From: Pseudomonadota bacterium
GTDB lineage: Bacteria; Pseudomonadota; Gammaproteobacteria; Xanthomonadales; Rhodanobacteraceae
Direction: 5' to 3'
NCBI GenBank assembly: GCA_021805685.1
Contig: JAJZET010000081.1
Span: forward strand, 1 to 48,182
DNA length: 48,182 nucleotides
The notes beneath the pieces were generated by a model, which did not search any database, was not told the origin of the DNA, and saw only the letters and a list, made by a program, of their open reading frames with translations. A program made the position numbers and the translations under genes. This document shows positions 1 through 48,182 of the stretch, one piece after another. Position 1 is the stretch's first letter. The number at the start of each line of letters is the position of its first letter.

Positions 1-2
1 GC

Positions 3-218
3 GACTACTGGTGGATCCAGAGCGTGTACGTGGTGCCCGGGGCGCGCCGCGACGGCGTGTTCCGCGCGCTGTATGCGGAGGTGGAACGCCGCGCCCGCGC
101 CGCCAAGGCGGCGAGCCTGCGCCTGTATGTGGAGACGGAGAACAGCCGCGCCCAGGCGACCTACGAGCGGCTCGGCATGCGGCGCTGCCATTACGCGATG
201 TACGAGCAGGTGCTCTGA
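3..218 (+). CDS. GNAT-family N-acetyltransferase, C-terminal fragment
   Basis: The gene enters from the left edge, so only the last 71 residues are present. The visible part reads as the end of a GNAT fold: a beta strand leading to VYVVPGARRDGVFRALY (motif-A-like acetyl-CoA binding turn, where R/G residues contact the pyrophosphate), then a helix rich in Arg/Ala, a strand LRLYVE, and the typical closing segment NSRAQATYERLGM, in which Asn and the GM turn are hallmarks of motif B. Acetyl transfer from acetyl-CoA to an amine is expected from the family. The substrate cannot be inferred. The reading frame is open to the first base and no start is visible. Confidence 0.8.
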   Translation, partial: DYWWIQSVYVVPGARRDGVFRALYAEVERRARAAKAASLRLYVETENSRAQATYERLGMRRCHYAMYEQVL

Positions 219-383
219 GGGCGCGTGCCGGCGCCGGCGATCGTCGCCGGGGCATTCCTCGTCCCGAGCTGTAACCGGAAGCCCGGCTCTGGTCCGTCGG
301 CCGGCCGGATCACGGCATCGCCCGCGACGTCCTGCCCGCATCCGCGCCAGTCCGCTTTCGACGAAGCGGACGCAGCCCCTCGC

Positions 384-1604
384 TCAGTGCAGTGACGCGG
401 CCGGCGCGGCGAGCTGGCCGCGTTCGTCCAGCACGATGCGGCCGGTCGCCTGCAGCTCGGCGGCGCAGCCGTAGCGGTCGGTCAGGGCGGCAAGCAATGG
501 GCCGAGCGCGCGCGGGTGCAGCGGATAGCCGTGGGCGAGCACGCGCGGCCTGCTGCCTTCGCCCGGTTGCGCGACGGTGACCGCCACCACGCCGAGGCCG
601 GGCGCTTCGTGGGCGTACAGCTGCGGCGCCTCATGCCGCGGGTCCGCCGCGGCCAGGGCTTCCAGCAACCAGCCGGCGTCGGCCGCGTCGTCGGGCGTGG
701 ACTGCAGGCTCAGCGGCAGGGTGTGCGCGTCCAGCAGCGCCGCGTACTGGCGCAGCTCGAACACCAGGCCGGCGAAGTCGTGCGCGCGCTGCGCCGTGTC
801 GCCGCTTTGCGCGGCCAGCCAGGCGGCGGGCGACTGCGCCAGCACGCGGCCATCCGCGTAGCGCAGCGCCAGGCCGCGCGCGCTGAGCACGTTTTCCTCG
901 CGGTACGGCGTGAGCAGGGCCGCTTCCAGCAGGCTCCACAGCGGCGCGAGGTTGACGTGTTCGTACTGCACGCAGGTCAGCGCCAGCAGGTCGTTGCGGC
1001 TGAGGTAGCGCGCGTGTTCCAGCCGCACGCCCAGCGTGCGCATCAGCCAGTCGGCGGTGCGCTCGCCGGCTTCGCCGCGGCCGACCAGTTGCACCTCGAT
1101 CTGTTCGGACAGCTCCGCGGCCAGGTCCTCGGGCGCCAGCAGCGACAGCGGCAGCAGACGCATCGGGCCGTCGGCGAACTGCGCCGCGGGTTCCAGCGGT
1201 TGCGCCGGCATGCGGCCCTCGTGGCTGCCGAACGCCACCACCTGCGCCACCCCGGCGCGCGGCACGCGACGGCCGAGTTCGTCCAGCGTGGACCACACCG
1301 GAAAGCCGGGCCGCAGCAGCTCCACCGGGTCGAACAGCGCACCGGCCAGCGCCAGCCGGGCCTGTGCCACCTGCGGCAGCAGCGCATGCAGGTCGGCGGC
1401 GACCAGGCCGGCCAGCTGCTCCGCCTCGTCGCGGCCCAGCGTCGCGCGCGAGGTACTGCCGGCCACCGGTTCCAGCGCGAGCACGATGGGCAGGGCGATC
1501 AGTGGGGTTGCTTCCACGGCGACGAAATCCGCGAGGGGGAACGGCCATTCTAGCAAGCGGGCCGCCGTCGCCCGGACGCGGCAGGGGCCGCATTCGGTGA
1601 ACAA
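384..1604 (-). CDS. Conserved-looking hypothetical protein, function unknown
   Basis: A long minus-strand frame of up to 406 residues that I cannot assign to a family. It is soluble-looking, Leu/Ala-rich, with no signal peptide or clear membrane segment. A distinctive central stretch (YLSRNDLLALTCVQYEHVNLAPLWSLLE) looks like genuine protein rather than antisense noise. The start is uncertain: the longest frame begins with TTG at 1604, with no good ribosome site, and another TTG at 1556 would give LLEWPFPLADF as the N-terminus. It is divergent from fadI, sharing the roughly 70-90 bp control region with it. Codon use agrees with neighbouring genes, and the opposite-strand frames over it are Arg/His/Gln-rich shadows. 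Confidence 0.65.
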   Translation of the reverse strand: MFTECGPCRVRATAARLLEWPFPLADFVAVEATPLIALPIVLALEPVAGSTSRATLGRDEAEQLAGLVAADLHALLPQVAQARLALAGALFDPVELLRPGFPVWSTLDELGRRVPRAGVAQVVAFGSHEGRMPAQPLEPAAQFADGPMRLLPLSLLAPEDLAAELSEQIEVQLVGRGEAGERTADWLMRTLGVRLEHARYLSRNDLLALTCVQYEHVNLAPLWSLLEAALLTPYREENVLSARGLALRYADGRVLAQSPAAWLAAQSGDTAQRAHDFAGLVFELRQYAALLDAHTLPLSLQSTPDDAADAGWLLEALAAADPRHEAPQLYAHEAPGLGVVAVTVAQPGEGSRPRVLAHGYPLHPRALGPLLAALTDRYGCAAELQATGRIVLDERGQLAAPAASLH

Positions 1605-1689
1605 AACGCCATCCGTGCGGCCTGCCGCGCTTTCGTACCGCGGCAGGCCGGGTTAGCCTTGCAGGCAGGCTTTGGCGGATTTCCCCGGA

Positions 1690-2973
1690 ATGGAACAGAT
1701 GCAGCGGCGCGTGGGTGTGATCGGCGGTGTGCGGATCCCGTTCTGTCGCAACAACACGGCGTATGCCGACGTGGGCAATTTCGGCATGTCGGTGAAGGTG
1801 CTGGGAGCGCTGGTCGAGCGCTACGGCCTGCACGGCGTGGAACTGGGCGAGGTGGCGCTGGGCGCGGTGATCAAGCACGCCTCGGACTGGAACCTCGCGC
1901 GCGAGGCGCTGCTCTCCTCCGGCCTCGCCCCCACCACGCCGGGCATCACCACCGCGCGCGCCTGTGGCACCTCGCTGGACAACGCGATCATCGTGGCGAA
2001 CAAGATCGCCAGCGGCCAGATCGACGCCGGCATCGCCGCCGGTTCGGATACCACCAGCGACGTGCCCATCGTGTTCGGCACGCGCCTGCGCAAGCGCCTT
2101 CTGGCAGTCAACCGCGCCAGGACGCCGCTGGACAAGCTCAAGCTGGCGCTGCACCGCTTATCGCTGAAGGAGCTCAAGCCCTCCTTCCCCGGCGTGGCCG
2201 AGCCGCGCACCGGCAAGTCGATGGGCGACCACTGCGAGCAGATGGCGAAGCAGTGGCAGGTCAGCCGCGAAGCGCAGGACCGGCTCGCGCTGGACAGCCA
2301 CCGCAAGCTCGCCGCGGCCTACGACGCCGGTTTCTTCGGCGACCTGATCGTGCCGTTCCGCGGCCTGGCGCGCGACGGCTTCCTGCGCCCCGACACCACG
2401 CTGGAAAAACTCGCGGCGCTCAAGCCCGCGTTCGACAAGACCTCGGGCCAGGGCACGCTTACCGCAGGCAACTCCACCGGCCTCTCCGACGGCGCCGCCG
2501 CGGTGCTGCTGGCCAGCGAGGATTGGGCGGCGCAGCGTGGCCTCAAGGTGCAGGCCTGGTTCCGCGACGCCGAGGTGGCCGCGGTGGATTTCGTGCACGG
2601 CGAAGGCCTGCTGATGGCGCCCACGGTGGCGGTGCCGCGCCTGCTCAGGCGCAACGGTCTCACCCTGCAGGACTTCGACTACTACGAGATCCACGAGGCT
2701 TTCGCGGCGCAGGTGCTGTGCACGCTGCGCGCGTGGGAAAGCGCGGATTACTGCAAGAACCGGCTGGGGCTGGATGCGCCGCTGGGTGCGATCGACCCCG
2801 CCCGGCTCAACGTGCATGGCTCCAGCCTCGCCACCGGCCATCCGTTCGCCGCCACCGGCGCGCGCATCATCGCCACGCTGGCGAAGCTGCTGGAGCAGAA
2901 GGGCTCGGGCCGCGGCCTGATCTCGATCTGCACCGCGGGCGGCATGGGCGTCACCGCGATCCTCGAACGCTAG
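1690..2973 (+). CDS. fadI: Acetyl-CoA C-acyltransferase (3-ketoacyl-CoA thiolase), FadI type
   Basis: Thiolase that performs the last step of fatty-acid beta-oxidation, CoA-dependent cleavage of 3-ketoacyl-CoA to acetyl-CoA and a shortened acyl-CoA. All catalytic parts are present, numbering from the 1690 ATG: nucleophilic Cys92 in ARACGTS, HEAF (His335), GHP (His384), and the acid/base Cys414 in CTAGGMG. The N-terminal RRVGVIGGVRIPF and the GNSTGLSDGAAA loop are standard. About 427 residues is normal for FadI. The frame can be extended to a TTG at 1672, and a further ATG sits at 1699. I chose 1690 because homologues begin close to the RRV motif. No fadJ partner is adjacent, so the multienzyme partner must be elsewhere. 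Confidence 0.9.
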   Translation: MEQMQRRVGVIGGVRIPFCRNNTAYADVGNFGMSVKVLGALVERYGLHGVELGEVALGAVIKHASDWNLAREALLSSGLAPTTPGITTARACGTSLDNAIIVANKIASGQIDAGIAAGSDTTSDVPIVFGTRLRKRLLAVNRARTPLDKLKLALHRLSLKELKPSFPGVAEPRTGKSMGDHCEQMAKQWQVSREAQDRLALDSHRKLAAAYDAGFFGDLIVPFRGLARDGFLRPDTTLEKLAALKPAFDKTSGQGTLTAGNSTGLSDGAAAVLLASEDWAAQRGLKVQAWFRDAEVAAVDFVHGEGLLMAPTVAVPRLLRRNGLTLQDFDYYEIHEAFAAQVLCTLRAWESADYCKNRLGLDAPLGAIDPARLNVHGSSLATGHPFAATGARIIATLAKLLEQKGSGRGLISICTAGGMGVTAILER

Positions 2974-3009
2974 CTTCAGCCGCGATTCGCGCGGATTGGG
3001 GCATAAAGG
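2974..3009 (+). repeat. Short intergenic element ending in GGGCATAAAGG, copy 1 (shortened)
   Basis: Starts CTTCAG, contains a small CGCG-ATT-CGCG inverted repeat, and ends GGGCATAAAGG just before the start codon of the TonB-like gene. It shares this layout with two better conserved copies upstream of the two RND genes. Here the AAAGG serves naturally as ribosome binding site for the ATG at 3014. It could be a promoter/leader module or a dispersed repeat. Confidence 0.45.
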
Positions 3010-3013
3010 CCGC

Positions 3014-3553
3014 ATGATGCGTCTGCGCACCACCACCAGCCTGAGCCTGCTCGCCCTGGCCGTCGGCATTGCCGGCACGCAATGGCTCAGCGGTTTGAAT
3101 GCCGGCTGGGCCGGCCCCAGCGAGCGCGTGGCGGGCTTCGCGCCGGCGCCGAGCAGCCATGCCGAGCCGCGGCGCCACGCGCGTGTGGCGCACCGGATGG
3201 CGCAAGCGCCACGCGCCACGCTGCCGGCCATGGCGCCGCTCGCGCAGGCCGAACCAGCACCGCCCCCGCCGGAACTGGTGCCGGTGTCCATGCCGCAGTT
3301 GTCGACCTCATGGTCGCAGATGGAAGGCCATCTGCAGGGACGGGTGCTGCTGCACCTGGTTGTCGACGGCGACGGCCGCGTCGCCAGCGCGACGCTGTCC
3401 GAATCCAGTGGCGACCCCGTGCTCGACGCCCACGCGCTGGCCACCGTGCTGCGCTGGCGCTTCGCGGTGCCCGATGGTCATCCGGAGGGTTTCAGCGGCG
3501 ACCTGCCGATGCGTTTCAGCAGCGCCGGACAAAGGCTGGCGCAAACGCCGTAG
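3014..3553 (+). CDS. TonB C-terminal-domain protein (energy-transducer-like)
   Basis: A protein of about 179 residues with an N-terminal hydrophobic anchor or signal segment (LSLLALAVGIAG), a Pro/Ala-rich linker, and a C-terminal TonB-like fold: QGRVLLHLVVDGDGRVASATLSES followed by LRWRF. Such proteins link inner-membrane proton-motive energy to outer-membrane receptors, or are periplasmic relatives. No ExbB/ExbD genes are adjacent, and the classical Pro-Lys spacer is short, so coupling to the receptor in this window is only a possibility. The start is ATG at 3014 (or 3017), preceded by AAAGG with good spacing. The frame also extends to a TTG at 2996, which I consider unlikely. It follows fadI closely but probably has its own start signals. 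Confidence 0.7.
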   Translation: MMRLRTTTSLSLLALAVGIAGTQWLSGLNAGWAGPSERVAGFAPAPSSHAEPRRHARVAHRMAQAPRATLPAMAPLAQAEPAPPPPELVPVSMPQLSTSWSQMEGHLQGRVLLHLVVDGDGRVASATLSESSGDPVLDAHALATVLRWRFAVPDGHPEGFSGDLPMRFSSAGQRLAQTP

Positions 3554-3577
3554 CGCCTCCGCAGGGGCTTGTGCCGG

Positions 3578-5110
3578 TCAGGGTTCGCTGTCGCCCGCGT
3601 CCCAGCGATGGCGACCAAAGCCCTTGGCGCGATAGAGGTTGCGGTCCGCGCGTTCCAGCAGCGCATCGGCGTGCAGGTCGATCGCGTGGCGTTCGGAAAC
3701 GCCGATGCTCACGGTCACGCGGCCGTCGATGCCCTGGCGGTGCGGCAGGTTCGCGGTGTGGATGCGCTCGATGATGCGGCCGGCCACCACTTCCGCGCCC
3801 TGCAGCGGCGTGGCGGGCAGCAGGATGACGAATTCTTCGCCGCCGTAGCGGCCGCAGAAGTCCGAGGGCCGGTGCAGCGTGCCGGCGATCAGGCGGGCCA
3901 CGGCGCGCAAGCAGTGGTCGCCGGCCTGGTGGCCGTACAGGTCGTTGTAGTCCTTGAACCGGTCGATGTCGATCATCAGCAGGCTCATGCTCTGTGGCGT
4001 GCGCATCGCCGACGCCCACTCCCGCGCGAACGCGCGGTCGAACGCGCGGCGGTTGGGCAGGTCGGTGAGGGCGTCGGTGTAGGACAGCCGCTCCAGCGCC
4101 GCGGCCATGCCCTGCAGCCGGTCCTGCGCCTGCAGGTAGCGGTACTGCACCTGCACGCTGCGCACGATGTAGGCCACCATCGCCAACCCCACGATCGACA
4201 GCACCTGGTAGGTGTGGCGGTCGTCGATGCTCACGCCCACCGCGAAGATCGCGAGCAGGAACAGGATCGGGCCCACGCCCGGCAGCACCCGCTGCAGCAC
4301 GCCGCTGCCCGCGGCATCGTCGTCCGCGGGGAGATTACGGCCATGATGCAGCATCAGCGCCAGCCCGACGAAGGGCAATGGCGGCAAAACGTCGCCGAGC
4401 CTGCTGATGAAGCCGACGCCCACGTCCTGCATGTCGAAATGGTTGTGGATGCCGATGCACGCCGCGTAGCCGAGCAGGAACACGCTGGTGATGCGGAAGA
4501 ACCGCCGCGTGGCCGCCGAGTCCGCGGTCAGCCAGCGGATCGTGTGCGCCAGCGCCATGAACACGTTCACCGCGTCGAGCGCGTGCTGCGCGTACCACAG
4601 GCCGTCGGCGCTGATACTGCCGTGCGCATCCAGCTTGTCCACGATGCTGAGCCAGTACAGCAGGCCCAGCAGGGTCAGCAGCAATGCGTCCATCGCGCGT
4701 TGCAGGCGCGACGGATGCGGGTCGCCGTAGGTGGCCGCCACGTAGAGCAGCGGGATGCCGTAGCCGACGAACAACAGGTAGGTGTAGTTCGTCATGTCCA
4801 CCAGCGAGTGCTGCCAGTCGATCTGCACCAGCAGCGTCGCCCCGCCCAGCGTCCACATGGCGAGGCTGGCCGCCAGGGCCACGATCAGCGGGCGCGGATA
4901 GCTGGAGCGGAACACCAGCCGTACGCACCAGGCGGTGGTGGCCAGCGCGATCAGGAACTGCAGGTGGTACGACCAGTGGTCCACCGACAGCGGTGCGATC
5001 CACAGGCCGGCCGCCAGCAGCGCCGGCAGGACCGCCAGTGCGAAGGCATAGCGCAGGGCTGTCTGCCGGTTCGTGGCGGTCATCGGCGGGGTGGTCGGGC
5101 GGCTGGCCAT
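3578..5110 (-). CDS. Membrane-bound diguanylate cyclase (GGDEF domain)
   Basis: Synthesises cyclic di-GMP from two GTP. The first 320 or so residues carry about eight hydrophobic segments forming an uncharacterised membrane sensor region. A helical linker (VQVQYRYLQAQDRLQGMAAALERLSYTD) connects it to the catalytic domain. The active-site signature is RYGGEEF with GGEEF at residues 423-427. The allosteric inhibitory site RxxD (RPSD, 414-417) lies exactly five residues before it, so product feedback should be intact. No EAL domain is present. The start at 5110 is the longest ATG. An internal ATG at 5083 (MTATNR) is an alternative, and neither has a strong ribosome site. It converges on the TonB-like gene with only 24 bp between the stops. 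Confidence 0.9.
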   Translation of the reverse strand: MASRPTTPPMTATNRQTALRYAFALAVLPALLAAGLWIAPLSVDHWSYHLQFLIALATTAWCVRLVFRSSYPRPLIVALAASLAMWTLGGATLLVQIDWQHSLVDMTNYTYLLFVGYGIPLLYVAATYGDPHPSRLQRAMDALLLTLLGLLYWLSIVDKLDAHGSISADGLWYAQHALDAVNVFMALAHTIRWLTADSAATRRFFRITSVFLLGYAACIGIHNHFDMQDVGVGFISRLGDVLPPLPFVGLALMLHHGRNLPADDDAAGSGVLQRVLPGVGPILFLLAIFAVGVSIDDRHTYQVLSIVGLAMVAYIVRSVQVQYRYLQAQDRLQGMAAALERLSYTDALTDLPNRRAFDRAFAREWASAMRTPQSMSLLMIDIDRFKDYNDLYGHQAGDHCLRAVARLIAGTLHRPSDFCGRYGGEEFVILLPATPLQGAEVVAGRIIERIHTANLPHRQGIDGRVTVSIGVSERHAIDLHADALLERADRNLYRAKGFGRHRWDAGDSEP

Positions 5111-5204
5111 GGCGTCGGCGCAGCATGGGCAAAGCCTGCCGCCGCCGCAAGCCGGCCGGTTCCGCCATCCGGCGATGGCATGGCGCCGGAGGCCGGCGCG
5201 CGCC

Positions 5205-6320
5205 TCAGCGCTTGACCGGGGTCCCGCGCAGCGGCGCGGTGGAGCCGCGCACCACCAGCTCCGGGCTGAAGCCCTCGTTGCCCTCCTCCAGCGGCTCGCC
5301 GTTGGCGGCCCGCTGCAGGTTGCCGATCAGCCGTTGCGCGGCGTGGCGGGCGATTTCCTCGGTGGCCTGGCGCGCGGTGGTGAGCGCAGGCCAGGACTGC
5401 TTGGAGAACGGGCTGTCCTCGAAGCCGGCGATCGACAGTTCCCACGGCACGCTGATGCCGCTGGAATGCGCAGCGGCCAGCACGCCGGCGGCGATCTCAT
5501 CGTTGGAGCCGAAGATCGCGGTAGGACGGTCCTTCAGCGCCAGCAGCTTGCGCGCGCCGCGGAAGCCGTCGTCGAAGGAGTAGTCGCCGGGCAGGATCAG
5601 CTTGCGGTCCAGCGGGATGCCGTAGTCCTTCAGCGCGTCTTCGTAACCCTGGTAGCGCTCGGGGCTGGAGCGGTGGTCGCGCCCGCCCCACAGGAAGCCG
5701 ATGCGGGTATGACCAAGCTGGATCAGGTGTTCGGTGATCGCGTAGGCGGCGTCGCGGTCGTCCACATAGACGCAGGGGTAGCCGTCCTGCGGGTCCTTGC
5801 GCGCCGAGATGATGCGCATGAACGGGATCTTCGCCGCCGCCAGCTTGCGGATCAGCTCCGGCTGCTCCGACATCGGCGGCGCCAGCACCATGCCGGCCAG
5901 CCGCGCCTGCGCCGCCAGCGACACCAGTTCGTCGGCCAGCCGGGGCGAGGTGGAATCGCAGGGATGGATCTGCAGGCCGTAGCCGTTGGCGCGGCACGCC
6001 GCCAGCACGCCGCTCTGCAGGCTGATGACGTAGTGCGCGTTGGGGTTGTCGTAGACCAGGCCTACCGCGTAGGCGCGCGTGCTGCGCAGGCTGCGCGCGG
6101 ACGGGTCGGGCCGGTAGTCCAGCGCCTCGATCGCGCGCTGCACCTTTTCACGGGTGCGCGCGTGCACCGAAGGTTCGTTGTTGATGACGCGCGAGACAGT
6201 CTTGAGCGATACGCCCGCCTGCTCGGCTACGTCCTTGATGGTGGCGCTGCGCAAACGCGTGGCCTCAATGGATGGAAGGGGCGCGCGGCGCGGCCATCCG
6301 GCCGCAGCGCAACGCGACAC
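5205..6320 (-). CDS. LacI-family transcriptional regulator, probable amino-sugar (NagR-like) repressor
   Basis: An N-terminal LacI helix-turn-helix (ATIKDVAEQAGVSLKTVSRV, then the hinge helix region RPDPSARSLRS) is followed by a periplasmic-binding-protein-like sensor domain of about 270 residues (VGLVYDNPNAHYV, SNDEIAAGVL, SIAGFEDSPFS). It should bind palindromic operators and release them on binding a sugar ligand. It lies beside a sugar permease, sugar kinase, TonB receptor and GH20 enzyme, so that locus is its likely target. A perfect palindrome at 8036-8049 is the best operator candidate. The start is uncertain: the longest frame uses GTG at 6320, but a TTG at 6254 would place the helix-turn-helix right at the N-terminus as is usual for the family. 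Confidence 0.9.
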   Translation of the reverse strand: MSRCAAAGWPRRAPLPSIEATRLRSATIKDVAEQAGVSLKTVSRVINNEPSVHARTREKVQRAIEALDYRPDPSARSLRSTRAYAVGLVYDNPNAHYVISLQSGVLAACRANGYGLQIHPCDSTSPRLADELVSLAAQARLAGMVLAPPMSEQPELIRKLAAAKIPFMRIISARKDPQDGYPCVYVDDRDAAYAITEHLIQLGHTRIGFLWGGRDHRSSPERYQGYEDALKDYGIPLDRKLILPGDYSFDDGFRGARKLLALKDRPTAIFGSNDEIAAGVLAAAHSSGISVPWELSIAGFEDSPFSKQSWPALTTARQATEEIARHAAQRLIGNLQRAANGEPLEEGNEGFSPELVVRGSTAPLRGTPVKR

Positions 6321-6357
6321 AGTCTAGCGGACGGCTTCGTGCATGCAGCACGCGCGC

Positions 6358-7641
6358 TCAGCCTGCGTGCTGGCCGACACGATGGCCGCGCAAGCCGTAG
6401 TAGAGGATGTAGAGGTAGCACGGCACGATCACCAGCAGGAACGCCAGCTGGAAATTGATCGCTTCCTTGAGGTGCACGAACACCTGCGGGATCAGCGCGC
6501 CGCCGACGATGCCCATGATCAGCAAGGCCGAGCCCACCTCGGTATGGCTGCCCAGGCCCTTGATCGCCAGCGGGAAGATCGCCGGCCACATCATCGCGTT
6601 GGCGAACCCCAGCGCGGCCACGAAAGCCACCGAGGCGTAACCGCTCGTCACGTAGGCGCCCACCGTGAGCAGCACGCCCAGCACCGCCGACACCGCGAGG
6701 TAGCGTTGCTGCGAGACGACGCGCGGGATCAGCGCCAGTCCGACGACGTAACCCATCAGCATGGCGAACATGGTGTAGGCGGTGAAATGCTTGGTGGCGT
6801 CCAGCGGCAGGCCCAGGCCCTGGCCGTAGATGCCGATGGCGTCGCCGGCCATCACCTCCACGCCGACGTACACGAACAGGCACAGCACGCCCAGCCACAG
6901 GTGCGGGAAGCTGAAGATGCTGCGGCCGGTGTGGCCGATCGCATGCTCGTCGTTCGCGCCGGCCGGCTTGATCTCCGGCAAGGCGGAGCGCACCACCCAG
7001 ATCGCCAGCACCACCAGCACCGCGGCCATCGCCATGTACGGCGCATAGACGCGCGCGGCGAAGCCGTTGAGCAACGCATCGCGCGCCGCGAGGCTGGGCG
7101 CGGCCTTCACCTGCTGGTCGAGCGTGTCGATGCCGCTGAGCACCAGCGCGCCGAACACCAGCGGGGCGAGGAAACCGGCGAACTTGTTGCAGATGCCCAT
7201 GAAGGCGATGCGCTGCGCCGCGCTGTCGATCGGGCCCAGGATGCTGATGTAGGGATTGGACGAGGTCTGCAGCAGGGACAGGCCGGCGCCGATCACGAAC
7301 AGGCCCACCAGCGCGCCGTGGTAATCGCGCAGGTTGATGAACTCGCCGAACATCACCGCGCCGATCGCCATCACGAACAGCCCGAGCGCCATGCCGCGCT
7401 TCATGCCGGTGCGCTTGAGGATCGCCGCCGACGGCAGCGCCAGCACGAAGTACGACAGGTAGAACGCCACCGGGATCAGGAAGGCGCTGACGTCGTCCAG
7501 GCTGAAGGCCAGCTTCACGAAGATCGTCAGCGGTCCATTGAGCCACGTGAAGAAACCCATGATGAAGAACAGCACGCCGATCATGATCATCGGCCCGATG
7601 TAGGAGCGTTCGGACGGCGCGGCCGCCTGCGTGCTTGCCAT
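6358..7641 (-). CDS. Sugar MFS transporter, FHS (GluP/NagP-like) family
   Basis: A permease of 427 residues with about twelve hydrophobic segments, starting SYIGPMIMIGVLFFIMGFFTWLNGPL, a signature of the fucose/glucose/galactose (FHS) proton symporters. Other family marks are LSYFVLALPSAAILKRTGMKRGM and LQTSSNPYISILGP. In Xanthomonas and Shewanella, family members next to a LacI repressor and GH20 enzyme import N-acetylglucosamine (known biology). Applying that substrate here is inference. The start is ATG at 7641 with a clear GGGGAG ribosome site six bases upstream. A longer frame to 7713 adds only a non-conserved tail. It is probably co-transcribed with the downstream LacI gene (37 bp gap), which would give autoregulation. 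Confidence 0.88.
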   Translation of the reverse strand: MASTQAAAPSERSYIGPMIMIGVLFFIMGFFTWLNGPLTIFVKLAFSLDDVSAFLIPVAFYLSYFVLALPSAAILKRTGMKRGMALGLFVMAIGAVMFGEFINLRDYHGALVGLFVIGAGLSLLQTSSNPYISILGPIDSAAQRIAFMGICNKFAGFLAPLVFGALVLSGIDTLDQQVKAAPSLAARDALLNGFAARVYAPYMAMAAVLVVLAIWVVRSALPEIKPAGANDEHAIGHTGRSIFSFPHLWLGVLCLFVYVGVEVMAGDAIGIYGQGLGLPLDATKHFTAYTMFAMLMGYVVGLALIPRVVSQQRYLAVSAVLGVLLTVGAYVTSGYASVAFVAALGFANAMMWPAIFPLAIKGLGSHTEVGSALLIMGIVGGALIPQVFVHLKEAINFQLAFLLVIVPCYLYILYYGLRGHRVGQHAG

Positions 7642-7699
7642 GAGTTTCTCCCCGTGAAGACGCGTGTGCAGGGCGACGCCTGCGGGCCGCCGAAGCTCC

Positions 7700-7729
7700 T
7701 TTATTGGCCGCAAAGTCCATCGTTGTCAA
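7700..7729 (-). promoter_or_regulatory. Candidate promoter of the permease-LacI operon with degenerate operator
   Basis: On the minus strand TTGACA (7724-7729) is followed after 18 bp by AATAAA (7700-7705), about 60 bp before the permease start. The -35 box lies within TGACAACG, which equals one full half plus centre of the palindrome at 8036-8049. The other half matches poorly (10 of 14 positions overall at 7715-7728). The LacI protein may therefore bind here weakly. Confidence 0.5.
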
Positions 7730-8035
7730 CTGGCGCGCATGCCAGGCCCGCGCGCCGTCGCGTTGCAATGCGCAGGGTGCCGCGTCGGCGGCAGCGGAGC
7801 TGCGCCAGCGTACGGACGAGGTGCGCCGCCCCGGACGGCCGGGTTCGGCAGTGAAGGCTTGTTTGCCCACAGGACGGTGATCCCGTCGAGGAACCGGCAT
7901 GCCACGCCGCCTTTGCCGGCCATCGTGTTGTGCGGGGACGGGTGCCATGGCCTTGCGATTGTCCGAAGTTGGCCCCCTGCCACGAGTCATGTTGCAGTCC
8001 GGGCAAGCCCTTATGAAAATTTCCGGACATCCACT

Positions 8036-8049
8036 TGACAACGTTGTCA
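8036..8049. promoter_or_regulatory. Perfect LacI-type operator palindrome overlapping a -35 box
   Basis: TGACAACGTTGTCA is a perfect 14-bp palindrome with the central CG typical of LacI-family operators. It overlaps a consensus TTGACA (8035-8040), with a weak -10 (CAGACT) 18 bp downstream. It lies about 95 bp before the sugar kinase start. The sequence resembles the TGACA-n-CG-n-TGTCA motif I recall for NagR regulators of N-acetylglucosamine use. That resemblance is from memory and was not checked. Confidence 0.7.
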
Positions 8050-8144
8050 TGACGATTCCAGACTCCCATGCCATCGCCAGCCGGCGGCCGCGCGCGCACC
8101 GCGCGCCGCGCCGGCAGGCCGCAGCGGAGATTGGGGGAAACCAC

Positions 8145-9242
8145 GTGGGAGAGTTCGCCAGCCAGCGTCATGCCGCCCAGCCGGTGTCACCGGCGGTGCC
8201 GCACGGCGTGTTCGACCGGGCCGAGCCGTTCCTCGCCGCCGACGTGGGCGGTACCCACGCGCGGATCGGACTGGTGCGCGCCACGCCGGCCGGGCAGCCG
8301 CCGGTCAGCGTGCTGCATTACCACCGCTACTGCTGCGCCGACTGGGCCGACCTCGGTTCCGTGCTGCACGACTTCATGGCGCAGCTGCGGTCCGCCGGCC
8401 ATGCCGATCTCGCCGCGCGCGTGCGTCGCTGCGTGGTGGCCTGCGCCGGTGTGGTGCTGGACGACCGCATCGTCAACGACAACCTGCCCTGGCCGGTGTC
8501 CATCGGCGCGCTGCGCGAACAGCTCAAGCTGGCACAACTGGAAGTCATCAACGATTTCGAGGCAGTGACCTGGGCGACCCAGTTCCTCGCCACCGACGAG
8601 ACCCTGCCGGTGATCGACGTCGCCCAACCGGCGGCGCGCGGCCCGGTGCTGGTGATGGGCCCGGGCACCGGCCTGGGCTCGGCGGTGCTGTTGCCGCGCG
8701 CCGGCGGCCACGCGCAGGTGCTGCCGACCGAAGCCGGGCAGATCGCGCTGGCGCCAGGCAACGAGCGCGAAATCGAGATCCTGCGGGTGCTCGCGCGCGA
8801 CCGCGCCTACGTCTCCTGCGAGGACGTGCTGTCCGGTCCGGGCCTGCTCAACCTGTATCAAGCGCTGTGCGAATTGCGCGACTGCCCGGTGTCGCTGATG
8901 ACCCCGGCAGAAGTCACCGGCGCCGCGCTGGCCGGCCACGATGCCGCCGCCACGGAGACGCTGCAGGTGTTCTGCGGCCTGCTCGGCAGCTTCGCCGGCG
9001 ACCTGGCGATGCTGTACGGCGCCGGCGGCGGCGTGTTCCTCGCCGGCGGCATCCTGCCGCAGATCCACGGCTTCCTGCGCAGCAGCACGTTCGCCGAGCG
9101 CTACTTCAACAAGGGCGTGATGCGCGCCTGGCTGCAGAAGGTTCCCGTACGACTGATTGAGCACGGCCAGCTAGGTGTCATCGGCGCCGCCGGCTGGTTC
9201 CTGGAGGAGCGGCAGGGAGAACAGACCATGCCACCGCTCTAG
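8145..9242 (+). CDS. Glucokinase-family sugar kinase (possible N-acetylglucosamine kinase)
   Basis: ATP-dependent hexose kinase of the Glk family, 365 residues. The phosphate-1 motif LAADVGGTHARIG is at residues 30-42, the catalytic region EVINDFEAV at 133-141, the phosphate-2 loop GPGTGLG at 172-178, and LSGPGLLNLYQAL further on. In E. coli Glk the sugar is held by Asn99, Asp100, Glu157, His160 and Glu187. Here the corresponding stretch reads PTEAGQ, so the His position appears to be Gln199, a possible change of sugar specificity. Xanthomonas has Glk-like kinases acting on N-acetylglucosamine, and the GH20 neighbour favours that role (inference). The GTG start at 8145 is chosen because GGGGGAAA precedes it. 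An upstream ATG at 8049 would lie inside the operator. Confidence 0.85.
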   Translation: MGEFASQRHAAQPVSPAVPHGVFDRAEPFLAADVGGTHARIGLVRATPAGQPPVSVLHYHRYCCADWADLGSVLHDFMAQLRSAGHADLAARVRRCVVACAGVVLDDRIVNDNLPWPVSIGALREQLKLAQLEVINDFEAVTWATQFLATDETLPVIDVAQPAARGPVLVMGPGTGLGSAVLLPRAGGHAQVLPTEAGQIALAPGNEREIEILRVLARDRAYVSCEDVLSGPGLLNLYQALCELRDCPVSLMTPAEVTGAALAGHDAAATETLQVFCGLLGSFAGDLAMLYGAGGGVFLAGGILPQIHGFLRSSTFAERYFNKGVMRAWLQKVPVRLIEHGQLGVIGAAGWFLEERQGEQTMPPL

Positions 9243-9335
9243 CGACACGGCGCCGAACACCGCAACCGCAGTCAACCAAGCAAGTCAACACGACCCACGG
9301 TCACCGACCGATCCAGCCTCTGAGGGGAGGAAACC

Positions 9336-12242
9336 ATGAACCATCGCAAGACACTGCTTGCCGCGAGCATCGTCGCCGGCCTGTGCCTGTCCGTCGGCGC
9401 GTACGCGCAGGACGGCACGCAAACCCAGAACACCCAGAACGACACCACGGCGAACAAGAAGGAAGCCAAGCAGCTTTCGACCGTCGTCGTCACCGGCATC
9501 CGCAACAGCGAGGCGCTGTCGATCGACACCAAGCAGGCCGCCAATTCGCACGTCGAAGTGGTTTCGGCGGTGGACATCGGCAAGCTGCCGGCCAAGAACG
9601 TGGCCGACACCATCGCCCAGCTGCCTGGCGTGAACATCGCCGATGCGGCAGGCGCCGAAGGCGGCTTCGACGAGGCCGACCGCGCCAGCATCCGCGGCAG
9701 CGCGCCCTCGCTCACCCTGACCACCGTGAACGGCCACGGCATCGCCTCGGGCGACTGGTTCGTGCTCGGCGGCGGCGGCACCCGCAGCGTCAGCTACGCC
9801 ATGCTGCCTTCCGAAGTCGTCAGCCAGGTCGTGGTGCACAAGACCTCCGAGGCCAAGCTGCTCGAGGGCGGCGCCGCCGGCTCGATCGACATCATCACGC
9901 GCAAGCCACTCGAGTTCGCCAAGCCGCTCTCCGCCGAAGCCAGCGTGGGCGGCGTGTATTCCGACCTGCCCAGCACCACCAAGCCGCAGTTCAACGGCCT
10001 GGTGAACTGGAAGAACAGCGACAACACCTTCGGCATCCTGGGCCAGGTGTTCTACGAGGAACGCGAACTGCAGCGCGACGGCCAGGAAGTGCTGGGCTAC
10101 TCCTACCTCCCCGTCGGATCGGTGGCGGCCACCCAGCTCGGCCTCGGCCCGGCGTCCCCGGGCAGCACCAGCACGGGCGTGTTCTACCCCAACCTGCCGG
10201 GTGCCGCGCTGTTCACCCAGCAGCGCAAGCGCAAGGGCGCCTCGATCGACCTGGAATGGAAGCCGCTGGACAACCTGACGTTGAACCTCGACGGCTTCTA
10301 CTCGCACATGGACGCCACCGACTACAACCGCAACTACATGCTGCGCGCCCGCGACCAGCTGCCGAAGGACACGCTGACCAGCTACACGCTGTCCGGCAAC
10401 ATCCTTACCAGCGCCGCGATGGCCCCGAACAGCGCCATCTCGCAGGGCATCTACGACATGATCTCGCGTCCGGGCGAGAGCGAGTCCAGCCAGTACATCA
10501 CCCTCGATGCCGATTGGCAGGCGACCCAGAACCTGAACTTCAAGTTCCAGGGCGGCACCACCAAGGGCACCGGCAATACGCCGATCCAGAACGTGATGGA
10601 AATGGATACGGGCTACGGCCAGTCCGCCAGCTACGCCATGAACGGCATCGGCAAGCCGCTGAACTGGACGCTCGGTGGCAACAACAGCGCCTTCAACCCG
10701 GCCACGATGGGCCTCGACTGGATCTTCGGCGAGCAGGGCATCCACGTCACGGACAAGGAGAACTGGTTCCAGGCCGACGGCGAATACGACTTCGATGACG
10801 CCGGCGCGCTTTCCTCGCTGGAGTTCGGCGCACGCTACTCGCGCCACACGCATGACAGCCCGAACGACGTCGCGCAAGGCCCGAACTTTGCTTCGGCCGT
10901 GCAGTTCGGCCAGAACTCCACCATCTACCCGGCGGCCGGCGGCAACTATCCCAGCGGCTTTGCCAGCGATCTCGGCGTAGGCTCGATGCCGGGCAATATC
11001 TGGTACTGGACGCCGGCCCAGCTGGCGGCGCTGAACGCGGCATACGCCAATCGCGCTGTGACCGGCAACACCAGCTCGCGCCTGTACCCGAACGGCATGT
11101 ACTCGATGGTCGAGAAGAACGAGGCCGCGTACGTGCAGCTGAACTTCTCGGGCAGCAACTGGGGCGGCAACTTCGGCCTCCGCTATGTCGGCACCGACGA
11201 GAACGTGGGCTACACCAGCCCCTCCATCGTCGAGGCGGACCATAGCGCCGTCCAGTTGACCTCGGCGTTCTACCCGAACGGCTGGTACTGGAACTACTAC
11301 AAGCACCACTACGGCAAGCTGCTTCCCAGCTTCAACCTGAAGTTCAACCTCAACAACGACGGCAGCCTGCTGGCGCGCTTCGCCGCCTCGCAGACGCTGA
11401 CCCGGCAGGATTACGGCCAATTGGCTGGCTTCCTGAATCTCAACGACCCGGTGACGAGCAGTGCCATCGGTTCGGGCAGCGGTGCCAATCCCTACCTGAA
11501 GCCGCTGATCTCGACCAATTTCGATGCGTCGCTGGAATGGTACTTCGCCCCGCGCGGCCTGTTGTCGGCCAGCGTGTACGAGATGGATCTCAACAACTAC
11601 TACGACTACGGCGCGGTCACCCAGACCTACCTCAACAACTACCTGACCTACAACAAGGTCAACAATCCCAGCGGTACGCCCATCTACAGCCAGTACCTGG
11701 TCAGCGTGCCGGTCAACGTCAATGGCACCCTGAAGGGCGTGGAACTGAACTGGGTGCAGCCGATCGGCGACCACTTCGGCACCCAGGTGAACTACACCTA
11801 CGCGAACGGCCACTCCACCGGCGGTACCCTGCTGTACAACACGGACGGCACGCTGGCGAACAACCGTGCCGCCGGCAACCGCCCGCTGTACGGCACGTCG
11901 CGTGACACGGTCAACGTGTCCGGGTTCTTCGAGAATGCACACTGGAACGCGCGCATCAACTACACGTACCGCTCGGCGTTCTACGACGGCATGATGACCA
12001 ACTCCGGCGCCGGCCTGCCGCTGCTGCCGTACTGGCAGGCGGGCACAGGCTACCTGTCGGCATCGCTGGGCTACACGCTCAACGACCACGTCAGCTTCTC
12101 GTTCGACGCGATGAACCTCAACAACCCGAAGCTGCGCTACTACATCGACGGCGCGCAGGCCGGCCTGGGCTTCAACAAGGCGCCCGAAGCGTTCTACGTC
12201 AATGGTCGCCAGTACTACCTGACGGCGAACTTCAAGTTCTGA
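9336..12242 (+). CDS. TonB-dependent outer-membrane receptor, probable carbohydrate uptake
   Basis: A 968-residue receptor. The signal peptide (residues 1-24, cut after AYA) is followed by a Gln/Asn/Thr-rich linker, the TonB-box-like STVVVTGIR at about 48-56, and a plug domain (LPAKNVADTIAQLPGVNI, ASIRGSAP, EGGAAGSIDIITRKPL). A long beta-barrel, rich in aromatic and Asn residues, ends in Phe (TANFKF), the usual outer-membrane assembly signal. The plug sequence is of the Xanthomonas/Caulobacter carbohydrate-utilisation type. It starts with a strong GGGGAGGAAACC ribosome site 93 bp after the kinase, so both are probably in one operon. Active import of chitin- or glycan-derived oligosaccharides is inferred from its neighbours. 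Confidence 0.93.
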   Translation: MNHRKTLLAASIVAGLCLSVGAYAQDGTQTQNTQNDTTANKKEAKQLSTVVVTGIRNSEALSIDTKQAANSHVEVVSAVDIGKLPAKNVADTIAQLPGVNIADAAGAEGGFDEADRASIRGSAPSLTLTTVNGHGIASGDWFVLGGGGTRSVSYAMLPSEVVSQVVVHKTSEAKLLEGGAAGSIDIITRKPLEFAKPLSAEASVGGVYSDLPSTTKPQFNGLVNWKNSDNTFGILGQVFYEERELQRDGQEVLGYSYLPVGSVAATQLGLGPASPGSTSTGVFYPNLPGAALFTQQRKRKGASIDLEWKPLDNLTLNLDGFYSHMDATDYNRNYMLRARDQLPKDTLTSYTLSGNILTSAAMAPNSAISQGIYDMISRPGESESSQYITLDADWQATQNLNFKFQGGTTKGTGNTPIQNVMEMDTGYGQSASYAMNGIGKPLNWTLGGNNSAFNPATMGLDWIFGEQGIHVTDKENWFQADGEYDFDDAGALSSLEFGARYSRHTHDSPNDVAQGPNFASAVQFGQNSTIYPAAGGNYPSGFASDLGVGSMPGNIWYWTPAQLAALNAAYANRAVTGNTSSRLYPNGMYSMVEKNEAAYVQLNFSGSNWGGNFGLRYVGTDENVGYTSPSIVEADHSAVQLTSAFYPNGWYWNYYKHHYGKLLPSFNLKFNLNNDGSLLARFAASQTLTRQDYGQLAGFLNLNDPVTSSAIGSGSGANPYLKPLISTNFDASLEWYFAPRGLLSASVYEMDLNNYYDYGAVTQTYLNNYLTYNKVNNPSGTPIYSQYLVSVPVNVNGTLKGVELNWVQPIGDHFGTQVNYTYANGHSTGGTLLYNTDGTLANNRAAGNRPLYGTSRDTVNVSGFFENAHWNARINYTYRSAFYDGMMTNSGAGLPLLPYWQAGTGYLSASLGYTLNDHVSFSFDAMNLNNPKLRYYIDGAQAGLGFNKAPEAFYVNGRQYYLTANFKF

Positions 12243-12297
12243 TCCACCGTTTCACCGCGACAATCCGCGGGCCACGGACGGCCCGCACTCTCCCCGA

Positions 12298-12332
12298 ACG
12301 GGCCCGGCTCCACCTTGCGGGCCCGTCTTTTT
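12298..12332 (+). terminator. Rho-independent terminator after the TonB receptor
   Basis: ACGGGCCCG (12298-12306) pairs perfectly with CGGGCCCGT (12318-12326) across an 11-nt loop and is followed by CTTTTT. This is one of only two hairpins in the window with a clear T-run. It should separate the receptor transcript from the GH20 gene. Confidence 0.9.
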
Positions 12333-12373
12333 GTCCGGGGTAGCCATGGAGATGGCATGCTCGGTTTGATGAG

Positions 12374-12398
12374 CCCGTTTCCAGTGCATGGAAGCGGG
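12374..12398 (+). promoter_or_regulatory. Strong hairpin in the GH20 leader region
   Basis: CCCGTTTCCA (12374-12383) pairs with TGGAAGCGGG (12389-12398), ten pairs including one G-T, with loop GTGCA. A smaller hairpin (GGGTG/CACCC) overlaps its right arm, so the two could be alternatives. The position is 34 bp before the GH20 start. Function unknown: leader structure, operator or terminator remnant. Confidence 0.4.
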
Positions 12399-12431
12399 TG
12401 ATGTTGCACCCGATGCCCGCAGGAGTTGCCG

Positions 12432-14750
12432 ATGAAACGCCTTGTCTCGTTGTCCCGTGCCTGCCTGCTGCTCGCGCTTGCGCTGCTGCCCCTGCGGGCG
12501 GCGATGGCGGGCGAGGCGTCCCGGCCCTCGTTGATTCCGCTGCCGGCGCAACTCGCGCTGCACCATGGCGGCTTCGTCGTCGATGCGAACACGCCCATCG
12601 TGCTGGCCGACCAGCATGCCTCGACGCGACAGACGGCGGACTACCTGATCGGCCTCGTGGCGCGTACCCGCGGCCTGCACCTGCATGTTGCGGACGACGC
12701 CAAGGCTGCCCACGCGATCGTGCTGCAGCGCGACCCGCAGGCGCCGGTGGCGCAGGCCGAGGGCTATGCGCTGGACGTCACGCCGCAGGGCATCCGCGTC
12801 ACCGCGCGCGACGCCGCCGGCCTGTTCCACGGCGCGGTCACGCTGGCCCAACTGCTGACGCCCGACGCGAAGCAGGGGGCGGTGGACGTCCACGCGCTGT
12901 CCATCCGCGACTGGCCGCGCTTCGCCTGGCGCGGCCTGATGCTGGATTCCGCGCGCCACTTCCAGAGCGTGGCCGACGTCGAGAAGCTGATCGACCAGAT
13001 GGCCCAGCTCAAGCTCGACGTGTTGCACTGGCATCTCACCGACGACCAGGGCTGGCGCATCGAGATCAAGCGCTATCCCGAACTGACGAACATCGGCGCG
13101 TGGCGTACGCCGCCCGGCGCCGGCCATGACGGCGAGCCGAAACGCTACGGCGGCTACTACACGCAACGGCAGATCCGCGCCGTGGTGGCCTACGCCGCCG
13201 CGCGCCACGTCACCATCGTCCCCGAGATCGACATGCCCGGCCATGCCCAAGCCGCGGTGGCGTCCTACCCGCAGATCGGCGTGACGGGGAAGCGCCCGCA
13301 GGTGTCCACCGACTGGGGCGTGAATCCCTGGCTGTACAACGTCAACGACGACACCTTCACCTTCATCGACAACGTGCTCGACGAGGTGATGGCGCTGTTC
13401 CCGTCGACATACATCCACGTGGGCGGCGACGAGGCGATCAAGGACCAGTGGAAGGCCTCGCCCGCCGTGCAGGCGAAAATGCGCCAGCTCGGCATCACCG
13501 ACGAGGACGCGCTGCAGGGCTGGTTCATCGGCCGCATCGGCCAGTACCTCGAAAAGCACGGGCGCAAGCTGATCGGCTGGGACGAGATCCTCGAAGGCGA
13601 CAACCTGCCCGCCGACGCCACCGTGATGTCCTGGCGCGGCACCGACGGCGCGATCAAGGCGGCGCTGCTCGGCCACGACGTGGTGATGTCGCCCTCGCCC
13701 GAGTTGTACTTCGACCATGTGCAGAGCAACCTCGCCGACGACTATGCCGGCCGCCTCGGCGTGGAATCGCTGAAGGACGTCTATGGGTTCCAGGCCGTGC
13801 CCGGCGTGCTCAACGCCGCACAGGCGAAGCACGTGCTGGGTTTGCAGGCCAACGTGTGGACGGAGCACATGCCCACCTTCGCGCACGTGGAGCATGCGGT
13901 ATTCCCGCGCCTCGACGCCTTGAGCGAGGTGGCATGGTCGCCCGCCGCCAGCCACGACTGGCCCAGCTTCCTCGCGCGCCTGCCAGCGCAGCTGCAGCGG
14001 TACCGTGCGCAGCACGTCGCCGTGGCCGACGACGCCTTCGCGGTACGCATCGGCACCGACCGCAACCTGGCGCTGGCCACCGGCAAGGCCACGGTGACGC
14101 TGTCGGACCAGGCCGGCTTCGGCGTCATCCGCTACACGCTGGACGGTAGCGTTCCCACCCCGGCGTCGCCGCGCTACGTCGCGCCGTTCGAGGTGACGCT
14201 GCCGGCCACCGTACGCGCCGCCAGCTTCGCCGCCGACGGCAGCGCGCTGGCCGCCGCGCGCGAGCGCACGCTGGATCGCGCCGCCCTGCTCAGCCTGCCC
14301 GGCACGGAGCTGGCCAATTGTGCCGGCAGCGATTTCCGCCTGCGCCTGCAACCCACGCCGGATGCCACCAGCACGCAGCCTGTGTATGCGGTGAACATCT
14401 TCGACGATTGCCAGCAGTTCCCCCCCACGCTGATGGACGGCGTCACCGCCATCCACGTCGATGCGGTGCGGTTGCCGCGCAATTTCGCGCTGGCGCACGA
14501 GCAGAAACTGGTGGTGTCGCGCCCGCACGCCACACCGTTCGGCGAGCTGGTGGCGCATGCCGACGATTGCGCCGGCAGGGTACTGGCCAGCATGCCGCTG
14601 CCCGATCCCGCGCACAGCCCGAGCACGTTCAAGCTGGATGCAAGGCTGCCCGCGCAAAGCGGCGTGCACGCGATCTGCCTGCTTTACACCGCGCCCGTGG
14701 ATGGGCCGCTGTACGCGATCGGCCGCGTTGCGCTGCACGCCGGCCGCTGA
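12432..14750 (+). CDS. Beta-N-acetylhexosaminidase, glycoside hydrolase family 20
   Basis: Releases terminal N-acetylglucosamine or N-acetylgalactosamine from chitooligosaccharides and glycans by substrate-assisted catalysis. It has 772 residues with a signal peptide cut near AMA (26), so it is periplasmic or exported. An N-terminal GH20b domain precedes the TIM barrel beginning RFAWRGLMLDSARHF. LHWHLTDDQGWR, PEIDMPGHA and the catalytic pair Asp333-Glu334 in HVGGDE are all intact. After the barrel comes a chitobiase-type C-terminal domain (VIRYTLDGSVPTPASPRY), then an unassigned beta-rich end with several Cys residues. The start ATG at 12432 has AGGAG six bases upstream. It lies behind a terminator, so it may have its own promoter, but it belongs functionally to the sugar locus. 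Confidence 0.93.
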   Translation: MKRLVSLSRACLLLALALLPLRAAMAGEASRPSLIPLPAQLALHHGGFVVDANTPIVLADQHASTRQTADYLIGLVARTRGLHLHVADDAKAAHAIVLQRDPQAPVAQAEGYALDVTPQGIRVTARDAAGLFHGAVTLAQLLTPDAKQGAVDVHALSIRDWPRFAWRGLMLDSARHFQSVADVEKLIDQMAQLKLDVLHWHLTDDQGWRIEIKRYPELTNIGAWRTPPGAGHDGEPKRYGGYYTQRQIRAVVAYAAARHVTIVPEIDMPGHAQAAVASYPQIGVTGKRPQVSTDWGVNPWLYNVNDDTFTFIDNVLDEVMALFPSTYIHVGGDEAIKDQWKASPAVQAKMRQLGITDEDALQGWFIGRIGQYLEKHGRKLIGWDEILEGDNLPADATVMSWRGTDGAIKAALLGHDVVMSPSPELYFDHVQSNLADDYAGRLGVESLKDVYGFQAVPGVLNAAQAKHVLGLQANVWTEHMPTFAHVEHAVFPRLDALSEVAWSPAASHDWPSFLARLPAQLQRYRAQHVAVADDAFAVRIGTDRNLALATGKATVTLSDQAGFGVIRYTLDGSVPTPASPRYVAPFEVTLPATVRAASFAADGSALAAARERTLDRAALLSLPGTELANCAGSDFRLRLQPTPDATSTQPVYAVNIFDDCQQFPPTLMDGVTAIHVDAVRLPRNFALAHEQKLVVSRPHATPFGELVAHADDCAGRVLASMPLPDPAHSPSTFKLDARLPAQSGVHAICLLYTAPVDGPLYAIGRVALHAGR

Positions 14751-14829
14751 ACCACCGGCGGCAGGGATACCGCTTCGCTCGGCGCCGGGGTGACCGGCCG
14801 GCATCGCGCACCGGCTGCCGGCGCGGCGA

Positions 14830-19158
<4,329 letters not shown>

Positions 19159-19323
19159 GCAGGCAGGGTGCGATGGCCTCGGGGACTCCCGATTCTACGC
19201 GCACCGGTTTGCCCGCAAATCGCCATGCACGCCGGTGCGCCGCCATGCCAAGATGCGCCTTGCCGCCGCTCGCGAGGATGCCGAGGGGAGTCCGCAGGCT
19301 GCGCGCTCATGCGAAGGAAACGT

Positions 19324-21333
19324 ATGCGTACTCGATGCGATGGGGTGATCCGCCGTCTCCGCCGGGTCGGCATGCTGGTGCTGGTGTCGGCATGGGGTGT
19401 GGCGACGGCGCATGCGGCCAGCCTCGATGCCGCGCTGCTGCCGACGATCCAGTCGGCCACCTTCGAGGTGGTGCAGGCCAAGCCGGCCAGCGATCCGCTG
19501 AGCTACGAGAAACCGCTGCCGCTGGACCTGCTTCCCTACCAGGAGCGTACCGACAAGTACTACTCCATCGGCACCGCGTTTTCGATCGGCCACGGCCGCT
19601 ACGTGACGGCGGGCCACGTGCTGATGGCCGGGCTGGACAGCCTGTGGGGGCCGCCCGAGCTGCGCGACGGCGCCGGCCACGTCTACCCGATCGCCAGGAT
19701 CGAGAAATTTTCGCTGCGCCAGGACTTCGTGGTGTTCACGCTGGCGCGCCAGCCGGCCGGCGACGTCGCGCTGGCGATCGACCGCACGCCCGCGCTCAAC
19801 CAGGTGGTCTATGCGGTGGGCAATGCGCTGGGCACCGGCGTGGTGATCCGCGACGGCCTGTACACCTCCGACACGCCGGAGGCGCAGGACGGCGCCTGGA
19901 AGTGGATGCGCTTCTCCGCCGCCGCCTCGCCCGGCAACAGCGGCGGCCCGCTGCTGGACAAGGACGGCAAGGTCATCGGCGTGGTGCTGATGAAGTCGGC
20001 CAACGAGAACCTCAACTACGCGCTGCCGATCCGCGAGGTGCTCGACGCCCCGGACGGCAAGGCCGTGATGGATACGCGCGTCAACTACCGGATCGACCTG
20101 TTCGACACGGTGCAGAACGGGCAGCTCAAGACCGGTTTCGCCCTGCCCGAAAGCCTCGCCAGTTTCTATCGCGACTACCAGACACGCTTCGACGCAAACG
20201 AGGACGGCCTGCAGAAGGCGTTGCTGGACCACGAGTCCGCCCGGCTGTTCCCGAACGGCGCGGGTTCGGCACGGCTGCTGCACGAGCAGGTGGCGATCAG
20301 CAGCTTCCCGTCGCTGATCGTGCGCGGCAGCAATGGCGAATGGGGACGCACCAACACCCAGTCGCGCTACTTCGCGCTGGACGGCAACGGCTACGTGCGC
20401 GTCGGTGCGGCCGGGCACGACGCGTTGATCCGCATCCGCCGCCCCGACGGGATGGATGCGGCGAAGTTCTACGGCGATGCGCAGGTACCGATGGACCTGC
20501 TGGCGCGCACCGGGCTGTTCCAGCGCACGGTGGCCAGCGAGAAGATCACGATCACCTCGCTCGGCAAGCCGACGCTGGAATCGACGCACGTCGACCGCTG
20601 GCAGCGCCCCTGGCGCATCGCCGTCTGGCCGCTGCCCTACGCCAACGCCCTCGTGGTGACGTATTCCCTGCCGGTGCCGGACGGTTGCCTGATGATGGTG
20701 CGTTTCGTGCCGCCGGCCGGCCTGCATGACGCGAGGCTGGACCTCGACGAGCTCAGCAGCTTCGTCTACGCCACCTACCAGGGCACGCTGGCGCAATGGA
20801 AGGAGTTCCTCGGCGACCGCGCGCTGCAGCCGGCGGCGTTCCGCAACATCCGCATCGGCTACGACTACGGCCGGCGCTTCAGCTATGCCTCGCAGCGGGT
20901 GGCCTTCTCGTATCCTTCCTCGTTGCAGCCGGTCAAGCCGGGCAACCTGCTGCAGCTGGGCTTCCAGTTCTTCCTCGACGGCGGCAAGCCGGTGTGGGAC
21001 GTGGCGGCCGTGAATGTCTGGAAGACCCAGGCCAGCGACGACCAGGACGAGGTGAACGTGCAGCGCCATGCCGCACCGCCGTCCGGACTGGACGAGGACA
21101 TGAGCAGTCGCTGGCGCAAGCTGGTCGGGCGCGAATACCCCTACAACGCCGTGGCCAATGCCGAGAATGGCCAGATGAGCATCGATGCGGTGGCGCCGTC
21201 CGGGGCCGCCGGCAGCCGGGCGTCCTCGGTGCTGTACACCGCCTTCTACGGGGCCACCGGCACGCGGGCCCAGGACTTCATGAAGGGCAAGCTCGACCTG
21301 CTGACGAAAGACCTGCAGGTGATGGAGCATTGA
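19324..21333 (+). CDS. Secreted trypsin-like serine protease with long unknown C-terminal region
   Basis: 669 residues. A basic N-terminus and hydrophobic core (GMLVLVSAWGVATAHA) form a signal peptide cut near residue 31. The chymotrypsin-fold triad is visible: His98 in YVTAGHVL, Asp134 in LRQDFVVF, Ser206 in SPGNSGGP. The protease domain ends near residue 245. No PDZ domain follows, unlike DegP. The remaining roughly 420 residues are a beta-rich region I do not recognise, including FPSLIVRGSNGEWGRTNT and a lipid-modifier-like FYGATGTRAQDFMKGK. The start ATG at 19324 is preferred because AAGGAA lies five bases before it. An upstream in-frame ATG at 19309 is weaker. The next gene, a lipase-like hydrolase, starts 75 bp downstream in the same direction. 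Confidence 0.85.
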   Translation: MRTRCDGVIRRLRRVGMLVLVSAWGVATAHAASLDAALLPTIQSATFEVVQAKPASDPLSYEKPLPLDLLPYQERTDKYYSIGTAFSIGHGRYVTAGHVLMAGLDSLWGPPELRDGAGHVYPIARIEKFSLRQDFVVFTLARQPAGDVALAIDRTPALNQVVYAVGNALGTGVVIRDGLYTSDTPEAQDGAWKWMRFSAAASPGNSGGPLLDKDGKVIGVVLMKSANENLNYALPIREVLDAPDGKAVMDTRVNYRIDLFDTVQNGQLKTGFALPESLASFYRDYQTRFDANEDGLQKALLDHESARLFPNGAGSARLLHEQVAISSFPSLIVRGSNGEWGRTNTQSRYFALDGNGYVRVGAAGHDALIRIRRPDGMDAAKFYGDAQVPMDLLARTGLFQRTVASEKITITSLGKPTLESTHVDRWQRPWRIAVWPLPYANALVVTYSLPVPDGCLMMVRFVPPAGLHDARLDLDELSSFVYATYQGTLAQWKEFLGDRALQPAAFRNIRIGYDYGRRFSYASQRVAFSYPSSLQPVKPGNLLQLGFQFFLDGGKPVWDVAAVNVWKTQASDDQDEVNVQRHAAPPSGLDEDMSSRWRKLVGREYPYNAVANAENGQMSIDAVAPSGAAGSRASSVLYTAFYGATGTRAQDFMKGKLDLLTKDLQVMEH

Positions 21334-21408
21334 CCGGCAGGCATGGCGGCTCGCGGACCGGCGCGCGCCGCGGGGTGCCGCCCCGCATTCGATGATGGAA
21401 AGACCAGC

Positions 21409-22305
21409 GTGAAACAGCCAGATCCCGCGACGCGAAAGGCGCCGGACACCGACCCGACGGCCGGCACGGCATGGCTGGCCATGCCCGACGGCCAGCAGCT
21501 GCGCCTGCGCGACTGGCCGGCAGCGCAGGCGCGTGGAGCGGTGCTGGTGGTGCACGGGCTCGGCGAGCACGCCGGCCGCTACCGCCAGCTCGCACAATGG
21601 TTCAACGACCGCGGCTACGCCGTGCGCGCCTACGACCAGCGCGGCCATGGCGAGAGCCCCGGGCCGCGCGGCGTGCTGGCGCATCCCGACGACCTGCTCG
21701 CGGACCTGTCGGTGGTGCACGCCGACTATGCGCGCTCGCTGGGCGCCGCGCCCTTGCTGCTGGGCCACAGCATGGGCGGGCTGGTGGCCTTGCGCGCCGT
21801 GCTGGACGGACGCGTCGCGCCGCGGGCGCTGGTGCTCTCCTCGCCCGCGCTGCGCAGCCATGCCTCGCCGGGCCTGCGGCGGCTGGCGGCGGTGCTGGCC
21901 CGCGTGCTGCCGGACCTGCGCCTGCGCAACGGCCTCGACCTGCCGCGGCTGAGCCACGACGCGCGGGTGGTGGACGCCTACCGCGCCGATCCGCTGTGCC
22001 ACGACCGCGTCAGTCCGCGCCTGGCCGACTTCATCTTCCGCGCCGGCGCATCCTGCATCGCCGACGCCGGGCGCCTCGACCTCGCCACGTTGCTGCTGGT
22101 GGCCGGCGAGGACGCGCTGGTCGACGCCGCGGGCAGCCGCGACTTCTCCGCCGCCGCGGCAACTGCACAGCGGCTCACCACGCGTTACTTCGCTGCGCTG
22201 TACCACGAACTGTTCAACGAGGCAGAACCCGGCCGCAGCCAGGTGCTGATGCAGCTGGCGGACTGGTTGCAGCGCCTGCCGACCGCGAGCGCCGCAGGAG
22301 CCTGA
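21409..22305 (+). CDS. Alpha/beta hydrolase, monoacylglycerol lipase-like
   Basis: 298 residues of the serine aminopeptidase/Hydrolase_4 type. The early motif VLVVHGLGEHAGRY forms the oxyanion region, YDQRGHGESPG follows, and the nucleophile elbow is GHSMGG with Ser121. The acid is probably Asp235 in VAGEDALVD and the base His266 in LYHELFNE, which is the usual HELFNE context of monoacylglycerol lipases. No signal peptide, so it is cytoplasmic. The start GTG at 21409 has GGAAAGA upstream. The frame extends to an ATG at 21343, but that part looks non-coding. It may be co-transcribed with the protease before it. The real substrate could be a mono- or lysophospholipid. Confidence 0.85.
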   Translation: MKQPDPATRKAPDTDPTAGTAWLAMPDGQQLRLRDWPAAQARGAVLVVHGLGEHAGRYRQLAQWFNDRGYAVRAYDQRGHGESPGPRGVLAHPDDLLADLSVVHADYARSLGAAPLLLGHSMGGLVALRAVLDGRVAPRALVLSSPALRSHASPGLRRLAAVLARVLPDLRLRNGLDLPRLSHDARVVDAYRADPLCHDRVSPRLADFIFRAGASCIADAGRLDLATLLLVAGEDALVDAAGSRDFSAAAATAQRLTTRYFAALYHELFNEAEPGRSQVLMQLADWLQRLPTASAAGA

Positions 22306-22340
22306 GCCGCGCAAGCGCCGCCCGATTCCAGCCCGGGGTG

Positions 22341-22383
22341 GCCTTCAGGCACATTCGCCGCGGCGCGAAGCCGGGCATAAAGG
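22341..22383 (+). repeat. GCCTTCAGG...GGGCATAAAGG intergenic element, copy 2
   Basis: 43 bp element: GCCTTCAGGCACAT, a perfect GC-rich palindrome CGCCGCGGCG, then CGGGCATAAAGG. The copy at 25688-25730 has the same length and differs only at the palindrome centre and the following spacer. It lies about 65 bp upstream of the first RND gene and could carry its promoter, with CATAAA as a -10-like hexamer. Confidence 0.6.
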
Positions 22384-22447
22384 GAGGCCGGGAACGGACG
22401 CTGGACGCACGGTGTCTGCGGTTATGCTGGCGCGCCACGGAGGACAC

Positions 22448-25400
22448 GTGAACATCTTTGCCCCCATGATCCGCCGGCCGGTCGGCACCTCGCTGCTGGC
22501 GATCGGCCTGGCCATTGCCGGCCTGTGCGCCTATCTGTTGCTGGGAGTGGCGGCATTCCCGTCGATCGAGTTCCCGTTCATGGCGGTGTCCGCGCAGTTG
22601 CCGGGCGCCAGCGCGCAGGTGATGGCGAACACCGTGGTGGCGCCGCTGGAGCGCCACCTGGGGCGCATTCCCGGGGTGGCGCACATGAGTTCCACCGCCA
22701 CCGAGGGCGGGGCACAGATCTTCCTGCAGCTGGATTTCGGCCGCCGACCGGACGAGATGGCGCGTGACGTGCAGGCGGCGATCAACGCCGCGTTGCCCGA
22801 CTTGCCGCAGCTGCCCAACCCGCCGGTCTATTTCAAGGCCGACAGCTCGAAGATCCCCATCCTGCTGGTGTCGCTGACCTCGACCAGCCTGCCGCCGGAC
22901 AAGCTCTACGACCTCACCGACACGCTGCTGAAGCCGGCGGTGGCACAGATCCCCGGCGTGGCGCTGGTGCAGGTGGGCGGCGGTGCGCCGCACGCGGTGC
23001 GGGTGGCGCTGGACAGCGCCGCGCTGGCGCATGCCGGCATCACCGCGAACGAGGTGGCGAACGCGCTGCGCGCGGCCAACGTGACCTCGCCGCAGGGTGC
23101 GATCGGCAATGGCTCCACCCAGATGACGGTGTCCGCGAACGACGCGCTGCATACCGCGCGGGACTTCGCCCGGCTGGTGATCGCCAGCCACAACGGCGTG
23201 CCCGTGCGCCTGTCCGACGTGGCCACCGTCACCGACGGGCAGCAGGACAAGTACGCCGCGGCCTGGTTCAACGAGCATCGCGCGGTGGTGCTGCGGATCA
23301 CCAAGCGCCCGGAGGCGAACGCGGTGGCCACCGTGCAGGCGATCCGCGCGCGCCTGCCGCAATTGCGCAAGCTGCTGCCGGCGGACGTGAAGATCACGCC
23401 GATCTTCGACCTCACGCCCACCACCCTGTCGGCGCTGCACGAGGTGGAAGTGGCGCTGCTGATGAGCGTGGTGATGGTGGCGCTGGTGATGCTGGTGTTC
23501 CTGCGCCGCAGGCGGCCCACGCTGATCGCGATGTTCAGCGTACCGCTGTCGCTGGCCGGCGCGTTCGTGGTGATGTGGGCGCTGGGCTTCACCCTCAACA
23601 TCTTCTCGCTGGTGGCGCTGGTGCTGTGCGTGGGCTTCGTGGTGGACGACGCGATCGTGGTGATCGAGAACATCGTGCGCCACATGGAACAGGGCATGCC
23701 GGCGCTGGAAGCCGCGCTGACCGGCGTGCGCGAAATCGGCTTCACGGTGATCTCGATCACGCTGTCGCTGATCGCGGTGTTCGGTCCGATGGTGTTCGGC
23801 AACAACATGTTCATCCTGCTGATGCGCGAGTTCTCGGTGACCCTGATCGCCACCATCGTGATCTCCGCGCTGGTCTCGCTCACGCTCACGCCGGCGCTGT
23901 GCGGCAGCTGGCTGGCCGGCGACGACCTGCATGCGGTGCGCCGGCCGGGCCGGCTGGAGCGCTGGGCCGAGCGCTTCGACCAGGGTTTCCTGCGCCTGTA
24001 CGAGCGCGGGCTGGACTGGGCGATGAAGCATCGCCGGCTGATGCGCTGGCAACCGCCGATCCTGCTGGTGCTGACCATCGTGCTGGCGGTACTGGTCGGC
24101 ATGACCGCCGGCGGCGGCATCATGCCGAAGGAGGACACCGGCCTGATCAACGCCAACATCACCGCCGACGCGAACATCTCGCCCACCCTGATGATGAAGC
24201 GCACCCAGCAGGTGGTGGCGCAGATCCACGCCGATCCGGCGGTGCTGGACATCACCGCTTCGGTCGGCGGCGGCCCGGGGTCGGTCGCCAACCAGGCGGG
24301 CCTGTTCATCGACCTGAAGCCGCTGGGCAACAAGCCCGGCGACCGCCACGCCTCCGCGCAACAGGTGGTGGACCGGCTGGCGAAGAAATTCAAGAATGTG
24401 CCGGACCTCGACGTGACCCTCACCGCGCAGCAGTTCATCAACATGGGCGGTGGCGGCAGCAGCGGCGTGGGCCGCTATTCGTTCCAGCTCACCAGCACCA
24501 GCGGAACGCCGCTGCAGCAGCCCACGCTGGACCTGGAACGGGTGATGCGCGGCATGAAGCAGTTCCGCGACGTCACCTCGAGTTTCGACAGCATCGGCAA
24601 GCAGCAGATGCTCGAGGTCGATCGCGCCGCCGCGGCACGGCTGCAGCTCAACATGGCCCAGATCGACAACGCGCTGTACGACGCCTTCGGCCAGAACCCG
24701 ATCTCGACGATCTACTCGGACATCAACCAGTACCGCGTGGTGCTGACCTCGGATACCGCCGGCACGCTGAGCCCGGATACCCTGCTCAACACCTACGTGC
24801 GCAATACGCAGGGCAGGATGATCCCGCTGTCGGCGGTGGCGCGCATCAAGTCGCAGATCGCGCCGGTGAGCGTCAACCACTACGACCAGGTCGAGTCCGC
24901 GTCGATCAACTACAACCTGGCCGATGGCGTGAGTCAGGCGGACGGCCTGAAGCTGGTGGACCAGGCGATTTTCGCCGCCCACCTGCCGCCCGGCGTGCAG
25001 AAGAAGTACACCGGCGAGAACCAGGACCTGCTGGAAGCGCTCACCAATTCGCTGCTGCTGTTGCTGGCGGTGATCGGCGCTATGTACGTGGTGCTGGGCA
25101 TCTTGTACGAGAGCCTGATCCACCCGCTGACCATCCTGTCGACGCTGCCGGCGGCGGGCATGGGCGCCTTCCTGGCGATGCTGCTGACCCACACGCAGCT
25201 GACCGTGATGTCGGTGATCGCGGTGCTGATGCTGATCGGCATCGTGAAAAAGAACGCGATCCTGATGGTGGACTTCGCGCTGGTGGCGGAGCGCGAGCGC
25301 GGGCTGGACGCGCCGGCGGCGATCCGCGAGGCGGCGCTGGTGCGCTTCCGCCCGATCACCATGACCACGCTGGTGGCGATGGGTGCGGCGCTGCCGCTGG

Positions 25401-25618
25401 CGATCGGCTTCGGCGCCGGCTCGGAGATGCGCCAACCGCTGGGCATCGCGATCCTGGGCGGCCTGTTCGTGTCGCAGCTGCTGACCTTGCTCAGCACGCC
25501 GGCGATGTACCTGTGGCAGCACGACCGTCGCGAGCGCAAGGCCAGGCGCAAGGCGCTGCGCGCGGAGATCAGGCGTCAGCGCGAACGGGCGAAGCAGGTG
25601 CCGGCGCTGCCGAAGTAG
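22448..25618 (+). CDS. RND-family efflux permease (AcrB/MdtB-type), first of a tandem pair
   Basis: Inner-membrane proton-driven exporter of 1056 residues. The N-terminus NIFAPMIRRPVGTSLL is followed by the first membrane helix and porter loops. The fourth membrane helix carries the proton-relay pair Asp400-Asp401 in VGFVVDDAIVVIEN. A second set of loops and helices ends with a very basic cytoplasmic tail. Twelve membrane segments in two halves fit the family. The start is GTG at 22448 behind GGAGGA. The frame also opens at GTG 22412, but family members start at this MN(I/F)xAP motif. No membrane-fusion protein or TolC-type gene is within the window, unlike most RND operons. The last 180 or so residues are nearly identical to those of the next gene. 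Confidence 0.93.
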   Translation: MNIFAPMIRRPVGTSLLAIGLAIAGLCAYLLLGVAAFPSIEFPFMAVSAQLPGASAQVMANTVVAPLERHLGRIPGVAHMSSTATEGGAQIFLQLDFGRRPDEMARDVQAAINAALPDLPQLPNPPVYFKADSSKIPILLVSLTSTSLPPDKLYDLTDTLLKPAVAQIPGVALVQVGGGAPHAVRVALDSAALAHAGITANEVANALRAANVTSPQGAIGNGSTQMTVSANDALHTARDFARLVIASHNGVPVRLSDVATVTDGQQDKYAAAWFNEHRAVVLRITKRPEANAVATVQAIRARLPQLRKLLPADVKITPIFDLTPTTLSALHEVEVALLMSVVMVALVMLVFLRRRRPTLIAMFSVPLSLAGAFVVMWALGFTLNIFSLVALVLCVGFVVDDAIVVIENIVRHMEQGMPALEAALTGVREIGFTVISITLSLIAVFGPMVFGNNMFILLMREFSVTLIATIVISALVSLTLTPALCGSWLAGDDLHAVRRPGRLERWAERFDQGFLRLYERGLDWAMKHRRLMRWQPPILLVLTIVLAVLVGMTAGGGIMPKEDTGLINANITADANISPTLMMKRTQQVVAQIHADPAVLDITASVGGGPGSVANQAGLFIDLKPLGNKPGDRHASAQQVVDRLAKKFKNVPDLDVTLTAQQFINMGGGGSSGVGRYSFQLTSTSGTPLQQPTLDLERVMRGMKQFRDVTSSFDSIGKQQMLEVDRAAAARLQLNMAQIDNALYDAFGQNPISTIYSDINQYRVVLTSDTAGTLSPDTLLNTYVRNTQGRMIPLSAVARIKSQIAPVSVNHYDQVESASINYNLADGVSQADGLKLVDQAIFAAHLPPGVQKKYTGENQDLLEALTNSLLLLLAVIGAMYVVLGILYESLIHPLTILSTLPAAGMGAFLAMLLTHTQLTVMSVIAVLMLIGIVKKNAILMVDFALVAERERGLDAPAAIREAALVRFRPITMTTLVAMGAALPLAIGFGAGSEMRQPLGIAILGGLFVSQLLTLLSTPAMYLWQHDRRERKARRKALRAEIRRQRERAKQVPALPK
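25250..25590 (+). repeat. Gene-conversion tract, copy in the first RND gene
   Basis: 341 bp without a single difference from 28614-28954 in the second RND gene. It sits inside a longer stretch (about 25066-25611 against 28432-28977) with only a handful of differences. The rest of the two genes has diverged at many codons. This is a long direct repeat at 3.36-kb spacing. Confidence 0.85.
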
Positions 25619-25659
25619 CTGCCGTGCCGTATGGCCGGGAGCGGAGCCGGCATCCCGGC

Positions 25660-25690
25660 GGCGGCCCCCTGTCTTTCGACAGGGGCCGCC
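25660..25690 (+). terminator. Terminator-like hairpin between the RND genes
   Basis: GGCGGCCCCCTGTC pairs with GACAGGGGCCGCC around loop TTTC, 13 pairs with one bulged C. No T-run follows. It probably terminates or attenuates the first RND transcript, or protects its 3' end. The repeat element of the second gene overlaps its right arm. Confidence 0.5.
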
Positions 25691-25730
25691 TTCAGGCACA
25701 TACGCCGGGGCGTCGGCTCGGGCATAAAGG
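25688..25730 (+). repeat. GCCTTCAGG...GGGCATAAAGG intergenic element, copy 3
   Basis: 43 bp, same architecture as the copy at 22341-22383, with inverted repeat CGCC-GG-GGCG. It is followed by ACGCATGATC, so its AAAGG lies at ribosome-site distance from the ATG of a 25-codon frame. The copy before the TonB-like gene has the same AAAGG-n-CGCATGAT arrangement. Confidence 0.6.
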
Positions 25731-25734
25731 ACGC

Positions 25735-25812
25735 ATGATCGGGATTCCTTCCATGCCGCCGTCGGCTGCGTGCATTCTCCCGCCACGCCTACGCGCCACG
25801 GAGGACACGTGA
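25735..25812 (+). CDS. Possible 25-residue leader peptide coupled to the second RND gene
   Basis: A short frame MIGIPSMPPSAACILPPRLR followed by five more residues and TGA. It has AAAGG four bases before its ATG, and its stop overlaps the GTG start of the RND gene (GTGA), the classical layout of translational coupling. No known family. It could be a real leader ORF or chance. The corresponding frame ahead of the first RND gene lacks an ATG. Confidence 0.35.
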   Translation: MIGIPSMPPSAACILPPRLRATEDT

Positions 25813-28800
25813 ACATCTTCGCCCCCATGATCCGCCGGCCGGTCGGCACCTCGCTGCTGGCGATCGGCCTGGCCATCGCCGGCTTCTGGGCGTACCTGTT
25901 GCTGGGCGTGGCGGCGCTGCCGTCGATCGAGTTTCCCGGCGTGGTGGTGTTCGCCTCGGCGCCGGGCGCCAACGCGCAGACCATGGCCAACACCGTGATG
26001 GCGCCGCTGGAGCGCCACCTCGGGCGCATCCCCGGCGTCAAGCAGATGACCTCCAGCGCCAACGACGGCGGCGTGCAGATCCAGATCCTGTTCGACATGA
26101 GCCGCAACGCCGACCGGGCCGCGCGCGACGTGCAGCAGGCGATCAATGCCGCGATGCCGGACCTGCCCACCGGCCTGCCGCCGCCGCAGTACTTCAAGTT
26201 CGATACCTCGCAGATCCCGATCCTGCTGGTCGCGGTGACCTCCAGCAGCCTGTCGCCGGACAAGCTGTACGACCTGACCGATACGCTGCTGGAACCCGCG
26301 GTGGCGCAGGTGCAGGGCGTGGCGCAGGTGCAAGTGGGCGGCTCGCCGCATGCGGTGCGGGTGGCCTTGCACGCCGATGCGATGGCGCATGTCGGCATCA
26401 CCGCCAACGACATATCCAATGCGCTGATGGCGGCCAACGTCACCGCGCCGCAGGGCATGCTCAGCAACGGCAGCACGCAGCTTTCCGTGAGCGCGAACGA
26501 TTCCCTGCACAGCGTGGCCGATTTCGCCCACCTGGTGATCGCCAGCCGCAACGGCGTGCCGGTCCGGCTGTCCGACGTGGCCACCGTCACCGGCGGGCAG
26601 CAGGACCAGTACGCCGCGGTCTGGTTCAACGGCCAGCGCTCGGTGCTGCTGCAGATCAGCAAGCGCCCGGAGGCGAACTCGGTGGCCACGGTGGAGGCCA
26701 TCCTTGCGCGCCTGCCCCAATTGCATGCGTTGATGCCGGCGGACGTGCAGATCACGCCGATCTTCGACCTCACCGCCACCACCAAGTCTGCGCTGCACGA
26801 AGTAAACGTGGCGCTGCTGATGAGCGTGGTGATGGTGGCGCTGGTGATGCTGGTGTTCCTGCGCCGCGTGCGGCCCACGGTGATCGCGATGTTCAGCGTG
26901 CCGCTGTCGCTGGCCGGCGCGTTCGTGCTGATGTGGGCGCTGGGCTTCACGCTCAACACGCTGTCGCTGGTGGCGCTGGTGCTGTGCGTGGGTTTCGTGG
27001 TGGACGATGCAATCGTGGTGATCGAGAACATCGTGCGCCACATGGAGGGCGGCATGCGGCCGCTGCAGGCGGCGCTGACCGGCGTGCGCGAGATCGGCTT
27101 CACGGTGATCTCGATCACGCTGTCACTGATCGCGGTGTTTGGGCCGATGGTGTTCGGCAGCAACATGTTCACGCTGCTGATGCGCGAGTTCTCGGTGACC
27201 CTGATCGCCACCATCGTGATCTCGGCGCTGGTCTCGCTGACGCTTACCCCCGCCTTGTGCGGGCGCTGGCTGGCCCACGAGCACGCCGAAATCGCGCGCC
27301 AACCGGGGCGTCTGGAGCGCTGGGCCGAACGCTTCGACCAGGCCATCCTGCGCCGCTACGAGCGCTGGCTGGACTGGGCGATGAAGCACCGCCGGCTGAT
27401 GCGCTGGCAGCCGCCGATCCTGCTGGTGCTGACTATCGCGCTGGCGGTGCTGGTGGGCATGGTCTACGGCGGCGGGCTGATGCCGAAGGAAGACATCGGC
27501 CTGCTGGCTGCGCAGATCACCGCCGACGCCAACATCTCGCCGACGCAGATGGCGACGCGCACCCAGGACATCACCGCCACGGTGCGCGCCGACCCGGCGG
27601 TGCTCGACGTCACCAGCATCCTCGGCGGCAACAACAACGCCGGCGCCGTCGGCAACCATTCCACCCTGTTCATCGACCTGAAGCCGCGCGGCGACCGCAA
27701 GGGCGACCGCCACGAAACCGCCCAGCAGGTGGTCGACCGGCTGTCGGCCAGGTTCAAGAACCTGGCCGACATGAACGTGTCGCTGACGCCGGTGCAGTTC
27801 CTCGGCGGCGGCGGGGGCGGCGGCAACGGCGGCCCGCAGTACTCGTTCCAGCTCAGCAGCACCAGCGGCGCGCCGCTGCAGCAGCCCACCCTGGCGGTGG
27901 CCAAGGTGATGCGCGGCATGAAGCAGTTCAGCGACGTCACCACCAGCTACGACACGATCGGCAAGCAGCAGATGCTGGAGGTGGACCGCAAGGCGGCATC
28001 GCGGCTGCAGGTCAGCATGGCCGCGGTCGACGACGCGCTGAATCGATCGTTCGGGCAGACGCCGGTGTCGACGATCTACTCCGACATCAGCCAGTACTCG
28101 GTGGTGCTCACTTCGGACAAGGCCGATTCGCTGAGCCCCGCCAGCCTGCTCAATACCTACGTGCGCAGTGCGCAGGGCAAGATGATTCCGTTGTCGGCGA
28201 TGGCGCATATCCGCCCGATCACCGCGCCGGTCAGCATCAACCACTACGACCAGATCGAGTCGTCGCAGATCAACTACAACCTCGCCAAGGGCATCAGCCA
28301 GATCGAGGGGCTGAAGCTGGTGGACCAGGCGATCTATGCCGCCAACCTGCCGCCGGGCATCCAGAAAAAATACAGCGGCAACAACAAGGACCTGCTCGAC
28401 GCGCTCACCAACGTCCTGCTGCTGCTGGTCGCGGTGATCGGCGCGATGTACGTGGTGCTGGGCATCCTGTACGAGAGCCTGATCCACCCGCTGACCATCC
28501 TGTCGACGCTGCCGGCGGCGGGCATGGGCGCCTTCCTGGCGATGCTGCTGACCCACACGCAGTTGACCGTGATGTCGGTGATCGCGGTGCTGATGCTGAT
28601 CGGCATCGTGAAGAAGAACGCGATCCTGATGGTGGACTTCGCGCTGGTGGCGGAGCGCGAGCGCGGGCTGGACGCGCCGGCGGCGATCCGCGAGGCGGCG
28701 CTGGTGCGCTTCCGCCCGATCACCATGACCACGCTGGTGGCGATGGGTGCGGCGCTGCCGCTGGCGATCGGCTTCGGCGCCGGCTCGGAGATGCGCCAAC

Positions 28801-28982
28801 CGCTGGGCATCGCGATCCTGGGCGGCCTGTTCGTGTCGCAGCTGCTGACCTTGCTCAGCACGCCGGCGATGTACCTGTGGCAGCACGACCGTCGCGAGCG
28901 CAAGGCCAGGCGCAAGGCGCTGCGCGCGGAGATCAGGCGTCAGCGCGAACGGGCAAAGCAGGTGCCGGCACTGCCGGGATGA
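25809..28982 (+). CDS. RND-family efflux permease (AcrB/MdtC-type), second of a tandem pair
   Basis: 1057 residues, clearly paralogous to the preceding gene with the same start context (GGAGGACACGTG), the same N-terminus NIFAPMIRRPVGTSLL, and the proton-relay pair Asp399-Asp400 in VGFVVDDAIVV. Porter loops differ from the first copy at many positions, while the first 30 codons and the last 180 are almost the same. Two tandem permeases recall MdtB-MdtC or MuxB-MuxC, which form mixed trimers (known biology). A mixed trimer here is inference. The adaptor and channel must be encoded elsewhere. Start GTG at 25809. It converges on an S9 peptidase gene with a perfect GC-rich hairpin between them. 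Confidence 0.93.
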   Translation: MNIFAPMIRRPVGTSLLAIGLAIAGFWAYLLLGVAALPSIEFPGVVVFASAPGANAQTMANTVMAPLERHLGRIPGVKQMTSSANDGGVQIQILFDMSRNADRAARDVQQAINAAMPDLPTGLPPPQYFKFDTSQIPILLVAVTSSSLSPDKLYDLTDTLLEPAVAQVQGVAQVQVGGSPHAVRVALHADAMAHVGITANDISNALMAANVTAPQGMLSNGSTQLSVSANDSLHSVADFAHLVIASRNGVPVRLSDVATVTGGQQDQYAAVWFNGQRSVLLQISKRPEANSVATVEAILARLPQLHALMPADVQITPIFDLTATTKSALHEVNVALLMSVVMVALVMLVFLRRVRPTVIAMFSVPLSLAGAFVLMWALGFTLNTLSLVALVLCVGFVVDDAIVVIENIVRHMEGGMRPLQAALTGVREIGFTVISITLSLIAVFGPMVFGSNMFTLLMREFSVTLIATIVISALVSLTLTPALCGRWLAHEHAEIARQPGRLERWAERFDQAILRRYERWLDWAMKHRRLMRWQPPILLVLTIALAVLVGMVYGGGLMPKEDIGLLAAQITADANISPTQMATRTQDITATVRADPAVLDVTSILGGNNNAGAVGNHSTLFIDLKPRGDRKGDRHETAQQVVDRLSARFKNLADMNVSLTPVQFLGGGGGGGNGGPQYSFQLSSTSGAPLQQPTLAVAKVMRGMKQFSDVTTSYDTIGKQQMLEVDRKAASRLQVSMAAVDDALNRSFGQTPVSTIYSDISQYSVVLTSDKADSLSPASLLNTYVRSAQGKMIPLSAMAHIRPITAPVSINHYDQIESSQINYNLAKGISQIEGLKLVDQAIYAANLPPGIQKKYSGNNKDLLDALTNVLLLLVAVIGAMYVVLGILYESLIHPLTILSTLPAAGMGAFLAMLLTHTQLTVMSVIAVLMLIGIVKKNAILMVDFALVAERERGLDAPAAIREAALVRFRPITMTTLVAMGAALPLAIGFGAGSEMRQPLGIAILGGLFVSQLLTLLSTPAMYLWQHDRRERKARRKALRAEIRRQRERAKQVPALPG
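28614..28954 (+). repeat. Gene-conversion tract, copy in the second RND gene
   Basis: Identical over 341 bp to 25250-25590. It covers the last membrane helices and basic tail of the permease. Even synonymous third positions are unchanged, which purifying selection on protein alone does not explain. Confidence 0.85.
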
Positions 28983-29080
28983 GCGGCGCGCCGTCCCTCG
29001 TGCGCGAGGGGCCGGAACGCCGACCGCAGCGCCCTGCGCCCGGTGGCGGGCCGTGCCAGCCGCCCGGTGCAGCCCCGTCC

Positions 29081-29108
29081 GGCGGCCCCGGCAAGCGCCG
29101 GGGCCGCC
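29081..29108. terminator. GC-rich hairpin between convergent RND and S9 peptidase genes
   Basis: GGCGGCCCCGGC and GCCGGGGCCGCC are perfect 12-bp arms around loop AAGC. There is no T-run on either strand. Its place between two convergent stops suggests a bidirectional transcription stop or RNA 3'-end stabiliser. Confidence 0.5.
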
Positions 29109-29111
29109 CGC

Positions 29112-31535
29112 TCAGTTCCCGCTGCCGGCCTTGACCGGCTTCACGTAGGTCTGGAACAGCTCGTCGATGCGGCGGTATTCGTCGTACCAGTCGGCGGCGT
29201 GCTCGAAATCATGGCGCTCCAGCGGGTACAGCGAGATCCAGAAGTTCTTCTTGTGCAGTTCGATGAAGCGCTGGTACAGGCGGATCGAGTCGCTGGTCAT
29301 CACGTTGTCGTCGATCAGTCCGTGCTCGATCAGCAGCGGGTCCTGCAGGTTCTGCGCGTATTCGATCGGCGAGCTGGTCTTGTAGGCCTCGGGATCGAGC
29401 TGCGGGCTGTTGAGGATGTTCGAGGTGTATTCGTCGTTGTAGGTGGACCAGTCCGCCGGCGGGCGCAGCGCGGCGCCCGCCGCGAACTGGCCCGGCGCAC
29501 GCAGCAGCGCCATCTCGGTCATGAACCCGCCGTAGCTGCCGCCGTAGATGCCCACGCGCTTGGGATCGACGCCGTGGTGCCTGACCAGCCAGGCCTTGCC
29601 GTCGAGCAGGTCTTCGAGCTCCGGATGGCCCATGTGGCGGTAGATCGCGTCGCGCCAGTCGCGGCCGTAGCCGGCGGAGCCGCGGTAGTCCATGTCCAGC
29701 ACCACGTAGCCCTGCTGCACCAGCAGGTTGTGGAACATCTGTTCGCGGATGTAGTAGGTCTCCTGCTTGGACACGTCCTGCAGGTAGCCGGCGCCGTGCA
29801 CGAAGATCACCGCGGGGCGCGAGGCGGGTGCGTCGGTCTCGTTCGCGGGGCCGTAGTACTTGGCGTAGACCACGCCGGCGCCGTGCGAGGAGGGCACCTC
29901 GACGAACTGCGGCTGGATCCAGTGGTGCGCGGTGTACGCGCTCTTCATGGTGTCGGTGAGTTCGCGCGGCGTGCCGCCGGCGGCATCCTGCACCGCGAGC
30001 TGGTCGAGCAGGTACGGCGCCGAGTGCAGCACGGCGAGCCGGCTGCCGTCGGGCGACAGCATGAAGCCGTCCACGCCTTCGTAGTGCGTCACCCGGGTCA
30101 ACGAACCGCCGGCGGCGGGCACGCGGTAGACGTCGTAGCTGTACGGCGCCACCTTGTTCGCCAGCAGGTAGAACCAGCGGCCGTCAGGGCTGAGCGCCGG
30201 CATGCTCACCTCGAAGCGGGTGTTGTCGGTGAGCGCTTTCGCCTTGCCGTCCAGCGGTTTCGCGTACAGGCGCGACCAGCCGCTGGCCTCGCTGAGGTAC
30301 CACAGCGTGCGATTGTCCTTCTCCCAGCCGAAGTCGTTGAAGCTCCAGTTGATCCAGGCGTCGTCGTGCAGGCGGTCCTGCGGCACCAGCGCGTGCTTCG
30401 CGAAATCGACGCTGGCGATCCAGCGGTCCTTGTTGTCGATGGCGCGCAGCTGCACGGCGGCCTGCGCGCCGTCGTCGCTCCACACGATGCCGCCGCCGCT
30501 GCCGTCGTTGGCGATGGTCACCGGGCGCACCGCCGGCGCCTTCAGCGCCTTGGCCTCGTCGTCGTGGCCGGCCTTTTCCAGCGCGGCCACGGTCTGCGCG
30601 CGGATCGCCTTCAGCGGGTCGTCCTTGATGCCGGGCAGCGTGCCGGTGGAGAGCGGCCAGACCTTGTGTGCGGACAGGTCGAGCAGCAGCAGCGACTGCG
30701 GCGCGGGGGCGTTGCGGCCCACGTAGGTGCGCACCTTCTGCACCTCGGTGTAGCCCGAGTCGGTGACATAGTGGATCACATCCGGCGCCTTGCCGTCGTC
30801 GTGCTGCGCGGGCGCGGTGACCACCAGCATCCAGCGGCCGTCGGGCGACAGTTCGGTATCCACCGGCTTGACCTTGTCGCCCAGCCAGAACGGCCGTGGC
30901 GCACGACTCGGGTCGGCCGCCTCCAGGATCCGCTGGCGGGCCTGCTGCGCATCGCGGTCGGCCTTCAGTTCGCGCAGCGTGCTGAATAGTTCCAGCTGCC
31001 GGCGCTCCAGCGCATCGGGCTTCCTTGCGTGCGGGTCGTCGGCGAATTTCAGGATGGCGGCGGGCGACACGACGCCGCTGGCGAGGTCGTAGTCGTACCA
31101 GTCGTTGCCGTTGCGGAACTGCAGCGTGCGGCCGTCGGCGGAGAACTGCGGCGACGATTCGGCCTGCGGCGAGCGCGTCACCTGCACGCGGCGGCCGCTG
31201 GCCAGGTCGACCAGGAACACGTCGCCGTGCAGGATGAAGGCGGCATGCGTGTGGCTGCGGTCGAACACCGCCGGGCCGTCGGCCTGCGCCATCGCGGCGG
31301 GGTCGAGCTTGGCCGCGGCGCCGTTCGCCGCGTCCACGCGATACAGGTCGCGCACGCTGTCGCCGTCGCGCTTCAGCGCGTAGTACAGGTGGTGGCTGCC
31401 CACGCTCCAGTACGGGCTCTCCACGGGGTGGCCGATCCAGTCGGGATTGGCCATGACCTGCTCCAGCCTCAGGTCGCCGGCCAGCGCGGGCATGGCGGCG
31501 AAGAGGAGCGCGGCGACAAAGGCGGTGCGACGCAT
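29112..31535 (-). CDS. S9 family peptidase, dipeptidyl-peptidase IV-like, exported
   Basis: 807 residues. A signal peptide (MRRTAFVAALLFAAMPALAG) leads into a beta-propeller of the DPP-IV N-terminal type, with WD-like repeats such as LSPDGRWMLVV, LSPDGRWFYLL and LSPDGSRLAVL. A C-terminal alpha/beta hydrolase domain follows: nucleophile Ser667 in GGSYGG, acid in HGLIDDNV, base His in ERHDFEHA. It is expected to cleave dipeptides or short peptides, often after Pro, in the periplasm. The exact specificity is unknown. The start at 31535 places the signal peptide first. The longer frame to 31595 adds an Arg-rich non-signal stretch. It is divergent from a second S9 peptidase 135 bp away. Confidence 0.9.
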   Translation of the reverse strand: MRRTAFVAALLFAAMPALAGDLRLEQVMANPDWIGHPVESPYWSVGSHHLYYALKRDGDSVRDLYRVDAANGAAAKLDPAAMAQADGPAVFDRSHTHAAFILHGDVFLVDLASGRRVQVTRSPQAESSPQFSADGRTLQFRNGNDWYDYDLASGVVSPAAILKFADDPHARKPDALERRQLELFSTLRELKADRDAQQARQRILEAADPSRAPRPFWLGDKVKPVDTELSPDGRWMLVVTAPAQHDDGKAPDVIHYVTDSGYTEVQKVRTYVGRNAPAPQSLLLLDLSAHKVWPLSTGTLPGIKDDPLKAIRAQTVAALEKAGHDDEAKALKAPAVRPVTIANDGSGGGIVWSDDGAQAAVQLRAIDNKDRWIASVDFAKHALVPQDRLHDDAWINWSFNDFGWEKDNRTLWYLSEASGWSRLYAKPLDGKAKALTDNTRFEVSMPALSPDGRWFYLLANKVAPYSYDVYRVPAAGGSLTRVTHYEGVDGFMLSPDGSRLAVLHSAPYLLDQLAVQDAAGGTPRELTDTMKSAYTAHHWIQPQFVEVPSSHGAGVVYAKYYGPANETDAPASRPAVIFVHGAGYLQDVSKQETYYIREQMFHNLLVQQGYVVLDMDYRGSAGYGRDWRDAIYRHMGHPELEDLLDGKAWLVRHHGVDPKRVGIYGGSYGGFMTEMALLRAPGQFAAGAALRPPADWSTYNDEYTSNILNSPQLDPEAYKTSSPIEYAQNLQDPLLIEHGLIDDNVMTSDSIRLYQRFIELHKKNFWISLYPLERHDFEHAADWYDEYRRIDELFQTYVKPVKAGSGN

Positions 31536-31670
31536 GGCGGGTTCCCGGCGGCAAAAAACCGAGCATAGCCGAGCGCGCCGGCCGCCCGGTTCCACCTGTG
31601 CCGAAAGTCAGGTGCATGCACCGCGGGCTGGCGCTACGCTCGTACGCCCCGTCGCCGCCTGGAGCTCCGC

Positions 31671-33815
31671 ATGCGTACCGCACTGGCCTTATCCCTCGTG
31701 CTGTTCGCCACCGCCGCGTGCGCGGGGCAGCACATGCCGCCGGCACCCCGCAAGGCCGTGCCGCTGATCGGCGGCCACATGCCGCAACCCCCCGCTTCGC
31801 CGCGGCATGACGACGCCACGGTGCTGCACGGCGTGCGCGTGGCCGATCCGTACCGCTGGCTGGAAGACGCCGATGCGCCGGCCGTGCGGCAGTGGATCGC
31901 CGCGCAGAATAGCTACACCGACGAGGTGGTTGCGGCGATGCCCGACGGCAAGGCAATGAGCGCGCGGGTGCAGCAGCTGGCGATCACCTCCACCACGCGC
32001 TCCTCGCCGCTGCTTGCCGGCGGCACGCTGTTCTACCTGCAGGAGACGCCGCCGCAGCCGCAGCCGCAGCTGATGGCGCAGCGCTGGCCGGACGGCACGC
32101 CGCACGTGCTGGTAGACCTCAATGCCAACGGCGGCAACACCGCGATCACCGGCTACTGGCCTTCACCCAGCGGCCGCTACCTTGCCTACGGCACCGCCGA
32201 GGGCGGCAGCGAACTCACCACGCTCCACGTGCTCGACGTGGCCAGCGGCAAGATCCTGTCCGACGCGCTGCCCTGGGCCGGCGGCGGCACCACGCCGCAG
32301 GGCGTGGCCTGGGATGCGGACGAGAAGGGCTTCACCTACGTGCGCTTTCCGCCGCCGCCGGCCGGCAAGGACGTGGTGCAGTTCGACGCTACGCTGGCGC
32401 ATCACGCGCTGGGCGACGCGGCGGCAAAAGACCGCGTGGTGTTCGGCAAGGGCTATTCCAAGGTGGCCGAATACCGCCTGCTGAGTTCGCCTGGCGCGAA
32501 GCAGCTCGCCGTGCTGGCGAACGCGGGCGACGGCGGTCCGGCCGATGTATGGCTGCGCGACGGCACGCAATGGAGGAAAGTGCTGGGCCACGACGCCAAT
32601 GTGCGCTTCGCCGACTGGGTGGGCCAGCAGCTCTATGTCGCCAGCTTCGCCGGCGCGCCGCGCGGCAAGCTGCTTGCGGTGGATGCGGACGGGCATGCGC
32701 ACCAGGTGCTGGACCAGCGCGAAGGCGCCTTGCAGGACGTGGCGCCGATCGCCGACGGCTTCCTGGTGGTGCGCAGCTGGGGGCCGGACTGGTGGGTGGA
32801 ACAGTACGACCACGCCGCAAAGTTCGTGCGCCGCCTGCCGCTGCCCGCGCACGGCATCGGCATCGGCGGCATCGCCGCCGAGCGGGGCCAGCCGCGGGCG
32901 CTGATCGACTACAGCGGCTGGACGCTGCCCTCGCGCTGGGCCGAATACGACGCCAGCGGCGGCACGCTGAAGACCGTGTTCGCGGTGAAGGCCGCCGCCG
33001 ACTACTCGCAGATCCGGACCTACCGCATCGACGGCACCTCGAAGGACGGCACCACGATCCCGGTCACCGTGCTGGCGATGAAGGGCGTGGCGCCGGATGG
33101 CACGCGCCCCACCATCCTCTACGGCTACGGCGGTTTCGACATCCCGGTGGCGCCGGGCTTCGTCGGCCCCGAGCTGGCGTGGCTGGAACGCGGTGGCGTA
33201 CTCGCCTACGCCAACATCCGCGGCGGCAACGAGAACGGCGAGCTGTGGCACGCACAGGGCCAGAAGCTGCACAAGCAGAACGTGTTCGACGACTTCCACG
33301 CCGCCGCGCTGGCACTGGTCGACACGCATTGGACCGACCGCAGGCACCTCGGCATCCTCGGTGGCAGCAACGGCGGCCTGCTGATGGGCGCCTCGCTGGT
33401 GCAGCATCCGCGGGACTACCGCGCCGTGGTGAGCATGGTCGGCATCTATGACGTGATCCGCCACGAGACCGAGTTCGCCAACGGCGCCTACAACGTGCCC
33501 GAATACGGCAGCGTGGCCGATCCCGCGCAGTTCAAGGCCACGCTGGCGTACTCGCCGCTGCAGAACGTGCAGCCGCACACCGCCTATCCCGCCGTGCTGA
33601 TGACCACCGGCGCCAACGACCCGCGCGTGGCGCCGTGGCAGTCGCGCAAATTCACCGCCGCGCTGCAGAACGCCACCAGCTCGGGCCTGCCGGTGCTGCT
33701 GCTCACGCGCATGAACGCCGGCCACGGCATCGGCGCACCGTTCAGCCAGCGCGTGGGCAACACGGCACTGGCGCTCACCTTCTTCGCGCAGGAGCTGGGT
33801 TTGCCGCGGAAGTGA
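31671..33815 (+). CDS. Prolyl oligopeptidase family (S9A-like) serine peptidase, exported
   Basis: 714 residues. The N-terminal export signal MRTALALSLVLFATAACAG ends in a Cys that could be a weak lipobox, so it may be a lipoprotein or simply periplasmic. The S9A propeller begins DPYRWLEDADAPAVRQWIAAQN, the family hallmark. The hydrolase domain has YGYGGFDIP, ANIRGGNENGE, Ser566 in GGSNGG, Asp650 in TGANDPRV and His685 in NAGHG. It would cut short peptides after proline. GGAG lies before the ATG. It belongs to a different S9 subfamily from its divergent neighbour, so the pair is not a simple duplication. Confidence 0.9.
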   Translation: MRTALALSLVLFATAACAGQHMPPAPRKAVPLIGGHMPQPPASPRHDDATVLHGVRVADPYRWLEDADAPAVRQWIAAQNSYTDEVVAAMPDGKAMSARVQQLAITSTTRSSPLLAGGTLFYLQETPPQPQPQLMAQRWPDGTPHVLVDLNANGGNTAITGYWPSPSGRYLAYGTAEGGSELTTLHVLDVASGKILSDALPWAGGGTTPQGVAWDADEKGFTYVRFPPPPAGKDVVQFDATLAHHALGDAAAKDRVVFGKGYSKVAEYRLLSSPGAKQLAVLANAGDGGPADVWLRDGTQWRKVLGHDANVRFADWVGQQLYVASFAGAPRGKLLAVDADGHAHQVLDQREGALQDVAPIADGFLVVRSWGPDWWVEQYDHAAKFVRRLPLPAHGIGIGGIAAERGQPRALIDYSGWTLPSRWAEYDASGGTLKTVFAVKAAADYSQIRTYRIDGTSKDGTTIPVTVLAMKGVAPDGTRPTILYGYGGFDIPVAPGFVGPELAWLERGGVLAYANIRGGNENGELWHAQGQKLHKQNVFDDFHAAALALVDTHWTDRRHLGILGGSNGGLLMGASLVQHPRDYRAVVSMVGIYDVIRHETEFANGAYNVPEYGSVADPAQFKATLAYSPLQNVQPHTAYPAVLMTTGANDPRVAPWQSRKFTAALQNATSSGLPVLLLTRMNAGHGIGAPFSQRVGNTALALTFFAQELGLPRK

Positions 33816-33835
33816 TGGATACGCCGGCCCGACCG

Positions 33836-33858
33836 CCCCGGCGATGCCTGCGCCGGGG
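33836..33858. terminator. GC-rich hairpin between convergent peptidase and regulator genes
   Basis: CCCCGGCG and CGCCGGGG form perfect 8-bp arms around loop ATGCCTG, between the stops at 33815 and 33874. No T-run. It is the third such hairpin at a 3' end in this window. Confidence 0.4.
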
Positions 33859-33873
33859 ACGACCGCTGCGCGC

Positions 33874-34827
33874 CTAGCCGCCGCGGAACTCGCGGCGGTA
33901 GAGCGACGGCGTGGTGTGGAGCACGGCGCCGAAATGCTGGCGCATGGATAGCGCCGTGCCGAAGCCGGCGCGTTCGGCAATGCGCTCGACCGGCCATGCG
34001 GTGGTTTCCAGCAGGCGCTGGGCCAGCGCCAGCCGTCGCGCCAGCAACCACTGGCCCACGGTGGTGCCGGTGTGCTGGCGGAAATGGCGGGTGAAGCTGC
34101 GTCGGCTCATCGCCGCGCGCGCGGCCAGCGAGTCGAGGCCATGCGCCGCGTCGAGGTGGCGCATGGCCCAGTCCAGCGTCTTCGTCAGCGGCGTGTCGCG
34201 CGCGGCGGCCAGCACCGGCTGCTCGATGTACTGCGCCTGGCTGCCCTGTCGGTGCGGCGGCACCACCAGGCCGCGCGCCACGCGGTTCGCCGCCTCCGCG
34301 CCGAGGCGGCGGCGCAGCACATGCAGGCAGCAGTCGATGCCGGCGGCGGTGCCGGCCGAGGTAAGCACGTTGCCCTCGTCCACGTAGAGCACGCCGGGAT
34401 CTACCTGCACCCGCGGATAGCGCTCGGCGAAATGCTTGGCCCAGCGCCAATGCGTGGTGGCGCGGCGACCGTCGAGCAGGCCGGCCTCGGCCAGCACGAA
34501 GGCGCCCACACACAGGCCCAGGACCACGGCACCGCGTGCATGCGCCCTCCTGAGCGCGGCCAGCAGCGGCGCCGGCGGCGTCTCGCGCGGGTCGCGCCAC
34601 GACGGCACCACCACGATGTCGGCCCAGGACAGCGTGCGCAGCCCGTGCCGAGCCGCGATGCCGAAGCCGGCCTGGGTGCGCAGCTCGCCGGATTCGACCG
34701 CGCAAACCCGCAACTCGAACGGCGATGCCTCGTCGTCGGAGGTTTCGCCGAACACCGCGCATGGCACCGACAGGTGGAACGGACGGATGCCGTCGAACGC
34801 CACCACCGCCACACGTATCCTGGCCAT
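33874..34827 (-). CDS. GlxA-family AraC-type regulator (DJ-1/PfpI domain plus HTH)
   Basis: 317 residues. The first 180 form a DJ-1/PfpI-like domain (RVAVVAFDGIRPFHLSVPCAVFGE, then LGLCVGAFVLAEAGLLDGRRATTHW with the elbow Cys). The last 100 or so are an AraC double helix-turn-helix (LAARAAMSRRSFTRHFRQHTGTTVGQW, IAERAGFGTALSMRQHF). Such proteins activate catabolic or detoxification genes. The ligand is unknown. The start ATG at 34827 has GGAGG eight bases before it. The frame to 34884 is an unlikely extension. The isochorismatase-like gene diverges from it across 131 bp with an AT-rich patch, which makes that gene the obvious regulated target. Confidence 0.88.
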   Translation of the reverse strand: MARIRVAVVAFDGIRPFHLSVPCAVFGETSDDEASPFELRVCAVESGELRTQAGFGIAARHGLRTLSWADIVVVPSWRDPRETPPAPLLAALRRAHARGAVVLGLCVGAFVLAEAGLLDGRRATTHWRWAKHFAERYPRVQVDPGVLYVDEGNVLTSAGTAAGIDCCLHVLRRRLGAEAANRVARGLVVPPHRQGSQAQYIEQPVLAAARDTPLTKTLDWAMRHLDAAHGLDSLAARAAMSRRSFTRHFRQHTGTTVGQWLLARRLALAQRLLETTAWPVERIAERAGFGTALSMRQHFGAVLHTTPSLYRREFRGG

Positions 34828-34958
34828 GCCGCATGCCTCCGCATCGATTGGCCTGATTCTAATGATATTTGGCAATCGGGCCACTGCCGCCGAAGTCCAC
34901 GGGCGCGGATCATGGCGTCACCGGGACAGACCGTCCCATGCCTGCGAGGAATGCCGCC

Positions 34959-35603
34959 ATGACCGAAGTCCGTCACCCGCGCCGCGCGCTGGTCGTGATC
35001 GATGTGCAGAACGAATACGAGAGCGGTGGCCTGCGCATCCAGTACCCACCGGTGGCCGATTCGCTGCGCAACATCGGGCGCGCGATGGATGCGGCACATG
35101 TCGCCGGCATCCCGGTGATCGTGGCGCAGCAGTCCTCTCCGGCCGATGCGCCGCTGTTCGCCACCGGCTCGCGCGGCTGGGAACTGCACCCCCTCGTCGC
35201 CGGCCGCCCGCGCCAGCACTACCTGCGCAAGACCCTGCCCAGCGCCTTCGCCGGCACCGACCTCGGCGACTGGCTCCGCGAGCATGGCGTCGACACCCTG
35301 GCGGTGGTGGGCTACATGACCCACAACTGCAATGACACCACGATCAAGCACGCCTTCGACGCCGGTCTGCAGGTCGAGTTTCTGATGGACGCCTCGGGCA
35401 GCGTGCCCTACGCCAACCGCGCCGGCAGCGCCACGGCCGAGGAGATCCACCGCGTATTCGCGGTGGTGGAGCAATCGCGCTATGCCGCTGTGATGACGAC
35501 CGATGAGTGGATCGCCCACCTCGCCCACGGCACCGCGCCCGAGCGCGACACCATCCACGCCTCGCACCAGCGAGCGCTGGCGCGGATGGCCGCGGCGGCG
35601 TGA
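34959..35603 (+). CDS. Isochorismatase-family cysteine hydrolase
   Basis: 214 residues with the family triad: Asp15 in ALVVIDVQNEY, Lys91 in LRKTLPSAF, and nucleophile Cys124 in VVGYMTHNCND. The usual GxxTxxC loop and cis-peptide region are present. The superfamily includes nicotinamidases, N-carbamoylsarcosine amidases and many amidases of unknown substrate. Nothing in the sequence fixes which. GAGGAA eight bases before the ATG supports the start. Divergent from the GlxA-type regulator, which probably controls it. This layout of regulator plus small cysteine hydrolase is common in proteobacteria. Confidence 0.85.
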   Translation: MTEVRHPRRALVVIDVQNEYESGGLRIQYPPVADSLRNIGRAMDAAHVAGIPVIVAQQSSPADAPLFATGSRGWELHPLVAGRPRQHYLRKTLPSAFAGTDLGDWLREHGVDTLAVVGYMTHNCNDTTIKHAFDAGLQVEFLMDASGSVPYANRAGSATAEEIHRVFAVVEQSRYAAVMTTDEWIAHLAHGTAPERDTIHASHQRALARMAAAA

Positions 35604-35673
35604 GCGGCAGAGCCAGGCGATCAGGAATCGCGGCAGGCGCTAAGCTGTGCGCTTTTACGCCGCGATTCCCGCC

Positions 35674-36345
35674 ATGCCTACACTGCTGCCCGCCGTCGAA
35701 CACGAAACCGCCGCCGATCCGCGCTACAGCGTGATCTGGCTGCATGGGCTGGGCGCGGACGGCCACGACTTCGCGCCCATCGTGCCGGAGCTGGTGGCGG
35801 CGGACTGGCCGGCGCTGCGTTTCGTGTTCCCGCACGCGCCGGTGCGGCCGGTGACCGTCAACGGCGGCATGCCGATGCGGGCGTGGTACGACATCGTCGG
35901 CTTCGACCTGGTGGCGCGGCAGGACGAGGCGGGTATCCGCGCGTCCATGGCCGCGGTCGAAGCGCTGATCGCGCGCGAGAACGAGCGTGGCGTGCCGGAC
36001 GAGCGCATCGTGCTGGCGGGCTTCTCGCAGGGCGGCGCGATCGCGCTCTCCGCGGGGTTGCGCCACGCGAAGCGGCTGGCCGGCATCGTGGCGCTGTCCA
36101 CCTACCTGCCGATCGCCGACACCCTGGCCGCCGAGCGCAGCGCGGCGAATGCCGACGTGCCGATCTTCCAGGCGCATGGCACGTTCGATCCGGTGGTGAT
36201 CCCGCCGCGCGGCAGCGATAGCCGCGACCTGCTGCAGCGCCTGGGTTACCGGGTGGACTGGCACAGCTACCCGATGGCGCATGCGGTATGTGCCGAGGAG
36301 ATCGCCGACCTGCGCGGGTGGCTGGGACGGCGCTTCCCCGCCTGA
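35674..36345 (+). CDS. Carboxylesterase/phospholipase-type alpha/beta hydrolase
   Basis: 223 residues, the size of bacterial carboxylesterase II and acyl-protein-thioesterase relatives. Motifs: WLHGLGADGHDFAPIVPEL near the N-terminus, FVFPHAP, the conserved MRAWYDI, nucleophile Ser118 in GFSQGG, Asp172 in HGTFDPVV, and His203 in YPMAHAV. Cytoplasmic, no signal peptide. It hydrolyses short-chain esters or lysolipids in studied relatives (family knowledge). It stops 17 bp before algZ, so it may be read with it. Upstream GGCGCTAAGCTG provides a TAAGCT -10-like element. Confidence 0.88.
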   Translation: MPTLLPAVEHETAADPRYSVIWLHGLGADGHDFAPIVPELVAADWPALRFVFPHAPVRPVTVNGGMPMRAWYDIVGFDLVARQDEAGIRASMAAVEALIARENERGVPDERIVLAGFSQGGAIALSAGLRHAKRLAGIVALSTYLPIADTLAAERSAANADVPIFQAHGTFDPVVIPPRGSDSRDLLQRLGYRVDWHSYPMAHAVCAEEIADLRGWLGRRFPA

Positions 36346-36362
36346 GGCCGCATACTGCGCAC

Positions 36363-37433
36363 ATGCGCCTGCCTGCCTTCGGCCGTTCCGACGAACCCAG
36401 CCCGCTGCCGGATTTCTGCAGCCTGCCGGTGCTGTTCACCCTGCTGACGGCCGGTGCGCTCGCCGCCACCGTGGTGTGGCTGGCGGCGGGTGACCATCGC
36501 GACGTTTCCGGCTACAGCGTGGGCATCCTGTTCGTGAGCTGGCTGGTGCTGGCCATCGTGGTGGTGCTGTGCCTGCTGCGCCCGTGGCTACAGCGCCTGC
36601 CGGGGCACCTGCCTTACCTCGCCGCATGGCTGCTGATGATGCCCATCGTGGGCGTGGCAAGCTGGGTGGCGCACGGGCTGGACGCGGCGTTGCGCATGGG
36701 GCTGGTAGCCGATGGCGTGGCGGTTTTCGTGCGCGACAACGTGCTGATCGCCGCCCTGCTCGGCGCGGCGATCCTGCGCTACTTCTACGTGGCCGCGCAG
36801 TGGCGGCTGCGCCTCGCGGCGGTGGCGCGGGCGCAGGTGGAGGCGCTGCAGGCGCGGATCCGTCCGCACTTTTTGTTTAACAGCATGAACACCGTGGCGG
36901 CGCTGATCCCGGTGGACCCGGCAGCGGCCGAACGCACAGTGGAGGACCTGGCCGAGCTGTTCCGCGCCGCGCTGGGCCAGCATGAGCAGGGTGACGGCAC
37001 GTTGGGCGAGGAGCTGGCCCTGCTCGACCGCTACCTCGCGATCGAGCAGCTGCGCCTCGGCGAGCGCCTGCGCGTGCAGCGCGAACTGGACGACTTGCCG
37101 CCCGATTTTCCGCTGCCCCGCCTGCTGCTGCAGCCGCTGGTGGAGAACGCCGTGCACCACGGCATCCAGCCGCTGCGCGAGGGTGGCGTGGTCAGCCTGC
37201 GTGGCTCGCACGAGGACGGTGTCGTCGCCATCGAGATCGCCAACCCGTTGCCCGGCGCCCCGGCCCATGGCGGCCACGGCCACGGCCTGGACAGCGTGCG
37301 CCGGCGCGTGGCTTTCCGCTACGGCCCGCATGCGGTGGTGCGGGCGGGACCGCAGGGCGAGCGCTACGTGGTGAGCCTGCGGTTGCCATTGAAGGACGAA
37401 GGGGGCGGCGATGCGCGTACTGATCGTCGATGA
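36363..37433 (+). CDS. algZ: Sensor histidine kinase AlgZ/LytS type
   Basis: 356 residues with about six hydrophobic segments in the first 145, then a His_kinase domain of the LytS class. The acceptor is His169 in RIRPHFLFNSMNT. The ATP-binding part shows LLLQPLVENAVHHGIQPL (N box) and GHGHGLDSVRRR. In Pseudomonas the orthologue AlgZ/FimS controls AlgR phosphorylation for type IV pili and virulence. A similar role here is inferred from the conserved order algZ-algR-hemC. Its 3' end overlaps algR by 23 bp, so translation is probably coupled. Confidence 0.88.
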   Translation: MRLPAFGRSDEPSPLPDFCSLPVLFTLLTAGALAATVVWLAAGDHRDVSGYSVGILFVSWLVLAIVVVLCLLRPWLQRLPGHLPYLAAWLLMMPIVGVASWVAHGLDAALRMGLVADGVAVFVRDNVLIAALLGAAILRYFYVAAQWRLRLAAVARAQVEALQARIRPHFLFNSMNTVAALIPVDPAAAERTVEDLAELFRAALGQHEQGDGTLGEELALLDRYLAIEQLRLGERLRVQRELDDLPPDFPLPRLLLQPLVENAVHHGIQPLREGGVVSLRGSHEDGVVAIEIANPLPGAPAHGGHGHGLDSVRRRVAFRYGPHAVVRAGPQGERYVVSLRLPLKDEGGGDARTDRR

Positions 37434-38115
37434 CGAGCCGCTGGCGCGGCGGCGCCTCGCGGCACTGCTGGGCGAGTGCGAGGACGTGGAACTGGCCGGC
37501 AGCGTGGGCGACGGCGAAGCCGCGCTGGCCGCGCTCTCCGAACTGCAACCCGACCTGTTGCTGCTCGACATCAACATGCCGGCTGTCGACGGCCTGGCGC
37601 TGGCCGCGCGGCTGGCGGGACAGGCGCGACCCAGGGTGGTGTTCTGCACCGCGTACGAGAACCACGCGCTGCATGCTTTCGAGCTGGATGCGGTGGATTA
37701 CCTGCTCAAGCCGGTGCGGCTGGAGCGCCTGCGCGAAGCGTTGCAGCGGGTGCGCAAGCGGCTGGCGGACGAGCCGCGCCCCACCACCGCCTGGCTGCAT
37801 GCACGGGTGCGCGACGAGCAGGTGCGGGTGGCGCTGGACGAAGTGGTCTGCCTGCTGGCCGAGGAAAAATACGTGCGCGTGCGGCACGCCGGCGGCGAGC
37901 TGCTGATCGACGAGTCGCTGCGCCAGCTGGAGGAGGCCTATCCGGAGCAGCTGATCCGCCTGCACCGCAACTGCCTGGTGCCGCCGGCGCGCCTGCTGGG
38001 CCTGAAGCCGCTGGCCGACGGCCGCGTGCTGGCACGCCTTGCCGGCACCGATTTCAGTCCCGAAGTGAGCCGGCGCAACCTGCCGGCGTTGCGCAAGCTG
38101 CTGCGGATGGGATGA
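37411..38115 (+). CDS. algR: LytTR-family response regulator AlgR
   Basis: 234 residues. The receiver domain carries the acidic pair Asp7-Asp8 in LIVDDEP, phosphorylation site Asp53 in LLLLDINMP, and switch Lys100 in YLLKPV. The C-terminal LytTR DNA-binding domain (about 130-232) includes CLLAEEKYVRVRH and IRLHRNCLVPPARL, with the family's LHRN core. The ribosome site AAGGGGGCGG lies inside the end of algZ. It is the expected partner of the overlapping kinase. Confidence 0.9.
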   Translation: MRVLIVDDEPLARRRLAALLGECEDVELAGSVGDGEAALAALSELQPDLLLLDINMPAVDGLALAARLAGQARPRVVFCTAYENHALHAFELDAVDYLLKPVRLERLREALQRVRKRLADEPRPTTAWLHARVRDEQVRVALDEVVCLLAEEKYVRVRHAGGELLIDESLRQLEEAYPEQLIRLHRNCLVPPARLLGLKPLADGRVLARLAGTDFSPEVSRRNLPALRKLLRMG

Positions 38116-38184
38116 GCGGCGCCGCTGCGCAGTAGGCGCGGCATCGGCGACAATGGCGCGTCCCGTTGCCGCGATGGAACCTTC

Positions 38185-39096
38185 ATGATCCCCAGCACCC
38201 TGCGCATCGCCACCCGCCAGAGCCCGCTCGCGCTTTGGCAGGCCGAACACGTGGCGGCGTTGCTGCGCGCGGCCCACCCGGGGCTGGCGGTGGAGCTGGT
38301 GCCGATGACCACGCGCGGCGACGAGATCATCGACCGGCCGCTGGCGAGCATCGGTGGCAAGGGCCTGTTCCTCAAGGAGCTGGAAGTGGCGATGCTGGAA
38401 GGCCGCGCCGACCTGGCCGTGCATTCGCTGAAGGACGTTCCGGCGGAGCTGCAGCCGGGTTTCGCCCTGCCGGCGATCCTGCCGCGCGCGGATGCGGCGG
38501 ATGCCTTCGTCAGCAACCGCCACGCTGGACTCGCCGACCTGCCGCACGGCGCGCGGGTGGGCACGTCGTCCCTGCGCCGGCAGGCGCAACTGCGCGCGTT
38601 GCGGCCGGACCTGGAGCTGCTGGACCTGCGTGGCAACGTGGGCACGCGGCTGGCGAAACTGGACGCCGGCCACTACGACGCCATCGTGCTGGCCTGCGCC
38701 GGACTGGAGCGTTTGGATCTCGCGGCGCGCATCCGCAGCCGGCTGGTCGCGCCGGACTGGCTGCCGGCGCCGGGCCAGGCGGCGGTCGCCATCGAGGCGC
38801 GCGCCGACCAGCCGCAAACGCTGGCCCTGCTCGCCGCGCTGGACGATGCCGATACGCGGCAGGAAACCACCGCCGAGCGCGCGATGAACCAGGCGCTGGG
38901 GGGCAGTTGCACGGTGCCGGTGGGGGCATGGTGCACGTTCACCGAGCACGGCCTGCACCTACGCGGACTGGTCGGCGATGCGGCCAGCGGCCGGCTGCTG
39001 CGGGCGCAGGCGGACGGCGACGATGCCGTGGCGCTGGGGCAGGCGGTGGCGCAGGCGCTGTTCGCCCAGGGTGCGGCAGAGTTCCTGGGAGCCTGA
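38185..39096 (+). CDS. hemC: Hydroxymethylbilane synthase (porphobilinogen deaminase)
   Basis: Polymerises four porphobilinogen units into hydroxymethylbilane for haem and sirohaem. 303 residues, normal length. Seen in sequence: [31 protein letters not shown], catalytic Asp84 in [18 protein letters not shown] with the substrate-binding Arg residues, and the dipyrromethane-cofactor Cys242 in GGSCTVPVG. The hemC position after algR is conserved in several gammaproteobacteria. Here hemD does not follow: the next gene is on the other strand, so uroporphyrinogen synthase must be encoded elsewhere. A TGGAAC sits close before the ATG. Confidence 0.96.
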
Positions 39097-39165
39097 CTCC
39101 GGAACGAAAGCGGCCCCCGCGGGAGGCAGGAGCCGTCAGGTGTTTCGCATCTCTCGTTCAATGTC

Positions 39166-39190
39166 AGGAAAGTGCTTTCCTGCACTTTCC
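39166..39190. other. Nested inverted repeats between hemC and the DUF481 gene
   Basis: GGAAAGTGC (39167-39175) pairs with GCACTTTCC (39182-39190). The left arm can instead pair with the loop (AGGAAAG with CTTTCCT, 39166-39181). The two structures exclude each other. No T-run follows, so it is not a standard terminator. The rest of this 217-bp gap also holds a GCGACCCA/TGGGTCGC hairpin near 39260. Confidence 0.4.
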
Positions 39191-39313
39191 AGACTCGCCA
39201 AGTCCGGCCTGCGACCGGACCTGGCTCCGTCGATCAGGCCCGGAGCCTTGATCGGCGTGCGACCCATCCGTGGGTCGCGCCGACCAGCGGTCGGTCGATC
39301 GCCGGTCGACGGG

Positions 39314-40132
39314 TCAGAAGTTGTAGACCAGGTTGGTGGTGGTCAGCGTGTCGGTCTTCTTGATGCCAGGCAGCACGGTGCTGTTGTGGCGCACCTGGAA
39401 GCCCACCTTGAGCGCCAGCTTCTTGGTCATGCTCACCGCAAGGCCGGCGTCGTTCTGCACATAGGTGTTCTTGGAGCCGGCTTCGGTGAGGAACGTATCC
39501 TCGAACGAGGTGTTGGCGGTGAGGCGGAACTTGTAGTTGACCAGGCCGCGGGCCACCCCCTCGTGTTCCACCGGCTGGACCTGCTTGACCGAGGTGCCGC
39601 CGATGACCGTCGCCACCGCCGCCGGCCGGTATTCCTTGTAGCCGGGGCCGATTTCGAACGACAGCTCGTTGCGTGCGTCCTTCAGCGCGATGTAGCCGTA
39701 GCCCAGCGACACCACGCCCTGCCACAGGTTGGCGCCGAACTCGTCGTGGTCGTAGCGGGCCGCGCCGACGATGTAGCTGCGCGGATCGAGCTTGTAGCCG
39801 ACCGAGGCGCCGCCGTCGTAGCGGTTGGCGGTGGTGTTGAACTGCTCTAGGGTGTTGCCGGCCTGGTCGACCACCTTCTGCTGCACCTTGGTGCGCAGCA
39901 CGTCGAGGAAGAAGCTGTTCTTCCACTGCTCGTTTTCCTGGTTCAGGCCGAGCTTGGCATTGACGTTCTGCGAACGGGTGTTGCCGGTGGCGGAGGCGAA
40001 ACCGAACTCGCCCGAGCCGCTCCAGCCGCCGTTGCTGGCGGCATTGCCGGCGTTGGCATCGGTGTCCTGGGCCTGCGCGGCGAAACTGGTGCAGGCGGCC
40101 AGCAGCAGGGCGGCGATCAGCGTCTTCTTCAT
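39314..40132 (-). CDS. DUF481 (YdiY-like) outer-membrane beta-barrel protein
   Basis: 272 residues. A signal peptide ending AQA (21) is followed by a short Asn/Ala-rich linker and repeated amphipathic strands typical of DUF481: WSGSGEFGFASATGNTRSQNVNAKLGL, YKLDPRSYIVGAARYDHDEFGANLWQGVVSLGYGY, ELSFEIGPGYKEYRP, ending in Phe (LVYNF) for outer-membrane assembly. The E. coli relative YdiY is acid-induced with no defined function. The promoter region upstream is unusually AT-rich for this genome. The gene stands alone, convergent with hemC. Confidence 0.85.
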   Translation of the reverse strand: MKKTLIAALLLAACTSFAAQAQDTDANAGNAASNGGWSGSGEFGFASATGNTRSQNVNAKLGLNQENEQWKNSFFLDVLRTKVQQKVVDQAGNTLEQFNTTANRYDGGASVGYKLDPRSYIVGAARYDHDEFGANLWQGVVSLGYGYIALKDARNELSFEIGPGYKEYRPAAVATVIGGTSVKQVQPVEHEGVARGLVNYKFRLTANTSFEDTFLTEAGSKNTYVQNDAGLAVSMTKKLALKVGFQVRHNSTVLPGIKKTDTLTTTNLVYNF

Positions 40133-40375
40133 GGGTAGGGATCCCGTTTGTTAAGCAAATGTAAGTGGCACACCTTAACGGAAGCGTTTGAATTTGCAAT
40201 GAACATTGCTGCCTGGCGTGGCGTCGTCGCCGGCTCCCCCGGCAATGGCGCGCAGCAGCGTGCGCGAAATCGGGCGGGTATCCGGCCGCAGGTGCGGGCG
40301 GGCGTTCGGCAGGCTTGCGGGCGCTGTCGCGCGTACCCATAGTTCCGGCTTGCCGCCGCGACCGCCGAGCCTGCC

Positions 40376-41362
40376 ATGGACCGCTACGAACGCACCCTCA
40401 CCCTGCATCGCCTGCTGAAGTCGGCGCACTATCCGGTGCCGTTGGCCCGGCTGATGGAAGAACTGGAATGCTCCCGCGCCACGGTGTATCGCGACATCGA
40501 CTTCCTGCGCGATGCGCTGGGTGCGCCGATCGAGAGCATGGGCAGCAAGCAGAATGCCGCGTGGCGCTACGAGCAGGGCGAGGGCGAACGCTTCGAACTG
40601 CCCGGCCTGTGGCTCACCTCCGACGAGCTGGCCGCGCTGCTGGCGCTCAACGAACTGATCGGCCGCAGCGGCCCCGGCGTGCTGGCCGGATCGCTGGCAC
40701 CGTTCAAGTCGCGCATCGAGCACCTGCTGTCCGACCACGGCAGCGGCAAGGCGCTGCCGATCGAGCGCATCCGGGTGATCCCGTGGGGAGCGCGCAAGCT
40801 CGACCAGCAGGCGTTTCGCGTCGTTGCCGGCGCGGTGCTGGAGCGGAAGCAGCTGCGCTTCCGCTACCGCGCGCGCACCACCGGTTCCGACAGCCGTCGC
40901 ACCGTGTCGCCGCAGCGGCTTACCCATTACCGCGACAACTGGTACCTCGATGCGTGGGACCACGACCGCGAGGCGCTGCGCAGCTTCGCGGTGGATCGCA
41001 TCGCCGAAGCGCAGACAATGGACGCGCCGGCACGCGACGTGGGCAAGGAGGAGCTCGACCAGGCGCTGGCCTCCAGCTACGGCATTTTCGCCGGGCAGCC
41101 CAAGGCCAGGGCCACCATCCGCTTTTCCGCCCACGCCGCGCGTTGGGTGGCCGACGAGCACTGGCATTCGCAGCAGGTCGGCACGTGGCTGCCCGACGGT
41201 CGCTACGAACTGCAACTACCGTATTCCAACTCGAAGGAGTTGCTGATGGACGTGCTCAAGTACGGCCCGGACGCCGAGGTGATCGCGCCGCTGCCGCTGC
41301 GCGAGGAGATGAAGATCCTGCTGCAGCTGGCCCAGGGCGCCTACCAGAACCCGCCGCGCTGA
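40376..41362 (+). CDS. WYL-domain transcriptional regulator (HTH_11 type)
   Basis: 328 residues. The N-terminal winged helix-turn-helix (RTLTLHRLLKSAHYPVPLARLMEELECSRATVYRDIDFLRDALG) is followed by the WYL ligand-sensing domain (about 140-235, with NWYLDAW as the signature) and the C-terminal WCX extension (LQLPYSNSKELLMDVLKYGPDAEVI). WYL regulators respond to nucleotides or nucleic-acid signals and are often found near defence genes. This one lies among core genes, 6 kb from cas3 with unrelated genes between, so no link is claimed. It diverges from the DUF481 gene. Confidence 0.9.
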   Translation: MDRYERTLTLHRLLKSAHYPVPLARLMEELECSRATVYRDIDFLRDALGAPIESMGSKQNAAWRYEQGEGERFELPGLWLTSDELAALLALNELIGRSGPGVLAGSLAPFKSRIEHLLSDHGSGKALPIERIRVIPWGARKLDQQAFRVVAGAVLERKQLRFRYRARTTGSDSRRTVSPQRLTHYRDNWYLDAWDHDREALRSFAVDRIAEAQTMDAPARDVGKEELDQALASSYGIFAGQPKARATIRFSAHAARWVADEHWHSQQVGTWLPDGRYELQLPYSNSKELLMDVLKYGPDAEVIAPLPLREEMKILLQLAQGAYQNPPR

Positions 41363-41425
41363 GACGCATCGGGTTGCGCCGCGGCATGGGCTAAGCTGCC
41401 GTCGACTCCGTTGCAAGGGATACGC

Positions 41426-43300
41426 ATGAGCCAGTTCAGCCTGCTCGGCCAGCGCCGCTTCGCGCCGTTCTTCTGGACGCAGGCGCTGGCGGCGTTCAAC
41501 GACAATGCGTTCCGCAACGCCTTGCTGATGCTGGTGGCGTACCAGTTCGGGCTGGACGACCATGCCGCGTCCATCTACACCAACCTCGCGCCGGCGCTGT
41601 TCATCCTGCCATTCTTCCTGTTCTCGGCCAGTGCAGGACAGCTCGCGGAGAAGATCGAGAAGACGCGCATCATCCGGTGGGTGAAGCTGTTCGAGATCGC
41701 GGCAATGGTGATCGCCGCTGTCGGCTTCATCACGCACCACGTGAGCCTGTTGCTGGTGGTGCTGTTCATGATGGGCCTGCATTCCACCGTGTTCGGCCCG
41801 ATCAAGTACGCGATCCTGCCGCAGGCGCTGAAGCCCGTCGAACTCGTCGGTGGCAACGGGCTGGTGGAGATGGGTACCCAGCTGGCGATCCTGCTTGGCA
41901 TGACCGCGGGAAACATCGCGATGAACGTGGCGAAGATCGGGCCGTGGCTCGCCGCCGGCATCACGATAGGCGTGGCGGTGGTGGGCTATCTCGCGAGCCG
42001 CGGCATTCCGTCGGCGCCAGCCACCGCGCCGGAATTGAGGTTCAACCCGAACACCTTCGACGAAACCGCGCGGGTCATCCGCATTACGCATGCGGACCCC
42101 GCCGTGTGGAACGCGGTGCTGGGCATTTCCTGGTTCTGGTTCTTCGGCACGGTGCTGGTCGCGCAGCTGCCGATCTACACGCGCGAAACGCTGGGTGGCG
42201 ACGGCACGGTCTACACTCTGGCGCTTACGCTGTTCTCGATCGGCAGCGGTATCGGCGCGCTAATGTGCGAGAAGCTTTCGGACCGGCGCGTGGAAATCGG
42301 CCTGGTGCCGCTGGGTGCGTTCGGCCTCACCGCGTTCGGCGTCGATCTCTATTTCGCCCGCCATGGTGCCGCGCCTGTCCGCGGACTGGACTGGCTGGAC
42401 TTCCTGCGTGGCGCGGGCAGCTGGCGCATCGCGCTCGACCTAACCCTGATCGGCGCTTTCGCCGGCCTCTACGTGGTGCCGCTGTTCGCTTTCGTGCAGG
42501 CACGTGCGCCGCTCGAAAAACTGTCACGCATCATCGCCGGCAACAACATCATGAATGCCGTGCTGATCGTCGCGGCGGCCGGCTTCGGCCTTGGCATGGG
42601 CTGGCTGGGTTTCGATGCCGCGCAGATCTTCCTTGCCGCCGCCCTGCTCAACGTGCTGGTGGCGGCGTACATATTCACCCTGGTACCCGAATTCATCCTG
42701 CGCTTCGTCACCTGGGTGCTGACCAGCACCTTGTATCGCGTGCGTGCGGACGGCTTGCGCAAAATTCCGGAAGAAGGGCCGGCGCTGCTGGTGTGCAACC
42801 ACGTCAGTTTCGTCGATCCATTGCTGCTGATGGCGAACCTGCGGCGTCCCGCGCGCTTCGTGATGTATTACAGGATCTTCAACCTGCCGCTGCTCAGGTT
42901 CCTGTTCCGGACGGCCAAGGCCATCCCTATCGCCGGACAGAAGGAAGATCCGGCGGTGCTGCAACGAGCCTACGACGCGGTGGATGCAGCACTTGCCGAT
43001 GGTGAACTCGTATGCATCTTCCCCGAGGGCGGGTTGACCCGCGACGGCGCGATCGCGTCGTTCCGTCCGGGTGTGGAAAAGATCCTGGCACGCCGCCCGG
43101 TGCCGGTGGTGCCGATGGCGCTGCGCGGGTTGTGGGGCAGCATGTGGAGCCGGCGCGATTCCGCGTTGGGCCGCGCGCGTTTGCCGCGCCGCTTCCGCGC
43201 ACGCGTGGAGCTGGTGGTGGATGCGCCCTTGCCGCCGGAAAGCACCAGCGCGACGGCGCTGGAAGCACGCGTGCGCGCGTTGCGCGGTGAGATGGCCTGA
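41426..43300 (+). CDS. Fusion of LplT-like MFS transporter and PlsC-like acyltransferase
   Basis: 624 residues in two parts. Residues 1-430 or so form a twelve-helix MFS domain starting RRFAPFFWTQALAAFNDNAFRNALL, the LplT lysophospholipid-flippase signature. The remainder is a glycerophosphate acyltransferase with NHVSFVD (His459, Asp464) and the lipid-binding FPEGG (532-536). The pair could flip lysophospholipids inward and re-acylate them, as LplT and Aas do in E. coli. The acyl-ACP synthetase third of the longer relatives is missing. The start ATG at 41426 has AAGGGA upstream. The frame reaches back to TTG at 41411. Confidence 0.9.
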   Translation: MSQFSLLGQRRFAPFFWTQALAAFNDNAFRNALLMLVAYQFGLDDHAASIYTNLAPALFILPFFLFSASAGQLAEKIEKTRIIRWVKLFEIAAMVIAAVGFITHHVSLLLVVLFMMGLHSTVFGPIKYAILPQALKPVELVGGNGLVEMGTQLAILLGMTAGNIAMNVAKIGPWLAAGITIGVAVVGYLASRGIPSAPATAPELRFNPNTFDETARVIRITHADPAVWNAVLGISWFWFFGTVLVAQLPIYTRETLGGDGTVYTLALTLFSIGSGIGALMCEKLSDRRVEIGLVPLGAFGLTAFGVDLYFARHGAAPVRGLDWLDFLRGAGSWRIALDLTLIGAFAGLYVVPLFAFVQARAPLEKLSRIIAGNNIMNAVLIVAAAGFGLGMGWLGFDAAQIFLAAALLNVLVAAYIFTLVPEFILRFVTWVLTSTLYRVRADGLRKIPEEGPALLVCNHVSFVDPLLLMANLRRPARFVMYYRIFNLPLLRFLFRTAKAIPIAGQKEDPAVLQRAYDAVDAALADGELVCIFPEGGLTRDGAIASFRPGVEKILARRPVPVVPMALRGLWGSMWSRRDSALGRARLPRRFRARVELVVDAPLPPESTSATALEARVRALRGEMA

Positions 43301-43327
43301 GCTTTCGCGAGGACGGTTCGGGCTGGA

Positions 43328-44197
43328 TCAGTGCAGCCAGCCGCCGATCACGATCAGCGCCACCACGCTCAGCCACGCCAGCAGTGCGCGCAGCAGCGCG
43401 CCGCGCAGGCGGCGCAGTTCGAGCAACGGGTCGCTGCGTTCCTCCGTGTAGCCTTCGCCGCCCTCGATGTCGATCTGGATGTCCGCGCGTGCCGCGGCGC
43501 CGAGGAAGCCCGGCCCTTCGTTGAGCCAGCTGTTCGGCAAGGCTTGCTGGTGCCAGCGGTTCCAGGCGCCAATCACGGCGTCCCAGTGGCCCACCAGCGC
43601 AAGGGTAAACACCATCAGCTGCGCGGGCACCCAGTCGAGGCCATTGGCCAGCTGGCGCGCGGTGCCGCGCGCATCGGTGTCCAGGCGCAGCGCTTCGTCA
43701 TGACCGAGCGCGCGCGCCAGGCGATAGAGCAGCGCACCCACAGGCCCCAGCAGGAAGAACCAGAACAGCACGCCGAAGCGCCGGCGCAGCGCGGCGTAGG
43801 CGGTGGCCTCGCCCAGCTCCACCGCGCGCCACGGCACATGTTCGCCGTCCTCGGCCAGCGCCTGCGCCGCGGCTTCGCGACCGGCGTCGTCTTGCGCGGC
43901 CAGGATCGCCTCCAGATCGGCTTCGAACGCATGCGGGCCGAAGCAAAACAACAGTACGGCCAGCGCAAACAGCAATTGCAGCAGATCGGGCAGCGGCGAG
44001 TGGCGCAGCAGCCACGTCGCCAGCGCGCACAGCGCCAGCGGCAGCAACAGCGCCAGCACCACGCGGCCGGCGCCTGAGGTGTCGTTCAGCTGGGCCACCC
44101 AACGGCGGAAGCCGCCGTCGTTGCGCCAGTGCGCGAGTCGGGGTTGCCAGTGCAGCAGGCCCAGGGCAATCAGGGCGGCAAGCAGACGTAAGGCCAT
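43328..44197 (-). CDS. ampE: AmpE-like inner-membrane protein
   Basis: 289 residues with four or five hydrophobic segments (start LRLLAALIALGLLHW, ALLLPLALCALATWLL, FGVLFWFFLLGPVGALLYRL, last helix near the C-terminus). It matches the beta-lactamase-regulatory AmpE family, distant from CbiB. AmpE is proposed to act with AmpD in peptidoglycan sensing, although its activity is not settled. No ampD lies next to it here. The start is 44197, where MALRL follows GGAGC. The frame to 44227 adds ten residues without a signal. It converges with the MFS-acyltransferase gene, 27 bp between stops. Confidence 0.78.
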   Translation of the reverse strand: MALRLLAALIALGLLHWQPRLAHWRNDGGFRRWVAQLNDTSGAGRVVLALLLPLALCALATWLLRHSPLPDLLQLLFALAVLLFCFGPHAFEADLEAILAAQDDAGREAAAQALAEDGEHVPWRAVELGEATAYAALRRRFGVLFWFFLLGPVGALLYRLARALGHDEALRLDTDARGTARQLANGLDWVPAQLMVFTLALVGHWDAVIGAWNRWHQQALPNSWLNEGPGFLGAAARADIQIDIEGGEGYTEERSDPLLELRRLRGALLRALLAWLSVVALIVIGGWLH

Positions 44198-44248
44198 GTG
44201 CGTGGGCTCCGTGGGATCGCCTCGCATTGTATGCGAGGCATCCTGGCG

Positions 44249-45214
44249 TCACAGGGCGCCGCGGGCGGCCACCAGCGCATCCAGATCCATGCCTGCCCGT
44301 TCATGCAGCCAGTCGGACAGCAGGCGATAGGACACCGACAGCGGCGTCGAGGGGAGGAAGCTGCCGTCGGCGATGCCGTCGGCGATCTGCTCCGGCGTGA
44401 ACCAGCGCGCGTCTTCCAGTTCACCGTCGCGCAGGCGGATCGTGGGATCGAGCGCCACCGCGGTGAAACCCACCATCAGCGATGCCGGCATCGGCCAGGG
44501 TTGCGACGAGTGGTAGCGCACCTCGCCCACGCGCACGCCGGATTCCTCCAGCACTTCGCGACGCACCGCGTCCTCCAGCGCCTCGCCCGGTTCGATGAAG
44601 CCCGCCAGCGTGGAATAGCGCCCGGCCGGCCATCCGGCCTGGCGGCCGAGCAGGCAGGCTCCGTCGTGTTCGACGATCACGATGATCGCCGCGTCGGTGC
44701 GCGGAAAATGCATGCGTGCGCAATCCGCGTTCGTACAGCGCAGGCGATGACCGGCCGAAACCACCGCAAGCGGCGCGCCGCAGCGCACGCAGTGCCGCGT
44801 CTCGCGATGCCAGTGCGCCAGGCCCTTGGCGTAGGCGAACAGGCCGGCCTCGTCGGCAGGCAGCAACAGGCCGGCTTCGCGCAGGCTGACGCGGCGGGCG
44901 TGCAATTCGGCCTCCAGCGCCGCGATGCGCGCATCGCTCTCCAGCGCAAGCAGGAAATGCGGGCGGCCATCGGCGATGCCGAGCAACGACGCCGGCGCAT
45001 CGGCGCACAGCTGGCGGCCCTCGTCGGCGGCCAGCCAGCGCAGCGCATCGCGGCCGGCGTGCAGGAAGCCGTGGCCCTCGGGATCGAGCAGCAGGTAACG
45101 CGCCGTTGGTGCCGAGGCCTGCCCGAGCAGCCACGCCGCGTCGTCGCGTCGCTCGGCCATGCGGTCCAGGGTCAGGCTGAGTCCGGCGAAGGTGTTGGGC
45201 GGCGTCGCGGACAT
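44249..45214 (-). CDS. nudC: NAD(H) pyrophosphatase / NAD-decapping hydrolase
   Basis: Nudix enzyme that cleaves NADH, and removes NAD caps from RNA 5' ends. 321 residues. Central zinc ribbon Cys142, Cys145, Cys160, Cys165 (CVRCGAPL, CTNADC). The complete Nudix box GFIEPGEALEDAVRREVLEE begins at Gly205. The NudC-specific SQPWPMPAS (about 237-245) determines NADH recognition. The N-terminal domain is weakly conserved as usual. The start ATG at 45214 lies 17 bp after erpA on the same strand, so the two are likely co-transcribed. Confidence 0.93.
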   Translation of the reverse strand: MSATPPNTFAGLSLTLDRMAERRDDAAWLLGQASAPTARYLLLDPEGHGFLHAGRDALRWLAADEGRQLCADAPASLLGIADGRPHFLLALESDARIAALEAELHARRVSLREAGLLLPADEAGLFAYAKGLAHWHRETRHCVRCGAPLAVVSAGHRLRCTNADCARMHFPRTDAAIIVIVEHDGACLLGRQAGWPAGRYSTLAGFIEPGEALEDAVRREVLEESGVRVGEVRYHSSQPWPMPASLMVGFTAVALDPTIRLRDGELEDARWFTPEQIADGIADGSFLPSTPLSVSYRLLSDWLHERAGMDLDALVAARGAL

Positions 45215-45231
45215 GGCGTGCGGTGCTCGGC

Positions 45232-45609
45232 TCAGGTGGAGAACGAGGAGCCGCAGCCGCAGGTGGTCTTCGCGTTCGGGTTGCGTATCACGAACTGCGA
45301 GCCGTTGAGGCTCTCGCTGTAGTCGATCTCGGCACCGGTGAGGTACTGCAGCGACAACGGATCGCACAGCAGGGTCACGCCCTCGCGCTCCAGCGCGAAG
45401 TCGTCCTCGGCCTGCGCCTCGTCGAAGGTGAAGCCGTACTGGAAGCCCGAGCAACCGCCGCCGGAGATGTACACGCGCAGCTTCAATCCGGGGTTGCCTT
45501 CCTCCGCGATCAGCTCCTGTACCTTGCGCGCAGCGGCTTCGGTGAACACCAGCGGCGCGCCGCTGCTGCGGTAATCGGGAACGGTGGGAAGCGAGACGAC
45601 GGTATCCAT
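45232..45609 (-). CDS. erpA: Iron-sulfur cluster insertion protein ErpA (A-type carrier)
   Basis: 125-residue A-type carrier that delivers Fe-S clusters to client proteins, essential for isoprenoid synthesis enzymes in E. coli. The three ligand cysteines are present: Cys53 in [12 protein letters not shown], and Cys117 and Cys119 in TTCGCGSSF. The long N-terminus before FTEAAARKV and the C-terminal GSSFST fit ErpA rather than IscA. The start at 45609 follows from [15 protein letters not shown] -10-like box lies about 40 bp upstream. First gene of the probable erpA-nudC unit. Confidence 0.94.
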
Positions 45610-45685
45610 GGCACTCAAGTGGGGGCGCGGGTCGGCGATGCAAGCATACTTCGCCCGCCTTGCCGCGGCATGACGGTTGACGCGA

Positions 45686-45790
45686 TCAGTGCCGCATCTT
45701 GCTCTGCAGGTAGCGCTCCGCGCCGATGTCCTTGACCAGGCTCTGCCGGGTCTCCAGCCAGTCGATGTGCGCTTCCTCTTCGTGCCGTCT
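45686..45790 (-). pseudogene. bfr: Bacterioferritin 3' remnant (truncated)
   Basis: Reading back from a TGA at 45686-45688, the frame gives [17 protein letters not shown] and ends [10 protein letters not shown], which is the C-terminal helix of bacterioferritin (the EEEHIDWLE-type motif and YLQSxM end). Only about 33 residues remain. Homology stops where the rppH stop codon begins (45789-45791). No start, haem Met or upstream ferroxidase residues exist. It is a deletion scar that removed most of bfr between rppH and erpA, too short for the ORF length cutoff used and not expected to be functional. Confidence 0.8.
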
Positions 45791-46349
45791 AGGCAGCCCG
45801 CCAGTCGTGCCGGGAGTCGTCTCCGGGCAGGCCGCTTCCGTCGCGCGGTGGTGCGTTGCCCAGCTCGATCCGGCACATACCCTCCACCATGGGCGCGAAA
45901 TGACGCAAGGCGCGCTCGTAGACCTGCCGCTTGAAATTCACCACGTGGGCGGCCGGGTACCAGAAATCCACCCAGCGCCAGATGTCGAATTCCGGCTTCT
46001 CGCCAGCGTCCAGCCGCAGCGCATCCTCGGCGCTGACCAGCCTCAGCAGGAACCACACCTGTTTCTGGCCGATGCAGGTGGGTCGCTGCTGGTGGCGCAC
46101 GTAGCGCTGCGGCAGCTTGTAGCGCAACCAGCCGCGGGTGGAGGCCACCACCTCGACATGCTCGGGCGAAAGGCCGGTTTCCTCTTCCAGCTCGCGGTAC
46201 ATCGCTTCCAGCGGCGTCTCGTCGCTGCGCATGCCGCCTTGCGGGAACTGCCAGCCGTCGCGGTTGATACGGCGCGCCCAGAACAGGCGGCCGTCTCCAT
46301 TCAGCAGCACGATGCCCACATTCGGACGGTAGCCATCGACGTCGATCAT
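45789..46349 (-). CDS. rppH: RNA pyrophosphohydrolase RppH
   Basis: Removes pyrophosphate from mRNA 5' ends to start decay. 186 residues. The N-terminus [15 protein letters not shown] is diagnostic. WQFPQGG leads into the Nudix box ([20 protein letters not shown] onward, residues 38-60), and [15 protein letters not shown] follows. The start at 46349 is chosen because AGGAT precedes it and because homologues start at MID. The frame to 46421 is spurious. The last residues ([15 protein letters not shown]) run up to the bfr remnant and could differ from the original end, since the deletion point is here. Confidence 0.93.
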
Positions 46350-46450
46350 CTCGTCATCCTCGGGCCAAGCCGCGCAACGGCGGCAGCCGGCACGCGCAAG
46401 GCGATGACCCGATTCAACCATGCGGCCCGGACCGCGGCAAGCCGGATGGC

Positions 46451-46479
46451 TTGAACCTCGGCGTGCGCACCATTAAACT
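46451..46479 (+). promoter_or_regulatory. Promoter of the tRNA-Met locus
   Basis: TTGAAC (46451-46456), a 17-bp spacer and TAAACT (46474-46479) form one of the best sigma-70-type promoters in the window, about 50 bp before the first tRNA copy and pointing toward it. Confidence 0.65.
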
Positions 46480-46531
46480 GCCGCGCCCCGCCTCCGGCAT
46501 TGTTGCAGTCCGGTGCGGCGGTCCACCCCAT

Positions 46532-46604
46532 GGCTATGTAGCTCAGCCGGTTAGAGCACAGCACTCATAAGGTTGGGGTCATCCGGGGTACAATCTGAAA
46601 TTCT
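46532..46604 (+). pseudogene. Decayed tandem copy of tRNA-Met
   Basis: GGCTATGTAGCTC and the following D-arm up to CTCATAA repeat the 5' half of the intact tRNA that starts at 46605, with anticodon CAT retained. The anticodon stem 3' side (GGTTG) no longer pairs fully, and the T-arm and acceptor 3' strand are replaced by CATCCGGGGTACAATCTGA. The spacer AATTCT matches the sequence that follows the intact gene (CCAGAATTCT), so this was once a tandem duplicate whose 3' half was lost. Confidence 0.75.
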
Positions 46605-46681
46605 GGCTATGTAGCTCAGCCGGTTAGAGCACGGCACTCATAATGCCGGGGTCGGTGGTTCGAGTCCACCCATAGCCACCA
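46605..46681 (+). tRNA. tRNA-Met (anticodon CAT), elongator type
   Basis: 77 nt including encoded CCA. The acceptor GGCTATG pairs with CATAGCC. The D-arm GCTC/GAGC, anticodon stem CGGCA/TGCCG with loop CTCATAA, variable GGGTC, and T-arm GGTGG/CCACC with TTCGAGT are all regular. The acceptor begins with a G-C pair, as in elongator rather than initiator tRNA-Met. A terminator follows 31 bp later. Confidence 0.96.
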
Positions 46682-46712
46682 GAATTCTAAGCAAAAACAG
46701 CGACTTACACCA

Positions 46713-46741
46713 AAAAAGCCCGCCTGCGTCGCGGGCTTTTT
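46713..46741. terminator. Bidirectional Rho-independent terminator after tRNA-Met
   Basis: AAAAAGCCCGC (46713-46723) and GCGGGCTTTTT (46731-46741) are perfect 11-bp arms with loop CTGCGTC, giving a T-run on both strands. Confidence 0.93.
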
Positions 46742-47261
46742 CGTGCCCAAATGACCCTGGCGTAACTCGTGCTTGGGTCCATCGCTTGCGACGCGCCTCC
46801 ATTCATCGAAAAAACAGCCGTGCCTGGTCCGTGCCCGGATCCGTGCCCAAAGCGCGCGACCCAACACGACCTGAAAGCGCTGAAATGACCCCAGCATGAG
46901 CGGTAACGAAGCTGCCGATGTACAACCCGCTACGCCCGTGGCGAAAGCGCATCTCCTGGTTGATCCGAGTGACCGGTAGATCAGCACCCAGGATGCGCTG
47001 GATGTCTGCCAGCTGACCGGCGTAGATCAATGCACCTCGCGATTTCCGCCAGCACTCCTTGCTTCGTCCCCAAGGAAGCGGATGATCGCAAAGTGCCTCA
47101 TCAGAGGCTTGCTTAAAGGTCATCGATGCTGGGGCGGACACCATCGGCATGCGCTTGGATAAGCCGGTGCGAGACGAATTACTCCTGCCTCGCACCGATC
47201 TTGTTGAGGCCCAAGTGTATCCGTCGCAGCTTTTGAGATTGGCTAAACGTACGGTGACCTC
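46742..47261. other. Low-GC gap between tRNA-Met and cas3, no convincing gene
   Basis: 520 bp with visibly lower GC than the preceding 46 kb. A minus-strand frame covers 46803-47151 or more (it includes LIYAGQLADIQRILGADLP and ends GTDPGTDQARLFFR), but it has no recognised domain and no good ribosome site. It could be a remnant of a mobile-element gene. A frame over the tRNA itself gives the well-known VDSNHRPRHYECRALTG artefact. No CRISPR repeats and no integrase motifs are seen. Confidence 0.5.
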
Positions 47262-48182
47262 ATGGACAAGTATCGCCCGATAGCTCATGCCGCCCGCGAT
47301 GCTTCTGGAAAGTGGCGAGACCCGCATGATCTGGTCGACCACCTAGAGAGTGTCGGCCAGCTTGCTGCCGGTTTTGCCGTACATTTCGGGGCGGACTGGG
47401 CGCGCCTAGCCGGGCGCTGGCATGACCTCGGCAAGTTTCGTCCACGTTTTCAGCGCTATATCCGGCTCGCGAGTGGTTTCGAGGCGGATGCTCATATCAA
47501 GGGCGAGGCAGGCAAAGCGCCGCATTCCACGGCAGGGGCAATGCTGGCAATGGATCGTCTTGGTGTGGCCGGTCGGGTGTTGGCCTACCTGATTGCCGGC
47601 CATCATGCCGGTTTGGCCGATTGGTTTGGCAGTTTGGATGCGCGGTTCACCGACCCTGCGAGCCGCGCGGAGCTGGCTGAGTCGCTGACCGAGCATCCGC
47701 CTGCGGATATTCTCGATACACGGGATTTCAAGGCCAACCTCCGAAACATTCCCGGCGGCAAGGACGGCTTTGCACTGTGGGTGCGGATGCTGTTCTCGGC
47801 GCTTGTCGATGCGGATTTTCTTGATACCGAGCGATACATGGATCCGGAAAAATTCGCATCGCGAAACACTTGGCCGGCACTGGATAGCCTGGTGCCGTCG
47901 TTCGACGCGCATATGGCGAAACTGGCCGCCAATGCCGCCGCCACCCCCGTAAACGCGTTGCGCGCCGATATCCTGCGGCAATGCCGCGCAGCCGCGGCGC
48001 TGGACCCGGGCTTGTTCTCGCTGACCGTGCCGACCGGTGGCGGCAAGACGCTTTCCGGCATGGCCTTTGCTCTGGAGCACGCGCGCCTGCACGGCAAGCG
48101 CCGCATCATCCATGTCATTCCCTACACCAGCATCATCGAGCAGACCGCTGATGTGTTCCGCGGAATTTTCGATGAGGCCGTG
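47262..48182 (+). CDS. cas3: CRISPR-associated nuclease-helicase Cas3 (N-terminal part, type I-C-like)
   Basis: Open for 307 codons to the window edge. The HD nuclease domain shows His27, the His54-Asp55 pair in WHDLGKF, His88 in HSTAGAM, His114-His115 in AGHHAGLAD, and Asp183 in LVDADFLD, all expected metal ligands. The helicase begins with Walker A TVPTGGGKT (255-263) and then IIHVIPYTSIIEQTADVFR (motif Ia), as in Cas3 of type I-C. Cas3 is recruited by Cascade to unwind and degrade target DNA. The subtype call rests on this N-terminus alone. The ATG at 47262 has only a weak GGTGA before it. Codon use is less GC-biased than neighbours, consistent with transfer. cas5, cas8 and cas7 should follow outside the window. 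Confidence 0.93.
   Translation, partial: MDKYRPIAHAARDASGKWRDPHDLVDHLESVGQLAAGFAVHFGADWARLAGRWHDLGKFRPRFQRYIRLASGFEADAHIKGEAGKAPHSTAGAMLAMDRLGVAGRVLAYLIAGHHAGLADWFGSLDARFTDPASRAELAESLTEHPPADILDTRDFKANLRNIPGGKDGFALWVRMLFSALVDADFLDTERYMDPEKFASRNTWPALDSLVPSFDAHMAKLAANAAATPVNALRADILRQCRAAAALDPGLFSLTVPTGGGKTLSGMAFALEHARLHGKRRIIHVIPYTSIIEQTADVFRGIFDEAV

Follow-up and report, generated by a model that had tools for sequence, protein, structure and literature searches.

A truncated type I-C cas3 gene beside a tRNA-Met probably marks the left end of a genomic island in a Rhodanobacteraceae draft genome

The stretch of DNA analysed here (the window) is an entire contig, C211, of 48,182 bases, from the draft genome G000, a bin of 294 contigs that is 87.2% complete. 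The plus-strand open reading frame at its right edge (47262–48182) stays open to the final base of the contig and, according to the ORF list and profile searches, encodes the N-terminal 307 residues of a Cas3 protein of type I-C, comprising the whole HD domain and helicase motif I. Positions 1–177 of the 178-position cas3_HD profile TIGR01596 match residues 24–189 (E = 4e-25), which places the HD nuclease domain at 47331–47828 (+), and profile and motif reading put the start of the helicase domain at residues 254–305 (48021–48176, +), with a Walker A sequence, PTGGGKT, at residues 257–263. The segments HDLGK (residue 54), HHAGLAD (114), LVDADFLD (181) and PTGGGKT (257), which we take to be catalytic motifs, are all intact. 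Since the full Rhodanobacter thiooxydans Cas3 ORF is 760 amino acids long, about two fifths of the gene fall within the window.

The best PADLOC model for the protein is Cas3c (E = 9e-80), whereas the best Cas3b model reaches only 2e-30, and the phmmer matches in the PDB, 8zns_A (E = 1e-69) and 8g9u_P (E = 1e-64), cover residues 6–303 or 7–303. Judged by these comparisons, the protein is of the I-C kind, an assignment made on its first 307 residues, in which the helicase domain is visible just at its start. The initial annotation had read this ORF as a Cas3 with a complete HD domain and the beginning of an SF2 helicase, and the near full-length TIGR01596 match, the Cas3c score and the intact motifs all agree with it.

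Among the best 80 of 124 confirmed related loci in genome_contigs, 51 carry cas3-cas5c-cas8c-cas7-cas4-cas1-cas2 in this same order. In 26 of the 29 incomplete loci within those 80, the available stretch stops no more than 838 bases past the last cas match, so operons cut by a contig end are common. The nearest relative, R. thiooxydans LCS2 (L011; NZ_AJXW01000063), has a Cas3 that is 86% identical at the amino acid level over the 307 residues, together with a complete cas3-cas5c-cas8c-cas7-cas4-cas1-cas2 operon followed by an array of GTCGCGCCCTCACGGGCGCGCGGATTGAAAC repeats, and it also shares 32 bases with the window at an equal distance 5' of cas3. The two loci differ in that the R. thiooxydans cas3 comes after an S9-family peptidase-like ORF, with no tRNA in the 16.8 kb examined, and in that its operon is complete with an array whereas the window has the start of cas3 alone. 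Relatives on plasmids (52 records) are every one less than 60% identical. In an Alcaligenaceae bin we observed an orphan truncated type I-C cas3 of 431 amino acids (L024, 9965–11260) that adjoins a mutS-like ORF; the 9.7 kb downstream of it contain no further cas match and no CRISPR-like array.

The cas3 ATG lies 580 bases past the end of a tRNA-Met at 46681, in keeping with the spacing of roughly 0.6 kb given by the initial annotation. This leader (46682–47261) begins with a terminator-like stem and a run of T's recognized by eye just past the tRNA and has a GC content of 0.576, the lowest value for an equal-length stretch elsewhere being 0.598. From 46682 to 48182 the GC content is 0.603, and none of 45,100 equal-length stretches in 1–46600 is as low (minimum 0.623). 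The cas3 part taken alone (0.620) is matched or undercut by 305 of 45,680 equal-length stretches and is thus within the range of the window, so the drop is chiefly due to the leader; the claim that the locus is poorer in GC than the preceding 46 kb stands for 46682–48182 as a whole but not for cas3 by itself. In R. thiooxydans, the GC content of cas3 is 0.612 versus 0.680 in the preceding 5.75 kb. We considered and rejected the presence of a phage or integrase gene in the leader: neither of two minus-strand ORFs of this region (46803–47342 and 46616–46987) matches Pfam at thresholds as loose as E = 1, and the sole PHROG match is at chance level (E = 0.41). The 32 bases shared with R. thiooxydans (47216–47247, +; 94% identical), which have no counterpart in the other 79 loci compared, are possibly part of a cas promoter or 5' region.

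The tRNA-Met (CAT; 46605–46681, +), which a tRNA scan reports as complete, forms the left border of the putative island. It is directly preceded by a broken tRNA-Met copy (46531–46604, +), delimited by eye, that keeps its first 40–50 or so bases and is degenerate toward its 3' end. In its collinearity with the rppH flank this broken copy resembles the single tRNA of relatives, and by eye the complete copy has a G-C pair in the anticodon stem where 13 of 15 relatives have A-T in their only tRNA-Met. The double arrangement is common to the sister genome G008 and to G007, whose sequence is diverged and which lacks the present insert. A scan of 20 of the 80 related cas3 loci revealed no tRNA, so we rejected the idea that the tRNA is part of the CRISPR locus itself.

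Of the 94 other genomes that have an rppH match, we compared 16 in their tRNA-Met neighbourhoods, counting G008 apart from the other 15. In six of these 15, queD starts 57–65 bases past the tRNA-Met; in four it is farther off on the same side, at about 8.6 kb (G003), 12.3 kb (G006) and 13.4 kb (G007 and G010, the latter by arithmetic from coordinates); in the remaining five it falls outside the stretch compared, two of them being cut at 3.4–3.5 kb by contig ends. Apart from a 100% identical leader in G008, nothing resembling the cas locus is present at this site in the compared relatives. The initial annotation had called for a comparison with related genomes lacking the locus, and such genomes exist: six have an empty site and the others different DNA. 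The order tRNA-Met then queD is likely the pre-insertion state, and the variety of DNA past the tRNA among relatives identifies the interval between tRNA-Met and queD as a hotspot for insertions. Past the tRNA-Met, G017 has a 520-residue phage integrase-like ORF, identified by reading the translation only. By the same kind of reading, G052 (L150) carries restriction-modification-like ORFs within about 5 kb past the tRNA-Met, which suggests that the site is a defence hotspot. Our searches of open-licence papers, Rhodanobacter included, brought up no report on the tRNA-Met/queD site.

The queD gene of G000 sits not on C211 but on contig C225. Read toward the tRNA, C225 keeps its resemblance to the relatives across the queD leader as far as AGCCACCA, where close matching stops. 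These are the last eight bases of tRNA-Met, exact at the junction, with 14 of 18 positions agreeing over a longer stretch. The initial annotation had predicted a second copy of the tRNA 3' end as attR; the eight exact bases beside queD are compatible with one, but a 25-base pattern of the tRNA end, allowing up to three mismatches, occurs once in G000, in the complete tRNA itself. Beyond the junction, about 17 kb running to the end of the contig are unlike the relatives: the 14 other genus members give short or diverged matches only (the longest being 456 bases at 69%) in a comparison that scored at most 20 candidates per genome and from which weaker matches may be absent. The GC content of this DNA is 0.638, versus 0.675 at 14000–25000 of the same contig. 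It encodes a tyrosine integrase (37612–38892; Phage_integrase, E = 4e-20) about 8.4 kb from the right junction, which presumably belongs to the same island as cas3. From synteny, we infer that C211 and C225, which are not physically joined, are two ends of one insertion.

The C225 side of the putative island also encodes a subtilase autotransporter and four further ORFs with no Pfam match. Near the contig end (L177 15080 to L181 2170) is a 1696-residue protein with two weak, sub-cut-off Pfam matches to integrase families; beside it, a gene for an HTH protein precedes one for a PIN-domain protein, an apparent toxin-antitoxin pair. A 50-base sequence on the same contig (L177 10130–10179) recurs at several positions in many genus members, in copies that are about 83–100% identical and have sharp ends, and is perhaps an insertion-sequence end.

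We searched the 87%-complete bin for the remainder of the operon. The cas3_core model has ten matches in G000, one of which is the window cas3, and the rest of cas3 is absent among them. Six of these loci, on C103, C80, C253 and C18, have no match to the seven R. thiooxydans Cas proteins at E = 0.01; the other three matches lie at C211 16516–20532 (elsewhere in the window) and on C258 and C291. When the R. thiooxydans operon DNA was compared with the bin (40 of 214 candidates scored), it returned only the window cas3 and one 25-base stretch on C164, and cas8c, cas5c, cas7, cas4 and cas2, sought in this way, were not found. The C164 stretch is an exact match inside the R. thiooxydans cas3, and we take it as chance because the surrounding DNA yields nothing with the Cas proteins. 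Further matches, on C287, C105 and C276, map past the R. thiooxydans array. The Cas1 family PF01867 has no match in either G000 or G008, with control matches in 9 of 14, and the 31-base R. thiooxydans repeat is absent from the G000 bin at up to three mismatches, a search that concerns arrays with that repeat only. The description of the right edge as a CRISPR-Cas locus thus finds support in the type I-C Cas3, but our searches of the 87%-complete bin recovered neither an array nor the other cas genes. We best read the missing operon parts as unassembled sequence, an explanation favoured because contig C211 ends inside cas3.

The left end of the putative island is shared with G008 in an unusual way. 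The two genomes align over 11.8 kb with 542 differences, all of them upstream of a final stretch (46561–47165; 605 of 605 bases identical) that runs up to the end of the G008 contig. The 11.2 kb upstream of 46561 differ by about 5%, that is, they are about 95% identical; at this rate the chance of 605 bases free of differences is about 1e-13, and no other identical run exceeds 222 bases. The identical run starts inside the broken tRNA copy and spans the tRNA junction. Either the island end was exchanged recently between the species of G000 and G008, or the two bins share the reads of one sample. Because the G008 bin has no cas3, no queD and no close copy of the C225 right-end DNA, the presence of the same island in G008 is unconfirmed.

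Within the family set of 233 genomes, long close matches to the window cas3 DNA occur in two of the 232 others (two candidates per genome scored, so that weaker or additional matches may have been missed): G252 (82% over 967 bases), which agrees with R. thiooxydans LCS2 at every one of 3,967 compared bases, and G204 (76% over 860 bases), whose contig is identical to the related locus L014. Shorter diverged matches of 68–84% over about 70–180 bases, found for example in G115, G038, G123, G196, G178, G264, G047 and G012, were not counted as close. A Cas3 match is present in just two of the 14 other genus members, at 48% (G012) and 30% (G011) identity. We built a Cas3 tree by a 'quick' method without bootstrap from 87 rows, one per locus and each with an aligned length above 200 (the 80 genome_contigs loci, six loci of relatives, L092–L097, and the window). 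In it, the window forms a pair with R. thiooxydans (support 89) within a group consisting mainly of betaproteobacteria; the second close copy from Rhodanobacteraceae, L014, clusters with Thiomonas (99). This pattern would fit transfer between bacterial classes, though bins may contain stray contigs.

With related bacteria having nothing or other inserted DNA at the spot, the cas3 fragment lies most likely in a mobile genomic island. Our preferred reading, to which we assign a probability of about 0.7, is that a genomic island inserted between tRNA-Met and queD has its left end at the right edge of the window and carries a type I-C locus, assembled only as far as the early part of cas3. Insertion by a tyrosine-family integrase would have taken place at the tRNA-Met 3' end, so that the left side kept a complete tRNA and the right side, beside queD, only its last bases. 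In type I systems, a crRNA-guided complex recruits Cas3, which unwinds and cuts invading DNA. If the unassembled stretch holds cas5-cas8c-cas7-cas4-cas1-cas2 and an array, a crRNA-guided Cas5-Cas8c-Cas7 complex would recruit this Cas3, and the recruited Cas3 would unwind and cut invading DNA; a complete and working cas operon in G000 is thus putative. The mobile or acquired island suggested by the initial annotation gains from the hotspot, the tRNA junction, the C225 integrase, the full identity with G008 across the junction and the scarcity of this cas3 in the family, but the right repeat is just eight bases long. The absence of any other cas gene or matching repeat from the bin, the unjoined state of C211 and C225, the lack of cas3, queD and close C225 right-end DNA in the G008 bin and the ordinary GC content of cas3 (0.620) likewise count against our preferred reading.

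The same missing genes would be expected if the island formerly had an I-C locus of which a truncated cas3 alone remains beside the tRNA. The bin lacks Cas1, the rest of cas3 and other operon DNA, and the Alcaligenaceae orphan is a true case of such a remnant in a relative, but in the window the frame stays open through the last base, with HD motifs and Walker A preserved, and the break in the gene coincides with the contig end. Moreover, an 87%-complete bin in 294 contigs can account for the missing genes, and 26 of 29 incomplete relatives' operons are cut by the end of the available stretch. We consider a remnant unlikely. A resident, vertically inherited locus that adjoins the tRNA by chance would agree with the nearest Cas3 in the tree coming from the same family, yet queD or other DNA occupies the site in relatives, just two of the 14 other genus members have a match, and both close Rhodanobacteraceae pairings lie with mainly betaproteobacterial or Thiomonas sequences. 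The empty sites largely refute vertical inheritance, which we regard as highly improbable.

The GC shift at the tRNA junction, the fragmentary state of both G000 and G008 (each 87% complete) and the start of the identical stretch inside a repeated tRNA sequence could instead reflect an assembly or binning artefact, in which foreign DNA was joined through a common tRNA sequence and the G008 identity stems from shared metagenome reads. Such an artefact seems quite improbable to us since (i) G007, a relative at a greater distance, shows this arrangement of double tRNA and terminator-like structure too, in diverged sequence of its own, and (ii) the native right junction and the integrase on C225 independently indicate an occupied site.

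An island carrying a type I-C locus at the tRNA-Met/queD site would have precedents. In Pseudomonas aeruginosa, type I-C CRISPR-Cas has been reported on pKLC102-like integrative elements (PAGI-34; PMC5136561). As presented in that report, PAGI-34 resembles the present case in being an acquired genomic island with an I-C locus, intact, interrupted or absent depending on the isolate; it differs in the bacterium concerned, and in the window the start of cas3 alone is assembled. Type I-C systems on integrative elements being already published, the window is an ordinary further case cut short by assembly. It adds one more likely instance in which an integrating element has spread a type I-C system, at a tRNA-Met/queD hotspot of the family that probably takes defence genes among other cargo, and leaves knowledge of the CRISPR mechanism unchanged.

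An old tandem duplication whose first copy then decayed may account for the double tRNA-Met, as may the border of an integrated element. That such elements can leave partial tRNA genes behind is well known (PMC9897764); in the example given there, an island flanked by 44-bp direct repeats separates the partial and complete copies, whereas in the window the copies stand in tandem at one border and G007 has both without an insert. A bolder and rather doubtful proposal is that the CRISPR island, lately moved between two species of the genus, brought its own complete tRNA-Met and left the host gene as a 5' stump, in which case this tRNA-Met copy of the cell would now come from the island. The relative-like 5' flank and 5' tRNA half, followed by full identity between G000 and G008 from 46561, the G-C allele of the tRNA included, speak for this proposal, but the double tRNA of G007 without the insert fits an older tandem duplication.
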